Shown one piece after another: positions 1 through 64,000 of a DNA stretch of 64,000 nucleotides (positions are counted from its first letter, which is position 1; each line of letters starts with the position of its first letter). This stretch comes from Alistipes sp. (GTDB lineage Bacteria; Bacteroidota; Bacteroidia; Bacteroidales; Rikenellaceae). The stretch is taken from contig JAFTVW010000026.1 in NCBI GenBank assembly GCA_017465605.1, positions 22,446-86,445 on the forward strand. The letters are read 5' to 3'. The notes below the pieces were generated by a model, which was given only the letters and a program-made list of their open reading frames with translations, was not told the DNA's origin and made no database searches. The position numbers were made by a program, and so were the translations under genes.

Positions 1-1076
1 AGATGGACGAGCAGGCGTTGTTTGACTACGCATACGGTTCATTCGTTGTGGAGGCGGCCGACGACTTCGAGTGCGACTACGCTGAGCTTATAGGTACAAC
101 TATCGACAAGGCGGAGGTTGTATTCAACGGCGAGGCATTCGCTATCGACTCATTGCAGAAAGTAAATTCTCAGAAGTTCTGCAAGATATATCCAGATCGC
201 GGTATTGAGGGTGGCGTAACCCGCAAGAGCGAGCCAGAGAAGAAGCAGATTAAATATACAGGTGAGCCCGTTGAGCAGCCAATCGCATACCTTCCCGTAT
301 TTGCAGGAACAAACTGCGACTACGACACAGGCAAGGCATTCGAGCGTGCTGGTGCGAAGGTTACAACAAGCGTATTCTGCGACCTTACAGCTGAGGATAT
401 CTTCGCTTCAATCGAGAAGATGAAGAAGATGATTGACGAGTGTCACATCTTTGTACTCAGTGGAGGTTTCTCAGCAGGTGATGAGCCAGACGGTAGCGGT
501 AAGTTTATCGCCAACGTACTCAACAACAAGATTATCACCGATGCTATCCACGCTTTGCTCGACAGAGGAGGCTTGATTTTGGGTATCTGCAACGGATTCC
601 AAGCATTGGTTAAATCGGGATTGTTGCCTTATGGCCGTTTAGGTCAGGTTGTCAAGGAGTCACCTACACTCTTCCGCAACGATATCAATCGCCACATCTC
701 GCAGATTGTAACTACTCGTGTAGCTACAACCAACTCTCCGTGGTTGGCTTCATTTGAGTTGGGCGAGCAGCACTCAATTGCTGTAAGTCACGGTGAGGGT
801 AAGTTCGTTGTGAGCGACGAGATGGCCGAGGAGTTGTTTGCAAATGGTCAAATCGCATTCCAATATGTATCACCCGATGGAGATGCTACTCTTTGCGCAC
901 CTTACAACCCCAACGGTTCGAGCTTCGGTATCGAGGGTATCATCAGCAAGAGTGGTCAGATTCTCGGTAAGATGGGCCATACGGAGCGTTACGAGGAGAA
1001 TCTCTTCAAGAACATTCACGGCAATAAGCAGCAGAGCATCTTTGCTAACGCTGTAAATTATTTCAAGGGTAAATAA
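1..1076 (+). CDS. purL: Phosphoribosylformylglycinamidine synthase, C-terminal part
   Basis: This is the 3' end of the long, single-chain PurL that converts FGAR to FGAM using glutamine and ATP. The window edge cuts it; the open frame starts at base 3 with no true start in view. The visible 357 residues hold the end of the synthetase part and the class I glutaminase domain from about residue 93. The nucleophile is Cys196 in GICNGFQ, and the His and Glu of the triad are in GHTERYEEN near the C-terminus. The full protein would be about 1,200 residues. It heads a purine operon with purM, purN, purH, purD and folD. Confidence 0.96.
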   Translation, partial: MDEQALFDYAYGSFVVEAADDFECDYAELIGTTIDKAEVVFNGEAFAIDSLQKVNSQKFCKIYPDRGIEGGVTRKSEPEKKQIKYTGEPVEQPIAYLPVFAGTNCDYDTGKAFERAGAKVTTSVFCDLTAEDIFASIEKMKKMIDECHIFVLSGGFSAGDEPDGSGKFIANVLNNKIITDAIHALLDRGGLILGICNGFQALVKSGLLPYGRLGQVVKESPTLFRNDINRHISQIVTTRVATTNSPWLASFELGEQHSIAVSHGEGKFVVSDEMAEELFANGQIAFQYVSPDGDATLCAPYNPNGSSFGIEGIISKSGQILGKMGHTERYEENLFKNIHGNKQQSIFANAVNYFKGK

Positions 1077-1096
1077 CGAAAATTAATCGAAGTCTT

Positions 1097-2065
1097 ATGA
1101 CAACTTTACGTTATATACGCACACTGGCTACCGCGGCACTGCTTGTCGCAGTAGTCGCTTTGTGCGGTTGTACGCGCGACACATCACTTCGCGTACTATA
1201 TTGGAATTTCCAAAACGGAATGTGGGCCGACGAACCCAACAACTATGACAATTTCGTTGAGTGGGTTAAGAAATATGACCCCGACGTATGTATTTGGTGC
1301 GAGGCTCAAACAATCTACGAAAAGGGCACAGACAAAGCTTGCAAACCCGAGGAGCGTTACCTTATAGAGAATTGGGGAGAATTAGCAGCACGTTTTGGCC
1401 ACCAATATTGGGAGAAAGGCGGTCATCGAGACAACTATCCACAGGTAATCACATCGAAACTTCCCATCGAGGTTGTTCAGCAAATCGTGGGTGAGGAGCC
1501 CGACAGCGTGGTAACTCACGGAGCTGGACATTTTCAGGTTGAATTCAATGGCAAGAAGGTTAACATCGTAACTCTACACACTTGGCCTCAGCGACACGCT
1601 TATAGAGCAGAAGACATTGAGGCAAGTCGTGCTGAGAACGGAGGTGACCACTATCGCCGCAAGGAGATGGAGTATATCTGCAAGCACACCATTATCCCCA
1701 ACAAAGATGCTCAAAACGAGATGTGGATTATGGCAGGTGATTTCAATTCACGCACTCGCAAGGATAACCATTTCTACAAGTACAATGAGAATTCAACCGC
1801 ATTTTTGGTTCACGACTACATTTTGGAGAATACTCCTTATGTAGATATTATCGGTGAGCGTTTTGCTGGCGAGTTCCACACCACAACACAAGGCAAATCG
1901 CGTATTGACTTTGTATATTGTACGCAACCTCTTTATGAGCGAATCCTCGATGCTTATGTTGTGTGTGACGAGTACACATCGATAAATGCAACTCGCGACG
2001 AGAAGACAAAATTTTATTTTCCATCGGACCACCTACCTATCTTGGTGGATTTTGAGATGAAGTAG
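1097..2065 (+). CDS. Exported endonuclease/exonuclease/phosphatase family lipoprotein
   Basis: 322 residues. The N-terminus is a lipoprotein-type signal: a basic start, a hydrophobic run and LCGC at about residues 23-26. After it comes a metal-dependent endonuclease/exonuclease/phosphatase (EEP) fold, with YWNFQNG near the start, a metal-binding Glu in CEAQ, the GDFNSR motif in the middle and the terminal SDHLP motif. Such enzymes cleave phosphodiesters or phosphomonoesters; the substrate cannot be read from sequence. The gene starts 20 bases after purL and is followed by purM on the same strand, so it is probably co-transcribed with purine genes although its product acts outside the cytoplasm. 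Confidence 0.85.
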   Translation: MTTLRYIRTLATAALLVAVVALCGCTRDTSLRVLYWNFQNGMWADEPNNYDNFVEWVKKYDPDVCIWCEAQTIYEKGTDKACKPEERYLIENWGELAARFGHQYWEKGGHRDNYPQVITSKLPIEVVQQIVGEEPDSVVTHGAGHFQVEFNGKKVNIVTLHTWPQRHAYRAEDIEASRAENGGDHYRRKEMEYICKHTIIPNKDAQNEMWIMAGDFNSRTRKDNHFYKYNENSTAFLVHDYILENTPYVDIIGERFAGEFHTTTQGKSRIDFVYCTQPLYERILDAYVVCDEYTSINATRDEKTKFYFPSDHLPILVDFEMK

Positions 2066-2109
2066 TGATTACCCTGTAAATTAGGAATAAAACAATAATA
2101 TTAAAGTAT

Positions 2110-3138
2110 ATGGCAAAAAGTTATGAAAATGCCGGTGTAAATCTTGAAGCCGGCTACGAAGTGGTTCGCAGAATCAAATCGCACGTAGCATCAACCTCTC
2201 GCCCCGGTGTGATGGGTAACATTGGTGCTTTCGGAGGTATGTTCGACTTGGCATCACTCGGATACAAGCAGCCAATCCTCGTGAGTGGCACCGATGGTGT
2301 GGGTACTAAGCTCAAACTCGCTTTCGAGATGGACAAGCACGACACAATCGGTATCGACGCTGTGGCAATGTGTGTAAACGATGTATTGGCACAGGGTGCT
2401 GAACCTTTGTTCTTCTTGGACTATGTAGCAGTTGGACACAACGAACCCACAAAGATTGAGGCTATCGTGGCAAGTGTTGCAGAGGGTTGCCGTCAGTCGG
2501 GTTGCGCCTTGATTGGTGGCGAGACAGCCGAGATGCCCGGAATGTATGGCGGTGGCGAGTATGACATTGCAGGTTTCACTTGCGGTGTTGTTGAGCGCGA
2601 GAAACTTATTGATGGCTCGAAGGTAAAGGTTGGAGATGTCTTGGTTGGAATAGCATCGAGCGGTGTACACTCAAACGGATTTAGCCTTGTGCGCAAGGTT
2701 GTAAGCGACAACAATTTCGACCTTCACCAGCCACACACCGATTTGGATAGCGAAAAGCCATTGGGCGAAGTATTGCTCACACCAACTCGCATCTACGTTA
2801 AGCAGGTTTTGGAGGTAGTTCGCAACTGCGACGTTCACGGAATCAGCCACATCACAGGTGGTGGTTTCGACGAGAATATCCCTCGTATCTTGCGCGACGG
2901 TCAGGGTGTAGAGATTACTGAGGGTAGCTGGGAGATTTTGCCCGTATTCAACTTCTTGGAGAAGCACGGTGGAATTGCTCACCGCGAGATGTTCAACATC
3001 TTCAATATGGGTATCGGTATGGTCATCGCTCTCGATGCTTCGGAGGCAGAGAAGGCCATTGAGATTCTTACGGCTAACGGAGAGAAGGCATCTATCATCG
3101 GTCGCATCGTAGAGGGTGAAGGTGTAACAATCAAATAA
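2110..3138 (+). CDS. purM: Phosphoribosylformylglycinamidine cyclo-ligase (AIR synthetase)
   Basis: 342 residues, usual for PurM, which closes the imidazole ring by converting FGAM to AIR with ATP. Visible motifs are the nucleotide-binding [12 protein letters not shown] near residues 60-72, [12 protein letters not shown] around 135-150 and the C-terminal [13 protein letters not shown]. It lies 44 bases after the EEP gene and 8 bases before purN, in a run of purine genes. No insertion or deletion is apparent. Confidence 0.97.
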
Positions 3139-3146
3139 TTGTTTTA

Positions 3147-3716
3147 GTGGCAGGAAAGCATAAAATAGCAATCTTTGCAAGCGGCACAGGCTCAAACTTC
3201 GAGGCAATAGCCAAAGCGGCAATCGGTGGCAGAATCGATGCCGAGGTGGCCTTGCTCGTATCGGATAGGCCATCGGCCAGAGTGTGCGAGGTGGCAAAAG
3301 AGCTTGGAATCGAAACTTTTGCTTTTTGCGCAAAGGATTACGACTCTAAGCAGGAGTACGAGGCAGCGATTGTCGAAAGATGCCAGATGGCAGAGGTGGA
3401 GCTTATATGCCTTGCTGGATATATGCGACTGGTGGGGGAGACCTTGCTCAGTGCATACGAAGGCAAGATAATAAATATCCACCCGTCGCTACTACCTGCT
3501 TTCAAAGGGAAAGATGCCATAAAACAAGCTTTTAATTACGGAGTGAAGGTCTTTGGTGTAACGATTCACTATGTGGATATGTCGCTTGACGGAGGGCAAA
3601 TAATTGCTCAACAAGCATTCAACTACAATGGTTATGACATCAATGAATTGGAGACAATGTTTCACGCCGTAGAACATACCTTATATATTAACACAATTAG
3701 AGAAATATTAAAATAG
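3147..3716 (+). CDS. purN: Phosphoribosylglycinamide formyltransferase, folate-dependent
   Basis: 189 residues. PurN transfers formyl from 10-formyl-THF to GAR. The glycine-rich start ASGTGSNFEAI binds the ribose phosphate. The catalytic Asn-His pair is in IINIHPSLLPAFKG and the catalytic Asp in DMSLDGGQII. The start is a GTG 8 bases after the purM stop; no upstream ATG keeps the full N-terminus. A second, formate-dependent enzyme for the same step, purT, is encoded at 8758-9948. Confidence 0.95.
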   Translation: MAGKHKIAIFASGTGSNFEAIAKAAIGGRIDAEVALLVSDRPSARVCEVAKELGIETFAFCAKDYDSKQEYEAAIVERCQMAEVELICLAGYMRLVGETLLSAYEGKIINIHPSLLPAFKGKDAIKQAFNYGVKVFGVTIHYVDMSLDGGQIIAQQAFNYNGYDINELETMFHAVEHTLYINTIREILK

Positions 3717-3727
3717 ACTCAAATATT

Positions 3728-5257
3728 ATGAGAGCATTAGTAAGTGTCAGCGATAAGACAGGCGTTGTGGAGTTTGCACAACAGTTGCGTTCTTTGGGCT
3801 GGGAAATTATTGCCACAGGAGGCACAATGAAACTTCTACGCGACAACGGTGTAGATGTTATCAACATTAGCGATGTTACGGGATTCCCCGAAATTTGTGA
3901 TGGCCGAGTAAAGACTCTCCACCCAAAAGTTCACGGTGGCTTGTTGGCTCGTCGTGACGATGAGAGTCATCTCAAAGCACTTAAAGATAACGCAATCGAG
4001 TTTATCGATATGGTTTGCGTAAACCTCTATCCTTTCCGTCAGACCATCGCAAAACCCGATGTTACAATGGAAGATGCTATCGAGAATATCGATATCGGCG
4101 GTCCATCAATGTTGCGTAGTGCAGCTAAGAACTATAAAGACGTAACAGTTGTGTGCAACCCTGAGAACTACGCAAAGATTATCGAAGAGATTAAGGCTAA
4201 TGGTAACACAACCGTTGAGACTCGTTTGCAGCTCTCGGCTGAGGCTTATACACACACTGCCGAATACGACTCGATGATTGCAACTTATATGCGTAAGGCC
4301 GCTGGCTTGAACGAGAAGCTCTTCTTGGAGTTTGATTTGGTACAGGGACTCCGTTATGGCGAGAATCCTCACCAGCAGGCTAAGTTCTACGGTAGCGCAG
4401 AGGCAGGTGCATACTCATTGGCCAACGCTAAGCAGCTTAATGGCAAGGAGTTGTCGTACAACAACATTCAAGATGCTAATGCAGCATTGTGCATCGTGCG
4501 TGAGTTTGACGAGCCTTTCTGCGTTGGTTTGAAGCATATGAATCCTTGCGGTGCTGCAATCGGTAGCGACGTGGTTGATGCTTGGACTAAGGCATACGAG
4601 GCCGATAAGGTTAGTATCTTTGGTGGTATCGTAGCTGTAAACCGCGAGGTAAATCGCGAGGTAGCCGAGTTGATGAAGCCTATCTTCTTGGAGATTATTA
4701 TGGCTCCTTCGTTCTCAGAGGAGGCATTGGAGGTACTCTCAACAAAAAAGAACTTGCGACTCTTGCAGGTAGATATGACTAAGGACGAGAGCGTTGTTAA
4801 CCAGTATGTAAGCGTTAACGGAGGTTTGCTCGTTCAGGATTTGGACAAGAAGACCGCAGAGGTTACAGCCGAGATGTGTGTAACCGAAACTAAGCCATCG
4901 GCTGAGCAGGTTACTGACCTTAACTTCGGTTGGAGAATTGTTAAGCACGTCAAGTCAAATGCAATCGTTGTTGTTAAGGACGGTCACACAGTAGGCGTTG
5001 GTGCTGGTCAGATGAACCGCGTAGGCTCGGCTGAGATTGCATTGAAGCAGGCTCAGGCAGCAGGCTTTACCGAGGGTTTGGTATTGGCATCAGACGGTTT
5101 CTTCCCATTCGACGACACAGTTACATTGGCTTCGCAGTATGGCGTAACGGCTATCGTTCAGCCCGGTGGAAGTGTTCGCGACGAGGACTCTGTAAAGAAG
5201 GCCAACGAGTGCGGTATTGCAATGGTATGTACAGGAATGCGTCACTTTAAGCACTAA
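3728..5257 (+). CDS. purH: Bifunctional AICAR transformylase/IMP cyclohydrolase
   Basis: 509 residues, usual for PurH, which catalyses the last two steps to IMP. The N-terminal MGS-like cyclohydrolase domain (about 1-140) shows SVSDKTG and KTLHPKVHGG. The AICAR transformylase domain follows, with RYGENPHQ and KHMNPCGAA. It starts 11 bases after purN and ends 6 bases before purD, consistent with co-translation in the purine operon. Confidence 0.97.
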   Translation: MRALVSVSDKTGVVEFAQQLRSLGWEIIATGGTMKLLRDNGVDVINISDVTGFPEICDGRVKTLHPKVHGGLLARRDDESHLKALKDNAIEFIDMVCVNLYPFRQTIAKPDVTMEDAIENIDIGGPSMLRSAAKNYKDVTVVCNPENYAKIIEEIKANGNTTVETRLQLSAEAYTHTAEYDSMIATYMRKAAGLNEKLFLEFDLVQGLRYGENPHQQAKFYGSAEAGAYSLANAKQLNGKELSYNNIQDANAALCIVREFDEPFCVGLKHMNPCGAAIGSDVVDAWTKAYEADKVSIFGGIVAVNREVNREVAELMKPIFLEIIMAPSFSEEALEVLSTKKNLRLLQVDMTKDESVVNQYVSVNGGLLVQDLDKKTAEVTAEMCVTETKPSAEQVTDLNFGWRIVKHVKSNAIVVVKDGHTVGVGAGQMNRVGSAEIALKQAQAAGFTEGLVLASDGFFPFDDTVTLASQYGVTAIVQPGGSVRDEDSVKKANECGIAMVCTGMRHFKH

Positions 5258-5263
5258 ACCGAG

Positions 5264-6511
5264 ATGAAAGTATTGGTAGTAGGTTCGGGTGGTCGCTGTC
5301 ACGCCATTGTGGAGGCTCTCAGCAAATCACCCCAAGTAGATAAGATTTTTTGCGCACCCGGCAATGCAGGTATCGCTGCACTTGCCGAGTGTGTGGCAAT
5401 CAAAGAGACGAAGGTTGATGAGTTGTGTGAGTTCGCCAAACAAAATGGAGTGGAGCTCACCGTAGTAGGACCAGAAGTAGCACTTGAAGCAGGTATAGCT
5501 GACACATTCAAACTGAATGGGTTACGAATCTTTGGTCCAAGCAAGGCTGCTGCTCGCGTAGAGACCAGCAAGGAGTTTGCAAAGGAGCTTATGCAGAAGT
5601 ATGAAGTTCCCACTGCTGCATTCCGCACATTCACCGATTTCGACGAGGCTATGGCATACGTTAAGGCTGGCTCGTTGCCAACAGTTTTGAAATACGACGG
5701 TTTGGCTGCTGGTAAAGGTGTGGTAATTGCCGAGACATTGGAGCAGGCTGAGGAGGCTTTGCGAGATATGCTTTTGGACGAGAAGTTTGGTCAAGGTAAG
5801 GTTGTTATCGAGGAGTGGTTGGAAGGCCCAGAGTTTTCGCTTTTGTGTTTTGTGAACGGCAAGGAGGTATATCCTATGCCCGTATCGCAAGACCACAAAC
5901 GCGCATACGATGGTGACGAAGGCCCCAACACAGGCGGTATGGGCGCATACACAGAGTTACCATTTATCACCGATGAGGATTTGGATTATGCGATGGAGAA
6001 TATTATGCGTCGCACTGCATCGGCTATGGTCGAGGAAGGTTGCCCATTCTGCGGTGTATTGTATGGCGGACTGATGAAGACAAAGCAGGGTATTAAGGTT
6101 ATTGAGTTTAACGCTCGCTTTGGAGACCCCGAAACCGAAGTTATCCTTCCACGAATGACAAGCGACATTTGCCAAGTATTCTGCGATGTAGCCGATGGCA
6201 AGACTCCTACAATCGAGTGGAACGATATGGCCACACTCGGCATCGTTCTGGCATCGAAGGGTTACCCCGGAAGCTACGAGAAGGGTTATGTAATCGAAGG
6301 AACAGAGGAGGTTGATGGCTCAATTTACCATATGGGCACTGCACTTAAAGATGGTAAATATGTCACTTCGGGTGGTCGCGTGATGATTGTAGTATGTCAA
6401 GCTCCCACACTTCGTGAGGCACAGCAGAAGGCGGCTGCGGAGGTTGCAAAGATTAAGTGCGACAACCTTTTCCACCGCAATGACATTGGAGATAAAGCAT
6501 TCAAATTTTAA
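5264..6511 (+). CDS. purD: Phosphoribosylamine-glycine ligase (GAR synthetase)
   Basis: 415 residues. PurD is an ATP-grasp ligase joining phosphoribosylamine and glycine. Visible are the N-terminal Rossmann-like glycine loop, LKYDGLAAGKGVVIA of the ATP-grasp B domain, QDHKRAYDGDEGPNTGGMGAY and FNARFGDPETE. The N-terminal loop reads GSGGRCHA where most PurD proteins have GGREHA, so a usually conserved Glu is Cys here; the rest looks intact. It lies 6 bases after purH and 14 before folD. Confidence 0.96.
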   Translation: MKVLVVGSGGRCHAIVEALSKSPQVDKIFCAPGNAGIAALAECVAIKETKVDELCEFAKQNGVELTVVGPEVALEAGIADTFKLNGLRIFGPSKAAARVETSKEFAKELMQKYEVPTAAFRTFTDFDEAMAYVKAGSLPTVLKYDGLAAGKGVVIAETLEQAEEALRDMLLDEKFGQGKVVIEEWLEGPEFSLLCFVNGKEVYPMPVSQDHKRAYDGDEGPNTGGMGAYTELPFITDEDLDYAMENIMRRTASAMVEEGCPFCGVLYGGLMKTKQGIKVIEFNARFGDPETEVILPRMTSDICQVFCDVADGKTPTIEWNDMATLGIVLASKGYPGSYEKGYVIEGTEEVDGSIYHMGTALKDGKYVTSGGRVMIVVCQAPTLREAQQKAAAEVAKIKCDNLFHRNDIGDKAFKF

Positions 6512-6525
6512 TACACAATAAAACG

Positions 6526-7377
6526 ATGATTATAAACGGAAAAGAGTTAGCCCTATCACTAAAACAGGAGATGGCTGCCAATGTAGCCACATTCACCGAG
6601 AAATATGGTCGTGTACCTCACTTGGTTGTGATTTTGGTAGGCGAGGACCCAGGTAGCGTATCGTATGTGACGGGTAAAGCAAAAGCATCGGAGGAGGTTG
6701 GTTTGAAGAATACCACAATCCGCAAGCCCGACACAATCAGCGAGGAGGAACTTTTGGGTATTATCGATGAGCTAAACGCAGATGACTCGGTTGACGGCAT
6801 CTTGGTACAGTTGCCATTGCCAAAGCACATTGACTCAGACAAGGTTATCGCAGCTATCAAGGCTGAGAAGGATGTCGATGGCTTCCACCCTATGAATGTG
6901 GCAAATTTGTGGCTCAAACAGCCCTGCACATTGCCCTGCACACCAAAGGGAATTATCAAACTATTGAAGCGTGCAAACGTGGAGATTGCAGGTAAGGAGG
7001 TTGTAGTAATCGGCCGCAGCAACATTGTTGGATTGCCCGTATCGAAGCTTCTTCTTAATGAGAACGCAACAGTTACTATCGCACATAGCCGCACAAAGAA
7101 TTTGGCAGAGGTCACACGCCGCGCCGATATTTTGGTTGTAGCAATTGGCCGTCCTAAGTTTGTAACAGCCGATATGGTTAAGGAGGGTGCTGTGGTGATT
7201 GACGTGGGTGTTAATCGTGACCCCGAGACTAAGAAGTTGTGTGGTGACGTTGATTTCGCTGCAATCGAGCCAAAGGCAGCAGCTATTACTCCCGTTCCAG
7301 GTGGAGTAGGCCCTATGACTATCACCTGCCTTATGGAAAACACCATCGAGTGCTTCTTGCGCAAGATGGAGAAATAG
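6526..7377 (+). CDS. folD: Methylenetetrahydrofolate dehydrogenase/cyclohydrolase
   Basis: 283 residues. FolD makes 10-formyl-THF, the formyl donor used by PurN and PurH just upstream, which explains its place at the end of this operon. The catalytic Tyr and Lys lie in SYVTGKAKASEEVG, the folate loop in QLPLPKHI and KDVDGFHPMNV, and the NADP site in GRSNIVGLPVSKLL. The C-terminal PVPGGVGPMT is also present. A strong intrinsic terminator follows about 60 bases downstream. Confidence 0.96.
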   Translation: MIINGKELALSLKQEMAANVATFTEKYGRVPHLVVILVGEDPGSVSYVTGKAKASEEVGLKNTTIRKPDTISEEELLGIIDELNADDSVDGILVQLPLPKHIDSDKVIAAIKAEKDVDGFHPMNVANLWLKQPCTLPCTPKGIIKLLKRANVEIAGKEVVVIGRSNIVGLPVSKLLLNENATVTIAHSRTKNLAEVTRRADILVVAIGRPKFVTADMVKEGAVVIDVGVNRDPETKKLCGDVDFAAIEPKAAAITPVPGGVGPMTITCLMENTIECFLRKMEK

Positions 7378-7387
7378 GGGAGAGAGA

Positions 7388-7411
7388 ATTCAAAATTCAA
7401 AATTCAAAATT
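7388..7411. repeat. Short tandem repeat, 7-base unit
   Basis: Three exact copies of attcaaa followed by a partial fourth, between the folD stop and its terminator. It lies in non-coding sequence; no function is visible. Confidence 0.8.
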
Positions 7412-7436
7412 GAATATTAGAATTAGAATACATACA

Positions 7437-7473
7437 AACCTGTCTGTTCACAAGAATAGACAGGTTATTTTTT
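7437..7473 (+). terminator. Intrinsic terminator of the purine operon
   Basis: A 13-base-pair stem (left arm 7437-7449, right arm 7454-7466, one G-T pair) with loop ACAA, followed within two bases by six T residues. It sits 60 bases after folD and should end the purL-folD transcript. Confidence 0.9.
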
Positions 7474-7555
7474 GTATTGAATTGTAAAATTTATCATCTG
7501 GTGTAATTTTCATACCACTAACTGCGACTAATAGGGCAAACAAACAAAAATAGAG

Positions 7556-8032
7556 ATGAAAACCCAAACAAAAGAACAGTTATTTTTGGACATAGTACAC
7601 GCCAATCGAAATATTATATACAAAGTGTGCTACATATACGCTCCAAAAGGAATGATAGAAGATTACTATCAAGAGGTATTGTGCAACTTATGGCAAAGTT
7701 TCGACAAATTTGAAGGCCGAAGTAAATATTCTACTTGGATATATAGAATTGCTCTTTACACCTGTATATCATATATCCGCCGCAAACGACCTGCAACTAT
7801 ATCATTGTCTTTTGATATTTCCAACAACGAGGATTCTGCCTTAAAAGAACAGTTAGACGAGTTGCACTCTATAATAAATCGATTGTGTCATATTGACAGA
7901 GCTTTGATAATATTATGGCTTGACGGATACTCCTACGAAGATATGGCCGAAGTTACAGGACTTACAGAATCGAATGTTGCAGTGAAACTTATGCGCGCTA
8001 AGAATAAAATCAAAAAAATGTTTAACGCTTAA
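7556..8032 (+). CDS. ECF-type RNA polymerase sigma factor
   Basis: 158 residues. Region 2 runs from about residue 10 to 75, with YYQEVLCNLWQSFDKF and STWIYRIALYTCISYIRR. Region 4 is the C-terminal 50 residues, with the helix-turn-helix GYSYEDMAEVTGLTESNVAVKLMRAK. It should direct RNA polymerase to a small regulon. The next gene, 13 bases downstream, encodes a membrane protein that may hold it inactive. No ordinary TAnnTTTG box is obvious upstream, which would fit self-recognition, but I cannot define its motif. Confidence 0.92.
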   Translation: MKTQTKEQLFLDIVHANRNIIYKVCYIYAPKGMIEDYYQEVLCNLWQSFDKFEGRSKYSTWIYRIALYTCISYIRRKRPATISLSFDISNNEDSALKEQLDELHSIINRLCHIDRALIILWLDGYSYEDMAEVTGLTESNVAVKLMRAKNKIKKMFNA

Positions 8033-8045
8033 AACTATTACAATT

Positions 8046-8627
8046 ATGGAACTTGAACAATTGAAACAATCTTGGGACAAACTTTCAGAGCGTCTTGAAC
8101 GTGAAGAAGTACTTCGCCGACAAGAGCTAAAAATCGTAATGGAGGGCAAGGTATCTTCGTATGTAAACAAAGTAAAGCTTAACCAATGCTTAGGTTGGAT
8201 AGTACTCGTATGCTCTATTGGATTACTATTTGTTAGGAATATTCACACCGACCCATTTGGTTGGATTGTGATTGGGACAGTAGTGGTTATGGATATATTT
8301 CTATTCAGCCCAATGTATCGCATATTGCTCCGCCTATCAAAATTCGATGCCAACATTATGCAACAGGAACAGATGATTCTGGAATATGAACAAAAATATG
8401 TTAGCAGAAGTATCGTTGTGGCTTGTTTTATTGCTCTGCTATTTGCATATGTCATTATTGAGGCATTGGTTAGAAATGCTGTACTAACGTCAAATTGGTG
8501 GCTATGGGTAATTCTTACAATTATCGGCTCAGCCATTTTAGGAGGTTGGAGATATACGGTTGAAAGAGAGCGCATTTCTGAAATAAAACAGCGAATTATC
8601 GCTTTGAAACAATTTGAAGAAGAGTAG
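8046..8627 (+). CDS. Four-helix membrane protein, putative anti-sigma partner
   Basis: 193 residues. Residues 1-40 are highly charged and probably coiled coil (LEQLKQSWDKLSERLEREEVLRRQELK). Four hydrophobic segments follow, at roughly 50-70, 75-95, 120-142 and 148-168, and the C-terminus is charged. No zinc-binding anti-sigma (ZAS) motif and no FecR domain is visible. The start 13 bases after an ECF sigma gene is the only basis for the suggested role, by analogy with the usual sigma/anti-sigma gene order. Confidence 0.6.
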   Translation: MELEQLKQSWDKLSERLEREEVLRRQELKIVMEGKVSSYVNKVKLNQCLGWIVLVCSIGLLFVRNIHTDPFGWIVIGTVVVMDIFLFSPMYRILLRLSKFDANIMQQEQMILEYEQKYVSRSIVVACFIALLFAYVIIEALVRNAVLTSNWWLWVILTIIGSAILGGWRYTVERERISEIKQRIIALKQFEEE

Positions 8628-8639
8628 GCCAACAATAGT

Positions 8640-8672
8640 AAAGGGAGTTCGCAAAAAATGTGAACTCCCTTT
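8640..8672. terminator. Hairpin between convergent genes
   Basis: An 11-base-pair perfect inverted repeat, AAAGGGAGTTC (8640-8650) with GAACTCCCTTT (8662-8672), lies between the sigma operon on + and purT on -. T-tracts are poor on both sides, so termination may be partly factor-dependent. Confidence 0.6.
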
Positions 8673-8718
8673 GCCATATGCATTTGGCATCACTACCACA
8701 CTATTCTCACCAACCAAT

Positions 8719-8756
8719 GAAGTTGCCTAAAAATTCCTCTTTTTATGCAACTTCTA
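8719..8756. repeat. Short relative of the palindromic repeat at 63860-63983
   Basis: Bases 8725-8756 match 63952-63983 at 28 of 32 positions by eye. The segment is itself a small inverted repeat, GAAGTTGC (8719-8726) with GCAACTTC (8747-8754). It begins one base after the purT stop codon. It looks like an internally deleted copy of the larger element. Confidence 0.6.
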
Positions 8757-8757
8757 C

Positions 8758-9948
8758 TTATCTTGGCAATGCCTCTACCTCCAATGTAGCATAAGCCTTC
8801 TCGGCCTTAGCCAATGCCTCCTCGACACTCTCGCCACGAGCCAAAATCACACCCATACGGCGGTGACCCTTAACCTCAGGTTTACCGAAAATACGCACCT
8901 GAACATTAGGTTCTGCCAATACTTTATCGAGATTACCAAACACAACCTTATCGGTATCACCCTCTACAACCACAGCCTTCGATGCTGATGGGCCATAGAA
9001 ATTGATTGAAGGGATAGGCAAGCCCAACACAGCGCGTGCGTGAAGAGCAAACTCCGACAAATCCTGTGAAATCATCGTTACCATACCTGTATCGTGTGGA
9101 CGAGGCGAAACCTCGCTAAATAACACCTTATCGCCACATACGAACAACTCAACACCAAAGATACCATAACCTCCCAAAGCATCGGTCACCTTCTTTGCAA
9201 TGTCACGAGCCTGCTCCAAAGCCACCTCGCTCATAGGCTGAGGCTGCCAGCTCTCGCGATAGTCGCCATCGACCTGATGGTGGCCAATAGGATTTAGGAA
9301 CGATGTACCGCCAGAGTGACGAACAGTAAGAAGTGTAATCTCATAATCGAACTTCACAAAGCCCTCGACAATAACCTCGCCACCACCTGCGCGGCCACCC
9401 TCCTGAGCTATCTTCCAAGAGTTATCGGCATCTGCGGGAGTCTTGCATACGCTCTGACCGTGACCCGATGAGCTCATAATTGGCTTTACCACGCAAGGCG
9501 TGCCAATCTTCTCGATTGCAGCATCAAACTCCTCGCGAGTAGCGGCAAAGCAATAAGGAGATGTCGGAATCGCAAGTGTCTCGGCTGCTAACTGGCGGAT
9601 ACCCTTGCGATTCATTGTAAGTAGGGTAGCATTGGCCGTAGGAATAACATTATAACCCTCCTTCTCCAACTCAACGAGTGTAGGAGTTGCGATAGCCTCC
9701 ACCTCGGGGATAATATAATCGGGTTTTTCTGCCTCAATAATTTCGCGCAAACGCTGTCCGTCCAACATCGACAATACATATGAGCGATGAGCCACCTGCA
9801 TAGCGGGTGCATTCTCATATTTATCAAGAGCAATAACCTCTACACCATATCGTTGTAGCTCCAAAGCAACCTCTTTGCCCAACTCTCCCGAACCGCACAA
9901 AATGGCTTTCTTGCCAACTGAGGTCATTGGAGTTCCAATCTTTACCAT
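8758..9948 (-). CDS. purT: Formate-dependent GAR transformylase
   Basis: 396 residues. PurT is an ATP-grasp enzyme that formylates GAR with free formate and ATP instead of 10-formyl-THF. It shows [37 protein letters not shown], the ATP-grasp site [12 protein letters not shown] and the C-terminal [14 protein letters not shown] chose the ATG at 9948 because it gives the family's usual length; an in-frame GTG at 9996 only adds an unconserved tail. It is last in a pyrF-pyrE-pyrB-purT run on the minus strand. With purN at 3147 the genome has both versions of this step. Confidence 0.95.
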
Positions 9949-10005
9949 AATAATCTGTCTTTTGTATTTGTTAATATAATAAATTGCGTTTGTCACGCAT
10001 CAAAA

Positions 10006-11088
10006 CTATTTTTTGCGAGCCTCGCAGTAAGCACAACGATAACCATCGGCAGTCTCGTGGAAGAGTTTATCCACATCTTCCCAATTTGAGATACACATAC
10101 GATTACTGCATCGCCAATCGTTATGCACCAAATCGGTATCCAGACGAGGTGTCTCGCTCTGCGTTGGACGCTCCTTTGCCCATTCGAGCAGAGTGTAAAT
10201 CAATGCCATACGCACAAACTTACCATTCTCAACCTGACGGAAATATGCCGCACGGGGGTCGTTATCCACTGCGCGAGTAATCTCGTTCACGCGTGGCAGT
10301 GGGTGAAGAACAATCATATCCTCCTTAGCGAGTTTCATTCGCTCCGGATTGAGAATAAAGCTATCCTTCAAACGCTCAAACTCCTCCTCGTCCAAGAAAC
10401 GCTCCTTCTGAACTCGGGTCATATAGAGGATATCCAACTCTGGAAGTACCTCCTCCATTGTAGAAACCTCACGCGTTGGAACATTATTCTTATCACAAAC
10501 CTCACGGCGGATATACGATGGCAAGCGCAACTCCTCGGGCGCAATCAGCACCACATTGATACCCTCATAACGCGACAAAGCCTTGATAAGAGAGTGAACC
10601 GTACGTCCAAACTTCAAATCACCGCAGAATCCGATTGTAAGATTATCCAAACGACCCTTCTCACGACGAATTGTCAAAAGGTCGGTCAAGGTCTGAGTAG
10701 GGTGTGCGTGGCTACCATCACCAGCATTGATAATAGGCACGTTAGAGTAGTGTGATGCCACAAAAGGCGCACCCTCCTTGCTATGGCGCATAGCGATAAT
10801 ATCGGCAAAGCAACCAATTACACGCACTGTATCGGCAACGGTCTCGCCCTTACTTACCGAAGAAGATGCCGCATCGGAAAATCCCAACACATTACCTCCC
10901 AACTCCATCATCGCTGATGTAAAGCTCAAACGAGTACGGGTACTCGGCTCGTAGAATAGGGTAGCGAGTTTTTTGCCTTTGCATACCTCGCTATATTTCT
11001 CACGGTTGGCGATGATATCAAGTGCCGTATTGATTATCTGGTCAACTTCCGCGACCGAAATATCGGTTGTATCAATTAGATGTCTCAT
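10006..11088 (-). CDS. pyrB: Aspartate carbamoyltransferase with fused PyrI-like zinc module
   Basis: 360 residues; catalytic chains are usually about 305-310. Residues 1-305 are a complete catalytic chain: STRTR at 49-53 binds carbamoyl phosphate, and HPTQ at 129-132, the RVQKERF loop and HPLPR are present. Residues 323-360 resemble the zinc domain of the regulatory chain PyrI, with Cys327, Cys332, Cys352 and Cys355 spaced C-x4-C-x19-C-x2-C and flanked by PyrI-like residues ([19 protein letters not shown]). PyrI's larger N-terminal nucleotide-binding domain is absent, and no pyrI gene is in the window. It lies between pyrE and purT. Confidence 0.95.
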
Positions 11089-11099
11089 AGGACAATGTT

Positions 11100-11732
11100 T
11101 TATTTGTTAATCCAACTCTCGTCTGATGGGTTATTACGGAAAGCTATGATGCGGGCGCAATCCTCCTGCTTAATGTAGCCCTCCTCAGCCGCAGCCTCCA
11201 CCAATGCATCGAGGTTTGAGAGTGAGTGGTTCTCAGCCTTAGCCTCTGCCAAACGATCCAAACCTTTCTTCATACCGTAAGTGAAGATGCTCACAATGCC
11301 CAACACGTCAGCTCCTGCCTCGCGAAGAACATTCACAACCTCGATACAGCTTCCGCCAGTAGAAATCAAATCCTCTACAACTACAACCTTCTGACCCTTC
11401 TCCAACTTACCTTCAATCTGATTTGTACGACCGTGATCCTTTGCACCACTACGTACATAACCCATTGGCAAATCAAGAATTGTCGCTACGATAGCTGCGT
11501 GAGCAATACCTGCGGTACTTGTACCCATCAACACCTCGCACTCAGGATAGTACTTCTTAACCATCTCGGCCAAGCCCTTCTCGACGTTATCACGCACGCG
11601 TGGAGCAGTGAGAGTCAAACGATTATCACAATAGATAGGGCTTTTGATACCACTTGCCCAAGTGAAAGGTTGCTCAGGGCGCAAAAATACTGCACCGATT
11701 GATAACAAATCTTTTGCAATGCTCTTTTCCAT
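11100..11732 (-). CDS. pyrE: Orotate phosphoribosyltransferase
   Basis: 210 residues. PyrE joins orotate to PRPP to make OMP. The PRPP-binding motif is [13 protein letters not shown], and the N-terminal [16 protein letters not shown] and AGIAHAA regions are typical. It follows pyrF by 33 bases and precedes pyrB by 11 on the minus strand. Confidence 0.96.
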
Positions 11733-11765
11733 AATATATTCGTTTTAATTTATTTCAAGATTAAT

Positions 11766-12467
11766 TTACTCGGCAAACTCGGCCATACAACGCTTATAAG
11801 CAGCAACAGGATCGGCGGCCTGAGTGATAGGGCGGCCAACTACGATATAGTCGGTACCAATCTCCTTAGCTCTTGCAGGGGTGGTTACACGAACCTGATC
11901 GCCAACCTCGCCATCGGCAAAACGTACACCCGGAGTTACTGTTACAAACTCCTTTCCGCAAGCCTCCTTCACCATACCGGCCTCCAACGGAGAACATACT
12001 ACGCCATCGAGACCTGCCTCTTTGGCATTCTTCGCATAGTGAACGATAGTGTCGTTGATTGAAGCATTGATAAGCAAATCCTTCTGCATACGCTCCTCGC
12101 TCGTAGAGGTAAGCTGGGTAACGGCAATAAGAAGTGGGCGAGTGCCATCTTCGCGAGTAAGACCTTCCAATGCAGCCTTCATCATCTCGACAGTACCAGC
12201 AGCGTGGAGATTACACATATCAACGTCCATCTTCGACAACACCGACATAGCCTTCTTTACGGTATTGGGGATATCGTGAAGTTTAAGGTCGAGGAAAATT
12301 TTATGACCACGAGCCTTGATATCGCGAACAATAGCGGGACCCGCAGCATAATAGAGTTCCATACCAATCTTAACGAAAGGTTTGCAATCGGTAAATTTGT
12401 CGAGGAATGCGAGTGTAGCTTCGGCACTACTGAAATCGCAAGCAATAATTACATCTCTCTGGCTCAT
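11766..12467 (-). CDS. pyrF: Orotidine 5'-phosphate decarboxylase
   Basis: 233 residues, the usual size. PyrF decarboxylates OMP to UMP. The catalytic Lys-Asp network is in [15 protein letters not shown], the N-terminal strand is VIIACDFSS, and the phosphate loop is near VTPGVR and YIVVGRPIT. It is the first gene of the pyrF-pyrE-pyrB-purT run; a weak promoter lies at 12512-12542. Confidence 0.96.
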
Positions 12468-12511
12468 AGTTATATTATAGTATTTTGATTTATATATTCT
12501 ATTTCAAAGTG

Positions 12512-12542
12512 CTAATTTAACAAATCTTTTGCAGAATAACAA
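12512..12542 (-). promoter_or_regulatory. Weak candidate promoter for pyrF
   Basis: On the minus strand TTG (12540-12542), a 20-base spacer and TAAATTAG (12512-12519), one base off the Bacteroidota -7 box TAnnTTTG. It lies 45 bases upstream of pyrF. No hairpin leader follows, unlike at pyrC. Confidence 0.4.
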
Positions 12543-12570
12543 CAGTAATGTAAAAATGTGGAACAGCGTA

Positions 12571-12612
12571 TAAAAAAATATCCTATCTAACCCAATGTCA
12601 GATAGGATATTT
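12571..12612 (-). terminator. Intrinsic terminator of the fab operon
   Basis: On the minus strand a 13-base-pair stem (arms 12600-12612 and 12576-12588) is followed by a run of T residues from 12578 down. It lies 38 bases beyond the fabG stop codon and insulates the pyrF operon. Confidence 0.9.
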
Positions 12613-12650
12613 AGCCGATTCTGAATCTTGAATTTTAGCATTCAAAAGAT

Positions 12651-13397
12651 TTAGCAATTCATTGCACCGCAGCAGTGGATTACCTGACCGCTCACATAGC
12701 TCGAAAGGTCGCTGGCCAAGAACAAAGCGACATTGGCCACGTCTTCGGGTGTGCCGCCACGACGCAAAGGAATCTGCTGATTCCAAGCATCACGCACCTC
12801 CTGAGGGAGTTGATTGGTCATCTCGGTAATAATAAAGCCCGGAGCGATGGCATTTGCGCGAATACCACGAGGGCCCATCTCCTTAGCGATAGACTTAGCC
12901 AAGCCAATCATACCAGCCTTTGATGCTGAATAATTACACTGGCCTGCATTACCCGAAACGCCTACAACCGACGACATATTGATAATCGAGCCACCGCGCT
13001 GCTTCGCCATAATAGGAGTAACGGCGTGGATAAAGTTGAAGGCTGATTTCAGATTTACATTAATCACTGCGTCCCACTGAGCCTCCGACATACGCATCAT
13101 CAAACCATCTTTTGTGATACCTGCATTGTTTACCAACACATCGATACGACCAAAATCCTCCATAATCTGCTTCACAACCTCGTGCGACTCCTCAAACGAG
13201 GCTGCATTCGACGCATAAGCCTTAGCCTTTACACCCAATGCCTCCAACTCTGCAAGAGTTTGCTCGGCAGCTTCGTTGATGACCAAATCTGTGAATGCAA
13301 CATTTGCACCCTGCTCCGCAAAGCGAATAGCAATCGCTTTACCAATACCTCTGGCAGCTCCTGTTACAAGGGCTACTTTTCCTTCCAAAAATTTCAT
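12651..13397 (-). CDS. fabG: 3-oxoacyl-[acyl-carrier-protein] reductase
   Basis: 248 residues, a short-chain dehydrogenase that reduces 3-ketoacyl-ACP with NADPH in fatty acid elongation. It shows TGAARGIGK at 12-20, NNAG at 90-93, and the catalytic Ser143, Tyr156 and Lys160 (YSASK). The C-terminal strand ends HCCGAMNC, with three Cys in the last seven residues, where most FabG proteins end in a GGM-type tail without cysteines. It is last in fabH-fabF-fabG. Confidence 0.95.
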   Translation of the reverse strand: MKFLEGKVALVTGAARGIGKAIAIRFAEQGANVAFTDLVINEAAEQTLAELEALGVKAKAYASNAASFEESHEVVKQIMEDFGRIDVLVNNAGITKDGLMMRMSEAQWDAVINVNLKSAFNFIHAVTPIMAKQRGGSIINMSSVVGVSGNAGQCNYSASKAGMIGLAKSIAKEMGPRGIRANAIAPGFIITEMTNQLPQEVRDAWNQQIPLRRGGTPEDVANVALFLASDLSSYVSGQVIHCCGAMNC

Positions 13398-13422
13398 TTT
13401 ATCTAAGTTTTATTTGTGTATA

Positions 13423-14673
13423 TTACTCACTCCACTTACGCAATGCCACACAGCCATTATGGCCACCAAATCCCAAAGAATTTGAGATTGCAATCGTAAC
13501 ATCGGCCTTGCGTGCTACGTTAGGCACATAATCCAAATCACAATCGGGGTCGGGGTCGTTAAGACCAATAGTGGGGGTTACAACTCCATTTTTCAGAGTA
13601 AGAGCCGAAACAATCAACTCCACTGCACCAGTAGCACCCAACATATGACCTGTCATTGATTTGCTTGAACTAATCATTGCCTTACGAGCTGCCTCCTCGC
13701 CCAATGCGAGTTTAATTGCGACCGTCTCCGACTTATCGTTAAGCGGAGTACTTGTACCGTGAGCATTGATATAAAGCAAATCCTTCGCGGCATCGAATCC
13801 GGCCTCATCGAGAGATTGACGGATTGCACGCGACGCAGGAACGCCATCAGGACTTGGTGCTGTAACGTGGTGGGCATCGCAGCTATTGCCATAACCTACG
13901 ACCTCGGCGTATATGTGTGCACCACGCTTCAATGCATTCTCCAACGACTCGAAAATCAATACGCCTGCTCCTTCCCCCATAACAAAACCATTACGGTTGA
14001 TATTGAATGGGATAGATGCATTTTTAGGGTCGGTTGAACGAGTAAGGGCCTTACTATTTGCAAAACCTCCAATAGCCAATGGGTGTATAGATGCCTCGGC
14101 TCCTCCTGCGATAATCGCATCGGCATAACCGTGCTTGATTGCGCGATACGCCTCACCGGCAGCGTGCGTTCCAGTAGCACAAGCTGTGACAACGGGCAAG
14201 CACACGCCCTGCGCATTATATTTGATTGCTACATTACCAGATGCAATGTTTCCAATCATCATTGGCACGAACAATGGCGAGATACGATTTACACCCTCGT
14301 TGAGAAGTTTACCTGTCTCTGTAACGAATGTATGCATACCTCCAATTCCTGAGCCGATATAAGTACCCAATCGCTCAGGAGCAATATTTTCGCCACTCTT
14401 TAAGCCGCTATCCTGCATAGCCTGATGAGCCGCCGCAAGTGCAAATTGGCAATATATATCGCTACGACGAACATCGTTGCGAGTAAGGCCGTTTGCTTCG
14501 GGGTCGAAATCCTTTACCTGTCCCGCAACCGAAATAGGCAAATCGTACTCATCGAAACCTTTGATTTGCTCAATTCCACAATGGCCCGACACCAAATTCT
14601 GCCAAAAATCTGAAAGATTATTACCTACGGGAGAGATAACACCCATACCCGTTATAACTACTCTTTGTTCCAT
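13423..14673 (-). CDS. fabF: 3-oxoacyl-[acyl-carrier-protein] synthase II
   Basis: 416 residues, a condensing enzyme that extends acyl-ACP with malonyl-ACP. The nucleophile is Cys165 in VTACATG, with the two catalytic His in NAHGTSTPLND and SMTGHMLGATG and the C-terminal NSLGFGGHNG loop. It starts 15 bases after fabH and ends 25 before fabG, so the three genes form one operon. I find no acpP gene in the window. Confidence 0.96.
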   Translation of the reverse strand: MEQRVVITGMGVISPVGNNLSDFWQNLVSGHCGIEQIKGFDEYDLPISVAGQVKDFDPEANGLTRNDVRRSDIYCQFALAAAHQAMQDSGLKSGENIAPERLGTYIGSGIGGMHTFVTETGKLLNEGVNRISPLFVPMMIGNIASGNVAIKYNAQGVCLPVVTACATGTHAAGEAYRAIKHGYADAIIAGGAEASIHPLAIGGFANSKALTRSTDPKNASIPFNINRNGFVMGEGAGVLIFESLENALKRGAHIYAEVVGYGNSCDAHHVTAPSPDGVPASRAIRQSLDEAGFDAAKDLLYINAHGTSTPLNDKSETVAIKLALGEEAARKAMISSSKSMTGHMLGATGAVELIVSALTLKNGVVTPTIGLNDPDPDCDLDYVPNVARKADVTIAISNSLGFGGHNGCVALRKWSE

Positions 14674-14688
14674 TTATATCTGTTCGTT

Positions 14689-15642
14689 TTATTTATTCCA
14701 CTCAATTATACAAGCACCTGTGGTAAAACCAGCACCAAAAGCACTCATCACCAATTTATCACCGTTCTGCAACTTACCGCTACGATGCAACTCGTCCAAC
14801 AATAGAGCCACACTTGCCGAAGAGGTGTTTCCACAATAATCGACATTGTGGGGGAAATACGACATATCGAGTTGCAATTGGTTTGCAATAGCCTCGATAA
14901 TTCGCATATTAGCCTGATGCAGCAGATAATATTTAATATCCGTAGGCTTCAAGCCAGCTTTGTCGAGCAGTCGCTTAATATCGAATGACGACGAAAGAAC
15001 GGCTGTTTTGAATACCTCGCGGCCATTCATATACATAGGCCCTGCATTCTCCTCCTTGGTGATATATGGGGTAGGCTCCAACTTTCTCACATAATACAAG
15101 CAATCTGTCTTGCTCACAGTTGTAAGACGTGAGCCAATAAGGCCTTTACCACCTGTTACAACAACTGCTCCTGCTCCATCACCAAACAATACGCAAGTCG
15201 AGCGGTCGCTCCAATCGACCATTCGTGTAGGCTCCTCGGCAGCTAAGACAAGAATATTTTTCGCCTTGCCACTCCTGATGCGGTCGTCGGCCATATCCAA
15301 CGCATAGATAAATCCCGAGCACGCAGCATTGACATCTACACAAGCACACTTTGCGCCAATTTTGCCTTGAACTATACAGCTCAAACCCGGGGTGACGTAT
15401 TCGTTCACCACATTCGAGCAGATGATATAATCAATATCCGTAGGCTCAATACCAGCATCTTTAATTGCCAAAATCGAGGCCTCCGTAGCTAAGTCCTCCA
15501 ACTTTTCAGAGGTTATAATCTTACGCTCCGACATTCCTGTTCGCTCCTTAATCCACTCGTCACTCGTGTCGAGGAATTGTTCGAGCATCGCATTTGTTAC
15601 GACCTTCGAAGGGTGAGCTCTTCCTGTTCCAATAATTCTCAT
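14689..15642 (-). CDS. fabH: 3-oxoacyl-[acyl-carrier-protein] synthase III
   Basis: 317 residues, the priming ketosynthase that condenses acetyl-CoA or a branched acyl-CoA with malonyl-ACP. The catalytic triad is visible: Cys108 in VNAACSGF, His in LLHQANMRI and Asn in GNTSSAS. It is the first gene of the fab operon. In Bacteroidota FabH often uses branched primers; the vor operon at 44218-46880 could supply these, but that link is inference. Confidence 0.95.
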   Translation of the reverse strand: MRIIGTGRAHPSKVVTNAMLEQFLDTSDEWIKERTGMSERKIITSEKLEDLATEASILAIKDAGIEPTDIDYIICSNVVNEYVTPGLSCIVQGKIGAKCACVDVNAACSGFIYALDMADDRIRSGKAKNILVLAAEEPTRMVDWSDRSTCVLFGDGAGAVVVTGGKGLIGSRLTTVSKTDCLYYVRKLEPTPYITKEENAGPMYMNGREVFKTAVLSSSFDIKRLLDKAGLKPTDIKYYLLHQANMRIIEAIANQLQLDMSYFPHNVDYCGNTSSASVALLLDELHRSGKLQNGDKLVMSAFGAGFTTGACIIEWNK

Positions 15643-15723
15643 TTACAACCTTACTAAATTAAAAATAACAATTGTTCCTGCTCATAAAATTATGCTTTCA
15701 GAAACACAAAAAAACTATTGGCG

Positions 15724-15731
15724 CAAAAGTA
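15724..15731 (-). promoter_or_regulatory. -7 box of the fabH operon promoter
   Basis: TACTTTTG on the minus strand is an exact TAnnTTTG match, about 80 bases upstream of the fabH start. The -33 box is weak. Confidence 0.6.
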
Positions 15732-15835
15732 TCCAAAAGCCCCTTAAACCTATCTAATGTGCGGTCGAAATGCTCTTTTTGTGACGAAAATGACATTATA
15801 GGCGGCAAAAATTATGTATTTTGAAGTTATTTTGC

Positions 15836-15843
15836 AATCTTTG
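15836..15843 (+). promoter_or_regulatory. Weak -7 box for the LytTR gene
   Basis: AATCTTTG, one base from the Bacteroidota consensus, lies 23 bases before the start codon of the LytTR gene. No -33 box at the right spacing is seen. Confidence 0.35.
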
Positions 15844-15866
15844 CACCAGATTACAACGCAAATACA

Positions 15867-16811
15867 ATGACAAAAATAGATAAAAATAGAGAGATACCCA
15901 AATTCCTTTTAGACAAACGCTACCTGCTCGGCTCGGTACTTTTTGTTTTCACATTCTCGATTTTGTTTATGGCTGTTTATTCGCCATTCTCAATGACTGC
16001 GTGGTTCAGTTTGGAGGATACCGAACATATGAGAATGACAACTGCATTCTATGTAGTAGCATTGGCAATTATGTTTATCAGCAAAATGCTAATGTATCAA
16101 GTGCAGAGCAAAATCAATTTTACACTATATAAATATATAGCGTGGGTAACGGCCGAGATTATCATCATATCGCTATTTTATATCCAATTCACCTACGCAT
16201 TTATTCCCTCTGTCGAGGAGTCATTGGGGTATCTGCTATCGAGGGCATTTAGTTGTATATTGCTTATAATCGCTATTCCTTATACAATACTTACGCTTTA
16301 TGCCGCTTATAAATCCAAAACCGAGGAGTTGGAGATGTTACAATACGAGTTGTCACTTACGAGTGAGCCATCGGTAATGTATCCGTCACTTGTGAATCTT
16401 TACGACTACAACGGCACATTGAAGCTCACAATAAACTCCGAGTCTTTGTATTATATGGAGTCGCAAGATAACTATGTGAAGATTTATTACGAGAATCACG
16501 GCAAGTTGTTATCGTATATGTTGCGTAGTCGCACAAAGACCATTGAGGAGAACTTGGCCGATACGAGTATGGTTCGTTGCCACCGTTCATATATGGTCAA
16601 CGTAATGAAAATCAACCATATTAAGAAGGGCGGCAAGGCTCGCTACATAGTATTATCTAACAACGAAATCAAACCTATTCCCGTATCGAAGAGTTATTTC
16701 AAGAACTTGGTGGCGAAAATCGACAAATATAACTCTACCGTTCTATCGTCGCAACACGAGACAGCGGATAAAACTCCCGCAAGCGAGATTAATATCGCCG
16801 ATGCTGAATAA
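15867..16811 (+). CDS. Membrane-anchored LytTR transcriptional regulator
   Basis: 314 residues. About four membrane segments lie in residues 18-150 (for example LLGSVLFVFTFSILFMAVY and YIAWVTAEIIIISLFYIQF). A linker and a LytTR DNA-binding domain at about 195-285 follow, with YYMESQDNYVKIYYENHGK and MVRCHRSYMVNV. The last 30 residues are hydrophilic. LytTR domains usually sit behind a response-regulator receiver; here the DNA-binding part is joined to a membrane domain, so it may sense the membrane directly. It is divergent from the fab operon, 224 bases apart. Confidence 0.88.
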   Translation: MTKIDKNREIPKFLLDKRYLLGSVLFVFTFSILFMAVYSPFSMTAWFSLEDTEHMRMTTAFYVVALAIMFISKMLMYQVQSKINFTLYKYIAWVTAEIIIISLFYIQFTYAFIPSVEESLGYLLSRAFSCILLIIAIPYTILTLYAAYKSKTEELEMLQYELSLTSEPSVMYPSLVNLYDYNGTLKLTINSESLYYMESQDNYVKIYYENHGKLLSYMLRSRTKTIEENLADTSMVRCHRSYMVNVMKINHIKKGGKARYIVLSNNEIKPIPVSKSYFKNLVAKIDKYNSTVLSSQHETADKTPASEINIADAE

Positions 16812-16874
16812 ATAATAGCAATATCTTCACCCGAAACTGCGAGTGACAGATAGGTAAAACACTAAAATAGTTTA

Positions 16875-16910
16875 GGGAGTGTCTAACAATTTTTTTAGAC
16901 ACTCCCATTT
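16875..16910. terminator. Bidirectional terminator between LytTR gene and pyrD
   Basis: A 12-base-pair stem, GGGAGTGTCTAA (16875-16886) with TTAGACACTCCC (16895-16906), followed by ATTTTG on the plus strand. It separates two convergent genes. Confidence 0.8.
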
Positions 16911-16929
16911 TGTTAGAAGTTCGCTTGAA

Positions 16930-17850
16930 CTACTTTACAATACCAATAATATCGCTCAATCGCTCTATACCCAAACGCTCCATCTCCTGAGGCAACTGCT
17001 CGATGATATTCTTACAAGCATAAGGGTCTTTAAGATTGGCAGCACCAACCTGAACGGCAGTAGCACCAGCCATCATCATCTCGATAACATCAGAAGCACT
17101 CTCAACTCCTCCGCAACCCATAACGGGGACAGAGCAAGCATTTGCGACCTGATATACCATACGCACCGCTACGGGAAAAACCGCAGGGCCTGAGAAGCCA
17201 CCCATCTTATTGGCAATGACGGGACGACGACGCATAGTATCGATTCGCATACCAAGCAAGGTGTTAATCAAGCAGATACCATCGGCACCAGCCTCCTCAC
17301 AAGCCTTTGCAATGGCTACAATATCGGTAACATTCGGACTAAGTTTGATAAATACAGGTTTTGTTGTTACGGCCTTTACGGCACGGGTAACCTCAGCAGC
17401 CATTTCTGGTTGAGTACCGAAACTCATACCGCCATTATGTACATTGGGGCAAGAGACATTTACCTCAATAATTGCCACCTGCTCCTGCTTATCAATCTTA
17501 GCACAGCACTCAGCATACTCATCAATCGAGAAACCACTGATATTGGCAACAATAGGCTTGCGGAAAATCTTTCTAAGCTCAGGCAATTCGTGTGCGACCA
17601 CAGCATCAACGCCTGGATTCTGCAAACCAACCGAATTAATCATTCCCGAACGGCACTCGGCAATACGAGGTGTTGGATTACCAAAACGAGCCTCGCGAGT
17701 TGTGCCTTTGATAGATATTGAGCCGAGGATATTTATATCGTAGAACTCATTATGCTCCTTACCAAAGCCAAACGTACCACTGGCAGGAATCACAGGGTTG
17801 TCCAGCTTAACACCGCACAACTCCACAGTTGTATCATAAATCTTCGCCAT
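16930..17850 (-). CDS. pyrD: Dihydroorotate dehydrogenase, class 1B catalytic subunit
   Basis: 306 residues. This FMN enzyme oxidises dihydroorotate to orotate. It shows the N-terminal NPVIPASGTFGFG, NVSCPNVHNGG with the active-site Cys of class 1B, KLSPNVTD and MGCGGVESASD. It lies 3 bases after pyrK, its usual electron-transfer partner, so electrons pass through PyrK to NAD rather than to quinone. It is the last gene of the pyrC-carA-carB-pyrK-pyrD operon. Confidence 0.95.
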   Translation of the reverse strand: MAKIYDTTVELCGVKLDNPVIPASGTFGFGKEHNEFYDINILGSISIKGTTREARFGNPTPRIAECRSGMINSVGLQNPGVDAVVAHELPELRKIFRKPIVANISGFSIDEYAECCAKIDKQEQVAIIEVNVSCPNVHNGGMSFGTQPEMAAEVTRAVKAVTTKPVFIKLSPNVTDIVAIAKACEEAGADGICLINTLLGMRIDTMRRRPVIANKMGGFSGPAVFPVAVRMVYQVANACSVPVMGCGGVESASDVIEMMMAGATAVQVGAANLKDPYACKNIIEQLPQEMERLGIERLSDIIGIVK

Positions 17851-17853
17851 ATC

Positions 17854-18594
17854 TTACCAAATTATTTCGCCTCGTTTCATTACAGGGCCATCTTTACAAA
17901 TACGCTTATTGCCTGCAAGAGTCTTGCAGCTACAACCCATACAAGCTCCAAATCCGCAACCCATTCGCTCCTCAAACGACAACTCACCATCTTGCTCGCA
18001 GCAACCACACAACGCCTTTAACATAGGCAATGGGCCACACGAATAGAAATAGTCGAAATCGATTGCCGCCTCGCGAATTGCATCGGTAACAAAACCCTTT
18101 ACACCCATTGAGCCATCAGCAGTTGAGACATATACATCAGCACCCAACGCCTTAAACTCATCGGCATAGAACACCTCGTCGGCACGATTGAAACCCAGCA
18201 CAACGCTGACTTTGCGACCACGCGCGATAAGTTCTTTTGCCAAACGATACAAAGGTGGCACACCAACACCTCCACCAACAAGCAGAGGCTTTTGGCAATC
18301 GGCATCGGCATCAAAGCCATTACCCAAGCCCGTCAGGACGTCGAGTTTAACCCCGGCGCCCATATGGCTCATAACTTCTGTACCTCGACCGACAACTTTA
18401 TATATAATGGTGATGGTATTGTCGCTCCAATCCGAAATCGAGATAGGACGGCGCAAATAGAAACCTTCCAACTCAATATTTACAAACTGACCTGGACGAG
18501 TAATCCACTGCGAATCACCCTCCAACACCATACGATATACGCCATTGGTCAACGGTTCATTCGATAAAACGCTATATATAGCCTTTTTATACAT
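17854..18594 (-). CDS. pyrK: Dihydroorotate dehydrogenase electron-transfer subunit
   Basis: 246 residues. The N-terminal FAD domain shows RRPISISDW, and a ferredoxin-reductase NAD fold (LLVGGGVGVPPLYRL) follows. The C-terminal four-cysteine site for a [2Fe-2S] cluster is in CGFGACMGCSCKTL plus the later Cys in RICKDGP. It carries electrons from PyrD to NAD+. It is flanked by carB and pyrD with spacings of 2-3 bases. Confidence 0.95.
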   Translation of the reverse strand: MYKKAIYSVLSNEPLTNGVYRMVLEGDSQWITRPGQFVNIELEGFYLRRPISISDWSDNTITIIYKVVGRGTEVMSHMGAGVKLDVLTGLGNGFDADADCQKPLLVGGGVGVPPLYRLAKELIARGRKVSVVLGFNRADEVFYADEFKALGADVYVSTADGSMGVKGFVTDAIREAAIDFDYFYSCGPLPMLKALCGCCEQDGELSFEERMGCGFGACMGCSCKTLAGNKRICKDGPVMKRGEIIW

Positions 18595-18596
18595 AA

Positions 18597-21500
18597 CTAC
18601 TCGGCATCAATTGTTGATACTCCCAATGTAATCTCCTCCAAAACATCGAGCAATACGCTCACAGTCTCCAAAGCGGTGAACAACGTAACATTATTCTCGG
18701 CAGCAGCACGACGGATATCGTAACCATCACGGCGAGTGCTATGCTGATTTACATCGATAGTGTTAATCACATAAGTCACGTGACCCTTACGCAACGAGTC
18801 GTAAATCTCTGTGCAACCTTCGCTGAGCTTACGCAAGTGGCGAGTACGAATACCGTGACTACGCAAGAACTCGCAAGTACCCTTAGTAGCCTCGATATTG
18901 AAGCCCAAATCGTAGAAACGCTTGATAAGTGGCAATGCACGCTCCTTATCGGCATCGGCCAACGTTACGAAGATTGTTCCATAGTTTGCAACAGCCACGC
19001 CCGATGAACGCAACGACTTATACAAAGCACGATTCAAGCTCTTATCGTAACCAATAGCCTCACCTGTTGACTTCATCTCAGGAGAGAGGTAAGAATCTAC
19101 ACCACGAATCTTAGCAAACGAGAAGGCTGGCGACTTAACGAACCAGCGGCTCTTCTCCTTACCATACATCTCTGTAATACCCTGCTCGCGAAGTGAATGG
19201 CCGAGGATAACCATTGTAGCAATCTTTGCCATAGGCACACCCGTAGCCTTCGAGAGGAACGGAACAGTACGCGAAGAACGAGGATTGACCTCGATTACGA
19301 ATACCTTGTCGTTCTCATCTACGATAAACTGTATATTGAACAGACCAACGATACCGATAGCAAGACCCAACTGCTTGGTGTAGGTAAGGATAGTATCCTT
19401 AACCTGCTGGCTTACGCTGAATGTTGGATATACGCTGATACTATCGCCTGAGTGGATACCTGTATGCTCTACGTGCTCCATAATACCTGGCACGAATACA
19501 TCTTTTCCGTCGCAGATGGCATCAACCTCCAACTCCTTACCCTGAATATACTTATCAACCAATACAGGTGACTTCTCGTTAATCTCCACAGCCGAGCGCA
19601 GATAGTGACGCAGAGTCTCCTCGTTACCTACAATCTGCATTGCACGACCACCCAATACAAAACTTGGACGCACCAATACAGGATAACCAATACGAGCTGC
19701 GGCAGCAACACCACGCTCAATATCAGTTACAGCCTCGGCCTCAGGCTGAGGAATACCAACCTCGTTCATAATACGCTCGAAGCACTTTCTATCCTCAGCG
19801 TTATTGATTGCTTGAATACCTGTACCGATGATGTTCACACCCAAATCGGCCAATGGCTCTGCAAGGTTAATGGCAGTCTGACCTCCCAACGACACTACAA
19901 TACCCTCGGGTTTCTCCAACTCTACGACATTCATTACGTCCTCGACAGTAAGAGGCTCGAAGTAGAGTTTATCGCTGATAGTATAGTCAGTTGACACTGT
20001 CTCTGGGTTATTATTTACGATGATGGCCTCATATCCAGCCTCCTTGATAGTCCAGATGGCGTGAACGGTAGAGTAGTCAAACTCAACACCCTGACCGATA
20101 CGAATAGGGCCTGAGCCCAATACCAAAATCTTCTTTCTATCGCTACGCACCGACTCGTTCTCGGCCTCGTAAGTAGAGTAGAAGTAGGGTACATATGTAT
20201 CAATCTCACCTGCGCAAGAGTCAATAATCTTATACACTGGGAATACATTCTCCTTCTTACGCAAGAGGAAAAGCTCAGCCTCGCTCATATTCCACAACTG
20301 GCCAATGAACTTATCGCTGAATCCCATTCGTTTAGCCTCCTTCAAGACCTCGATATTGCCAACATTTGCAGCCACGACTTTCTCCATCTCAACGATATTC
20401 TTGAACTTCTCCAAGAACAACATATCAATCTTGGTGTGGTTATATATGATAAGCAAATCGACACCCTTGCGGATAAGCTGAGCAATTGCATACAAGCGGT
20501 CGTCGGTACCCTTGCGGATATACTCCAACAACTCCTCGGTCTTCCAATCGTCGAACTTCTTGTGATAGATATGGCATACACCTGTCTCCAATGAGCGAAC
20601 AGCCTTCAAGATACCCTCCTCGATGGTACGGCCGATACTCATAACCTCACCCGTAGCCTTCATCTGAGTACCCAACTCATTCGACGCATCACTAAACTTA
20701 TCAAATGGGAAACGGGCAACCTTCAACACTACATAATCCAATGCAGGCTCAAAGCAAGCTGGACGACCCGAAATCATAATCTCGTCCAAAGTAAGGCCAA
20801 TGGCAATCTTAGCAGTTACACGCGCAATGGGGAATCCACTCGCCTTTGATGCCAAAGCCGATGAACGCGACACGCGAGGATTAACCTCGATGATATAGTA
20901 ATTGAACGACAATGGATCCAATGCAAACTGCACGTTACAACCACCCTCAATCTTCAACGCACGAATAATCTTCAATGCACTGCCACGCAAGAGCTGGTAC
21001 TCTTTGTCGGTCAAAGTCTGAGCGGGAGCAATTACCATTGAGTCGCCTGTGTGGATACCCACCGGGTCGATATTCTCCATACTACAAATTGCAATTGCAG
21101 TATCGTTCTTATCGCGCATTACCTCAAACTCAATCTCCTTGTATCCCTTGATACTCTTCTCTACCAATACCTGATGTACGGGCGAAAGGATAAGGGCATT
21201 ACGCATAATCTCGCGCAACTCCTCCTCATTATCAGCAAAACCGCCACCTGTTCCACCCAAAGTAAATGCAGGGCGCAACACTACGGGGTAACCAATCTTC
21301 TCAGCTGCCTTAACACCATCTTCCATCGAGTTCACTACAACCGATGGCAACACTGGCTCACCGATTCTTACGCACAACTCCTTGAAAAGCTCACGGTCCT
21401 CAGCCTCCTCGATACTATTGAACGATGTTCCGAGAATCTCCACATTACACTCGTCCAAAACGCCCTTCTTTGCAAGTTGAACGGCGAGGTTAAGACCTGT

Positions 21501-21779
21501 CTGACCTCCCAAACCCGGAACAATTGCATCGGGACGCTCGTATCGTACAATCTTTGCAACATACTCCAATGTGAGTGGCTCCATATAGACCTTATCGGCA
21601 ATATTGGTGTCGGTCATAATTGTTGCGGGGTTAGAGTTCACAAGAATAACCTCGTAACCCTCCTCCTTCAATGCCAAGCACGCCTGAGTACCTGCATAAT
21701 CGAACTCAGCAGCCTGACCAATGACAATCGGGCCGGAGCCGATTACCATTACTTTCTTTATATCTGTTCTTCTAGGCAT
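18597..21779 (-). CDS. carB: Carbamoyl-phosphate synthase, large subunit
   Basis: 1060 residues, near the usual 1,070. It has two ATP-grasp halves, with GSGPIVIGQAAEFDYAGTQA near residue 12 and GSGPIRIGQGVEFDYS near 555, and an MGS-type allosteric domain over about the last 130 residues. It makes carbamoyl phosphate from bicarbonate, ammonia and 2 ATP; ammonia normally arrives by tunnel from CarA. Its start overlaps the carA stop by 8 bases, so the two are translationally coupled. The large subunit looks intact, unlike the CarA glutaminase site. Confidence 0.97.
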   Translation of the reverse strand: MPRRTDIKKVMVIGSGPIVIGQAAEFDYAGTQACLALKEEGYEVILVNSNPATIMTDTNIADKVYMEPLTLEYVAKIVRYERPDAIVPGLGGQTGLNLAVQLAKKGVLDECNVEILGTSFNSIEEAEDRELFKELCVRIGEPVLPSVVVNSMEDGVKAAEKIGYPVVLRPAFTLGGTGGGFADNEEELREIMRNALILSPVHQVLVEKSIKGYKEIEFEVMRDKNDTAIAICSMENIDPVGIHTGDSMVIAPAQTLTDKEYQLLRGSALKIIRALKIEGGCNVQFALDPLSFNYYIIEVNPRVSRSSALASKASGFPIARVTAKIAIGLTLDEIMISGRPACFEPALDYVVLKVARFPFDKFSDASNELGTQMKATGEVMSIGRTIEEGILKAVRSLETGVCHIYHKKFDDWKTEELLEYIRKGTDDRLYAIAQLIRKGVDLLIIYNHTKIDMLFLEKFKNIVEMEKVVAANVGNIEVLKEAKRMGFSDKFIGQLWNMSEAELFLLRKKENVFPVYKIIDSCAGEIDTYVPYFYSTYEAENESVRSDRKKILVLGSGPIRIGQGVEFDYSTVHAIWTIKEAGYEAIIVNNNPETVSTDYTISDKLYFEPLTVEDVMNVVELEKPEGIVVSLGGQTAINLAEPLADLGVNIIGTGIQAINNAEDRKCFERIMNEVGIPQPEAEAVTDIERGVAAAARIGYPVLVRPSFVLGGRAMQIVGNEETLRHYLRSAVEINEKSPVLVDKYIQGKELEVDAICDGKDVFVPGIMEHVEHTGIHSGDSISVYPTFSVSQQVKDTILTYTKQLGLAIGIVGLFNIQFIVDENDKVFVIEVNPRSSRTVPFLSKATGVPMAKIATMVILGHSLREQGITEMYGKEKSRWFVKSPAFSFAKIRGVDSYLSPEMKSTGEAIGYDKSLNRALYKSLRSSGVAVANYGTIFVTLADADKERALPLIKRFYDLGFNIEATKGTCEFLRSHGIRTRHLRKLSEGCTEIYDSLRKGHVTYVINTIDVNQHSTRRDGYDIRRAAAENNVTLFTALETVSVLLDVLEEITLGVSTIDAE

Positions 21780-22860
21780 TTTGATACTCCTCCATCAGTT
21801 TAATGAATTTATCGAAAAGATATGCGCTATCCTGCGGACCAGGTGCGCTCTCAGGGTGGAACTGAACTGCGTACATCTTATCCTTAACGCACTCAATACC
21901 CTCAATTGTTGAGTCCAATACGTTGACGTGAGTAACCTCCAAACCTGTCGTTTTGAGCGACTCGGCATTTACAACGTAGCTATGATTCTGTGCGGTTAAA
22001 TCAATACGGCCACTCTCCAACGAGCGAACAGCCGAGCCGCCGTGATGACCACACTTCATCTTCTCTACCTTAGCTCCGTATGCCAAAGCGATAAGCTCCA
22101 TACCGAGCGAGATACCGAACACAGGAATCGAACCGCCGATAGACTTAATCAACTCCACAACCTCGAGCACATCGTAAGGATTGCCGGGGCCATTCGAAAT
22201 GAAGATACCATCAGGGTTGAAAGCCTTAATCTCTTCAAGAGTTGTGGTGTAAGGGACAACCGTAACATTACAACCACGAGAATTGAAGTGGCTGATGATA
22301 TTGTGCTTGATACCGCAATCCACAGCTACGATATCGTAGGTGTGATTCGGAGTACGAGAGAACCAACGCTTGCGGCAGCTAACTTTGCTCACCTGATTCT
22401 TGGGAATTGGGGTAGATTTAATCATCTCCAAAGCCTTTTCAAGCGATGTGTCGGCATTAACAATTGCAGCACGCTGAGTACCCTCATCGCGAATAATACG
22501 CACAATCATACGCGTATCCACACCTGCAATGCAAGGAATGCCTTGCTCGTCAAGGGTCTCCGAGAACGTCTTTGTGTAACGGAAGTTACTTGGGTTTTCG
22601 TTGCACTCACGAACTACCATACCTCCGATTGTAGGCAACTTCGACTCAAAATCCTCATCGGTAATACCATAGTTACCAATCAGAGGATAGGCCATAACCA
22701 CAATTTGGTCAATGTTGGAGGGATCGGAAATAATCTCCTGATATCCCACAACCGACGTATTGAAAACAATCTCGCATACACGCTCCACGTCGGCACCATA
22801 ACCGTAACCATAGAACTCGCGACCGTTTTCAAGGACTAATTTCTTTGTAAATGGTTTCAT
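21772..22860 (-). CDS. carA: Carbamoyl-phosphate synthase small subunit with Ser in place of the nucleophile Cys
   Basis: 362 residues. It has the CarA N-terminal domain and a class I glutamine amidotransferase fold. The nucleophile motif, normally GICLGHQ, reads GISLGME: the catalytic Cys is Ser251 (codon at 22110-22108, TCG on the minus strand) and the His-Gln pair after it is Met-Glu. The rest is conserved, including ISNGPGNP, KCGHHGG, TAQNHSYVV and the His335/Glu337 of the triad in FHPESAPGP. It should not hydrolyse glutamine; it may serve as a structural partner for CarB running on free ammonia. It lies 27 bases after pyrC. Confidence 0.95.
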   Translation of the reverse strand: MKPFTKKLVLENGREFYGYGYGADVERVCEIVFNTSVVGYQEIISDPSNIDQIVVMAYPLIGNYGITDEDFESKLPTIGGMVVRECNENPSNFRYTKTFSETLDEQGIPCIAGVDTRMIVRIIRDEGTQRAAIVNADTSLEKALEMIKSTPIPKNQVSKVSCRKRWFSRTPNHTYDIVAVDCGIKHNIISHFNSRGCNVTVVPYTTTLEEIKAFNPDGIFISNGPGNPYDVLEVVELIKSIGGSIPVFGISLGMELIALAYGAKVEKMKCGHHGGSAVRSLESGRIDLTAQNHSYVVNAESLKTTGLEVTHVNVLDSTIEGIECVKDKMYAVQFHPESAPGPQDSAYLFDKFIKLMEEYQNA

Positions 22861-22887
22861 TGGTCTTTTTATTTATACTTAGTTATC

Positions 22888-24159
22888 TTATTTTTCATAA
22901 ACAATGCGGCCATCGACCATAGTCAAACAGCACTCACCCCAAAGATGCCACCCCTCAAATGGAGTACTGCGACCCATAGAGTGGAATGTTGCAGGGTCAA
23001 CATCATACTCTGAGTTAAGGTCAAATACTGCAATATCGGCAACCTCGCCTTCGGCCAAACCTCCGCCAAGCGAGAATATACGACGTGGAGCCTCAGCCAA
23101 AACATCAATAGCCTTCTCCAACGATATGATTCCCTCACGCACCAGTTTGGTATAAATCACAGCAAACGAAGTCTCCAAGCCTACCACACCCATTGCACTA
23201 AACTCCAAACCGCGCGACTTCTCATCTGCGGTATGAGGTGCGTGGTCGGTGGCTACGACATCGACTGTGCCATCTTTCAAACCCTCCACAAGAGCATCTC
23301 TATCGGCAGCCGAGCGAATAGGGGGATTCATCTTGAAACGACCCTCCTCCTGCAAATCCATATCGCACATTGTAAGGTAGTGAGGGCCTGTCTCGCAAGT
23401 AACCTTCACTCCTCGTGCCTTTGCTTCACGAATCAGCCGAACACTCTCTTTTGTTGAGATGTGACAAACGTGATAACGGCAACCAATCTCCTCGGCAAGC
23501 TTTATATCACGCTCAACTTGCGCCCACTCACTCTCCGAGCAGATGCCACGATGACCATTCTTTGCAGCATACTCTCCATCGTGGATATAACCCTTTCTTA
23601 GCAACTCGTCAACCTCACAATGAGCCGCAATAATTGAATCTGAACGTTTAGCGGCCTCCATAGCCTGACGCATCATATCCTCATTCTGGACACCGCTACC
23701 ATCATCAGAAAATCCAGCCACTTTCTGAGCCATCGCCTCAAAATCCACCAACTCACGACCATAACGAGAACGAGTGATTGTGGCATAGGGCAAAACTTTT
23801 ATCTTGGCATCACGCTCGATGATATCCAACTCCTTTTGCAGATTCTCCACCGAATCGGGAGCAGGGTTAAGATTGGGCATTGCGCATACGGTAGTGAATC
23901 CACCGTGTGCCGCAGCAGCCGTACCTGTGGCAATAGTCTCTTTGGCAGAGAAACCGGGTTCGCGCAAATGAACGTGCAAATCGACCAAACCAGCCGTAAT
24001 AATCTTCGACGAACAATCGATAACTTTATCGCCTTCCGCAGCTTCGATTCGCTCAGCAATACGCTCTATGCGGCCATCTACGACAGCCACATCAGCCACG
24101 CGCGTCGTACCACAGCTAACTATTTTACCACCCTGTAATATAACTCTACCTGTACTCAT
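22888..24159 (-). CDS. pyrC: Dihydroorotase, class I
   Basis: 423 residues. It cyclises carbamoyl aspartate to dihydroorotate. The metal-binding motif is GLVDLHVHLREPGF, followed by FSDDGSGVQN, AHCEV, HVCHISTKES and ATDHAPHT. The ATG at 24159 fits the family; upstream in-frame starts as far as 24267 would run through the leader hairpin and add an unconserved tail. It is the first structural gene of the second pyrimidine operon and starts 11 bases after the T-tract of a leader terminator, so its expression probably depends on attenuation. Confidence 0.95.
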   Translation of the reverse strand: MSTGRVILQGGKIVSCGTTRVADVAVVDGRIERIAERIEAAEGDKVIDCSSKIITAGLVDLHVHLREPGFSAKETIATGTAAAAHGGFTTVCAMPNLNPAPDSVENLQKELDIIERDAKIKVLPYATITRSRYGRELVDFEAMAQKVAGFSDDGSGVQNEDMMRQAMEAAKRSDSIIAAHCEVDELLRKGYIHDGEYAAKNGHRGICSESEWAQVERDIKLAEEIGCRYHVCHISTKESVRLIREAKARGVKVTCETGPHYLTMCDMDLQEEGRFKMNPPIRSAADRDALVEGLKDGTVDVVATDHAPHTADEKSRGLEFSAMGVVGLETSFAVIYTKLVREGIISLEKAIDVLAEAPRRIFSLGGGLAEGEVADIAVFDLNSEYDVDPATFHSMGRSTPFEGWHLWGECCLTMVDGRIVYEK

Positions 24160-24170
24160 ATTCCAATTAC

Positions 24171-24195
24171 AAAAAAGGCGACCAAACAGTCGCCC
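24171..24195 (-). terminator. Leader terminator (attenuator) upstream of pyrC
   Basis: On the minus strand GGCGAC/GTCGCC arms (24189-24194 and 24177-24182) enclose a 6-base loop and are followed by six T residues (24176-24171), giving a textbook intrinsic terminator. It ends 11 bases before the pyrC start and begins 5 bases after the stop of a short leader ORF. It could also terminate read-through from the TonB receptor gene, but its place inside the leader favours attenuation. Confidence 0.8.
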
Positions 24196-24199
24196 TATA

Positions 24200-24325
24200 T
24201 TAACAATAAAAAACAGTAGTACCGAATTGAGAGATGCCGATAGTTCCAGAAGAAAAACAACCCTCACACAAGCACTTGACTTGTGGCTGAGACTCCAACG
24301 GAGATATTTGCTTCTTCGTCATCAT
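24200..24325 (-). CDS. Leader peptide of the pyrC-carAB-pyrKD operon (41 aa)
   Basis: A small ORF of 41 codons plus TAA, starting with ATG ATG about 14 bases downstream of the predicted transcription start. The peptide starts MMTKKQISPLESQ, carries Cys at 18, 20, 23 and 41, and ends TTVFYC. The last codons are U-rich in the RNA (GTT TTT TAT TGT TAA), and the stop lies 5 bases before the terminator stem. By analogy with the E. coli pyrBI leader, UTP-dependent pausing of RNA polymerase in the U-rich tract could let the ribosome catch up and block the hairpin. Expression is not proven. Confidence 0.6.
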   Translation of the reverse strand: MMTKKQISPLESQPQVKCLCEGCFSSGTIGISQFGTTVFYC

Positions 24326-24345
24326 ACCAATCGTTTTATTTTGTG

Positions 24346-24353
24346 CAAATATA
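24346..24353 (-). promoter_or_regulatory. -7 box of the pyrC operon promoter
   Basis: TATATTTG on the minus strand, an exact Bacteroidota -7 box. Transcription should start near 24339, placing the leader ORF and the hairpin in the transcript. No good -33 TTTG is seen. Confidence 0.6.
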
Positions 24354-24417
24354 AATAAAATATTCCAATCATCGTACCTATTGGCACCATTTTTTCAACA
24401 ATATTTTTTACCACACG

Positions 24418-27400
24418 TTAAAAGACGATGCGAGCCCCAAATTGCATATGCCAACGCGATGCCAAATCGTCAAATGAAAGTTCTCCACTCGTAAATTTAT
24501 ACACCGGAGCACCATTCTCCATACTCACCACATTGACGGGTTGCATTCTCCACCCCGACAAGTTATAATAACTGCCCCAATGGCGGCACAAAAGATTTCC
24601 GAAATTCATCACATCGACCGATAACTCTATCTTACGACGACTTTCGCGGCCAAAATAGAAACCGTGAGCCAAGTGTAAATCAATGCGGTGTTCAGCGGGA
24701 GCCTGCATTGCATTACGCTCGGCAAAGCTACCTCGATTAGAGCGCAGATATGAATCGGCATTGATATAATCGTTCCAACGTGCAGCCGACTCTGCATCAG
24801 CAAACTGCATCACCGAGAGTTCTTGCTCGGTCGGGATATACATAAGCGTTGAGCCAAATACTCCATCGCCATTAAAATCCACACTCTCACCAAATGTCAC
24901 CGAATAACGCTGACCCGAGGTCATCTGATAGACCAAACCTGCCGTCACATCAAACAACTGCGAATATCGTTTATGGAAAGTAGCAGCAAGAGATACTTTG
25001 TGAGGAATATCGTATGTCGAAAGAGATAATTCAGGATTATTCAAATCGAGATTATAATTTCTATTCCAATTCGACGAAGATGATGTTGATGGCACATCAC
25101 ATACCGAGTATGAGTGGCCAAATGTATATGACGCTGCAAGCGACAATCCGAAATCAAACTCTTTTGACACACTACCCGACAATGAGTAAGAATAACCACG
25201 AGAGGTGTTCTCCATATAGTAAATGGCCGAATAATCCGAGACAATCTTATTATACTTCGGCAATGCGCCTCCCTTCACGCCACCGTCTGATGATACAGCA
25301 TAGACCATATCGCCACTCTGCTCAACAGCCACATTGCGGAACACAACATTATTGATAGCTTTGGTATAGAGAGCCTCCACTCTGGCCGACCAGCCATTAA
25401 AACTCTTATATCCGACAGCCGCATTTGCCTTGAAATTCTGCGGATAGCGAAATTTAGAGTCCATAGCATTAAGCATAAAACTTGTATTGGATATGGTTGT
25501 GGGCGACGGTGTTACGCTAAAATCGGCTGCCGACTCAACCACCTTTCCACCTTCGGTTTTACCCATCAATCGCAGACCTTTCTGCTCAACACCCGTATTT
25601 GAGTAGTTGTTCACCACCCACACAAACGGCACCTGACCAGTAAATATTCCTCCTCCGACTTCGGCCGACAAAACACCCTCATCATAGTAACGACGCCAGC
25701 TAAGGCCCACGCGAGGTGAGAACAAAATTTGCGATTGAGGGACATCGCCAATACGAATACCATATCGCTTAGCAATATCGCCACCATTAAACTCTTCATT
25801 TGGGGTAGGTGTGTTGAAAATAAGCGGGAGGGTAGCCCTCAAACCATACACCAAACGGAATCCGCGCCCCACGTCCCAATCATCTTGTGCATAGATATTT
25901 AGCTCGGCAGCCTTGAAACGAGGCCCCCATACGGTACTTCCCGTAACCGAAGGATCTGTGTAGTTGTACTCATACATAGCGGCTTTATCCTGCTCAAAAT
26001 CAGCAATTGAGTTGTAGGTATATGTACCATAGGAATTAGCCAAATAGCGATTGTGGATATTATACAATTCGTGATGCATTCCGAATGTAAACGAATGTGC
26101 GCCACGCTCAAAGATAAGGTTATCGGTCAATGTCAACACATTCTGAGTAAGCGAATTAACACCAGCATAGCGATTATTACCGATATTCACCGTAACACCT
26201 TCCGTTGAGCCTGTATTCTTGATTATCACGCTTGGCATAGCACCCTCTACATCGGGTTTACGGCCATCACCCACGCGAGAGAAACCCACACTCAACGTAT
26301 TGTGTAATCTATCTCCCAACTGCGACTCCAACGAAATAGCCAAATGATGAGCCGTACTATAATTTGCATAACCCGAACCTACGAATGTAAACGACGATAG
26401 GGTATTAGCATACTCTTCGGCTCGTGCATCAAGATAACTATAACTTGCCGACAATCTATTTCGTGAATTGATACGCCAATCAATATTGGCCAACAAAGAG
26501 CCTGAACGCTGCTTCACATCACGACGGCCCACGCCACCTCCATCATATCCCGTAAGCGACTCATATCGAGATGAGATACGTTGCAACTCATCTTCCAGCA
26601 ACACCGCCCCATCAAAACCCCAATAGTGTGATGACGGAGAGCTTTTTTCGTTATACTCGCCACTCACAAAGAAAAACACCTTATCCTTCACAATCGGTCC
26701 CCCGAAAGTTACGCCGTAAATTTGATTGGTCTGTTGTTGGAGTTTCTCCCTATTTGCGACATTTTGCCCAGGAGTTGTTCCATATAAATCTTGATTATTG
26801 AAATAGCTATATGCACTTCCTGCGAATTCGTTTGTTCCCGACTTTGTAACAGCATTAATCATACCGCCACTAAAACCGCTCATACGCACATCATACGACG
26901 CCACAGCCACCTCAATCTGAGCGATAGCATCTAACGACACTGGATTGGCATTCGACAAACCACCATTTGTTCCCGACGACGACAAACCATACATATCATT
27001 ATTAGCTATTCCATTGACCATAAACGAGTTGTAGCGATTAGCCACACCGCCATATGACATTCCTCCGCCTTTTGTAGCATTAGCCTGCGGGGTCAATCGC
27101 ACCACATCGTACAGTGAGCGCGATACCGACGGCAGGGACTCAATGACCTCGCGCGAATAGTTCTCCACTACGCCAGCACTCTTCACATTATCAGCCTCGA
27201 CAACAACCGCACCCACCGATGCCAGATTCTCGCGCATAACAACATCTATACTTCTTGATTCGCCCACTCGCAAAGTCAAATCAGAGATACAATAATTATC
27301 GTATCCAAGATACGACACCTCTAATTTATAACCATCGTCGGGCTTTATGCCGTGAATAGCAAAACGCCCATCGCGATCAACCACAGAGTAGTAGGCAACA

Positions 27401-27549
27401 CCTGTCTTGGATTGGGTTAAAGATACGGTCGCTCCGACCAATGCCTCTTTCGAGAGGTTCTGCACCACACCTCGAAGCGATGCGGTTGTGATTTGAGCCA
27501 TCACATCAAGGCTCAACAATGTCAATAATAGACAAATCAGTTTCTTCAT
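24418..27549 (-). CDS. Oar-like TonB-dependent outer membrane receptor
   Basis: 1043 residues. A signal peptide (MKKLICLLLTLLSLDVMAQ) is followed by a carboxypeptidase-regulatory-like beta-sandwich at about 22-110 (LRGVVQNLSKEALVGATVSL). A plug domain lies at about 115-230 (EVIESLPSVSRSLYDVVRLTPQ) and a long beta-barrel ends in a terminal Phe. It resembles the Oar-type receptors of Bacteroidota rather than SusC, and no SusD gene is adjacent. The ligand is unknown. It has its own promoter at 27689-27696; no clear terminator lies between it and the pyr leader. Confidence 0.88.
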   Translation of the reverse strand: MKKLICLLLTLLSLDVMAQITTASLRGVVQNLSKEALVGATVSLTQSKTGVAYYSVVDRDGRFAIHGIKPDDGYKLEVSYLGYDNYCISDLTLRVGESRSIDVVMRENLASVGAVVVEADNVKSAGVVENYSREVIESLPSVSRSLYDVVRLTPQANATKGGGMSYGGVANRYNSFMVNGIANNDMYGLSSSGTNGGLSNANPVSLDAIAQIEVAVASYDVRMSGFSGGMINAVTKSGTNEFAGSAYSYFNNQDLYGTTPGQNVANREKLQQQTNQIYGVTFGGPIVKDKVFFFVSGEYNEKSSPSSHYWGFDGAVLLEDELQRISSRYESLTGYDGGGVGRRDVKQRSGSLLANIDWRINSRNRLSASYSYLDARAEEYANTLSSFTFVGSGYANYSTAHHLAISLESQLGDRLHNTLSVGFSRVGDGRKPDVEGAMPSVIIKNTGSTEGVTVNIGNNRYAGVNSLTQNVLTLTDNLIFERGAHSFTFGMHHELYNIHNRYLANSYGTYTYNSIADFEQDKAAMYEYNYTDPSVTGSTVWGPRFKAAELNIYAQDDWDVGRGFRLVYGLRATLPLIFNTPTPNEEFNGGDIAKRYGIRIGDVPQSQILFSPRVGLSWRRYYDEGVLSAEVGGGIFTGQVPFVWVVNNYSNTGVEQKGLRLMGKTEGGKVVESAADFSVTPSPTTISNTSFMLNAMDSKFRYPQNFKANAAVGYKSFNGWSARVEALYTKAINNVVFRNVAVEQSGDMVYAVSSDGGVKGGALPKYNKIVSDYSAIYYMENTSRGYSYSLSGSVSKEFDFGLSLAASYTFGHSYSVCDVPSTSSSSNWNRNYNLDLNNPELSLSTYDIPHKVSLAATFHKRYSQLFDVTAGLVYQMTSGQRYSVTFGESVDFNGDGVFGSTLMYIPTEQELSVMQFADAESAARWNDYINADSYLRSNRGSFAERNAMQAPAEHRIDLHLAHGFYFGRESRRKIELSVDVMNFGNLLCRHWGSYYNLSGWRMQPVNVVSMENGAPVYKFTSGELSFDDLASRWHMQFGARIVF

Positions 27550-27688
27550 TACATATTGGTTAAGGGCATCTATTTACGATGCAAGTTCAACAAAATTGGT
27601 TTCGAGAACTTTTACGCAATCAACAACTTCCCGCTACAACGCAACGAAGAGCCAACGCATTTGCTTTGTCTCGACAACCAAACGATTG

Positions 27689-27696
27689 CAAATATA
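27689..27696 (-). promoter_or_regulatory. -7 box for the TonB receptor gene
   Basis: TATATTTG on the minus strand, an exact consensus -7 box, about 140 bases upstream of the start codon. This predicts a 5' leader of roughly 130 bases with no obvious structure. Confidence 0.55.
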
Positions 27697-27802
27697 AGAA
27701 AAATGCGTAAAATAATACGTTTTCACACAAAACTTTACCAATAAAATATCATTTTTGGGACAGATATTGAACATCGGATAGTATGCGAATAATAAAAATT
27801 AG

Positions 27803-27810
27803 TATTTTTG
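27803..27810 (+). promoter_or_regulatory. -7 box for the DedA-like gene
   Basis: TATTTTTG, an exact TAnnTTTG match, 12 bases before the start codon, predicting a very short leader. Confidence 0.55.
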
Positions 27811-27822
27811 CACGAGTAACGT

Positions 27823-28287
27823 ATGATTGAGGCAATAACACAATTCTTCATAGATTGGGGCTATATAGGGCTCTTTATATCGGCATTTGTGGCTGGTAGC
27901 ATTCTTCCGTTCAGCTCGGAGGTAGTGCTTACTGTTCTTGTGCAAATGGGTGCCGACCCGATGGTGTGCCTGTTATCAGCATCGGTGGGTAATACAGCCG
28001 GTGGATTAGTCTGCTACGGGCTTGGCTATCTGGGAAATATGGAGTGGATTGAGCGTTGGCTAAAAATAGACAAGCAGAAGATGGACAAAGTCTCTGGCTT
28101 TGTAAAACGCTACGGGGCAGTGATGGGTTTTTTTGGTGTTCTACCGTGGGTCGGTGAGGTCATCATCGTACTATTGGGCCTAATGCGCGCTAATGTATAT
28201 ATCACCACATTTACGATGTTTATCGGCAAATTTATCCGCTATCTGCTAATTATCCTTGCTCTACAAGGGGTAAATTCTCTATTTTAG
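27823..28287 (+). CDS. DedA/YqaA-like inner membrane protein
   Basis: 154 residues with four to five hydrophobic segments. It has the VTT (DedA/SNARE-associated) pattern of the short YqaA group: GSILPFSSEVVLTVLV near residue 26, GNTAGGLVCYGLGYL near 56, RYGAVMGFFGVLPWVGEVI near 100 and GKFIRYLLI near the end. DedA-family proteins are linked to membrane homeostasis and lipid carrier flipping; the role of the YqaA group is not established. The gene stands alone between the TonB receptor and the DUF3575 gene. Confidence 0.8.
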   Translation: MIEAITQFFIDWGYIGLFISAFVAGSILPFSSEVVLTVLVQMGADPMVCLLSASVGNTAGGLVCYGLGYLGNMEWIERWLKIDKQKMDKVSGFVKRYGAVMGFFGVLPWVGEVIIVLLGLMRANVYITTFTMFIGKFIRYLLIILALQGVNSLF

Positions 28288-28310
28288 CAAATTTCACTCT
28301 CTTATAGTTA

Positions 28311-28343
28311 CTTATATAATTATAGGTATAAGGTATTTTTTTT
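28311..28343 (+). terminator. Weak terminator after the DedA-like gene
   Basis: A 6-base-pair A/T-rich stem, CTTATA (28311-28316) with TATAAG (28327-28332), is followed by a run of eight T residues. The T-tract is good and the stem poor. Confidence 0.4.
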
Positions 28344-28433
28344 CACTCCCTAACAACATTTTACCCGACATTAAACTTTTTTGGTTCAAAGTTTGAGAGA
28401 TAGTCTGATGAATTAACAGGCAATCTTCATACT

Positions 28434-29003
28434 ATGAAAAAAATTCTACTTTTAACGCTGGCCTTGTCAGCATTTATCGGAAAAATTGATGCACAGAGTA
28501 TAGGATTGAAAAGCAACCTTCTCTATTCGGCATCGCTGTCGCCCAATATGGGCATCGAAATCGGATTGGGGGCTCAAACAACCCTCGACATCTCAGCGGG
28601 ATTCAACCCCTTCACATTCTCTAAGGGCCGTCAATGGAAACATTGGCTCGTACAGCCAGAGTTTCGCTATTGGACGTGCGAGCGTTTCAATGGTCACTTT
28701 GTGGCAGGTCACCTCATCGGAGGCGGCTTCAATGTCGGCAATGTGGATTTCTTCCCATTCTCAATATGGGATTCACTTGAAAACTATCGCTACAAAGGAC
28801 ACGCCTTGGGTGTTGGCGTAGGTTATGGCTATGCGTGGATGCTGGGCAAACGATGGAATCTCGAAGCAGAGGTAGGCTTAGGCTATGCCCACGCTTGGTA
28901 TGACCAATATGAATGTCGTGACTGCGGTGATAAAATCGGTTCAGGAGGTAAGAATTATTGGGGTGTAACCAAACTATCCATTTCACTTGTGTATCTATTC
29001 TAA
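28434..29003 (+). CDS. DUF3575 outer-membrane-type protein
   Basis: 189 residues with a signal peptide (MKKILLLTLALSAFIGKIDAQ). The mature part alternates short Gly/aromatic-rich strands (SAGFNPFTF, GVGVGYGYAWML, VGLGYAHAWY) and ends SLVYLF, as expected for a small outer-membrane beta-barrel. It matches the DUF3575 family, commonly found beside DUF3868/OmpA proteins in Bacteroidales fimbriae-type loci. The next gene, 12 bases downstream, is such a partner. No fimbrillin gene follows. Confidence 0.82.
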   Translation: MKKILLLTLALSAFIGKIDAQSIGLKSNLLYSASLSPNMGIEIGLGAQTTLDISAGFNPFTFSKGRQWKHWLVQPEFRYWTCERFNGHFVAGHLIGGGFNVGNVDFFPFSIWDSLENYRYKGHALGVGVGYGYAWMLGKRWNLEAEVGLGYAHAWYDQYECRDCGDKIGSGGKNYWGVTKLSISLVYLF

Positions 29004-29015
29004 AACAAAGCGACT

Positions 29016-30515
29016 ATGAAACATCTTGTAAAGTATCTGCTTGCTATGTGCATAGCATTTATGAGTATAAAATCATCGACCGCTCAAACGGTTACCGCAA
29101 GCAGTGTAACAATCAGCGATATCGACATTTCGCACTCGAATAATAGGGTATATGTCGATATGACTATTGATTTAAGCAATGCGCACATCAAATCCAACAA
29201 ATCGTTGCGTATCACACCTTTCATATCTGATGGAAATCAGATGGTGCAACTTCCAGCCGTAGTTGCCGATGGACGACGTCGTCACATAGTTCACCAGCGC
29301 GGCGAAATCACACCCGAAGAGTCAGCCGACATATTTGTTCGTCGTAAGAATCGCACCGAACAGAGTCTTAACTACTCGGCCGATGTAGCCTACGAGCAGT
29401 GGATGGCAAACTCCGAGCTTATACTTCGTGAGGAGTGGTGCAGTTGTCACGACATACCTTATGCCGAGGAACTTATGGCCGTCGCTCAGATGCACAACAC
29501 ACCCGCTTCTGGTAACATTGTCGCAAGTTCTCCTGCAAATTCACAGGCAACTCCTCAGCAGCAAGCAACATCGCCTGCATCGCAGCCTAAACCACAGATG
29601 GCATACGCCATACCAAAGGCCGACACGCCATCTTGGGCAACGCACGATGCCGAGATTTATTTCCCAATCAACAAGAGTGCGTTCAATGCTAACTATATGA
29701 CCAATTCGCACGAACTCGACACATTGCGTCAGCTATTGGCAAGTGGTAGCGAAGTTACGGAGATAAAACTTATGGGATACGCTTCACCCGAAGGCCCATA
29801 CAAGTTCAACGAGAATCTTGCTACGCAGAGAGCAAACTCTGTAAAGGATTATATGGCTAAGAATAATATCGGTGGCACAATCCCCGTCAAGGCCGAATCG
29901 GCTCCTATTGACTGGGAGGAGTTAAAGCAGATGCTCAACAATAGCAAGATAAGCAACTATCTGAAAATAATTGCCATAATCGACAACGCAGAGATTAAGC
30001 CTGCCGACAAAAACAACGCTATTCGTCAGCAGTTCCCCGTAGAGTACAAATTTATGTTCCGCACGTGGTATCCCAAGTTGCGTAAGACCGATATTAGCAT
30101 CACTCACAAACCTAAGAGTCTCGATGTTGCATCGGCAAAGCAGCAGCTCGAAATCGACCCTTCTAAGCTCTCTTTGGGTGATATATATATGATTGCTCAC
30201 ACATACGACAAGGGTAGCAAAGAGTGGAACGATATAATCCTACTTGCTGTTCAGACATATCCCAACGTAGCCGAGGCTCGCGTTAATGCCGCCAACGTAG
30301 CTATGGCAAATGGCAACTACACTCAGGCTGCGGCCTATTTACAGGGATTGCCAGCCAATATGCCTGAGGCTATGAATTCTCGCGGCATACTTGCAATGTC
30401 AGAGGGTAAATACGAGCAGGCTCTCTCGCTCTTTGAGGCGGCACAGAAGGCTGGCGTCAGCGAGGCCACCTACAATATCTCGCTCGTAAAACAACTTATG
30501 TCACTTAAAAATTGA
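29016..30515 (+). CDS. DUF3868/OmpA-like protein with C-terminal TPR
   Basis: 499 residues. A signal peptide (about 1-23) is followed by an N-terminal domain of DUF3868 type (25-165) with the DIDISHSNNRVYVDMTIDL strand pattern. A Pro/Gln/Ala-rich linker lies at about 165-200. An OmpA-like domain follows from about 213, with IYFPINKSAFNANY and LMGYASPEGPYKFNENLATQRA. TPR-like repeats lie at about 395-495 (AANVAMANGNYTQAAAYLQG). It is probably periplasmic and attached to peptidoglycan. It forms a two-gene unit with the DUF3575 gene. Confidence 0.82.
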   Translation: MKHLVKYLLAMCIAFMSIKSSTAQTVTASSVTISDIDISHSNNRVYVDMTIDLSNAHIKSNKSLRITPFISDGNQMVQLPAVVADGRRRHIVHQRGEITPEESADIFVRRKNRTEQSLNYSADVAYEQWMANSELILREEWCSCHDIPYAEELMAVAQMHNTPASGNIVASSPANSQATPQQQATSPASQPKPQMAYAIPKADTPSWATHDAEIYFPINKSAFNANYMTNSHELDTLRQLLASGSEVTEIKLMGYASPEGPYKFNENLATQRANSVKDYMAKNNIGGTIPVKAESAPIDWEELKQMLNNSKISNYLKIIAIIDNAEIKPADKNNAIRQQFPVEYKFMFRTWYPKLRKTDISITHKPKSLDVASAKQQLEIDPSKLSLGDIYMIAHTYDKGSKEWNDIILLAVQTYPNVAEARVNAANVAMANGNYTQAAAYLQGLPANMPEAMNSRGILAMSEGKYEQALSLFEAAQKAGVSEATYNISLVKQLMSLKN

Positions 30516-30561
30516 CAACGGCGTGGTTGCGCGCACCGTAGCCGACAACAATAATTCCAAG

Positions 30562-30598
30562 TGGGGAGGTGTAGATTCGTTCTTCATCTCCCCAAATT
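30562..30598 (+). terminator. Terminator hairpin after the OmpA/TPR gene
   Basis: A 10-base-pair stem, TGGGGAGGTG (30562-30571) with CATCTCCCCA (30585-30594), followed by a short AT-rich tail. It is 47 bases after the stop codon. The T-tract is weak. Confidence 0.55.
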
Positions 30599-30629
30599 CT
30601 GTATTATCATACGATTTTCTGCTCTACAC

Positions 30630-30670
30630 GCAAAACAAAGAGTGCCAACCCCTGTGGAATTAGCACTCTT
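30630..30670 (-). terminator. Terminator of the FISUMP lipoprotein gene
   Basis: On the minus strand an 8-base-pair stem (30663-30670 with 30638-30645) is followed by a T-rich tail, TTTGTTTTG. It is about 90 bases beyond the stop codon. The gap between gene and hairpin holds a run of nine C (30682-30690). Confidence 0.65.
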
Positions 30671-30758
30671 ATAGAATTTCTCCCCCCCCCTCCGATTGAA
30701 TTCACCCGGCGCATTCATCTGCCGGCCTCGCTCTCAATCGAGTTATATAATGAAAATG

Positions 30759-32243
30759 TTATTTCTCTCTTATGCAACGCAACTGCATACCATTTGCGCG
30801 ATACATCTCCTTCTGTGGCTCGTAATTATTATTTACAGCACGAGTAGTATTCAAATCAAAGAACAACGATGTTGATTTGTTACCCGCAGTACCAGCGGTC
30901 CAATAATATCCAATCCACGGCATTGGATTATAATCATCGCCATAGTTGTTAAGGTTGGTCAATACTCCATTCTCGAAGCTACGACGACCTGCACCCGGCA
31001 TAAACATCTTCACTCCCGTAGCACGGTCAACCAAATGCCAGCCATACATATTTTTAACATCTCCAAGTTGAGCCATATCCTCCAAATCGTCAATATCAAA
31101 TGCTGTGAACACATCTCCCGCAGGTACTCGCCAACCACGAGGACAAGGGTCGTTTACACTCTTCTTATCGGCACTCCACAACGAAGAGTCGTGAGATGAA
31201 TACAACCAATCATACTCATTTGATTTCGAGCCGAGAATAAAGGCCATAGGATTTGCCGTAGCAAACTCTGCACTACCTGCTCCATTGTCAGCATCGTAGT
31301 ATTTCCAACGAAGATAGTTATCAAGATGGTTATATACATACTCATCGGAATTCTCCGAGAAGCTATAATCGAGTGGGCGAGCCATAGGGTCTTTTCGGCC
31401 CCACTGATAATAAACACCGTATGAGTCATAAATATCATCGCCATTTGTCGAGCCATCGCCATTGTGATATGCACCCAAATTGCGGTCCATAAAATCACCA
31501 ACCGATGTTACGATTGCAGTAGATTCAATATCCGATTTCGTCAACCACAAGTGCCAACTCCACAAAATCTGTCCGCCATTACCGTAAGCTGCAACAACAG
31601 CATTACCACTCGGCATACGGGTCTCAATCACCTCTTTCTCTTCTCCGAGAATATCCTCGTGACCCACAAAGAATGTAAACTCACCCTTTGGAGCATCGTA
31701 GCTGCTATACTTGATGATTGATTGAGGACCCTGCCATAACAACTTCACACTATCGGGAGAGATACGCTCCTCGCTCTCGCCTTTGTGGGTAACGTCGATT
31801 GTATAACGAGTATCCATCTGCGACAGTGCATAGCAGTTTGAGTATTTGTCGGTAAGGTCTATCTGCTTGTTTAGCAACGAAAGATACGAAGAAGTATTGA
31901 CTCTTGTACCGATTGCGGTATATCCTGTCAATCGCAAAATACCATTCTCCTCCACAGAGCTATCCTCGGAAGTAAACTTCGATGGCGACTTAACGGTAAT
32001 GGTATTATTCAACATATCAACCCCAACAATAGTCCAACCCTTAGGCTGAGCCGCCACTGAGATACTTGTGATATTCTCTGCCGTGAAAGGAATCACAATC
32101 TCAGCACCGAAAGTTGCTGTGATTTGACCCGGCATCTCGAATACAAAATCGTATTTTTCTTCGGTCTTACACGATGAAAACAGTGTAACACAAGTAGTTA
32201 CAACCATCACCGCAGAAAAAACGCTCGTCAAAAAACTCTTCAT
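30759..32243 (-). CDS. FISUMP-domain surface lipoprotein
   Basis: 494 residues. The N-terminus is a lipoprotein signal ending LFSSC at about residue 25. The middle region is not recognised. The C-terminal half, from about residue 260, has the pattern of the Fibrobacter succinogenes major paralogous domain: GDFMDRNLGAYHNGD, YYQWGRKDP, DPCPRGWRVPAGDVFTAF, YYWTAG and the ending ANGMQLRCIREK. Such proteins are exported and often surface-exposed in Bacteroidota; the function is unknown. It stands alone, convergent with the OmpA/TPR gene. Confidence 0.82.
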   Translation of the reverse strand: MKSFLTSVFSAVMVVTTCVTLFSSCKTEEKYDFVFEMPGQITATFGAEIVIPFTAENITSISVAAQPKGWTIVGVDMLNNTITVKSPSKFTSEDSSVEENGILRLTGYTAIGTRVNTSSYLSLLNKQIDLTDKYSNCYALSQMDTRYTIDVTHKGESEERISPDSVKLLWQGPQSIIKYSSYDAPKGEFTFFVGHEDILGEEKEVIETRMPSGNAVVAAYGNGGQILWSWHLWLTKSDIESTAIVTSVGDFMDRNLGAYHNGDGSTNGDDIYDSYGVYYQWGRKDPMARPLDYSFSENSDEYVYNHLDNYLRWKYYDADNGAGSAEFATANPMAFILGSKSNEYDWLYSSHDSSLWSADKKSVNDPCPRGWRVPAGDVFTAFDIDDLEDMAQLGDVKNMYGWHLVDRATGVKMFMPGAGRRSFENGVLTNLNNYGDDYNPMPWIGYYWTAGTAGNKSTSLFFDLNTTRAVNNNYEPQKEMYRANGMQLRCIREK

Positions 32244-32281
32244 ATATCAAATTTTATCTTTATTCGTTTGCAAAATATCTG

Positions 32282-32289
32282 CAAATATA
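32282..32289 (-). promoter_or_regulatory. -7 box for the FISUMP lipoprotein gene
   Basis: TATATTTG on the minus strand, about 39 bases upstream of the start codon; an exact consensus -7 box without a clear -33 box. Confidence 0.55.
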
Positions 32290-32397
32290 CCAATTTCCTG
32301 CGACATAGCGCAATGAATTTTTGATAATTTATCTGCAAAATCAATAATTACCATATTGCAAACGTTTCGCCAACCGATTTATTATATAAATCAGCAC

Positions 32398-32438
32398 AAA
32401 AAAAATAGCAGGGTAGTGAACAATTTTCACCACCCTGC
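32398..32438 (-). terminator. Intrinsic terminator after floA
   Basis: On the minus strand a 13-base stem with one mismatch (arms 32426-32438 and 32408-32420) is followed by a run of about eight T residues. It lies 28 bases beyond the floA stop codon and ends the 37832-32466 operon. Confidence 0.9.
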
Positions 32439-32465
32439 CATACGCCTTCTATATCGAAGCTATAT

Positions 32466-33440
32466 TTACTTCTTATCACTCTTTGAGATGGCATCGCGCA
32501 TCTGAGTATCGGCCATAATGTTTTTCATCTTGTAGTAGTCCATTATACCCAAATTACCGTTACGGAATGCCTCGGCCATTGCCAACGGCACTTCGGCCTC
32601 AGCCAAAATAACCTTCGCACGAGCATCCTGAGCTTTTGCTCGATTCTCCTGCTCCAAAGCAACCGCCATAGCACGACGCTCCTCAGCCTTCGCCTGAGCA
32701 ATATTCTTATCGGCATCTGCCTGATCCATCTGCAATTGTGCTCCGATGTTCTTACCCACATCGATATCGGCAATATCAATCGAAAGAATCTCAAAAGCAG
32801 TACCAGCATCAAGGCCCTTCTCCAACACAACGCGTGAAATAGAATCGGGATTCTCCAACACAATCTTATGCGACATTGCCGAGCCGATCGACGAAACGAT
32901 ACCCTCACCGACGCGGGCCAAAACAGTCTCCTCGCCAGCACCGCCGACTAACTGTTTGATATTCGCACGCACCGTCACACGCGCCTTGGCGATAAGCTGA
33001 ATACCATCTTTTGCCACAGCAGCAACGGGTGGGGTATTGATAACCTTTGGATTCACCGACATCTGCACAGCCTCAAACACATCACGACCAGCCAAATCAA
33101 TAGCGGTTGCCATCTTGAAGTCAAGATTGATATTCGCTTTCTGAGCCGACACCAAAGCGTGTACAACATTCGTAACGTTACCACCAGCCAAATAGTGAGC
33201 CTCCAACTCATTGGGGTCCAACTTCAAACCCGCCTTCGTACCCTCAATCATAGATGACACAATCACTGAGGGTGGCACTCTACGCCAGCGCATCAAGAAT
33301 AGCTGCAATAGGCTGATATTCACGCCCGACACCAATGCCGAGAACCACAACCCCACAGGGATAAAGTAGAAAAACAACCAAATGGCAACCAATGCCAAAA
33401 AGCCAAAAACGAGTAAAACTCCTAACTGAACTTCCATCAT
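32466..33440 (-). CDS. floA: Flotillin-like membrane scaffold protein (UPF0365)
   Basis: 324 residues, near the 331 of Bacillus FloA. An N-terminal hydrophobic hairpin (about 4-45) is followed by the very conserved flotillin-like body: [61 protein letters not shown] and [41 protein letters not shown] chose the ATG at 33440; a start at 33494 adds an unconserved basic tail. FloA organises membrane domains and is commonly paired with NfeD, whose gene lies just upstream. Confidence 0.93.
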
Positions 33441-33530
33441 ATCTTTCTTAGTTTTAGAATATTTTCTTCGCCAATATATTTTTAACTTTCGCACTCATTT
33501 ACAGAGTATTATCCACTATCAAAAGCCACA

Positions 33531-33992
33531 TTATTCCGCTCTGCGGACTATAACGGTAAAATTCTCAAATCCAACGACCTGCACTCTGATTTTGGGGCCA
33601 ATATACGCATCTGTGGATTTGGCCTCATAACTCTTGCCATCAACCTCAATTTTACCCATAGGCGAAAGACGCGATATTGCCACTCCCACGTCACCCACTT
33701 TGAGCTCATCGGCAGGGAGCGAACTGCTTGTACTCATCAACTTATCTTTGAGAGCAAAACGCTGCCAAGTCTTGGCACGAAGCGACAGAATTGTAACCAA
33801 TAACGATAAAATGAGCGCAACAAATATTGTCACAATTCCGCCAACCAAACCATATTTAGCAAAGCCGAAATAGATGGCCACACCATAACTTGTCAACGAC
33901 AGTAATGCACCCAAAATCGTTCCGGGCAGAAACACCAACTCTGCCACCAAAAAGAATGCTCCAAGCACCAACAGCAATGTTAACAATCCCAT
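33531..33992 (-). CDS. NfeD-family membrane protein
   Basis: 153 residues. Two to three membrane segments in residues 1-70 are followed by a C-terminal OB-fold domain (ADELKVGDVGVAISRLSPMGKIEVDGKSYEAKS at about 95-127). This is the short NfeD type without the serine protease domain. NfeD proteins work with flotillin/stomatin-family proteins, and floA follows 90 bases downstream. Confidence 0.88.
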   Translation of the reverse strand: MGLLTLLLVLGAFFLVAELVFLPGTILGALLSLTSYGVAIYFGFAKYGLVGGIVTIFVALILSLLVTILSLRAKTWQRFALKDKLMSTSSSLPADELKVGDVGVAISRLSPMGKIEVDGKSYEAKSTDAYIGPKIRVQVVGFENFTVIVRRAE

Positions 33993-34026
33993 ATCATATA
34001 TATTTTATAGGTTTAACAATCAAATT

Positions 34027-35577
34027 CTACTCTTCCTCCTCAGGTTTAGGCTCAGGCTTAATCTCAATAATCTCAACCTGCAAATTCTCGTCACACTTAC
34101 CCACAGCTTGCGCCACACGCTCGGCCAAAGCTCGACTAACGAATGTTCCTATATTAAACACACCATCGCTCGACTTTGAAATCTGGCAATCGGCAGCCAT
34201 TGTTGCAATCACATCTTTAACCGTATCGTCCAACTCTCCGCCCTTAATAGCCAAGCGGTAGGTTATGGCCTCACCTTCTCCCACCTCCGAGAGATTAGTC
34301 TTACGCCCATCGTACCACTCGACAATCTGAGGATTGCGGAATCCCTTCTTTTTCATAACCTCCAAAGCCGCTTCGGCCTCAGCCTTACTATGCAAACCAC
34401 CAGCATAATAGCTAAATCGGCCATCTTCGAGTTTTTCGATATACAACGGAGAGGCATTTCTAAAAATAGAAACTGACTGTTTGTATTTATATGTGCCGAG
34501 CAGAATTCTATATACAACGCCATACTCATATATCACACAATCGGGGATAGGATTTGACGAGTTATAGGGAGTTCGTGGCAAGAACTCGATAGGTTGATAA
34601 TCCACAAATGAGCGACGCTCCACCTCAACCACAGGCATACGATAATCAATCTGGCGAGAGATTCTCGAAGCATTCGACAAGGAGTCAATAGCAGGTGCAA
34701 GATTCAACAATTTAGCCACATACATCTCATAATTGAGAACGATTGGCTTCTGCAAACAATAATCCATTATAGGCTCCGAAACACAATTCTCTACCGACAA
34801 GAGTTTTTGCTGGCGAGACTCCATAATCATACTCTCGGTAATTTCCAGAATATCCTCACGAGACTCCTTCTCCAAGAAATACGAATAGACATATATTTTT
34901 TGGTCATAAATCTCGGTCCACAACTTTGCCAAACGACGCTCCAACACCATATTTTCGTCCATCACAGTTGCCATCTGGCGATACAACTCTTCGGCCTCAG
35001 CCTCAGTGGTAACCAGCAGATATTTATCGTACAAGGACTTTATCTTCGAGTAGTTTTTGGTATATGTTTGAGCATAATCTCGTACCGTTGTCTCCTTACC
35101 CTGCATTGATATCAAGGTCTTGAAGTCTTCGGGAGCAATACTCTTTTTGAAATACTCATTATTGAAAATCGAGCCTGAGCCTTTCGCACCATCTGCGCCA
35201 CCAATATTACCCATCGACGAGAGAACGTGCTGCTGCTCGATTGCATTAATCTGATCGATGAGTTTCATCTTCTGAGTACGCATATTGTAAATCGCATTCT
35301 CGGCATCAGAAAGTACTATTCGCATCGAATCCATACGAATCTGCGAAAGCGAATCACGCAACTCTGAATCCGAGCGCATTGCGACACGCACATCACGAAC
35401 AACAGCCAACAAAGAGTCAGTCTTTTGACGCAACTTATCGTCACTACGCAAAAGATTCATATAATCTTTATTACTCTCCAAACCAGGAACTCTGGCTACA
35501 ATATCCTGAGCCGACGCATCGGCAATTCCCACAAGTAGGGTAAATAGTCCTGTTATAACAAATCTACATTTCATCAT
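34027..35577 (-). CDS. Periplasmic coiled-coil protein with C-terminal SPOR-like region
   Basis: 516 residues. A signal peptide (about 1-24) is followed by a long helical, charged region (30-260) with coiled-coil character. Two sporulation-related (SPOR-like) segments lie near 350-415 (VVYRILLGTYKYKQ, SYYAGGLHSKAEAEAALEVMKKKGF) and 430-500 (TYRLAIKGG, FNIGTFVSRALAERVA). The tail is acidic (PEPKPEEEE). SPOR domains bind denuded peptidoglycan, so a cell-envelope role is likely. The ATG at 35577 overlaps the trkH stop as ATGATGA, indicating translational coupling. Confidence 0.75.
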   Translation of the reverse strand: MMKCRFVITGLFTLLVGIADASAQDIVARVPGLESNKDYMNLLRSDDKLRQKTDSLLAVVRDVRVAMRSDSELRDSLSQIRMDSMRIVLSDAENAIYNMRTQKMKLIDQINAIEQQHVLSSMGNIGGADGAKGSGSIFNNEYFKKSIAPEDFKTLISMQGKETTVRDYAQTYTKNYSKIKSLYDKYLLVTTEAEAEELYRQMATVMDENMVLERRLAKLWTEIYDQKIYVYSYFLEKESREDILEITESMIMESRQQKLLSVENCVSEPIMDYCLQKPIVLNYEMYVAKLLNLAPAIDSLSNASRISRQIDYRMPVVEVERRSFVDYQPIEFLPRTPYNSSNPIPDCVIYEYGVVYRILLGTYKYKQSVSIFRNASPLYIEKLEDGRFSYYAGGLHSKAEAEAALEVMKKKGFRNPQIVEWYDGRKTNLSEVGEGEAITYRLAIKGGELDDTVKDVIATMAADCQISKSSDGVFNIGTFVSRALAERVAQAVGKCDENLQVEIIEIKPEPKPEEEE

Positions 35578-37019
35578 CTCCACCATCTGATAAAAAAGAG
35601 TTGAATCAATCCAAATATCTCTAAACGGCCCAACAACATAAGAACCGTCAAATTAAGTTTCGTCACAATGGGCATAGCCGAATAGTTATCCATCGTTCCC
35701 ACTTCGCCGAATCCTGGCCCAACATTACTTGCACAAGCAACCGCAGCCGAAAAGCCTGTCATCAAATCTGCTCCAAACATTGTGTTTAGGAACGTTCCTG
35801 CCAATATCATCATCATAAACGCCACGATATACACCGACACCGTACCCAACATCTCTGAATCCTGCGACACGCCATCAATCTTGGTGCGGATAACAGCAGT
35901 GGGGTGTTGTTGTGAACGGATACGATTACGAAGCATCTTAATAGCCAACAGCAAACGGTCAATTTTAAGTCCACCAGAAGTTGAACCTGCACAAGCACAC
36001 ACTATCGAACAGAAGATAAGTGTGAGTATTGCAAACGATGGCCACAAGTTACAATCTGCCGTAGCATAACCCGTTGTCGTTATAAATGATGCCGTATGGA
36101 ACAACGCATTTCTTAGCGACACGAGTATCGAGGGATAGACATCGGCAAACCACAAACTTAATGTAATACAAACCGATGCACATATGATAATCGCAAAATA
36201 GAATCGCGTAATCTCCGAGCGAAAAATATTATTGCGCTTACCTGTAATCGTGGCGTAAATCAGACCAAAGTGAATACCCATCAATATCATTGCTATTGCT
36301 AAAATCCACTCTATCAAGCCCGAATTAAAATAGGCTATGCTCGCATTCTTTGTACTGAATCCGCAAGTTGCACACGCCGACATAGCGTGACATATAGCAT
36401 CAAACCAGCACATTCCGCCCAATTTCAAAGCGACAGTAGTCACCACCGTCAAAATTACATAAACCGAAAGAACAATCCTTACAACTGTTTGTGTGCGGTA
36501 GTTGAAGTTATCCTTTGCCAGCGACGAGAGCTCCACATTCGACAACATCATCTTGCTTTTACCGATCGAGGGCAGAATCACAAGTGCAAACATCACAACT
36601 CCCACACCGCCAATCCAACTTGTTGACATACGCCAAAATAGCAAACCTCGCGGCAGAGCCTCAATGTTATTGAGGATTGACGCACCCGTAGTCGTAAATC
36701 CCGATACGCTCTCAAACCAAGCATTGATGATAGAGAACTCACCGCCCCACATCAAATATGGGAACATTCCCACCAAACAAGCTACAATCCACGCTCCGAC
36801 TACAATACAAAATCCCTCTTTGGTGGAGATTCTATCCGTAGGTGGCACAAAAATCAACGGAAAGCAACCAATAAGCAGCGTAAGCAACGAAGACATCACG
36901 AGTGGCGAATACGACGTATCGATGTTGCTGGCGTATGAAATTCCCGCCGACAACAACATAAATGCAGCCAATACAAGCAACACTACTCCGATATATCTTA
37001 TCACAACCTGCAAACGCAT
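35574..37019 (-). CDS. TrkH/KtrB-family potassium uptake protein
   Basis: 481 residues with about ten membrane segments and repeated pore loops: SVSGFTTTGASIL, SACATCGFSTKNAS, FHTASFITTTGYATAD and ACASNVGPGFGEVG. These carry the selectivity-filter glycines of the TrkH family. It imports K+ (or Na+) and normally needs a cytosolic TrkA/KtrA ring; no such gene is in the window. It lies 12 bases after a HAMP-sensor gene and overlaps the SPOR gene. Confidence 0.9.
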   Translation of the reverse strand: MRLQVVIRYIGVVLLVLAAFMLLSAGISYASNIDTSYSPLVMSSLLTLLIGCFPLIFVPPTDRISTKEGFCIVVGAWIVACLVGMFPYLMWGGEFSIINAWFESVSGFTTTGASILNNIEALPRGLLFWRMSTSWIGGVGVVMFALVILPSIGKSKMMLSNVELSSLAKDNFNYRTQTVVRIVLSVYVILTVVTTVALKLGGMCWFDAICHAMSACATCGFSTKNASIAYFNSGLIEWILAIAMILMGIHFGLIYATITGKRNNIFRSEITRFYFAIIICASVCITLSLWFADVYPSILVSLRNALFHTASFITTTGYATADCNLWPSFAILTLIFCSIVCACAGSTSGGLKIDRLLLAIKMLRNRIRSQQHPTAVIRTKIDGVSQDSEMLGTVSVYIVAFMMMILAGTFLNTMFGADLMTGFSAAVACASNVGPGFGEVGTMDNYSAMPIVTKLNLTVLMLLGRLEIFGLIQLFFIRWWR

Positions 37020-37031
37020 AGTTTCAAACGA

Positions 37032-37832
37032 TTACTTTTGGGCTTTATGGCTATTTATCACGTTCTCAATCTTCTCTTTCAATTCCAGCATCTCATCGTG
37101 ACACTCGGTTTTCACATTGAATGGTAGCTTATAGCGCAACCAATCACCCAAGCTACGATTCATTTTAATAATTGGGTTAACCGTATAAATCATTATGAAA
37201 TAGTAGAATAGCAACAAAATGGCAATCATCACCAACAGCGAAATGAACACAGGTGTTACGGAACGATAGGCATTACGGCTCAATCGCTCGGCACGAGGTG
37301 ATAGGGTACTCTGCGCCAACGACATAACCCTCATAACACTATTGCTGGTGGAATTATACACAGGCAGATAGTTCTTATCGTACCATCGCCTGCCATCAAA
37401 CGACAATGCTCCGCCCGACATACTATCGAGCAACAATAGATTCTCAATCGCGCGGCTGGCACGAAGTTCCTCAACCACGCCACTCAAACGTCGAGCAAAC
37501 ATATCGAGCGAATCAAACAGAGGAGATGCTGATGCCGAAGTTTCACGACGAGCCTGATCAACCTTTGCCGAAAAAGCCTCGAAACTCAATCGGCACGAAT
37601 CGGCATAGGTGCTATCACGCAATACGGCATAATTTACCACTGCACGGTCGTTGGCTCGAATTGCATCGAGCATACTCTCCGAAAGCTCAATACTACGACG
37701 GCTACTGTCAAGGATAGACTCAATATCCCGACTCATATTGTTTAGCTCGAACAGCGAAACCAATCCTGAAAAAAAGAGCAATACAACGATGCTCAAAAAA
37801 CCTATGGTTACTCTCTTGCGAATACCTGTCAT
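37032..37832 (-). CDS. Membrane sensor with HAMP-like region and no output domain
   Basis: 266 residues. TM1 is at about 8-28, a helical extracytoplasmic region of about 165 residues (four-helix-bundle-like) follows, TM2 is at about 195-217, and a HAMP-like segment starts at VNPIIKMNRSLGDWLRYKLPF. The protein ends about 45 residues after TM2. Such an architecture normally continues into a histidine kinase, cyclase or chemoreceptor domain, but here a stop follows and trkH begins 12 bases later. The frame shows no sign of a recent break. The function is unknown. Confidence 0.7.
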   Translation of the reverse strand: MTGIRKRVTIGFLSIVVLLFFSGLVSLFELNNMSRDIESILDSSRRSIELSESMLDAIRANDRAVVNYAVLRDSTYADSCRLSFEAFSAKVDQARRETSASASPLFDSLDMFARRLSGVVEELRASRAIENLLLLDSMSGGALSFDGRRWYDKNYLPVYNSTSNSVMRVMSLAQSTLSPRAERLSRNAYRSVTPVFISLLVMIAILLLFYYFIMIYTVNPIIKMNRSLGDWLRYKLPFNVKTECHDEMLELKEKIENVINSHKAQK

Positions 37833-37880
37833 AAAAATCTTGTTTGCGTGCGGCGCAAATACACAATGCCGCTAATTATG

Positions 37881-37888
37881 CAAATATA
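37881..37888 (-). promoter_or_regulatory. -7 box of the sensor-trkH-SPOR-nfeD-floA operon
   Basis: TATATTTG on the minus strand, 48 bases upstream of the sensor gene, in a stretch with several TATTTG repeats. No proper -33 box is seen. Confidence 0.5.
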
Positions 37889-37936
37889 CAAATATTTTTC
37901 AAATACCATACGACTTTATGCCGCAAGAGGAAGATT

Positions 37937-39232
37937 TTATTCTAAAATCTCGGCCAAAGAGTCACAATTTGGCTCAATAGAGGTCAATCGCACTCGACTA
38001 ATCTGATTAATCAAATCGCGACGATAGGGGGCTTTCACCCTCACATAATTGCCCGTATAGCCATACATCATACCGCCTCGCATAGTGCTTTCAAACAACA
38101 CCTCAGCCTCCTTGCCCGTCATTGAAGCACAAAACTCATAATGCAACTTTTGGTTCAACTGCTCCAATCTCTCCACACGCTCTGTTGAAATAAACGATGG
38201 TACTTTATCTGGCATATCTACCGCAGGAGTACCCGGACGCTCCGAAAATGGGAAGATATGCAGGAACGAAGGTTTCAGCTCCGCCAAAAGATTATAGGTT
38301 TCCATAAAATTCTCCTCCGTTTCACCCGGAAAACCTGTTATCACATCAATCCCTATAAAAGCATCGGGCATCAGCGAGCGAATCTTACGGATTCTATCGG
38401 CAAACTTTGCCGAAGTATAGCGACGACGCATCAAACCCAATATCCTATCCGAGCCACTTTGCAGGGGAATATGGAAGTGATGTTGGAATTTAGGTGAAGC
38501 GGCGCAAAACTCTATAATTTCGTCGGTTATAAGATTTGGCTCGATGGAAGATATACGGTATCGCTCAATACCATCAACCTCGTTGAGAGCTTTAAGCAAA
38601 TCGATAAATTTTTCACCTGTTGTTCGGCCAAAATCACCAGTATTTACACCCGTGATAACAATCTCCTTCATTCCCGACGCTGCCACTTCGCGGGCTTCGG
38701 CAACAATATCGGCTATCGGCATATTTCGGCTCGACCCACGAGCATAGTGAATCGTACAATAAGCACACTTATAATCGCACCCATCTTGCACCTTCAAAAA
38801 CGAGCGAGAGCGATCTGCCGAAGAGAATGCTGCAAAGAAGCGGCTAATCTCTTCACAATCGCAACTATAAACCTGTGCATTACCCTTCGTACCGAGTTCA
38901 AGTGTTCGTTTATATAAATCTCCTTTATCGTTGTTACCCAGCACAATATCCACACCTTCAATATTTGCAATTTCATATGGTTTCAACTGTGCATAACAAC
39001 CCGTAACAGCTATTATCGCATTGGGATTTTTGCGATGTAAACGGCGGATAATATTGCGGCATTTTTTATCGGCGTGTTCGGTAACGGAACAGCTATTTAC
39101 AACACATATATCGGCTGGCTCGTTTGCCCCTACACGCTCGAATCCCCCCTGCTCGAATTGGCGAGCAATAGTGGAACTCTCCGAAAAGTTGAGCTTACAG
39201 CCCAACGTATGAAAACTCACTCGACGTTTCAT
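37937..39232 (-). CDS. mtaB: tRNA threonylcarbamoyladenosine methylthiotransferase
   Basis: 431 residues, a radical-SAM methylthiotransferase that makes ms2t6A37 in tRNA. The N-terminal UPF0004 domain has HTLGCKLNFSES, NSCSVTEHADKKC and VTGCYAQLKP. The radical-SAM cluster is in GCDYKCAYCTIHYARG, and a TRAM-like region ends the protein. The ATG at 39232 is chosen; the upstream TTG adds nothing. HTLGCK and CTIHYARG distinguish MtaB from MiaB. It is divergent from the metal permease gene. Confidence 0.93.
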   Translation of the reverse strand: MKRRVSFHTLGCKLNFSESSTIARQFEQGGFERVGANEPADICVVNSCSVTEHADKKCRNIIRRLHRKNPNAIIAVTGCYAQLKPYEIANIEGVDIVLGNNDKGDLYKRTLELGTKGNAQVYSCDCEEISRFFAAFSSADRSRSFLKVQDGCDYKCAYCTIHYARGSSRNMPIADIVAEAREVAASGMKEIVITGVNTGDFGRTTGEKFIDLLKALNEVDGIERYRISSIEPNLITDEIIEFCAASPKFQHHFHIPLQSGSDRILGLMRRRYTSAKFADRIRKIRSLMPDAFIGIDVITGFPGETEENFMETYNLLAELKPSFLHIFPFSERPGTPAVDMPDKVPSFISTERVERLEQLNQKLHYEFCASMTGKEAEVLFESTMRGGMMYGYTGNYVRVKAPYRRDLINQISRVRLTSIEPNCDSLAEILE

Positions 39233-39292
39233 ATTCAATTCAATCGTATTATCGTGCGAAAATATAAAAACTTTGGCTTAATCGAAAAAAGT

Positions 39293-39324
39293 TTTGAAAC
39301 AATCCGATATTTAGAGTAAATTTG
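39293..39324 (+). promoter_or_regulatory. Promoter of the permease-LptFG-fmt operon
   Basis: TTTG (39293-39296), a 20-base spacer and TAAATTTG (39317-39324): both Bacteroidota promoter boxes at the right spacing, 36 bases before the first start codon. Confidence 0.75.
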
Positions 39325-39360
39325 TGCGCATTTTTAAGGATACATCAACAACAAGCGTCA

Positions 39361-40209
39361 ATGATAGAGTTTTTTTCCGACATACTCCGATACGATTATC
39401 TTGCCAACGCACTGCTGGCTGCCATCTTTGCAGGCATCACTTGCGGCATCGTGGGGACTTACATCGTATCGCGTCGTATGGTGTTTCTTTGCGGAGGCAT
39501 AACACACGCATCGTTTGGCGGACTCGGTATTGCGTTTTACGCAGGAATCAATCCCATTTTAGGAGCTTTGGCATTTGCTATATTATCGGCCATCGGAGTA
39601 GAATGGGCTTCGGACAAAGGTCGCATAAGAGAGGATTCGGCTATCGGAATCATCTGGTCGATTGGTATGGCTATTGGCGCACTATTTATGAGCCTCACAC
39701 CCGGTTACACATCGGGGGATTTAGCCAGCTATATGTTCGGTAGCATTATAACCGTAACCAATCAAGACATTATGCTACTCGGCTCAATTACAGCAGTATG
39801 TGTAATTGGAGCAATCCTGTTGTGCCGACAAATTATGTATGTAGCTTTCGACCGTAATTTTTCGGCAAGTCAAGGTATCAACACCCGCGTAATATCGTAC
39901 GCGATGTCGATTGTGGTAGCCATAACAATCGTTATGGCCATTAGAATTATGGGAATCGTGCTACTGCTTTCGCTCTTTACAATCCCCGTCGTTACAGCTA
40001 ACGCATTCACAAAATCCTATGCCCACATAACATTATGGGCATCTATTATTGGCGTTGCGGGCACTGTTATAGGGCTAATAATGAGCTATAATTGGGAAGT
40101 TCCACCCGGAGTTAGCATAATATTTACGCTTACTATTGTGCTTATTGGAGCAAAACTCTTATCTTTGCGAAGCAAAAAGAAGCCAAATGCGATTAAAAAC
40201 TATACATAG
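39361..40209 (+). CDS. ABC-type metal ion permease, ZnuB/MntB type
   Basis: 282 residues with about eight membrane segments, of the ABC-3 (zinc/manganese/iron) permease family: GTYIVSRRMVFLCGGITHASFGGLG, ASYMFGSIITVT, DRNFSASQGINTRVISYAM and LLLSLFTIPVVTANAFTKSY. The ATG at 39361 is preferred to an upstream start at 39322. No ATPase or binding protein lies next to it, so its partners must be elsewhere. Its end overlaps the next gene by 23 bases. Confidence 0.9.
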   Translation: MIEFFSDILRYDYLANALLAAIFAGITCGIVGTYIVSRRMVFLCGGITHASFGGLGIAFYAGINPILGALAFAILSAIGVEWASDKGRIREDSAIGIIWSIGMAIGALFMSLTPGYTSGDLASYMFGSIITVTNQDIMLLGSITAVCVIGAILLCRQIMYVAFDRNFSASQGINTRVISYAMSIVVAITIVMAIRIMGIVLLLSLFTIPVVTANAFTKSYAHITLWASIIGVAGTVIGLIMSYNWEVPPGVSIIFTLTIVLIGAKLLSLRSKKKPNAIKNYT

Positions 40210-41716
40210 ATTAGTCATAAAAGCCTATTTAGGTCCACTGGTGCTTACCTTCTGTATCGTCACATTCGTCTTGATGATGAACTTCGTGTGGCGATATATT
40301 GATGAATTGGTAGGTAAGGGTCTCGATGCTGGTATCATCATAGAGCTTATCTCGTATGCCACAATCAATATGATTCCAATGGGTATGCCCCTTGCTATGC
40401 TATTTGCCGCAATTATGACACTTGGAAATCTGGGTGAAAATTACGAGCTGCTGGCTATGAAATCGGCGGGAATGTCGCTTATGCAGATTCTTAAACCGTT
40501 GATTATTTTGGTGATATTTATGTCGATAGGCAGTTTTTTTGTGGTAAACAACTTAGTTCCGTTTGCCAACAAAAAGATGACCAGCATCATCATTGATATC
40601 CGCCGCCAAAAGAAGGTATTGGAGTTTCAAGACGGACTGTTTTTCAATGGCATCGACGAGAATCTGAGTATTAGGGTAGAGCACCAAGATCCCGAAACAG
40701 GTCTTTTGAACAATATTCTCATATATGACAATCGCTCGACCACCGGCAATATGACCACTACGCTTGCCGAATCGGGTTACATTCGCCTCTCTGACGACAA
40801 GAAGTTTCTGCTTCTTACGCTCTATAATGGTGATAACTATCAGCTAACTCGTAATAGCAACTGGTACACAAAAAATGGAGTGCGCCACGACAAATTCAAG
40901 ATGCAGGATATGACAATTCCGATGGAGGGTTTTGCATTCCAACGCTCGGATAATAGTGGTATGATTGGTGGCTCGCAGACAAAGAATATAGTCGAACTAC
41001 AACACGATATTGATTCGCTCGATATAAAGGTTGCCGAGGCCACATCACAATCATACAAACCTCTATTCCAAGACAACATCTTTAATCGAGATATACAAGT
41101 ATTGCATCTTCCCGACTCTCTCCGCAAGGACAAAACGGGATATGTCGATGTAGCGTTGCTTGACTCGTTAAGCAAATTGAGCGTAAGGGATAGAGAGCAA
41201 ATATGGAACACGGCTTACTCCAACGCTCTCAACTCGCGTAATGCCTTTACTTTTGATGAGTCGTCGGCTAAAAATGCTCTCAACCAGCTATACCGCAGTA
41301 AAAACGATTGGCATAGAAAATTATCTATTCCATTCTCGGTACTGATTTTCTTCCTTATCGGAGCTCCACTCGGTGCAATTATCCGAAAGGGTGGATTGGG
41401 AACGCCTGTGGTAATATCGGTGGCTTTCTTCGTATTCTATTACATCATCAGCTTGAACGGCGAAAAAGCCGCAAAAGAGGGTGTATGGAGTTCGTTTGCA
41501 GGAATATGGCTATCGTCATTTATTCTCACGCCAATAGCCATCTATCTGATGATAAAGGCCACAAACGACTCTTCGTTGCTTGACACCGATTGGTATTATA
41601 ACAAGTTCAAGCTCTTGGAAGAGAAGGTTGCTCCTGTATGGTTACCCATAAAATCACGCCTATATCCATTTTGGCAGAGAGCAAAAAGTGTAATAATCCG
41701 CAAAAAACAGAGATAA
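40187..41716 (+). CDS. LptF/LptG-family lipopolysaccharide export permease
   Basis: 509 residues. Three membrane segments are N-terminal (about 10-120), a long periplasmic jellyroll-like region spans about 130-380, and three more membrane segments follow (PFSVLIFFLIGAPLGAIIRKGGLG is the typical YjgP/YjgQ signature). LptF/G move LPS from the inner membrane to the Lpt bridge. The ATG at 40187 (MRLKTIHRLVIKAYLGP) is chosen; it overlaps the permease gene. It is larger than E. coli LptG (about 360), mostly in the periplasmic part, as is common in Bacteroidota. Confidence 0.9.
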   Translation: MRLKTIHRLVIKAYLGPLVLTFCIVTFVLMMNFVWRYIDELVGKGLDAGIIIELISYATINMIPMGMPLAMLFAAIMTLGNLGENYELLAMKSAGMSLMQILKPLIILVIFMSIGSFFVVNNLVPFANKKMTSIIIDIRRQKKVLEFQDGLFFNGIDENLSIRVEHQDPETGLLNNILIYDNRSTTGNMTTTLAESGYIRLSDDKKFLLLTLYNGDNYQLTRNSNWYTKNGVRHDKFKMQDMTIPMEGFAFQRSDNSGMIGGSQTKNIVELQHDIDSLDIKVAEATSQSYKPLFQDNIFNRDIQVLHLPDSLRKDKTGYVDVALLDSLSKLSVRDREQIWNTAYSNALNSRNAFTFDESSAKNALNQLYRSKNDWHRKLSIPFSVLIFFLIGAPLGAIIRKGGLGTPVVISVAFFVFYYIISLNGEKAAKEGVWSSFAGIWLSSFILTPIAIYLMIKATNDSSLLDTDWYYNKFKLLEEKVAPVWLPIKSRLYPFWQRAKSVIIRKKQR

Positions 41717-41719
41717 GAT

Positions 41720-42691
41720 ATGACACCCGCAAAAGAGTTACGCATAGTATTTATGGGTACGCCCGAATTTGCTGTTGCATCATTGCGCCGTTTGGTAGAA
41801 GATGGCTACAATGTTGTGGCAGTGGTCACCACACCCGACAAACCGGCTGGACGTGGCCAAAAACTGCACGAAAGCGATGTAAAGGTAGCGGCTCGTGAAT
41901 TGGGACTCCCCATACTCCAACCCGATAAATTGAAGTCAGAGGAGTTTATTGAGGCTATGCGAGAGCTGAATCCCGATTTGGGTATTGTGATTGCATTCCG
42001 TATGTTGCCTGAGGTTATATGGTCGATGCCAAAATATGGCACATTCAATCTTCACGCATCACTTCTTCCTCAATATAGAGGTGCTGCCCCCATCAATTGG
42101 GCTATCATAAACGGAGAGAAGGAGACGGGTATCACAACATTCCTCCTAAACCACGAAATAGACAAAGGTGCAATAATAGGGCAGCAGCGAATGCCCATTC
42201 TTGCGGAGGATAATATCGGTACGATGTACGATAAGTTGATGGTAGCGGGTTGCGACCTTGTGGTTGATACGGTCGAAAGAATTGCCGCCAATGACTACAC
42301 TCCTATTCAGCAGGATAACATCGACGAAAGCACACTTAAACCTGCACCTAAGATTTTCAAGGAGGATTGCCGTATAGATTGGGCACAAGGAGGCGAAAGT
42401 ATTGTGAATTTCGTAAGAGGTCTATCGCCATATCCTGCTGCGTGGACTCCACTATATTTGAACGGTGAGGAGAAGAGTTCAGCGAAGATATTTGATGTAA
42501 GATTTGAGCCACGCACAACCGAATCAACCCACGTCGGAGATATTATCTCAGATGGAAAAGAACTAATTCAGATTGCGTGTGCCGATGGTGTAATTCACAT
42601 CAATTCGTTGCAGATTGCAGGCAAGAAACGTATGAGTAACAAAGATTTGCTACTCGGATTCCGCGACATTGAGGATTATTGCTGTATGTAA
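41720..42691 (+). CDS. fmt: Methionyl-tRNA formyltransferase
   Basis: 323 residues. Fmt formylates initiator Met-tRNA using 10-formyl-THF. The N-terminal catalytic domain has FMGTPEFAVASL, TTPDKPAGRGQKL and the active site FNLHASLLPQYRGAAPINWA, with the catalytic Asp in HEIDKGAIIGQ. The C-terminal tRNA-binding domain follows from about residue 210. It starts 3 bases after the LptF/G gene. Confidence 0.96.
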   Translation: MTPAKELRIVFMGTPEFAVASLRRLVEDGYNVVAVVTTPDKPAGRGQKLHESDVKVAARELGLPILQPDKLKSEEFIEAMRELNPDLGIVIAFRMLPEVIWSMPKYGTFNLHASLLPQYRGAAPINWAIINGEKETGITTFLLNHEIDKGAIIGQQRMPILAEDNIGTMYDKLMVAGCDLVVDTVERIAANDYTPIQQDNIDESTLKPAPKIFKEDCRIDWAQGGESIVNFVRGLSPYPAAWTPLYLNGEEKSSAKIFDVRFEPRTTESTHVGDIISDGKELIQIACADGVIHINSLQIAGKKRMSNKDLLLGFRDIEDYCCM

Positions 42692-42707
42692 TATTAACAC
42701 TCACAAA

Positions 42708-42752
42708 AAGAAAGGCTCTTGATTCAAATATCTGAAATCAAGAGCCTTTCTT
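42708..42752. terminator. Bidirectional terminator between fmt and the G1P dehydrogenase gene
   Basis: A 17-base-pair perfect stem (42708-42724 with 42736-42752) around an 11-base loop. T-rich sequence follows on both strands, so it can serve both convergent genes. Confidence 0.92.
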
Positions 42753-42767
42753 CTATTACTTAAAGTA

Positions 42768-44114
42768 TTACTTCACCTCCCAAATACCACCTCGACCGAA
42801 GATTCCATTAACCCACGAATCCAAAGTTCCTGCCCGTAATCCTAAATCAAGCATATTGTATCGGCGGCGTATGTGACGGACAAAAGGCACATCAGAGAGC
42901 ATCTGAGCCTTTGTAATTCCAACATCTTCGGGCTTTGTAGGAGCTCCCACAATCGAGAGGTAACGATACATCTCATCGAAAGTATAGCATTGTTCCTGCA
43001 ACTTACGCCTTAGCTCAGGCCACTCGGCCTTAACCAACTCCAACTGACGACGCACCTCGGCCTTATCATCGTATTTTGCCGTAACCTCTGTAATTCCCAA
43101 CTCAGCATAGGGTTCACCTGCAAAGAGTTTCTCGGCAGCTGCACGCACCTCATCGAGAGTACTCCAATTATTCACACAACGGTCAACATCTATCTGTGTA
43201 AAATCGGTTTTATACATTTGGTCAAACATCGCGCACATAAACAGTGTGCCGACACTCACTTGGAATCCGTGAGATGGGGTTACGCCATTATATGTATGAT
43301 TGCGCATATTCCACAAATGGCTAAACAAGTGGTCGGTACAAGATGCGGGGCGACTTGAACGAGCAGCCTGCATAGCAAAGCCACTGAGCATCAAACCCTC
43401 AACAAACGGAGCAATAGCCTCGGGGCGCAATGCAGCAACACCTTCGGGGTCGGCAAGCGACTCCTTCAAGCTATCCTGCACGATGTGCCAAGCAACATCG
43501 TGGATAGGCTCTACGCCCAAAAAATCGGCAATTATCCACTCTGCGCCAGCTGGAATCTTTGCCGCAAGGTCGGCATAACCAGCAGCTGTCATCTCGGCAG
43601 GAGCCTTAGCCATAACACCGACATCGGCAAGAATAGCCTTCGGAGCAGGGCAGGTGAACGTCTGCTTCATATTTTTATAGGTAATAGAAGCTCCAAACGA
43701 AGAATAACCATCAACCGAAGCCGCAGTCGCCACACACATATAGGGGCGGTTCTGATGGTGAGAAGAGAGTTTACATAAGTCATTAATCGTACCCGAGCCC
43801 ACCGCAACTGCAATAGCATCGGTAGCTGACAATCGCTCATCGAGCATCTCGACAAATGTCCACTCTGCGTGAAGATGTTTATCGGTGTAGATATATGGCT
43901 CTTCACACTCCACACCCTCCTGCTGCAAATAGGCATAAACGGCCTCACCTGCGGCACGCCAAGTATTCTCGTCGGCAACAATCAATGCTCGTTTACCCGA
44001 AAATTGTTCCTTGAACATTACGGGCACACGATTCAAAATATCGACTCCAATCTCCATTGCGGCCGTTTCGGTCGCTGCGGCCAAAGCTTTGGCCACTCGC
44101 TGATTATTATTCAT
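42768..44114 (-). CDS. Glycerol-1-phosphate dehydrogenase, AraM/EgsA type
   Basis: 448 residues. It belongs to the iron/zinc-dependent dehydroquinate-synthase-like fold: the NAD-binding VGSGTINDLCKL, TAASVDGYSSFGASIT with a metal-ligand Asp, and metal His in DHLFSHLWNM and SHGFQVSVG. In Bacillus, AraM makes sn-glycerol-1-phosphate, the enantiomer used in archaeal lipids. Which metabolite it feeds here is not shown by the neighbours. It is a single gene with its own promoter at 44135-44165. Confidence 0.85.
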   Translation of the reverse strand: MNNNQRVAKALAAATETAAMEIGVDILNRVPVMFKEQFSGKRALIVADENTWRAAGEAVYAYLQQEGVECEEPYIYTDKHLHAEWTFVEMLDERLSATDAIAVAVGSGTINDLCKLSSHHQNRPYMCVATAASVDGYSSFGASITYKNMKQTFTCPAPKAILADVGVMAKAPAEMTAAGYADLAAKIPAGAEWIIADFLGVEPIHDVAWHIVQDSLKESLADPEGVAALRPEAIAPFVEGLMLSGFAMQAARSSRPASCTDHLFSHLWNMRNHTYNGVTPSHGFQVSVGTLFMCAMFDQMYKTDFTQIDVDRCVNNWSTLDEVRAAAEKLFAGEPYAELGITEVTAKYDDKAEVRRQLELVKAEWPELRRKLQEQCYTFDEMYRYLSIVGAPTKPEDVGITKAQMLSDVPFVRHIRRRYNMLDLGLRAGTLDSWVNGIFGRGGIWEVK

Positions 44115-44134
44115 AGAAAAAGACTTTATTAGGG

Positions 44135-44165
44135 CAAAGATAACGATTTATTTCCTATACTTCAA
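44135..44165 (-). promoter_or_regulatory. Promoter of the G1P dehydrogenase gene
   Basis: On the minus strand TTG (44163-44165), 20-base spacer, TATCTTTG (44135-44142). It touches the T-tract of the terminator of the upstream vor operon, so termination and re-initiation are packed together. Confidence 0.75.
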
Positions 44166-44201
44166 TAAAAAAGAGCAAAACGATAATTCACTTTGCTCTT
44201 T
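44164..44201 (-). terminator. Intrinsic terminator of the vor operon
   Basis: On the minus strand a 10-base-pair stem, AAAGAGCAAA (44192-44201) with TTTGCTCTTT (44170-44179), runs into a T-rich tail. It is 16 bases beyond the gamma-subunit stop codon. Confidence 0.9.
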
Positions 44202-44217
44202 ATCTCATCATACTTGC

Positions 44218-44763
44218 TTATCTTACACGACGGATAATCTCTCCTCCTCGCAGGATAGCCTCCTTGTTCTGAGGAAGCAGATACCACGCCCTTTCGGGCA
44301 GAGATTTTTTCAGACCAAGCATAACATTCTCCATACTAACAATAGGTTTGAGTTTCAGATATCCGCCCAATATCATAGTATTGAACAACTTTGCCTGCCC
44401 CAATCGTGCACATTCGGCCGCAGCATCTACCGCATATATCTCAATATCGGAACGAGTAGGAGGGTTTATGATTCCATTGGTATCATAAATCAGCACACCG
44501 CCAGCTTTAACTTGGCTCTCGAACTTATCCAACGACTGTTGATTAAGCACTATGGCAGTATCATATTCGTTGGCAATAGGCGAAGAGATTCTTTTATCGG
44601 AAATAATGACCGTCACATTCGCCGTACCGCCTCGCATTTCAGGGCCGTAAGAAGGCATCCAAGTAACCTCAAAATCCTGCATCACACCCGAGTAGGCCAA
44701 TATCTTACCCATCGACAAGACTCCTTGACCACCAAATCCAGCTATAATTATAGTCTCTTTCAT
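44218..44763 (-). CDS. 2-oxoacid:ferredoxin oxidoreductase, gamma subunit
   Basis: 181 residues, matching the gamma chain of four-subunit 2-oxoacid oxidoreductases: IIIAGFGGQGVLSMGKILAYSG at the start, SYGPEMRGGTANVTVIISD in the middle and a C-terminal domain. It forms part of the CoA-binding unit of the complex. It is last in the order ferredoxin, alpha, beta, gamma. Confidence 0.92.
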   Translation of the reverse strand: MKETIIIAGFGGQGVLSMGKILAYSGVMQDFEVTWMPSYGPEMRGGTANVTVIISDKRISSPIANEYDTAIVLNQQSLDKFESQVKAGGVLIYDTNGIINPPTRSDIEIYAVDAAAECARLGQAKLFNTMILGGYLKLKPIVSMENVMLGLKKSLPERAWYLLPQNKEAILRGGEIIRRVR

Positions 44764-44781
44764 AAGTTTCTGCTTTAAGTG

Positions 44782-45552
44782 TTATTTAGGCAACGTAGTG
44801 CTTTTTATATCGCCCAGCGGATAGGCTGGAATAAGGTTATCCTCCATCCATTTATTCGCATCAACGGGAGATAATTTCCAACCGCTATTGCACGATGCAA
44901 CCACTTCGACCATCGAATAGCCATTACCTGCCATAGCATTCTCGAAAGCACGACGTATAGCCTTTTTACACTTTCTCACATTGGCAGGTGTGTGAACGCT
45001 TTGACGAGTGATATATGTCGCTCCGTCCAGATGAGCCATCATCTCGGCTATTTTATAAGGAAATCCATTCAACTGCGCATCTCGGCCATAGGGAGTTGTG
45101 GCAGTTTTCATACCGAGTAGGGTAGTAGGCGACATCTGACCTCCCGTCATTCCATAAATCGCATTATTTATGAAGATTGTCACGATATTTTCACCACGAG
45201 CCGCCGCGTGAATAGTCTCACCCGCGCCTATTGCGGCCAAATCGCCATCACCCTGATAGGTAAATACCATATTATTGGGATACAATCTCTTAGCAGCAGT
45301 TGCTACGGCACAAGCACGACCGTGAGCTGCCTCAATCCAATCAATATCGATATAACGGTATGCAAAAACCGAACAACCGACGGGCGACACACCAATTGTA
45401 GAGCCTTCAATACCCATCTCATCAATCACTTCGGCTATCAACTTATGCACCGTACCGTGACTACAACCCGGGCAATAGTGCATCTCGTCATTTGTTATCA
45501 AACGAGGTTTGGCATACACCAAGTTCTCCTGCTTAATCTCAACGTTTGCCAT
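44782..45552 (-). CDS. 2-oxoacid:ferredoxin oxidoreductase, beta (TPP) subunit
   Basis: 256 residues. The thiamine pyrophosphate site is GDGDLAAIGAGETIHAAAR followed by NNAIYGMTGGQMSPTT. An N-terminal CPGCSHGTVHK supplies Cys for a [4Fe-4S] cluster. It carries out decarboxylation of the 2-oxoacid with the alpha subunit. It starts 6 bases after alpha. Confidence 0.93.
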   Translation of the reverse strand: MANVEIKQENLVYAKPRLITNDEMHYCPGCSHGTVHKLIAEVIDEMGIEGSTIGVSPVGCSVFAYRYIDIDWIEAAHGRACAVATAAKRLYPNNMVFTYQGDGDLAAIGAGETIHAAARGENIVTIFINNAIYGMTGGQMSPTTLLGMKTATTPYGRDAQLNGFPYKIAEMMAHLDGATYITRQSVHTPANVRKCKKAIRRAFENAMAGNGYSMVEVVASCNSGWKLSPVDANKWMEDNLIPAYPLGDIKSTTLPK

Positions 45553-45558
45553 AGCTTA

Positions 45559-46650
45559 CTACTTTATGAGTTTATCTTTCAATACTTGCAGCAACTCCTC
45601 GGGAGTAAACAACATACCTCCCATACGGCCATAATGCTCAACAGGGGTCTTTCCGTCAACCGCCAATCGCACATCTTCAACCATCTGACCTGCATTTAGT
45701 TCGGCTACCAAAAATCCCTTGACGCCCCTTGCTGCCAAATCAGCAATAGGCTTTACGGGGAATGGATAGAGAGTAATAGGACGCAGAATTCCGACTTTGA
45801 TGCCTTGCTCGCGCGCCAACTCTACAACAGCAGAACTGATACGCGCCGAAGAGCCGTAGGCGACAACGACATAATCGGCATCGTCACACATAATCGCCTC
45901 CCAACGGGCCTCTTCGGCCTCGATTCTGCGATATTTTGCTTGCAGGCGCAGATTCACCTCCTCCAAATCTTCACTATTCATAAAAAGCGAAGTACAAATA
46001 TTATATTTCTTGCGTTTACCCTTACCGCAAGTGGCCCAATCGCCATATCGCTCAGCAATCTCTTCGTCTGTTAGGCGAGGTTGCTGCTCCGAGAGAACAA
46101 CCTTCTCCATCATTTGGCCGATAGCACCATCAGCCAATATCATAGTTGGATTACGGTGTTTGAAAGCTAAATCAAAAGCCAACGACACAAAATCATACAT
46201 CTCCTGCACCGAAGCAGGAGCCAAAACAATCATATGATAATCGCCGTGACCTCCACCCTTGCAAGCTTGAAAATAATCGCCCTGCGATGGTTGAATCGTA
46301 CCCAACCCGGGGCCTCCACGCTGGCAATTAACCACAAGGCAGGGTAATTCACACGCTGCCAAATAGCTAAGTCCTTCGCTCATAAGGCTCACTCCCGGAC
46401 TTGACGACGAGGTCATAATCTTTTTACCCGTAGCAGCGCCACCATATACCATATTGATTGACGAGACCTCCGACTCGGCCTGCAACACAACCATACCCGT
46501 AGTCTCCCACGGACGAAGTTCCATCAAAGTCTCCATAACCTCCGACTGAGGAGTGATAGGGTAGCCAAAATATCCATCGCAACCGCAACGTACGGCAGCG
46601 TGGGCAATCACTTCGTTACCCTTCATCAATCTTACATCACTATCTGCCAT
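45559..46650 (-). CDS. vorB: 2-oxoacid:ferredoxin oxidoreductase, alpha subunit (VorB type)
   Basis: 363 residues, with a transketolase-like pyrimidine-binding domain (GNEVIAHAAVRCGCDGYFGYPITPQSEV) and a C-terminal domain (YGSSARISSAVVELAREQGIKVGILRP). The length and the gene order with a 75-residue ferredoxin fit the branched-chain 2-oxoacid (Vor) or 2-oxoglutarate (Kor) enzymes; in Bacteroides this set is generally annotated vorB. It would link branched 2-oxoacids to acyl-CoA and reduced ferredoxin. The ATG at 46650, 2 bases after the ferredoxin stop, is preferred to a start at 46719. Confidence 0.88.
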   Translation of the reverse strand: MADSDVRLMKGNEVIAHAAVRCGCDGYFGYPITPQSEVMETLMELRPWETTGMVVLQAESEVSSINMVYGGAATGKKIMTSSSSPGVSLMSEGLSYLAACELPCLVVNCQRGGPGLGTIQPSQGDYFQACKGGGHGDYHMIVLAPASVQEMYDFVSLAFDLAFKHRNPTMILADGAIGQMMEKVVLSEQQPRLTDEEIAERYGDWATCGKGKRKKYNICTSLFMNSEDLEEVNLRLQAKYRRIEAEEARWEAIMCDDADYVVVAYGSSARISSAVVELAREQGIKVGILRPITLYPFPVKPIADLAARGVKGFLVAELNAGQMVEDVRLAVDGKTPVEHYGRMGGMLFTPEELLQVLKDKLIK

Positions 46651-46652
46651 AA

Positions 46653-46880
46653 CTATTCTACCTTTTGACGATAAATAACCAAACAACTGTCGGGACAAAT
46701 GATACCACACGAGGCACACCCCGTGCAGGCATCTTCATTGGCCATCTCGACATAGTTATATCCCTTAGTATTAACTTTGGCCGAAAGAGCCAACACATTG
46801 CAAGGACAAGCCTCGACACACACTCCACAACCCTTGCAACGCTCCTTATCAACTACTACGCAACCCTTGATTTTTGCCAT
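46653..46880 (-). CDS. 2-oxoacid oxidoreductase ferredoxin subunit, 2[4Fe-4S]
   Basis: 75 residues with two [4Fe-4S] motifs, CKGCGVCVEACP at about 17-28 and CTGCASCGIICPDSC at about 53-67. It is the electron-transfer subunit of the vor complex, first in the operon. Confidence 0.93.
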   Translation of the reverse strand: MAKIKGCVVVDKERCKGCGVCVEACPCNVLALSAKVNTKGYNYVEMANEDACTGCASCGIICPDSCLVIYRQKVE

Positions 46881-47145
46881 AGTTCATAATTTTAAGATTA
46901 CCAGAAACTGTTTATCAACTTTGCCTATTTCGCCGAGCAATGAATAATAGCTATATTCATTCCATTTTGTTTACCGCAATAGGCGATTTTCCTTTTTGCT
47001 ACACGAATTTCGCAAAAAAATCCCAATTAAACAAATTAATGTGGCACACAATCTTGTTGTGTGTTAAAAATAACTTGACGGGGCAAAAGCCCTTATTTTG
47101 TGGCGAAATTCATCTAAACGTCAATTTATCAAAGCGAAAACGACA
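46881..47145. other. AT-rich intergenic region with small inverted repeats
   Basis: Between the vor operon start and the DUF1015 gene, counted with the terminator beside it, about 310 bases hold no supported gene. Visible are AATGAAT/ATTCATT near 46939-46961, CACACAA/TTGTGTG (47045-47063) and GGGC-AAAA-GCCC near 47081-47092. The vor promoter should be here, but I find no exact TAnnTTTG box on the minus strand. Confidence 0.5.
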
Positions 47146-47180
47146 AACAAAAAACCGACTATATGAAACATATAATCGGT
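47146..47180 (-). terminator. Terminator of the serC-serA-DUF1015 operon
   Basis: On the minus strand an 11-base stem with one mismatch (47170-47180 with 47154-47164) is followed by TTTTTTGTTTG. It is about 14 bases beyond the DUF1015 stop codon. Confidence 0.85.
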
Positions 47181-47193
47181 CTTTATAAAAACG

Positions 47194-48438
47194 TTATTCG
47201 TCAAACGAGTGGATAACAACACCTGAACGCAACTTAGGCTCAAACCAAGTGGTTTTAGGCGGCATAATATTGCCCGTATCGGCAATATCAATCAGCTGCT
47301 GCATCGACACAGGGTAGAGAGCAAAGGCAACCTTCATCTCGCCACTATCAACTCGCCGTTTGAGCTCGCCAAGCCCACGAATTCCACCCACAAAATCTAT
47401 ACGTTTTGAGGTGCGCAAATCTGTAATACCAAGAACCTTATCCAGCACAAGGTTAGAAAGTACCGTAACATCGAGCACACCTATCGGGTCGTTATCATCG
47501 TAAGTACCCTCACGGGCTGTAAGGCTATACCACTCACCAGCGAGATACATTGAGAAATTATGCAATGCTTGTGGGGTATAAATCTCTTGTCCCTTCTTCT
47601 CAACCACGAAAGACTCAGATAACTTATCCAAAAACGCCTCCTCACTAAGGCCATTAAGATCGCGCACAACACGATTATAGTCGATAATCTTCAACTGAGA
47701 AGCGGGAAAAGTAACTGCCAAGAAATAGCAATACTCCTCATTGCCTGTATGATGGGGATTAGACTTCATACACTCCTGACCGACCCTTGCAGCCGCAGCT
47801 GTTCGATGGTGGCCATCGGCAACATATAGTGCAGGAATAGCGGCAAAAAGCTCGGTTATACGGCGATTCTGCGCCTCATCTCTTACAACCCAAAAATGGT
47901 GACCAAAGCCATCAGCAGCGGTAAAATCATAATCAGGTGCATTATTCTCGACTACATCGGCCACAATTGCATTGATTTGCTCATCATCGGGGTATGTGAA
48001 GAACACAGGCTCGATATTAGCCTTCTGATTACGGACGTGAATCATACGATCCTCCTCCTTATCGGGACGGGTAAGCTCGTGCTTCTTGATTGCACCCGAC
48101 AGATAATCCTCAAAATGACAACACATAGCAATTCCATACTGTGTGCGACCATTCATTGTCTGAGCATAGATATAGTAATGTTCCTGTTCGTCCTGCACAA
48201 GCCAACCACGAGACTTCCACTCTTTGAAATTCTCCACAGCTTTATCGTAAACCTGCTGGGAGTGTTCATCGGCGATAGGCTCAAAATCAATCTCTGGCTT
48301 TATAATATGCAATAAAGAACGCTCGGTAGCCTCGGCCTTAGCCTCTACCGAATTCAGCACATCGTAAGGTCGCGATGCCACCTCGGCAGCATACTCTTTG
48401 GGCGGACGTATTCCGCAAAAGGGTTTTATACGAACCAT
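47194..48438 (-). CDS. DUF1015 family protein
   Basis: 414 residues, spanning the whole DUF1015 family pattern: IRPPKEYAAEVASRPYDVLN at the N-terminus, HVRNQKANIEPVFFTYPDDE in the middle, LYVADGHHRTAAAARVGQE and a C-terminal ALYPVSMQQLIDIAD. The HHR motif resembles ParB/Srx-type fold proteins. The biochemical role is not established. It is consistently found beside serC and serA in Bacteroidales, as here, which suggests a link to serine synthesis. Confidence 0.88.
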   Translation of the reverse strand: MVRIKPFCGIRPPKEYAAEVASRPYDVLNSVEAKAEATERSLLHIIKPEIDFEPIADEHSQQVYDKAVENFKEWKSRGWLVQDEQEHYYIYAQTMNGRTQYGIAMCCHFEDYLSGAIKKHELTRPDKEEDRMIHVRNQKANIEPVFFTYPDDEQINAIVADVVENNAPDYDFTAADGFGHHFWVVRDEAQNRRITELFAAIPALYVADGHHRTAAAARVGQECMKSNPHHTGNEEYCYFLAVTFPASQLKIIDYNRVVRDLNGLSEEAFLDKLSESFVVEKKGQEIYTPQALHNFSMYLAGEWYSLTAREGTYDDNDPIGVLDVTVLSNLVLDKVLGITDLRTSKRIDFVGGIRGLGELKRRVDSGEMKVAFALYPVSMQQLIDIADTGNIMPPKTTWFEPKLRSGVVIHSFDE

Positions 48439-48483
48439 ATCTACAATCTATTATTGTTTAACAATTCTCTTATGCGACTTTAA

Positions 48484-48514
48484 GTTTGGGGGTAAAGCTT
48501 TTGTACCCTCAAAC
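48484..48514. other. Hairpin in the serA-DUF1015 spacer
   Basis: An 11-base-pair inverted repeat (48484-48494 with 48504-48514, one G-T pair) whose loop is itself AAGCTTTTG-like. No T-tract follows on the minus strand, so it may stabilise or process the mRNA rather than end it. Confidence 0.5.
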
Positions 48515-48524
48515 CTCTATTTAT

Positions 48525-49466
48525 TTATCTACATTCGCAGGGTTTCTTGTTGACTTGGAATCGGGTCTCACCACGCTCCAAATATTCCACAACCTGACGC
48601 GCCGCTGCAAGGCCAGCATTGATATTTGCCTCGGCTGTCTCAGCTCCCATCTTTTTGGGTGTAGCGAAGAATCTATTGCCAAACAATGCCGTCATTGTAG
48701 ATTTATCATCAGGAGCAATGTCGGTGATATATTTTAGGTCTGTACGCTCGGTCATAGCTGCCTCCAAGCCCACCTCATCAATAACCTCCTTACGGGCTGT
48801 ATTTACGAGTGTTGCACCCTTTGGCATCGACATCAAGAGTTTATAGCCGATTGACTTCTTAGTCTGCTCGGTGGCAGGTATATGTAACGACAAGTAGTCC
48901 GATGCAGCATACAACTCCTCAACACTTCCAACAGGCTCAACGCCATCGTTATCGAACAATGCACGGTCTGTTACGAATGGGTCATACGCAATCACATTCA
49001 TACCCAACGCCTTAGCTTTACGCGCCACCAAACGACCCACATTGCCGTATGCGTGGATACCCACTGTTTTACCCTGCAACTCAAAGCCTGTTCCGGGGGT
49101 AAATTTATTACGCGACATATAAATCATCATACCCAATGCCAACTCTGCAACTGCATTTGAGTTCTGGCCGGGAGTATTCATCACCACGACATCTTTGGCC
49201 GATGCTGCCGCCAAATCAACATTATCATAACCTGCACCTGCACGTACAACAATCTTCAAATTTTTAGCGGCCTCCAAAACCTCGGCTGTAACCTTATCGC
49301 TTCGAATAATCAAACCATCAACTTCGGCAACAGCAGCAATAAGTTCCTCTGGCTCGGTATATTTTTCAAGCTGCAATACTTCGTATCCAGCCTCCGAAAG
49401 AATCGTCTTCATTCCATTGACCGCTTTGGCGGCAAATGGTTTCTCGGTAGCTATAAGAATCTTCAT
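48525..49466 (-). CDS. serA: D-3-phosphoglycerate dehydrogenase (short Bacteroidota form)
   Basis: 313 residues, with no C-terminal ACT domain. It oxidises 3-phosphoglycerate in serine synthesis. Visible are the D-isomer dehydrogenase features VRAGAGYDNVDLAAA, the NAD fold GKTVGIHAYGNVGRLVARKA and the catalytic Arg in NTARKEVID. The usual active-site His near the C-terminus is replaced within ATPKKMGAETAEANIN, as I recall for this Bacteroidales subgroup. The start at 49466 fits the family. An in-frame ATG at 49571, 12 bases after serC, would add 35 residues. Confidence 0.9.
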   Translation of the reverse strand: MKILIATEKPFAAKAVNGMKTILSEAGYEVLQLEKYTEPEELIAAVAEVDGLIIRSDKVTAEVLEAAKNLKIVVRAGAGYDNVDLAAASAKDVVVMNTPGQNSNAVAELALGMMIYMSRNKFTPGTGFELQGKTVGIHAYGNVGRLVARKAKALGMNVIAYDPFVTDRALFDNDGVEPVGSVEELYAASDYLSLHIPATEQTKKSIGYKLLMSMPKGATLVNTARKEVIDEVGLEAAMTERTDLKYITDIAPDDKSTMTALFGNRFFATPKKMGAETAEANINAGLAAARQVVEYLERGETRFQVNKKPCECR

Positions 49467-49583
49467 AATCTTTTTTCTTTCAATGTAATCTATCATCTCG
49501 GTCTGCTCCCACTCTATGACATCGTCTCCGAAAGGGTTGCGCCGAGTAGGTAGCTTATAAGAATAAGCCATAATCAACCAACT

Positions 49584-50654
49584 TTATTTGTGCATCTGCT
49601 CAAACTCCTGCATACAAGCGACCAAAGCCTCAACACTCTCCACAGGACAAGCATTATAGCACGAAGCACGGAATCCTCCAACCAAACGGTGACCCTTAAT
49701 TCCGACCATTCCACGCTCCTTAGCAAAGGTCATAAACTCCGATGCCAACTCCTCGTTTCCTTCGCTCATCACAAAGCAGATATTCATCAGAGAACGATCC
49801 TCCTCGGCAACAGTTCCTCTAAACAACGAGTTACGGTCAATCTCGGCGTAAAGCAAAGCCGCCTTCTTCTGATTTCGAGCATAGATAGCCTCCAAGCCAC
49901 CTTCGGCCTTCATCCACTTCAATGTCTCTCGCAAAACGTAGATAGGGAATACGGGAGGTGTGTTGAACATTGAGTTATTATCAACGTGAGTATTGACATT
50001 CATCATTGTTGGCAACTCGCGTTTTACACTCTGTAACATATCGTCGCGGATAATTACAAACGACACGCCCGCAGGAGCGAGATTCTTCTGCGCACCGCCA
50101 TATATCAAGGCATATTTCGCAACATCAATCGGACGGCTCAAAATATCAGAACTCATATCGGCAATGAGTGGCACTGGCGAATCAATATCGCACTTATACT
50201 CAGTACCATAGATGGTATTGTTTGCACAAATATAGAGGTAATCCAAATCCGTAGGAATCTCGAAATTCTTGGGGATATATGTAAAGTCCTTATCCTCGGA
50301 AGATGCTACAATCTGCACTTCTCCATAATATTTAGCCTCCTTGATAGCCTTCTTAGTCCATACGCCCGTATGAACATATCCAGCCTTCTTACCCAAGAAA
50401 TTGGCAGGAATATGGAAGAATTGAGTACTTGCACCTCCACCGACGAAGTATATCTGGTAGTTGTCGGGGATATTCAGCAACTCGCGGAAGAGCGATTTAG
50501 CCTCCGCAAGAACTGCCTCGAATTCCGGAGTACGATGGGATATCGAAAGCAAAGAAAGGCCTGTTCCATCAAAATCAATAATTGCCTTTGCGGCTGCTTC
50601 GAGCACAACGTCCGGAAGAATAGAGGGTCCGGCATTAAAATTATACTTCTTCAT
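49584..50654 (-). CDS. serC: Phosphoserine aminotransferase
   Basis: 356 residues, a class V PLP aminotransferase converting 3-phosphohydroxypyruvate to phosphoserine. It begins [16 protein letters not shown], and the PLP Lys is in [22 protein letters not shown] and [11 protein letters not shown] are typical. It is the first gene of serC-serA-DUF1015. Confidence 0.96.
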
Positions 50655-51024
50655 ATCAAAATTTGATTAATTGTTTCACAAAAACAGCCATTGCTGGCAC
50701 TGTTTATATCTACAAAGTAAACACAAAAATATGATTATTCAAAATATCGGAATGGCTTTTTCAAGTCGAATTATCACTTTTTTGATGCAAAAATACAAAA
50801 AAGAGTATTTATTGAGAATTTTTAATAATAATATGACACAGAAAAAGGGCAAAAGCTAAAAAAAGATAATTTTTTTCATTTTTTTGAATAATTGTTTTGC
50901 GGTGATATAAAACACATAGCAAGAAGCAAAATACAAAGCTAACAAACCCCAAAAGAATATTTGAAAACTTTTGGGGCTTGATAAAACTATATGAAAAATT
51001 ATCTGTTAGAACACACTACTTACT
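50655..51024. other. Intergenic region upstream of serC
   Basis: 370 bases, strongly AT-rich, without a supported gene. Two TATTTTTG boxes on the minus strand (50724-50731 and 50788-50795) are candidate -7 elements for serC, 70 and 134 bases upstream; neither has a clear -33 box. The terminator of the acyltransferase gene is at 50935-50976. Confidence 0.5.
50935..50976 (-). terminator. Terminator of the acyltransferase gene
   Basis: On the minus strand CCCCAAAAG (50968-50976) pairs with CTTTTGGGG (50947-50955), a 9-base-pair stem followed by TTTGTTAG. The tail is moderate. Confidence 0.6.
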
Positions 51025-52122
51025 CTAACCAATAAACCACCTACTGTAAGGCAAGTAAGATGCAATTTTTATAGTCACATACGAACTCAGGAACGTAGCC
51101 AAACTTATCACAGGAATTGCCGCAACGGTAGGCAAGGCCATATTGGTCTTGAAAATTGCAACAAATAATCCCAACCAGAAAAGATGCACAAGATATATTC
51201 CAAAACTCATCTGCGACATATCGGCAACAAGGCGTGGTACAGAATCCTTCTCAATGCAAGTAAACAGCAAGAATGCACCGTAAGTAAACATCACGCAATT
51301 GATTGTGCAGAAGGCCCAACCCAATTCAATCACCGATGTAGCGTGAGGCACGCCTGGAATTGCTTGAACATAAAACGAATATATAGTAATTGCTGCACCT
51401 ACAATAGTTGCTGACAGACCTACCCAAAAGCGTCGGCTACGATTCCACACAGGGATTATGTAGAATCTGATATAATGGGCTAAAACCACATATCCCACAT
51501 AGCCTGCAAAATTCCAAAGCATATGATATTCATTCCAAAAACATTGTCCCCACACATCACCAAACCAACGATTCAGATAAGGCATACAGGTTGACAACAA
51601 AAACAGGCTAATAAAGAATTGTTCTTCCCGTTTGGTAGCACGCTCCAACCACGGTGAGATAATGGGCATAAAGAGGTAGATGCCAATCAATGGATAGATA
51701 TACCAGAAGTGACCTGCCAATGTGGGAAAATTCAGAAAAAATCTTGATAAATCTTTCACCGATGTAGCCGCATCAATACCGCCCCACAACAGAGGCAAGG
51801 TACTATAAAGAATCATAAAAAATGCAACAGGTGGCACAACTCTTTTCAATCGGCGAGAATAGAACTGCCAGCTCGACATTTTACCACCAATAGGCACCAA
51901 CAAAAAGGCCGAAACCATCATAAACAACGGAACTGATATGCGAGAAAAGCCATCATACACTGAGACCCACAAGCGATCTACGTCATTAGCCAAAAACGAT
52001 TGAGGCCCAGCAATATCAGATGTTCCATCTGTACCATAATAATTTTCGCTTGCGTGGACCAGTATCACAAGAAAACAAGCAAATACGCGCAAATAATCAA
52101 GAAATACAATTCGTTTGTTCAT
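51025..52122 (-). CDS. Acyltransferase 3 family membrane protein
   Basis: 365 residues with about ten membrane segments. The family signature is at the N-terminus: FLDYLRVFACFLVILVHASENY, with the conserved Arg and the catalytic-type His. PLFMMVSAFLLV, HFWYIYPLIGIYLFMPI and GIYLVHLFWLGL are also typical. Members acetylate or acylate surface glycans. The ATG at 52122 is chosen over an upstream TTG. It is a single gene, divergent from yicC, so the acceptor cannot be told from context. Confidence 0.88.
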   Translation of the reverse strand: MNKRIVFLDYLRVFACFLVILVHASENYYGTDGTSDIAGPQSFLANDVDRLWVSVYDGFSRISVPLFMMVSAFLLVPIGGKMSSWQFYSRRLKRVVPPVAFFMILYSTLPLLWGGIDAATSVKDLSRFFLNFPTLAGHFWYIYPLIGIYLFMPIISPWLERATKREEQFFISLFLLSTCMPYLNRWFGDVWGQCFWNEYHMLWNFAGYVGYVVLAHYIRFYIIPVWNRSRRFWVGLSATIVGAAITIYSFYVQAIPGVPHATSVIELGWAFCTINCVMFTYGAFLLFTCIEKDSVPRLVADMSQMSFGIYLVHLFWLGLFVAIFKTNMALPTVAAIPVISLATFLSSYVTIKIASYLPYSRWFIG

Positions 52123-52155
52123 AACCAATAAAGATTACATAATGACATTATTGGA

Positions 52156-52186
52156 CAAATATACGATTTTAGCCAAAATTCCACAA
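52156..52186 (-). promoter_or_regulatory. Promoter of the acyltransferase gene
   Basis: On the minus strand TTG (52184-52186), a 20-base spacer and TATATTTG (52156-52163), 34 bases upstream of the start codon. Confidence 0.7.
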
Positions 52187-52266
52187 CAAAACAACAATTA
52201 ATTTTTCTCAATCGACACATCGCCAATTGCTTTTTGCAGAAAGTAGAAATAATAGTTGAAAATAAA

Positions 52267-52298
52267 TTTGTTTAAGCGCGAGTGTTATATTATCTTTG
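52267..52298 (+). promoter_or_regulatory. Promoter of the yicC-gmk-nadD operon
   Basis: TTTG (52267-52270), 20 bases, TATCTTTG (52291-52298): both boxes at ideal spacing, predicting a leader of about 80 bases before yicC. Confidence 0.8.
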
Positions 52299-52317
52299 CA
52301 AGGATTTTCGCTTATCT

Positions 52318-52334
52318 CCACCCTTATAGGGTGG
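52318..52334 (+). other. Short hairpin in the yicC leader
   Basis: CCACCC-TTATA-GGGTGG, a 6-base-pair stem with a 5-base loop, lies about 15 bases from the predicted transcript start. No T-tract follows. It could protect the 5' end or bind a regulator. Confidence 0.5.
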
Positions 52335-52384
52335 CACAAGCAATTCGTAACCAATTTTACAAAACAATTAACCCGACTCGAAAG

Positions 52385-53257
52385 ATGATAAAATCGATGA
52401 CAGGTTTCGGCAAAAGTGAAATCAGCCTGCCGACAAAAAAGATTAGCGTAGAGGTACGCTCACTCAACTCAAAGCAATTGGATTTAACGGTTAAACTCCC
52501 GGGCATCTATCGCCCATTTGAGTTCGACATACGAAGCATTGCATCGACTGCCATAGTTAGAGGTAAAGCCGACGTAACTATAACCGTAGAGAATACCGCA
52601 GCCAACTCTTCGGCTTCAATCAACAAGGAGGTATTCCGCGAATATATCCGCCAAATCAACGAGGCGTTGACATATACGGAGATTAAAGCAGATTACGATG
52701 CCATTGTTCCCGTTGCTATGCGTATGCCCGATGTGGTTTCCACTCAGGTTGAGAACGTATCGGAGCAAGAGCAAGAGGCATTGATACAGACTGTAAAAGA
52801 GGCTTTGCAGCGTTTCACCGAATTCCGCGAGCAGGAGGGAGCTACGTTGATTGCTGACCTTTTGACGAGAGTTGATAAAATCGAGGATTACAAGTTGCAG
52901 GTCGAGCCTTACGAAAAGAGTCGCTGCGAGACTATCAAGAATCGTATTCGCGAAAATTTAGCCCAGCTAAAAGTTGATGTCGATAGCAACCGTTTGGAGC
53001 AGGAGATGATATTCTACATCGAAAAACTCGATATTACCGAAGAGAAAGTTCGCCTCACAAACCACTGTCGCTACTTCCGCGAAGTGGCAGCCGAAGAGGA
53101 GGCCGCAGGTCGTAAACTCGGATTCATCGCACAGGAGATGGGTCGCGAAATCAATACTCTCGGCTCGAAAGCCAACGAATCGAATATGCAGATTTTGGTG
53201 GTGAAGATGAAGGACGAGTTGGAGAAAATCAAAGAGCAGGTATTAAATATTTTATAA
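52385..53257 (+). CDS. yicC: YicC family endoribonuclease
   Basis: 290 residues, the usual size. The conserved N-terminus is MIKSMTGFGKSE, and the C-terminal DUF1732 part has the strongly conserved EEEAAGRKLGFIAQEMGREINTLGSKAN. YicC proteins are reported to be endoribonucleases. The ATG at 52385 is chosen because the family starts there; 43 upstream codons from 52256 are unconserved and overlap the promoter. The gene is 9 bases before gmk, a pairing common in bacteria. Confidence 0.94.
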   Translation: MIKSMTGFGKSEISLPTKKISVEVRSLNSKQLDLTVKLPGIYRPFEFDIRSIASTAIVRGKADVTITVENTAANSSASINKEVFREYIRQINEALTYTEIKADYDAIVPVAMRMPDVVSTQVENVSEQEQEALIQTVKEALQRFTEFREQEGATLIADLLTRVDKIEDYKLQVEPYEKSRCETIKNRIRENLAQLKVDVDSNRLEQEMIFYIEKLDITEEKVRLTNHCRYFREVAAEEEAAGRKLGFIAQEMGREINTLGSKANESNMQILVVKMKDELEKIKEQVLNIL

Positions 53258-53266
53258 GCAAAGAAG

Positions 53267-53839
53267 ATGCAAGCAACAGGCAAACTAATCATATTCTCTG
53301 CCCCAAGTGGTTCGGGTAAGACTACAATTGTTAAAGAGCTTTTGAAACTCTTCCCGCAATTTGAGTTTTCAATTTCGGCGACATCACGTCAGCCTCGCGG
53401 GACTGAACAAAACGGGGTGGATTACTTCTTTCTCTCACCCGAAGAGTTTCACGAGAAGGTGCAAGCCGACGAATTTGTCGAGTGGGAGGAGGTCTATAAT
53501 GGTACTTGCTACGGGACACTCAAAAGCGAGATGCAACGAATTTGGGAGAAGGGTAATGTAATCATATTTGACGTTGATGTGATGGGTGGAATAAACCTCA
53601 AACATATCTTCGGTGAAAATGCCTGTTCAATATTCATTATGCCACCATCAATAGAGGCCTTGCGCGAAAGACTTATCGGTCGTGGCACCGACTCTATGGA
53701 GACAATCGAAAAGCGTGTTGCAAAATCGGGATTTGAAATCTCAAAATCCGACGAATTTGACCACGTCATCGTGAACGACGTTTTGGCAGATGCCATAGCG
53801 CAAACCCGCGACGTCATTAACACTTTCTTGACAGAATAA
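53267..53839 (+). CDS. gmk: Guanylate kinase
   Basis: 190 residues. It phosphorylates GMP to GDP. The P-loop is FSAPSGSGKTTIVKEL. ATSRQPRGTEQNGVDYFFLS carries the GMP-binding part, and the NGTCYGT and DVDVMGG motifs follow. It overlaps the start region of nadD closely. Confidence 0.96.
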   Translation: MQATGKLIIFSAPSGSGKTTIVKELLKLFPQFEFSISATSRQPRGTEQNGVDYFFLSPEEFHEKVQADEFVEWEEVYNGTCYGTLKSEMQRIWEKGNVIIFDVDVMGGINLKHIFGENACSIFIMPPSIEALRERLIGRGTDSMETIEKRVAKSGFEISKSDEFDHVIVNDVLADAIAQTRDVINTFLTE

Positions 53840-53845
53840 GTGGTT

Positions 53846-54670
53846 ATGGGAATGGGCAAAAAGAGAATGATGCTCTATTTCGGGTCGTTCAACCCCGTAC
53901 ACCGAGGCCACATAGCTTTGGCAGAATATGCCATTGACAATAATTTGTGTGATGAGGTGGCAATGATTATATCTCCTCAAAATCCATTCAAGGATAGTTG
54001 GGCACAAGCAGCCGAGATGGATCGCTATGCAATGATGGAGATTGCGTGCCGCAACTCACGCCACCCAGAGAAGATTTTGCCTTCGGTGATAGAGTTCCTG
54101 CTTGAAAAACCATCATACACAATCAACACTTTGCGCCATCTTACAGAGAACTATGGCGACCAGATGGAGTTTGCGATTTTAATGGGGTGCGACCTTATTA
54201 ATCAATTACCACGATGGCGATCAGCCGAGGAGATTATCGCAGGGTACGACATTTTTGTATATCCACGACCAAACTGCAAGATGGAGTTCACGACTGCCCG
54301 CACAACATTTCTGCAAGATGCACCACAGCACGATTACTCATCAACCGCAGTAAGAGAGTGCATCGAGCGAGGTGATAGCATTGAGGAGGTGGTTGACAAG
54401 GAGGTTGCCGCATATATTCGTGAAAGAGGATTGTGGACTACATCTTACAAAATCACAACTCTAACGGCTGCCATTGAGCAGGGAGCGGCAAGTGCGGAGA
54501 TGTATATTGAGCGAGGTAAATGTTATTTCCGCAAAAATGATTGGGGTAGTGCCATAAACGACTTTAAGAAGGCCGAGGAACTCGCCCCCAATCAAACCGA
54601 AGCCAAGCAGTATATCGAGATGGCACAAGAGATTTTAGAGTTTCGATACAAGGACATCTATAATCCTTGA
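53846..54670 (+). CDS. nadD: Nicotinate-nucleotide adenylyltransferase with C-terminal TPR extension
   Basis: 274 residues; NadD is usually 190-215. The nucleotidyltransferase domain spans about residues 9-195: YFGSFNPVHRGH with the HxGH-type motif, SPQNPFKD and YSSTAVREC. From about 200 to 274 an extra segment follows with a TPR-like helix pair (YIERGKCYFRKNDWGSAINDFKKAEELAPN). It makes NaAD from NaMN and ATP. The ATG at 53846 is chosen; a GTG at 53840 or ATG at 53852 is also possible. It follows gmk by 6 bases. Confidence 0.93.
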   Translation: MGMGKKRMMLYFGSFNPVHRGHIALAEYAIDNNLCDEVAMIISPQNPFKDSWAQAAEMDRYAMMEIACRNSRHPEKILPSVIEFLLEKPSYTINTLRHLTENYGDQMEFAILMGCDLINQLPRWRSAEEIIAGYDIFVYPRPNCKMEFTTARTTFLQDAPQHDYSSTAVRECIERGDSIEEVVDKEVAAYIRERGLWTTSYKITTLTAAIEQGAASAEMYIERGKCYFRKNDWGSAINDFKKAEELAPNQTEAKQYIEMAQEILEFRYKDIYNP

Positions 54671-54783
54671 TTGCAAGACTTCGAGTCAAACGGCTGGCGC
54701 ACTAAAATAGCTTACACTGCGAATGCTTTTGAACAAAGCATTTGAATTAAGAGATATTAAGAAAAGATAGACAATAGAGATAA

Positions 54784-55365
54784 ATGATAGAGATTGACGA
54801 TAAAATAGTAAGCAGCGACCTTCTTAGGGAGTGCTTTGCCTGCGATTTGAGCAAGTGCAAAGGTATTTGTTGCGTAGAAGGTGACGCAGGAGCTCCGCTG
54901 GAATTAGACGAGGTGGATTTGCTGGAAGAGGAGTATGAGAACTATGCCCCATATATGACCGAGGAGGGCCGACAAGAAGTCGAGCGACAAGGTTTTATGG
55001 TGGTTGACTCTGATGGCGACTACACAACACCTCTTGTTAACAATGCCGAGTGTGCCTATGCTTTCAGCGAGAACGGAGTAACGTTTTGTGCAATAGAGAG
55101 AGCTTACCGCGAGGGTAAATGTTCATTCCTAAAACCAATCTCGTGTCATCTATATCCAATTCGTGTAAAGCAATTCTCGAATGGCTCATACGGTTTGAAC
55201 TACCACCGTTGGAGCATATGCCGAGATGCGGTAGAGTGTGGCAAAAAGATAGGGTTACCCGTATATAAAGCCCTCAAAGAGCCTATCATCAGACGATTTG
55301 GCGAAGAGTTCTACAAAGCGTTAGAGTGCGCCGAAGAACTCTTCAAAGAACAAAATAGCAAATAA
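54784..55365 (+). CDS. DUF3109 family cysteine-rich protein
   Basis: 193 residues. It matches the DUF3109 family, with an N-terminal CFACDLSKCKGICC cluster, then CAY, TFCAIERAYREGKCSFLKPISCHLYP and a later Cys pair. The cysteine spacing suggests a metal or iron-sulfur site, as in the related YkgJ-type proteins. The function is unknown. A small hairpin (AATGCTTT 54722-54729 with AAAGCATT 54735-54742) precedes it. Confidence 0.85.
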   Translation: MIEIDDKIVSSDLLRECFACDLSKCKGICCVEGDAGAPLELDEVDLLEEEYENYAPYMTEEGRQEVERQGFMVVDSDGDYTTPLVNNAECAYAFSENGVTFCAIERAYREGKCSFLKPISCHLYPIRVKQFSNGSYGLNYHRWSICRDAVECGKKIGLPVYKALKEPIIRRFGEEFYKALECAEELFKEQNSK

Positions 55366-55405
55366 TTAATTACAAAATACAAATCCAAAACAGTCCAAAA
55401 CCAAA

Positions 55406-56443
55406 ATGAATTTACGCAAAACACTGCTTTTATGTTTGCCACTGCTCTTTATAGGCACCGTATCAGCACAAGTTAACACGACAACCAAACAGGATACAAC
55501 CAAAAAGAATCTACCTGCCGACGCAATTATCGTAAAGAGAGTACCTTTGGAGTCTGGTCCAGAGTTCAACTCGACCGACGCATTGGTAGTTGATACTATT
55601 CCCTCTTCAAGCGAGGGTCTAAGCATCGTATTATACAACGACAACACTTGGCGATTCGTGCGAAATAGAAACATTGACGTACTCGACGAGACAGTCTTTA
55701 CCTCGGATTGGGACACTACAAAGATTCAGGTTTACAAAACCGAGCTGAAAGACCTGCCAATTTCGATGGTTATCGACTTGGTGGATTCGCTCAAAAGTTA
55801 CCACTATCCTCACAAGGGTCGTGTGACGTCGAAGTATGGCCCACGCCGTCGTAGAATCCATCAAGGAACAGACATCGACCTTGAAACGGGCGAGCCAATC
55901 TATGCAACGTTTGATGGTCGCGTGAGAATCACCACATACGTTAGATATGGCTACGGAAATCTTGTTGTGATTCGTCACGACAACGGTTTGGAGACATATT
56001 ACGCTCACCTCTCGGAGATTAACGTTAAGCCAAATCAGTGGGTTACAGCTGGTCAAGTAATCGGAAAGGGTGGTAACACAGGCCGAAGCACTGGCTCGCA
56101 TCTCCATTACGAGATTCGCTACAAAGGCCAGACATTCGACCCTGAGCGATTGATTGATTTTACGACAGGTACACTACGCCGCGAGACATTCCTTTTGAAG
56201 AAGACATATTTCAGTCCCTATTCTCGATTCACTCAGGATTTCGATGAAGAGATACAGAGCGAAGAGGAGGACAAGAAGATTGCAGCCGAGGCTGCCGCCA
56301 AGAAGTATCACATTGTGAAGCGTGGTGATACATTGGGACGTATTGCTATTAACAACCGCACTACGGTAACTAAATTGTGTCAGCTGAACGGCATAAAGAA
56401 GACTACCGTATTGCAAATCGGCCAAAGAATCCGCGTAAGATAA
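55406..56443 (+). CDS. M23 metallopeptidase with C-terminal LysM domain
   Basis: 345 residues. The signal peptide ends TVSAQ at about residue 22. The LytM/M23 domain is at about 140-260, with zinc ligands in HQGTDIDLE and HLHYEIRYKG and the second-shell YYAHLSEI. A LysM domain ends the protein (YHIVKRGDTLGRIAINNRTTVTKLCQLNG). It cuts peptide cross-links in peptidoglycan or activates amidases. All metal-binding residues are present. Confidence 0.92.
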   Translation: MNLRKTLLLCLPLLFIGTVSAQVNTTTKQDTTKKNLPADAIIVKRVPLESGPEFNSTDALVVDTIPSSSEGLSIVLYNDNTWRFVRNRNIDVLDETVFTSDWDTTKIQVYKTELKDLPISMVIDLVDSLKSYHYPHKGRVTSKYGPRRRRIHQGTDIDLETGEPIYATFDGRVRITTYVRYGYGNLVVIRHDNGLETYYAHLSEINVKPNQWVTAGQVIGKGGNTGRSTGSHLHYEIRYKGQTFDPERLIDFTTGTLRRETFLLKKTYFSPYSRFTQDFDEEIQSEEEDKKIAAEAAAKKYHIVKRGDTLGRIAINNRTTVTKLCQLNGIKKTTVLQIGQRIRVR

Positions 56444-56480
56444 TTTACCCAAATTGAATTCAACTTAATATAATAAACCT

Positions 56481-57899
56481 ATGAAACGAATATTTATCCT
56501 CACCATTCTCCTATGCGGAGCATTTTGCGTTTCAGTCTCGGCACAAAAGCAGTCGCAGGAACAGTTGCAGGGATTAACAAATAAGGCCGAAAGAGCGTTG
56601 GTTGATTACATCAACAATGGCGACAAGAGCTGCAAATGGCAGGAAGCCGACAAAATGCGTGGTGAAGGTTGCACAATCTATCGTTTGGACTTCACATCGC
56701 AAACTTGGAGGGAGAGCGTATGGAGCCACCAATTGATGGTTATCGTTCCCGACAAAATCAGCCACGACGAGGTATTGCTTCACGTTGCTGGCGGTTCGGT
56801 GGATACCCAAACTAATATGCCCAATCTTTACGATTGGAATCACCGCGCTATAAAATTTCAGGCTGGCATTGCAACTCGATGTGAGGCTGTAACCGCTATT
56901 TTATGGCACGTTCCTCGACAGCCTCTCTACGGCAATAAATACGAAGATGAATTGCTATCGTTCACACTCCACAAATTCCAGCAGGACAAGGATTACACTT
57001 GGCCTTTGCTATTCCCAATGGTAAAGAGTGTTGTTAGAGCAATGGACACTATCGAGGAGTTTACCCAGCAGAAGCACAACGCCAAAGTAAATAAGTTCGT
57101 AATCAATGGTTTCTCTAAACGAGGTTGGACAACTTGGCTTACAGCTGGTACGGGTGACAAACGAGTGGTAGCCATTGCACCAATGGTTATCGACATACTC
57201 AATATGAGAGTGAGTGTCCCATATCAAAAGCATATGTTTGGCAGTTATAGCATTATGATTCAAGACTATATCCGTCTTGGACTTACCGAGGAGCTTGTAA
57301 CGCCATCGGGATTGGAGCTTGTAAAGATGATTGACCCATATTCATATCGTGAGCAATACACTATGCCGAAGATGGTATTCTTGGGTTCAAACGACCCATA
57401 TTGGACAGTAGATGCCGTAAAGAACTACATTGACGAGATTCCAGGCACGAAATACACCGCCTATTCAACCAATGCGGGTCACGACCTTGACGGCGAGGCA
57501 ATCACTTCGCTTGAAGCATTCTTCTATCAGACAATCAACGGGGCAAAGTATCCAAAGTTTGATTACACTCCGCGTGAGCTTGCAGACCACATAGCCATCG
57601 ATATCAAGGCCGACAAAAAGTTGCTAAAAGAGGTTATCGTGTGGGAGGCCACATCGGAGAATAAGGATTTTCGTAAATGTCGTTTCGAGCCTACGAAGGT
57701 CGATGGGGTAGTCGGCAAAAAGAGTTTTACAGTTAATGTAGATTATCCGAAAGAGGGATTCAAGGCATTTATTGTGATGTTGAAATACAAAAATCCAACC
57801 ACAAAACAGGATACCTATAATATATCTACTCGTATGTACACCGCCGACAATGATGAACTATTTGAGGAAGCATACGAAATAGCATCTTCGAACAAATAA
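56481..57899 (+). CDS. PhoPQ-activated pathogenicity-related (PqaA-like) protein
   Basis: 472 residues with a signal peptide ending VSAQ. It matches the PqaA family, an alpha/beta-hydrolase-like fold: SHQLMVIVPDKI, GITTRCE-type strand followed by WHVPRQPLYG, the nucleophile elbow NGFSKRGWTTWLTAG, and PKMVFLGSNDPYW and TNAGHDLDG supplying the expected Asp and His. The substrate is unknown; the family name comes from Salmonella PqaA and does not imply virulence here. It is 37 bases after the M23 peptidase gene. Confidence 0.86.
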   Translation: MKRIFILTILLCGAFCVSVSAQKQSQEQLQGLTNKAERALVDYINNGDKSCKWQEADKMRGEGCTIYRLDFTSQTWRESVWSHQLMVIVPDKISHDEVLLHVAGGSVDTQTNMPNLYDWNHRAIKFQAGIATRCEAVTAILWHVPRQPLYGNKYEDELLSFTLHKFQQDKDYTWPLLFPMVKSVVRAMDTIEEFTQQKHNAKVNKFVINGFSKRGWTTWLTAGTGDKRVVAIAPMVIDILNMRVSVPYQKHMFGSYSIMIQDYIRLGLTEELVTPSGLELVKMIDPYSYREQYTMPKMVFLGSNDPYWTVDAVKNYIDEIPGTKYTAYSTNAGHDLDGEAITSLEAFFYQTINGAKYPKFDYTPRELADHIAIDIKADKKLLKEVIVWEATSENKDFRKCRFEPTKVDGVVGKKSFTVNVDYPKEGFKAFIVMLKYKNPTTKQDTYNISTRMYTADNDELFEEAYEIASSNK

Positions 57900-57920
57900 T
57901 CAAGAACAAAGGAAATAAGG

Positions 57921-57964
57921 CACAATAAAAATAGGCGACCATAAGGTTGCCTATTTTTATTGTG
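57921..57964. terminator. Bidirectional terminator between PqaA-like gene and yggS
   Basis: A 20-base-pair stem with one G-T pair (57921-57940 with 57945-57964) and loop ATAA. The stem carries A and T runs on both sides, so it can act in either direction. Confidence 0.92.
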
Positions 57965-57981
57965 TTATACTATATTAAATA

Positions 57982-58641
57982 TTAATACTCTCTTGCGCCA
58001 AAGATTGTTGAGCCAATGCGCACCTCCGTAGAGCCATATTCCAGAGCAATGGGGTAGTCATCGGACATTCCCATTGAGAGCATATCGAATTCCGAGCCAA
58101 AATATTTTGCAAGTTCGGCCTTGCACTCGGCCAACCGCTCGAAATCGGCTCTTACGACCTGCTCATCATCGGTAAAGGTTGCCATACCCATCACCCCTCG
58201 CAGGCGGATATTGGGATAGAGGTCAAATCCTCCCGACTGTACAAAGCTGAGCAACTCCTCGTAATCCCAACCCGATTTGGTCTGCTCCGAAGTAACGTGA
58301 ATCTCCAACAAGCAATCAATCGTGCGACCACACTTCTCGGCCTGACGATTTATCTCTTCGGCCAATCGCTCGCTATCGAGAGACTCAATAAGCGAAACAA
58401 AAGGAGCTATATATTTCACTTTATTGGTTTGCAAATGACCAATCATAACCCACTCTATATCGTCGGGCATAACCTCGTGCTTGGCTTTCAACTCCTGTGG
58501 ACGACTCTCGCCAAAAGCACGTTGACCCGCATCGTAGGCTTGCTGCAAAGCCTCTACTGGGTGGAACTTCGAGACTGCCAAAAGTCGAACACCTTCGGGT
58601 AGGCTCTCGCGTAAACGTATTATTTCACTCTTGATTGACAT
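57982..58641 (-). CDS. yggS: YggS family PLP homeostasis protein
   Basis: 219 residues. The PLP Lys is in LLAVSKFHPVEAL near residue 25. GESRPQELKAKHEVM, WVMIGHLQTNKVKYI, RGVMGMATF and SMGMSDDYPIALEYGSTEVRIGSTIFGARE are typical. It buffers PLP and has no known catalytic activity. A 7-base-pair inverted repeat lies in the 67-base gap upstream. Confidence 0.94.
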   Translation of the reverse strand: MSIKSEIIRLRESLPEGVRLLAVSKFHPVEALQQAYDAGQRAFGESRPQELKAKHEVMPDDIEWVMIGHLQTNKVKYIAPFVSLIESLDSERLAEEINRQAEKCGRTIDCLLEIHVTSEQTKSGWDYEELLSFVQSGGFDLYPNIRLRGVMGMATFTDDEQVVRADFERLAECKAELAKYFGSEFDMLSMGMSDDYPIALEYGSTEVRIGSTIFGAREY

Positions 58642-58708
58642 TGTTTTCGGTTTTATGCTGTAAAATTACACATTTTGGCGTTAAAAACTCTTTCGCTGGC
58701 CAAAAAAG

Positions 58709-60490
58709 TTATTTTGTGGTATATAAAAAATTGAATCGGCCGATAGGTGCAGCATCACCACTGAGATAAAACTCATAGACATCGCCCTCGCATTGCATAT
58801 TATCGACCCACTTAAACTCAAACTCCACATTATCGCCACTCTCGCCAATCAGCTTTCGAGGAATCACCAACTCCAACGAATTTCCATTCACTCGATACTC
58901 AATCTCGGCGGCAGGCTTCCAATTCCAGCCTTCGTGAGTTTGCAATAGGGTAGCCTTTCCAGCTTTCGTATGGTTGGAAATCATAAAATCATATCCTTCC
59001 CAACCGGTTTGCCTACTGCGGTCTATGTCAACAAACAGATTGAGCCACGACTTTTCGCAAGGCTCGCTAATAGTCTCGGCACAAGTGACTTGGAAATAGA
59101 TATTTTTATTATCACGCGCCACTTTCGTTGCAACGATATCGTTTCGGCCACTTGTATTGGTATAGACATATTTGCCCCAACCTTTGCTATCACGATGAAT
59201 AGTATTGCCACGCGTAGCTCGGTACTCAGGTTTTACATCTTGCCAATCTGAAAAATCGCCATCGATTTTTATCTTCTTCTTTGCCGATGCCAAATCCTCA
59301 GTAGGCATACCCTTGAAACGACGAATACCATCGACCATCTGATAATAATAATTATCGCCGTGACCACCTCGCATAGGCTCTATGTCGCGGCTATGCTCTT
59401 GGTCAAATTGATCGGGGAATGCATTCGGTTGATTCTGCCACACCTCGAAACGCCCCATAATCCACTCATTCCAGCCTGTGATGAATATCAATTCTGGGTC
59501 AAGCTCCAAAGCTCGCTCCCACTGCTCGGCAAAATTAAGGCCTTGATTAACACTCTCCGCAGAGTAGTTATGACCGTTGGCGTGGGTATAGCTACGACCA
59601 AATGCGCCCTTTGTGTTCATTGCGCTCAGCCCCTGATGAGCTGTCCAATTCTGCGACACACCTACTGTAACCTGCTCATACCCACCATCTGCACTCTTCA
59701 CAAAGCCGTGCTGCGGATAAATTTCGAGCCAACCCCAATGGTCGTTTCGCTTTGGGCCAACGTTATAGACAGGTTGTCCGGGACGGAACGTAAAATAGTT
59801 GCGAATCTCACGATGTAGCTTTGTCTGAGCCTCATTGCCCTCAACATCGGCCAACATTTCGGGATAGGCCATAATCAACGGTTTGCCCTTCCACTTGAAA
59901 AAGAGTTCGTCGTATTTGCCCGGCTTATACAAATCCTCATAAATGCTGATTATCGCCTGACGGCTGCCCTCGGTTGGGCCAAAAGCCAACATAAACGCAA
60001 TTTGCGGAGTATTCACGCCATCACGTCGTGCCTCGGCAAACACCTCACAAAGTGCGGTATATGATTCACGCCAAGTAAATGAACCATTGGTACAATCGAA
60101 CATAATCATATCGACACCCGCATCGGCCAGCATCTCAGCGTGTTTACGCAGTACCCATCGGTCGGTGTCACGATAGAAACCAAACAGAGGTTCACCCCAA
60201 AAGTTTGTGTGAATTGCCTTATCCCACACTGGGTGGTTGAAATCGTAGGCCGCATCGGGATACTTTTCTATCACACGCGAAGGAATACATACGTCGAGAG
60301 CAGCAAAATTGGTGTGCCACGTCCAATAGAATAGTCCCACAAATTTGCCCTTACGAGGACCGCCGACCTCTTCTGAGTCGGGTAGTTTACGATTCAAAGC
60401 ATCGGTAGCGGGCAGACCATTACCATAATTTTGAGCCGATATTATAGCTACTGATAAAACGGAGAGCAATGTTAGACTAAATTTTTTCAT
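58709..60490 (-). CDS. Glycoside hydrolase-like TIM-barrel protein with CBM9-like C-terminus
   Basis: 593 residues. A signal peptide ends SAQ at about residue 20. A probable TIM-barrel spans about 45-385 (GLFYWTWHTNFAALDV, RKHAEMLADAGVDMIMFDCTNG, FITGWNEWIMGRFEV), resembling the GH71/GH99-type and related uncharacterised families. From about 395 to 593 it resembles a family-9 carbohydrate-binding or DOMON-type beta-sandwich (KIDGDFSDWQDVKPEYRATRG, NLFVDIDRSRQTGWEGYDFMI). The substrate is unknown. No SusCD pair is adjacent. The second ATG, at 60490, gives the better signal peptide. Confidence 0.78.
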   Translation of the reverse strand: MKKFSLTLLSVLSVAIISAQNYGNGLPATDALNRKLPDSEEVGGPRKGKFVGLFYWTWHTNFAALDVCIPSRVIEKYPDAAYDFNHPVWDKAIHTNFWGEPLFGFYRDTDRWVLRKHAEMLADAGVDMIMFDCTNGSFTWRESYTALCEVFAEARRDGVNTPQIAFMLAFGPTEGSRQAIISIYEDLYKPGKYDELFFKWKGKPLIMAYPEMLADVEGNEAQTKLHREIRNYFTFRPGQPVYNVGPKRNDHWGWLEIYPQHGFVKSADGGYEQVTVGVSQNWTAHQGLSAMNTKGAFGRSYTHANGHNYSAESVNQGLNFAEQWERALELDPELIFITGWNEWIMGRFEVWQNQPNAFPDQFDQEHSRDIEPMRGGHGDNYYYQMVDGIRRFKGMPTEDLASAKKKIKIDGDFSDWQDVKPEYRATRGNTIHRDSKGWGKYVYTNTSGRNDIVATKVARDNKNIYFQVTCAETISEPCEKSWLNLFVDIDRSRQTGWEGYDFMISNHTKAGKATLLQTHEGWNWKPAAEIEYRVNGNSLELVIPRKLIGESGDNVEFEFKWVDNMQCEGDVYEFYLSGDAAPIGRFNFLYTTK

Positions 60491-60518
60491 ACTGAACATT
60501 TTACTTTAATACACAAAA

Positions 60519-60526
60519 CAAATATA
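60519..60526 (-). promoter_or_regulatory. -7 box for the glycoside hydrolase-like gene
   Basis: TATATTTG on the minus strand, 29 bases upstream of the chosen start codon; an exact consensus. Confidence 0.55.
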
Positions 60527-60588
60527 AGTAAAATTGGCCACAAATCATATAAAAGAGTAAGGTTAATATATTTTAACCAGCTTCTAAA

Positions 60589-60619
60589 TTGGTCAATCGA
60601 CCTTTTTTTATTATCTTTG
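60589..60619 (+). promoter_or_regulatory. Promoter of the symporter-kinase-murQ operon
   Basis: TTG (60589-60591), a 20-base spacer and TATCTTTG (60612-60619), 24 bases before the symporter start codon. Confidence 0.75.
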
Positions 60620-60642
60620 ACAATTATTAACCTATAATTTTT

Positions 60643-62148
60643 ATGACACCTGCAATAGTTTTACTTACAGTGGCCGCTTATTTGGCCGTTCTGTTCTATG
60701 TTGCTTGGCGTACATCGCGCAAGAGCGACAACTCATCATTCTTTACGGGAGGACGTAGCACGTCGTGGGCATTGGCCGCAATGGCAATGGTCGGAGCTGC
60801 AATTTCGGGCGTAACATTCATCTCAGTTCCGGGTTGGGTGGCCCAAAGTGGATTCTCGTATATGCAAATGGTAATGGGTTTTATCGTGGGTAACTGCTTG
60901 GTTGCTTTCGTACTTATCCCACTATTCTACAAACTCAATGTAATCTCGCTTTATCAGTATCTGGAAGACCGCTTTGGAGGTAGTTCATACGCAACGGGAG
61001 CGTGGTTCTTCTTCATATCGAAGATGACAGGTGCTGCCCTAAGAGCATTCCTTATATGTGCAGTTTTGCAGACTTTGGTATTCGAGGCATACAACGTTCC
61101 ATTCGTTTTCAACGTAATTATAATGATGGCTTTGGTATGGCTCTACACCCGCACGGGAGGCGTAAGTTCGGTTATCGGCACCGACATTTTGAAAACCGCG
61201 TGTTTGGTGGGTAGCGTTGTCTTGTGTATCGTATTTATGATGCGTGAGCTTGGTATGGGTATGGGCGAGGCTATCAGTCAGGTCTCAAACCACGACTATT
61301 CGCAGATATTCTTCCTCGAAAATGCATCTGACACTCGTTTCTTCTGGAAACAATTCTTGGCCGGAGTATTTATCTCGATTGCAACAACTGGTCTTGATCA
61401 AGATATGATGCAGCGTACGCTCTCTTGCAAGAGCCCTCGTGATTCACAGAAGAATTTGGTAATCTCGGTATTCTTGCAGGCTGCCGTTATCTTCTTGTTC
61501 CTCTTCCTCGGAGTATTGTTCTACATCTATTTGTCGGGTAAGGGTGTAACCTCTGCTGCTGATGGATTTTTCCCAATGAGCGACGCGGCTGGCACTCCAA
61601 TTATCGCCGAGAGCGATGAGGTATTCTCATACATCGCAACTAAGAGTGGTTTACCTCTTATCGTGGGTATTCTCTTCGTCCTGGGTCTTATATCTTCGAC
61701 CTATTCGGCGGCAGGCTCGGCTATGACTGCACTTACCACATCGTTTACTGTGGATATTATGCACGGCACAAAGCGTTATGACGAGCAGCGTCTGACAGTG
61801 GTACGCAAGCGTATCCATATTGGAATGGCGATAGCTATGGGTATATTCATTCTCATTTTCAATGCGTGCAAGAATACCAGCTTGATTGATATGGTTTACA
61901 CATTGGCAAGTTACACTTACGGTCCGATTTTGGGTATGTTCGCATTCGGTATCTTCTCAAAGTGCCGTCCAGCCGACAAATATGTACCCTTCGCGGCTAT
62001 CGCAGGTGTAGTATTGAGCCTAATTCTCCAACTCAATTCGGAGCGATGGTTTGGCGGATATAAGTTCAGCTACGAAATATTGTTATTCAATGCCTCATTC
62101 ACAGCTATCGGTATGTGGCTTTTATCACTTAAAAACAACAAGAAATAA
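60643..62148 (+). CDS. murT: Sodium:solute symporter, probable N-acetylmuramate transporter
   Basis: 501 residues with about 13 membrane segments of the SSS (sodium/glucose) family: SFFTGGRSTSWALAAMAMVGAAISGVTF, RTGGVSSVIGTDILK, GLDQDMMQRTLSCKS and STYSAAGSAMTALTTSF. The substrate is inferred from the two genes behind it, a BadF-type sugar kinase and MurQ, an order resembling the murTKQ cluster described in Tannerella forsythia. The stop overlaps the next start as TAATG, indicating coupled translation. Confidence 0.82.
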   Translation: MTPAIVLLTVAAYLAVLFYVAWRTSRKSDNSSFFTGGRSTSWALAAMAMVGAAISGVTFISVPGWVAQSGFSYMQMVMGFIVGNCLVAFVLIPLFYKLNVISLYQYLEDRFGGSSYATGAWFFFISKMTGAALRAFLICAVLQTLVFEAYNVPFVFNVIIMMALVWLYTRTGGVSSVIGTDILKTACLVGSVVLCIVFMMRELGMGMGEAISQVSNHDYSQIFFLENASDTRFFWKQFLAGVFISIATTGLDQDMMQRTLSCKSPRDSQKNLVISVFLQAAVIFLFLFLGVLFYIYLSGKGVTSAADGFFPMSDAAGTPIIAESDEVFSYIATKSGLPLIVGILFVLGLISSTYSAAGSAMTALTTSFTVDIMHGTKRYDEQRLTVVRKRIHIGMAIAMGIFILIFNACKNTSLIDMVYTLASYTYGPILGMFAFGIFSKCRPADKYVPFAAIAGVVLSLILQLNSERWFGGYKFSYEILLFNASFTAIGMWLLSLKNNKK

Positions 62149-63011
62149 TGATACTTATAGCAGATTCAGGCTCAACAAAATGCCACTGGGCATTGGCCGA
62201 AAAGGGAGAGGCCGTCACTGAGCAGAGTGTAAAACTTGTACAAAGTCGTGGTATTAACCCAGCAACCTGCTCTCGTGAGCAGATGATTGAAATCATCACA
62301 GAGGAACTCCTGCCCAACATTGATGCAGAGGCAGTTGAGAGTGTATATTTCTATGGCGCGGGTTGTATTGCCGATGCACCCGCAACACTTGGACTTAAAG
62401 ATGTACTCTCTTCGATGTTCCCCAACGTCGAAGAGGTATTGGTAGCAACCGATATGTTGGGTGCAGCCCACGCTTTGTGCGGACACGACAAGGGAATTGT
62501 ATGTATTTTAGGTACAGGTTCAAACTCAGCACTATACGATGGCGAAAAGATGGTAAAAAACGTTCCGCCACTCGGATACATTTTGGGCGACGAAGGTGGT
62601 GGCACCAACATTGGTCGCACGTTTGTAAGCGATGCCTTGAAAGGCGTAATGAGCAAAGAGATTGTTGATATGTTCTATGCAGAGTGCAACACATCGTATC
62701 CCGAGATTATCGAAAACGTATATCGCAAGCCCAACGCCAACCGTTATTTAGCATCGTTTGTTCCATTTGTAGCAGCTCACCGCGACTTGCCAGAGGTGCG
62801 CAAATGTATTGATACGGCGTTTAATAACTTTATTGAGCGCAACTTGTTGCAATATCCCGATGTAGAGTCTATGGAGATTAACTTTGTTGGTAGCGTTGCT
62901 TTCGTATTTGAGAAGGAGCTTACGGAAGCCTTGGAGCGTCACTCACTCAAATTGGGTAAAATTATGCGCTCACCAATTAGCGGAATGGTAAATTATCACA
63001 CATTAGCATAA
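62148..63011 (+). CDS. murK: BadF/BadG-type amino sugar kinase, probable MurNAc kinase
   Basis: 287 residues of the ASKHA fold: the phosphate-1 loop is LIADSGSTKCHWAL, CILGTGSNSALYDG forms phosphate-2, and GYILGDEGGGTNIGRTFVSDALKG is the family motif for N-acetylhexosamine kinases. Given MurQ downstream, phosphorylation of N-acetylmuramic acid to MurNAc-6P is the likely reaction; GlcNAc may also be used. It is translationally coupled to the symporter and 9 bases before murQ. Confidence 0.85.
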   Translation: MILIADSGSTKCHWALAEKGEAVTEQSVKLVQSRGINPATCSREQMIEIITEELLPNIDAEAVESVYFYGAGCIADAPATLGLKDVLSSMFPNVEEVLVATDMLGAAHALCGHDKGIVCILGTGSNSALYDGEKMVKNVPPLGYILGDEGGGTNIGRTFVSDALKGVMSKEIVDMFYAECNTSYPEIIENVYRKPNANRYLASFVPFVAAHRDLPEVRKCIDTAFNNFIERNLLQYPDVESMEINFVGSVAFVFEKELTEALERHSLKLGKIMRSPISGMVNYHTLA

Positions 63012-63020
63012 CATAAAATT

Positions 63021-63836
63021 ATGGCATTCGAGAAAATTACCGAGAAGTCGTCGTTGTACGACAATTTGGATTCGATGAGTCCTTCGGAAATTGTTAAGTG
63101 TATGAATCAAGAGGACCGCAAAGCAGCCGAGGCTGTCGGTAATGCGTTACCTCAAATTAGCGAACTTGTAGAGCGTTTGGTACCTCGTATGAAGGAGGGT
63201 GGCCGCTTGTTCTACATCGGAGCTGGCACAAGTGGTCGTTTGGGCGTATTGGACGCATCGGAGATTCCTCCCACATTTGGTATGCCCGCAACAACCGTAA
63301 TCGGACTTATCGCAGGTGGTGACCACGCTTTGCGTAATCCCGTAGAGGGCGCAGAGGACGACACCGAGCAAGGCTGGAAGGATTTATTGGCACACAATAT
63401 CAACGACAAGGATACACTTGTCGGTATTGCGGCATCGGGTACAACACCCTACGTTATTGGAGCATTGCGCGAGGCCCGCAAGAATGGAGTACTAACAGCA
63501 TCTATTGCCTGCAACCCATCGTCACCAATGGCAGAGGAGGCGGAGATTGCTATCGAGATTATCGTAGGCCCTGAGTTCGTAACGGGTAGCTCTCGTATGA
63601 AGGCTGGTACGGCTCAGAAGATGACCCTCAATATGATTAGTACCGCAGCTATGATTGGTTTGGGCAGAGTGAAGGGTAATCGTATGATTAATATGCAACT
63701 CTCAAATGCGAAGTTGGTTGACCGAGGGACACGAATGATTGTGGATTCATTGGGTATTCCTTACGACCAAGCACAGCAGCTTTTGCTCTTGCACGGCTCG
63801 GTTGCTGAGGTGATGAAAAAGTTTCCAAAGGAATAA
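63021..63836 (+). CDS. murQ: N-acetylmuramic acid 6-phosphate etherase
   Basis: 271 residues, a SIS-domain lyase that removes lactate from MurNAc-6P to give GlcNAc-6P. IGAGTSGRLGVLDASEIPPTFG contains the first catalytic Glu, and NPVEGAEDDTEQGW the second. ASGTTPYVIGALREAR and TGSSRMKAGTAQKMTLNMIST complete the SIS pattern. It lets the cell reuse cell-wall MurNAc. Confidence 0.96.
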   Translation: MAFEKITEKSSLYDNLDSMSPSEIVKCMNQEDRKAAEAVGNALPQISELVERLVPRMKEGGRLFYIGAGTSGRLGVLDASEIPPTFGMPATTVIGLIAGGDHALRNPVEGAEDDTEQGWKDLLAHNINDKDTLVGIAASGTTPYVIGALREARKNGVLTASIACNPSSPMAEEAEIAIEIIVGPEFVTGSSRMKAGTAQKMTLNMISTAAMIGLGRVKGNRMINMQLSNAKLVDRGTRMIVDSLGIPYDQAQQLLLLHGSVAEVMKKFPKE

Positions 63837-63859
63837 ATCTCACTGATTAATAAAATATG

Positions 63860-63983
63860 TAGAAGCTGTCTAACAAGGCTCTTTTGACGTTTCTCTTACC
63901 CTCAAAATCCTCATTTACGCCAAGTAAACTGCGGTTTTTCGGGTTTCGAGGGCCTAAAAATAGCTCTTGTTATACAACTTCTA
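63860..63983. repeat. Imperfect palindromic repeat element, about 124 bp
   Basis: The ends, TAGAAGCTGTCTAACAAG (63860-63877) and CTTGTTATACAACTTCTA (63966-63983), are inverted repeats matching at 16 of 18 positions. Internal pairs CCCTC/GAGGG and TTTAC/GTAAA extend the symmetry, so the whole segment can fold into one long hairpin. It begins 23 bases after murQ. There is no ORF inside. A shortened relative lies at 8719-8756. It resembles a MITE-like or REP-like element; the window ends 17 bases later. Confidence 0.7.
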
Positions 63984-64000
63984 AAATGATGAGGCTGCTA

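Follow-up and report, generated by a model that had tools for sequence, protein, structure and literature searches.

A probable UTP-sensitive leader attenuator upstream of the pyrC-carAB-pyrKD operon in Alistipes

What governs the entry of RNA polymerase into the pyrC-carAB-pyrKD operon of Alistipes? In the window (the whole 64,000-nucleotide stretch of Alistipes sp. DNA that was analysed), the space upstream of pyrC holds a promoter box, a short open reading frame (ORF), a U-rich tract and a hairpin. An earlier note on this DNA had read the arrangement as control of the operon parallel to that of pyrBI in Escherichia coli. To our knowledge, UTP-coupled leader attenuators come from enterobacteria and their kin. 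Our comparison of related loci supports the reading of the earlier note, with a predicted response to UTP, and we put the probability that pyrC-carAB-pyrKD is preceded by a transcription attenuator like that of pyrBI, sensitive to UTP and coupled to translation, at roughly 0.77.

Layout of the pyrC leader

On the minus strand, the elements follow one another as box, leader ORF, U tract, hairpin, T6 and pyrC (Table 1). This order, as given in the earlier note, was borne out by direct reading; the spacing of 5 bases between leader stop and stem was not: the gap to the GGGCGAC stem is 4 bases, or 3 when the outer A-T pair is included. Eleven bases separate T6 from the pyrC ATG, and the leader stop is 40 nt upstream of the pyrC start. 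The upstream neighbour is an ORF of 1043 aa (24418-27549), TonB-receptor-like by eye.

In flavobacterial work, TAnnTTTG is placed at -12 to -5 (PMC9723704), so transcription would be expected to start near 24341, ~16 nt before the leader ATG. A start between the hairpin and pyrC would be hard to fit, as the 11 nt leave scant room. The window leader folds well (z -1.97), and a search of the whole window against Rfam gave no match. Consensus terminators were as frequent in the surrounding 5-kb stretch as in shuffles (4 seen versus 4.7 expected), so that it is the conserved array that counts and not the frequency of terminators.

Table 1. Features of the pyrC leader and operon in the window.
Feature	Position	Strand	Description	Basis
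-7 promoter box	24346..24353	-	TATATTTG; consensus TAnnTTTG, Bacteroidota type	read from sequence
Leader ORF	24200..24325	-	41 codons plus TAA, opens with ATGATG at 24325; peptide MMTKKQISPLESQPQVKCLCEGCFSSGTIGISQFGTTVFYC	sequence
Leader stop	24202-24200	-	TAA	sequence
Mid-leader U-rich tract	24247..24262	-	GGTTGTTTTTCTTCTG; possible first pause site	weak
Distal U-rich tract	24203..24217	-	ACTGTTTTTTATTGT; last leader codons, proposed UTP-sensitive pause	sequence and comparison
Terminator hairpin	24175..24196	-	AGGGCGACTGTTTGGTCGCCTT; 9 pairs, GGGCGAC stem, -12.8 kcal/mol	fold and covariation in relatives
Terminator U tract	24171..24176	-	T6; first two bases pair within outer hairpin	sequence
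pyrC	22888..24159	-	dihydroorotase; ATG at 24159, first gene behind the putative attenuator	NCBIfam match
carA	21772..22860	-		NCBIfam match
carB	18597..21779	-		NCBIfam match
pyrK	17854..18594	-	dihydroorotate dehydrogenase electron-transfer subunit	best NCBIfam match, below curated cut-off
pyrD	16930..17850	-	dihydroorotate dehydrogenase	NCBIfam match

Conservation of the array, its frame and its U tract

A pyrC match was found in 175 of 180 genomes of the genus, and 150 of the 175 upstream regions were taken and oriented. By a first rule, the first ATG after a TAnnTTTG box had to open an ORF ending within -16 to +15 of the terminator stem; 119 of the 150 regions satisfied it, although the rule was not fully blind because the terminator had been picked earlier, with preference for one near the end of an ATG ORF. 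Under a wider rule, the ORF could open with any ATG or GTG up to 50 nt from the box, had to have at least 20 codons and was tried against up to 8 candidate hairpins. This rule was satisfied by 138 of the 150 regions, in which a TAnnTTTG box is followed at a distance of 6-42 nt by an ORF of 26-49 codons with a terminator at its end. The leader ORF and hairpin, which the earlier note had expected to be kept in relatives, are therefore present in most of them, and its counter-case, a lack of conservation, did not materialize.

In these 138 loci, selected by the rule, the leader stops lie between 9 nt before the stem and 15 nt inside it, and the median distance from leader stop to pyrC start is ~36 nt. 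In nine further loci (L013, L053, L134, L135, L157, L174, L176, L178 and L192), inspection showed an ORF that crosses the hairpin to end no more than ~15 nt from the pyrC start; the least convincing of these loci is L192, with a read-through ORF of 78 codons. Both the stop-at-stem layout and the read-through layout of E. coli pyrL thus occur within one genus. The scan found no leader at L012 and L141 (2 of 149 assessable regions of the genus), and the upstream region of L223 ends at a contig edge and was not assessable.

The array extends to Bacteroidota-labelled loci with the same kind of pyrC outside the genus set: it is present at L056, L059, L067, L093, L094, L102 and L113, in read-through form at L057 and, by eye, at the sister-genus loci L262-L264. 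The leader of L087 has 8 codons only, and none was seen on inspection at L061, L091, L095 and L096. A metagenome-assembled genome labelled Muribaculum (L058) has a 17-codon leader that ends at a terminator before pyrC and is without a U tract. Model R1 matched once per genome in 44 of 101 genomes of the genus, never more than once, and its matches lie 3-46 nt before the pyrC match in 43 of 43 comparable cases; its misses are probably due to its having been trained on 36 members drawn from just two subgroups.

For statistics on frame, codon usage, changes by codon position, antiterminator pairing, composition, flanks and the mid-leader tract, the leader side comprised only loci passing the wider rule, and 94 representatives of the 138 were chosen at less than 75% ungapped identity. 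Among dinucleotide-shuffled leaders that retained the start, 22% had an ORF ending in the same zone. Frame 0, for which the loci were selected, runs open as far as the hairpin in all 138, compared with 7 for frame +1 and 39 for frame +2.

The peptide itself showed few marks of constraint. In 20 independent close pairs, changes in the leader body were spread over codon positions 1, 2 and 3 as 79, 85 and 104 (p 0.15 versus equality), whereas the start of pyrC had 96, 81 and 248, a distribution different from that of the leader (p 2e-6). The synonymous share in the leader was 0.31 versus 0.23 expected without selection. Selection on the leader peptide thus appears to be little or none, the synonymous excess leaving room for a weak effect, and with so slight a constraint it is the translating of the leader that seems to matter and not its product.

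Cys stands at 4.4% versus 3.4% in shuffles and is absent from 18 of the 94 representatives; Arg stands at 6.8% versus 9.4% and is absent from 11; Arg-Arg is present in 23. With both residues close to or below the shuffled level, a signal carried by Cys or Arg is hard to accommodate, and no run of control codons of the trp type was found in the 94 representative leaders. The four cysteines of the window leader, which had been proposed to be either incidental or a second signal, would therefore seem to be incidental and near base composition.

Directly before the stem, T reaches 0.52-0.58 and C drops to 0.04-0.12 over the last 20 nt, versus T 0.25 at -70..-61. Of the 94 representatives, 91 have a 10-nt window before the stem with 6 or more T, and 3 have none. 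A synonymous-site bias had been predicted and was found: in the last leader codons, T is favoured at NNY third positions (411 of 477, 86%, near the stem; 826 of 1411, 59%, earlier in the leader; 677 of 1566 in the pyrC start; 94 representatives). As a control, we took 15 gene-end terminators behind mechanically found ORFs of at least 100 aa, from the window and three loci; their flanks had T 0.26 and A 0.43, compared with T 0.56 and A 0.22 for the leader flank. A bidirectional terminator was rejected as the source of the T-rich flank, since it would give A upstream and not T, as in the gene-end control. U-richness could still have another purpose, for example that of keeping the RNA unstructured.

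Among the 48 loci whose hairpin is GGGTAAC-like, 30 have leaders that finish in one frame and 18 in another, and the two sets are alike in T content (10.8 and 9.9 of 20). One and the same tract, TTGTTTTATTA, occurs in both sets, read in the first frame at 11 loci and in the second at 4. By sequence comparison, this is a natural frame shift that alters the peptide yet retains the U tract and a stop near the hairpin, the latter required by the rule. The mid-leader tract is less telling. Of the 25 members of the subgroup to which the window belongs, 23 have a tract like TTGTTTTTC in a fixed position, -64..-71 relative to the stem and 60-74 nt downstream of the start codon; E. coli pyrL has a similar one, CGTTTTTCTTCC, at +58. 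In T content, the mid-leader stretch was not above shuffles (36 observed versus 40.5 expected of 94), so the case for a first pause site is weak.

In 36 of 36 sequences, representatives of two subgroups, all 7 core pairs of the terminator form, and the covariation predicted in the earlier note is present in these relatives: 16 cells are changed on both sides of the stem, a number that none of 500 shuffles attained. Of five measures of covariation, two were not above shuffles: the count of pairs with such double changes (2) and that of further pair types (6). All 94 of the minimum-energy folds retained the terminator, at a mean of -14.4 kcal/mol. Pairing of the upstream leader with the 5' arm of the terminator, as expected of an antiterminator, was at the level of shuffles (mean z 0.07; 4% of representatives below -2). 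Leader bodies had somewhat more structure than their shuffled versions (z -1.14 on average, with 17% below -2), and no common pause hairpin was found in them. Alifold on four subgroups gave the terminator as the sole conserved structure in three; in the fourth, subgroup C (13 rows), a further hairpin appeared beside it.

Proposed mechanism and competing explanations

Comparison of the loci shows an open frame that ends at or beyond the hairpin, a U tract, a terminator, no detectable antiterminator and little if any selection on the peptide; with the promoter before a short leader ORF and the lack of a codon signal, this is the set of features expected of a pyrBI-type attenuator. We infer where transcription starts, that polymerase pauses, that UTP is what is sensed and that the ribosome occludes the hairpin. 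RNA polymerase would start near 24341, transcribe the 41-codon leader and arrive at the U-rich last codons. At low UTP, it would slow or pause in the U tract, allowing the lead ribosome to catch up as far as the stop codon, next to or within the 5' arm, and to cover that arm; the terminator could then not fold and polymerase would enter pyrC-carAB-pyrKD. At high UTP, polymerase would outpace the ribosome, the hairpin would fold and transcription would terminate. The leader peptide would have no role in itself, only the act of translation counting.

The E. coli pyrE attenuator, which lies behind orfE/rph, is likewise translation-coupled and depends on UTP for that coupling. It shares this principle with the mechanism proposed here, using a full-size upstream gene instead of a dedicated short leader. 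E. coli pyrBI (PyrL, NC_000913.3 4472399-4472533) is closer in layout: a short leader (44 codons in PyrL), U-rich tracts within the ORF and a strong terminator before the first pyr gene are common to both. The pyrL frame crosses the terminator to end 3 nt short of pyrB, a layout shared by the nine read-through relatives. In the window and most relatives, the frame closes at the 5' arm, with the U tract touching the stem; the 20 nt before the E. coli stem are not U-rich (T 0.25). The genes differ as well (pyrC-carAB-pyrKD instead of pyrBI), as does the promoter, which is of the Bacteroidota type, and the comparison of the two systems was one of layout. The leader attenuators of trp and his share the short translated leader and the terminator but rely on control codons and an antiterminator, neither of which was found at the pyrC leaders.

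The stop-at-stem layout is consistent with what is reported for terminators near stop codons in E. coli, where a terminator 5 bp after the stop codon ends <10% of transcripts versus ~90% at 28 bp, activity being maximal beyond ~27 nt (PMC4824070). There, pyrL is the standing example of ribosome-controlled termination (PMC5021804). For Bacteroidota, leader-like short ORFs are described in Bacteroides thetaiotaomicron (PMC7366714), and "strong clues" of leader attenuation of amino-acid operons in Flavobacterium psychrophilum (PMC9723704). The mechanism class is thus known from pyrBI, whereas the literature searched, which covered few subscription papers, yielded no account of a comparable pyr leader, with the stop-at-stem layout, from Bacteroidota and no demonstration of ribosome-polymerase coupling in the phylum.

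Several other explanations were weighed. A translation-coupled attenuator might sense the general speed of translation or the efficiency of its start instead of UTP, with the U tract serving as unstructured RNA or as a spacer. The same ribosome-occlusion anatomy would be expected of such a device, and a U tract does disfavour pairing; we nevertheless find it unlikely, as U and not A is enriched before the stem (T 0.58, A 0.27, C 0.04 over the last 10 nt), T is preferred even at synonymous sites and the 15 other terminator flanks are A-rich instead. That the operon yields precursors of UMP also makes UTP the natural signal. Far less probable is classical amino-acid attenuation, in which a ribosome stalled at control codons for Arg or Cys would let an antiterminator form. 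Arginine was considered because carAB also serves arginine, and the Arg-Arg pairs and the four Cys codons of the window leader could be cited in its favour, but neither residue departs from shuffled expectation as control codons would, leaders lacking one or the other are found, and the folds contain no antiterminator pairing, the terminator standing alone in three of four subgroups.

The leader could also encode a conserved small protein, such as a Cys-rich metal binder, that by chance precedes a terminator. A CxCxxC-like spacing in the window peptide and the slight synonymous excess would agree with this, yet a peptide under little or no constraint, whose frame is even switched within a subgroup, makes us give the idea almost no weight. 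Since the hairpin sits between the 1043-aa ORF and pyrC, it could be the ordinary terminator of that upstream gene, with a chance ORF beside it and another promoter for pyrC; against this very improbable arrangement stand the promoter box between the upstream gene and the hairpin, the gap of only 11 nt from T6 to the ATG and the retention of the whole array in 138 of 150 regions of the genus. Leader translation might finally act through re-initiation or translational coupling to pyrC, with the terminator secondary. Leader genes 11-14 bp upstream are described as common in Bacteroidetes (PMC4833913), and the leader stop lies beside the pyrC start in the nine read-through relatives; in the window, however, the stop is 40 nt away with the hairpin in between, and the median over the 138 relatives is ~36 nt, so that we hold re-initiation to be scarcely credible as the main mode. 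The UTP-sensitive attenuator remains our preferred reading.

Origin of the operon and the second pyr cluster

The operon itself appears to have relatives in another phylum. Among the best 80 of 594 contig matches, Bacillota-labelled pyrC is 53-62% identical to window pyrC, compared with ~27-33% for pyrC of other Bacteroidales families, and within the order, a search of 393 genomes at E 1e-130 gave pyrC of the window type in only 4, all of the same family. In a tree of 90 proteins, with the taxon labels of the submitters, an arbitrary root and the ordinary Bacteroidales pyrC left out, the Bacteroidota rows cluster together with support 91, next to Bacillota. By these comparisons, the nearest relatives of the operon outside Bacteroidota are those of Bacillota, some of them with PyrR sites. 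Five genomes of the genus (G017, G095, G108, G110 and G185) have a weak best pyrC match (E about 1e-42 to 1e-48; 32% identity in G017); their pyrC resembles that of other Bacteroidales families, and the operon may have been lost, replaced or missed in the assembly.

The PyrR RNA attenuator of Bacillota (Rfam RF00515) is a protein-binding RNA that precedes related pyrC genes there; it shares with the present leader the related operon genes and a terminator before them. A PyrR-like site was found within 600 nt upstream in 9 of the 80 loci (best 80 of 594), all labelled Bacillota, and in none of the 150 regions of the genus. Rfam confirmed the PyrR element at one locus, L101, among 11 loci scanned whole, while Infernal with stricter filters found RF00515 in none of 180 genomes of the genus; the Rfam search of the window gave none either. 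The PyrR protein was equally absent above the NF003549 cut-off in 41 genomes, compared with 6 of 14 control genomes that passed; weak matches only (~19-30 bits versus a cut-off of 138) occurred in 33 of the 41.

The simplest reading of these distributions is a transfer from Bacillota to Bacteroidota with loss of PyrR control, the direction being the one that the comparison suggests. That one gene may come under different sensors is a familiar theme (PMC2965389). We lean slightly towards a fuller scenario in which, after inter-phylum transfer of a clostridial pyrC operon, Bacteroidota exchanged the PyrR switch for a UTP-sensing leader attenuator that arose independently of E. coli pyrBI, which would imply tight coupling of transcription and translation in Bacteroidota. 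If true, this would be a clear case of regulator swapping between phyla, a protein-RNA switch in Bacillota versus a race of polymerase and ribosome in Bacteroidota. The leader would also provide a natural read-out of ribosome-polymerase coupling in gut Bacteroidota and a ready pyrimidine-sensing part for gut commensals, and the comparative set, with its scarcely constrained peptides, two stop placements and two frames over one U tract, would amount to a natural mutagenesis series.

The window contains a second pyrimidine operon, pyrF-pyrE-pyrB (12467-10006, minus strand). By eye, no leader ORF or attenuator precedes pyrF in the window, so this type of control seems limited to the pyrC operon. 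PyrB (10006-11088, minus strand) carries a C-terminal extension of ~55 codons with four cysteines (CSNRMC...CAYC), which we take to be reminiscent of a zinc domain as in PyrI; PyrB open frames are mostly 357-400 aa in the genus versus mostly 300-340 aa in other families.
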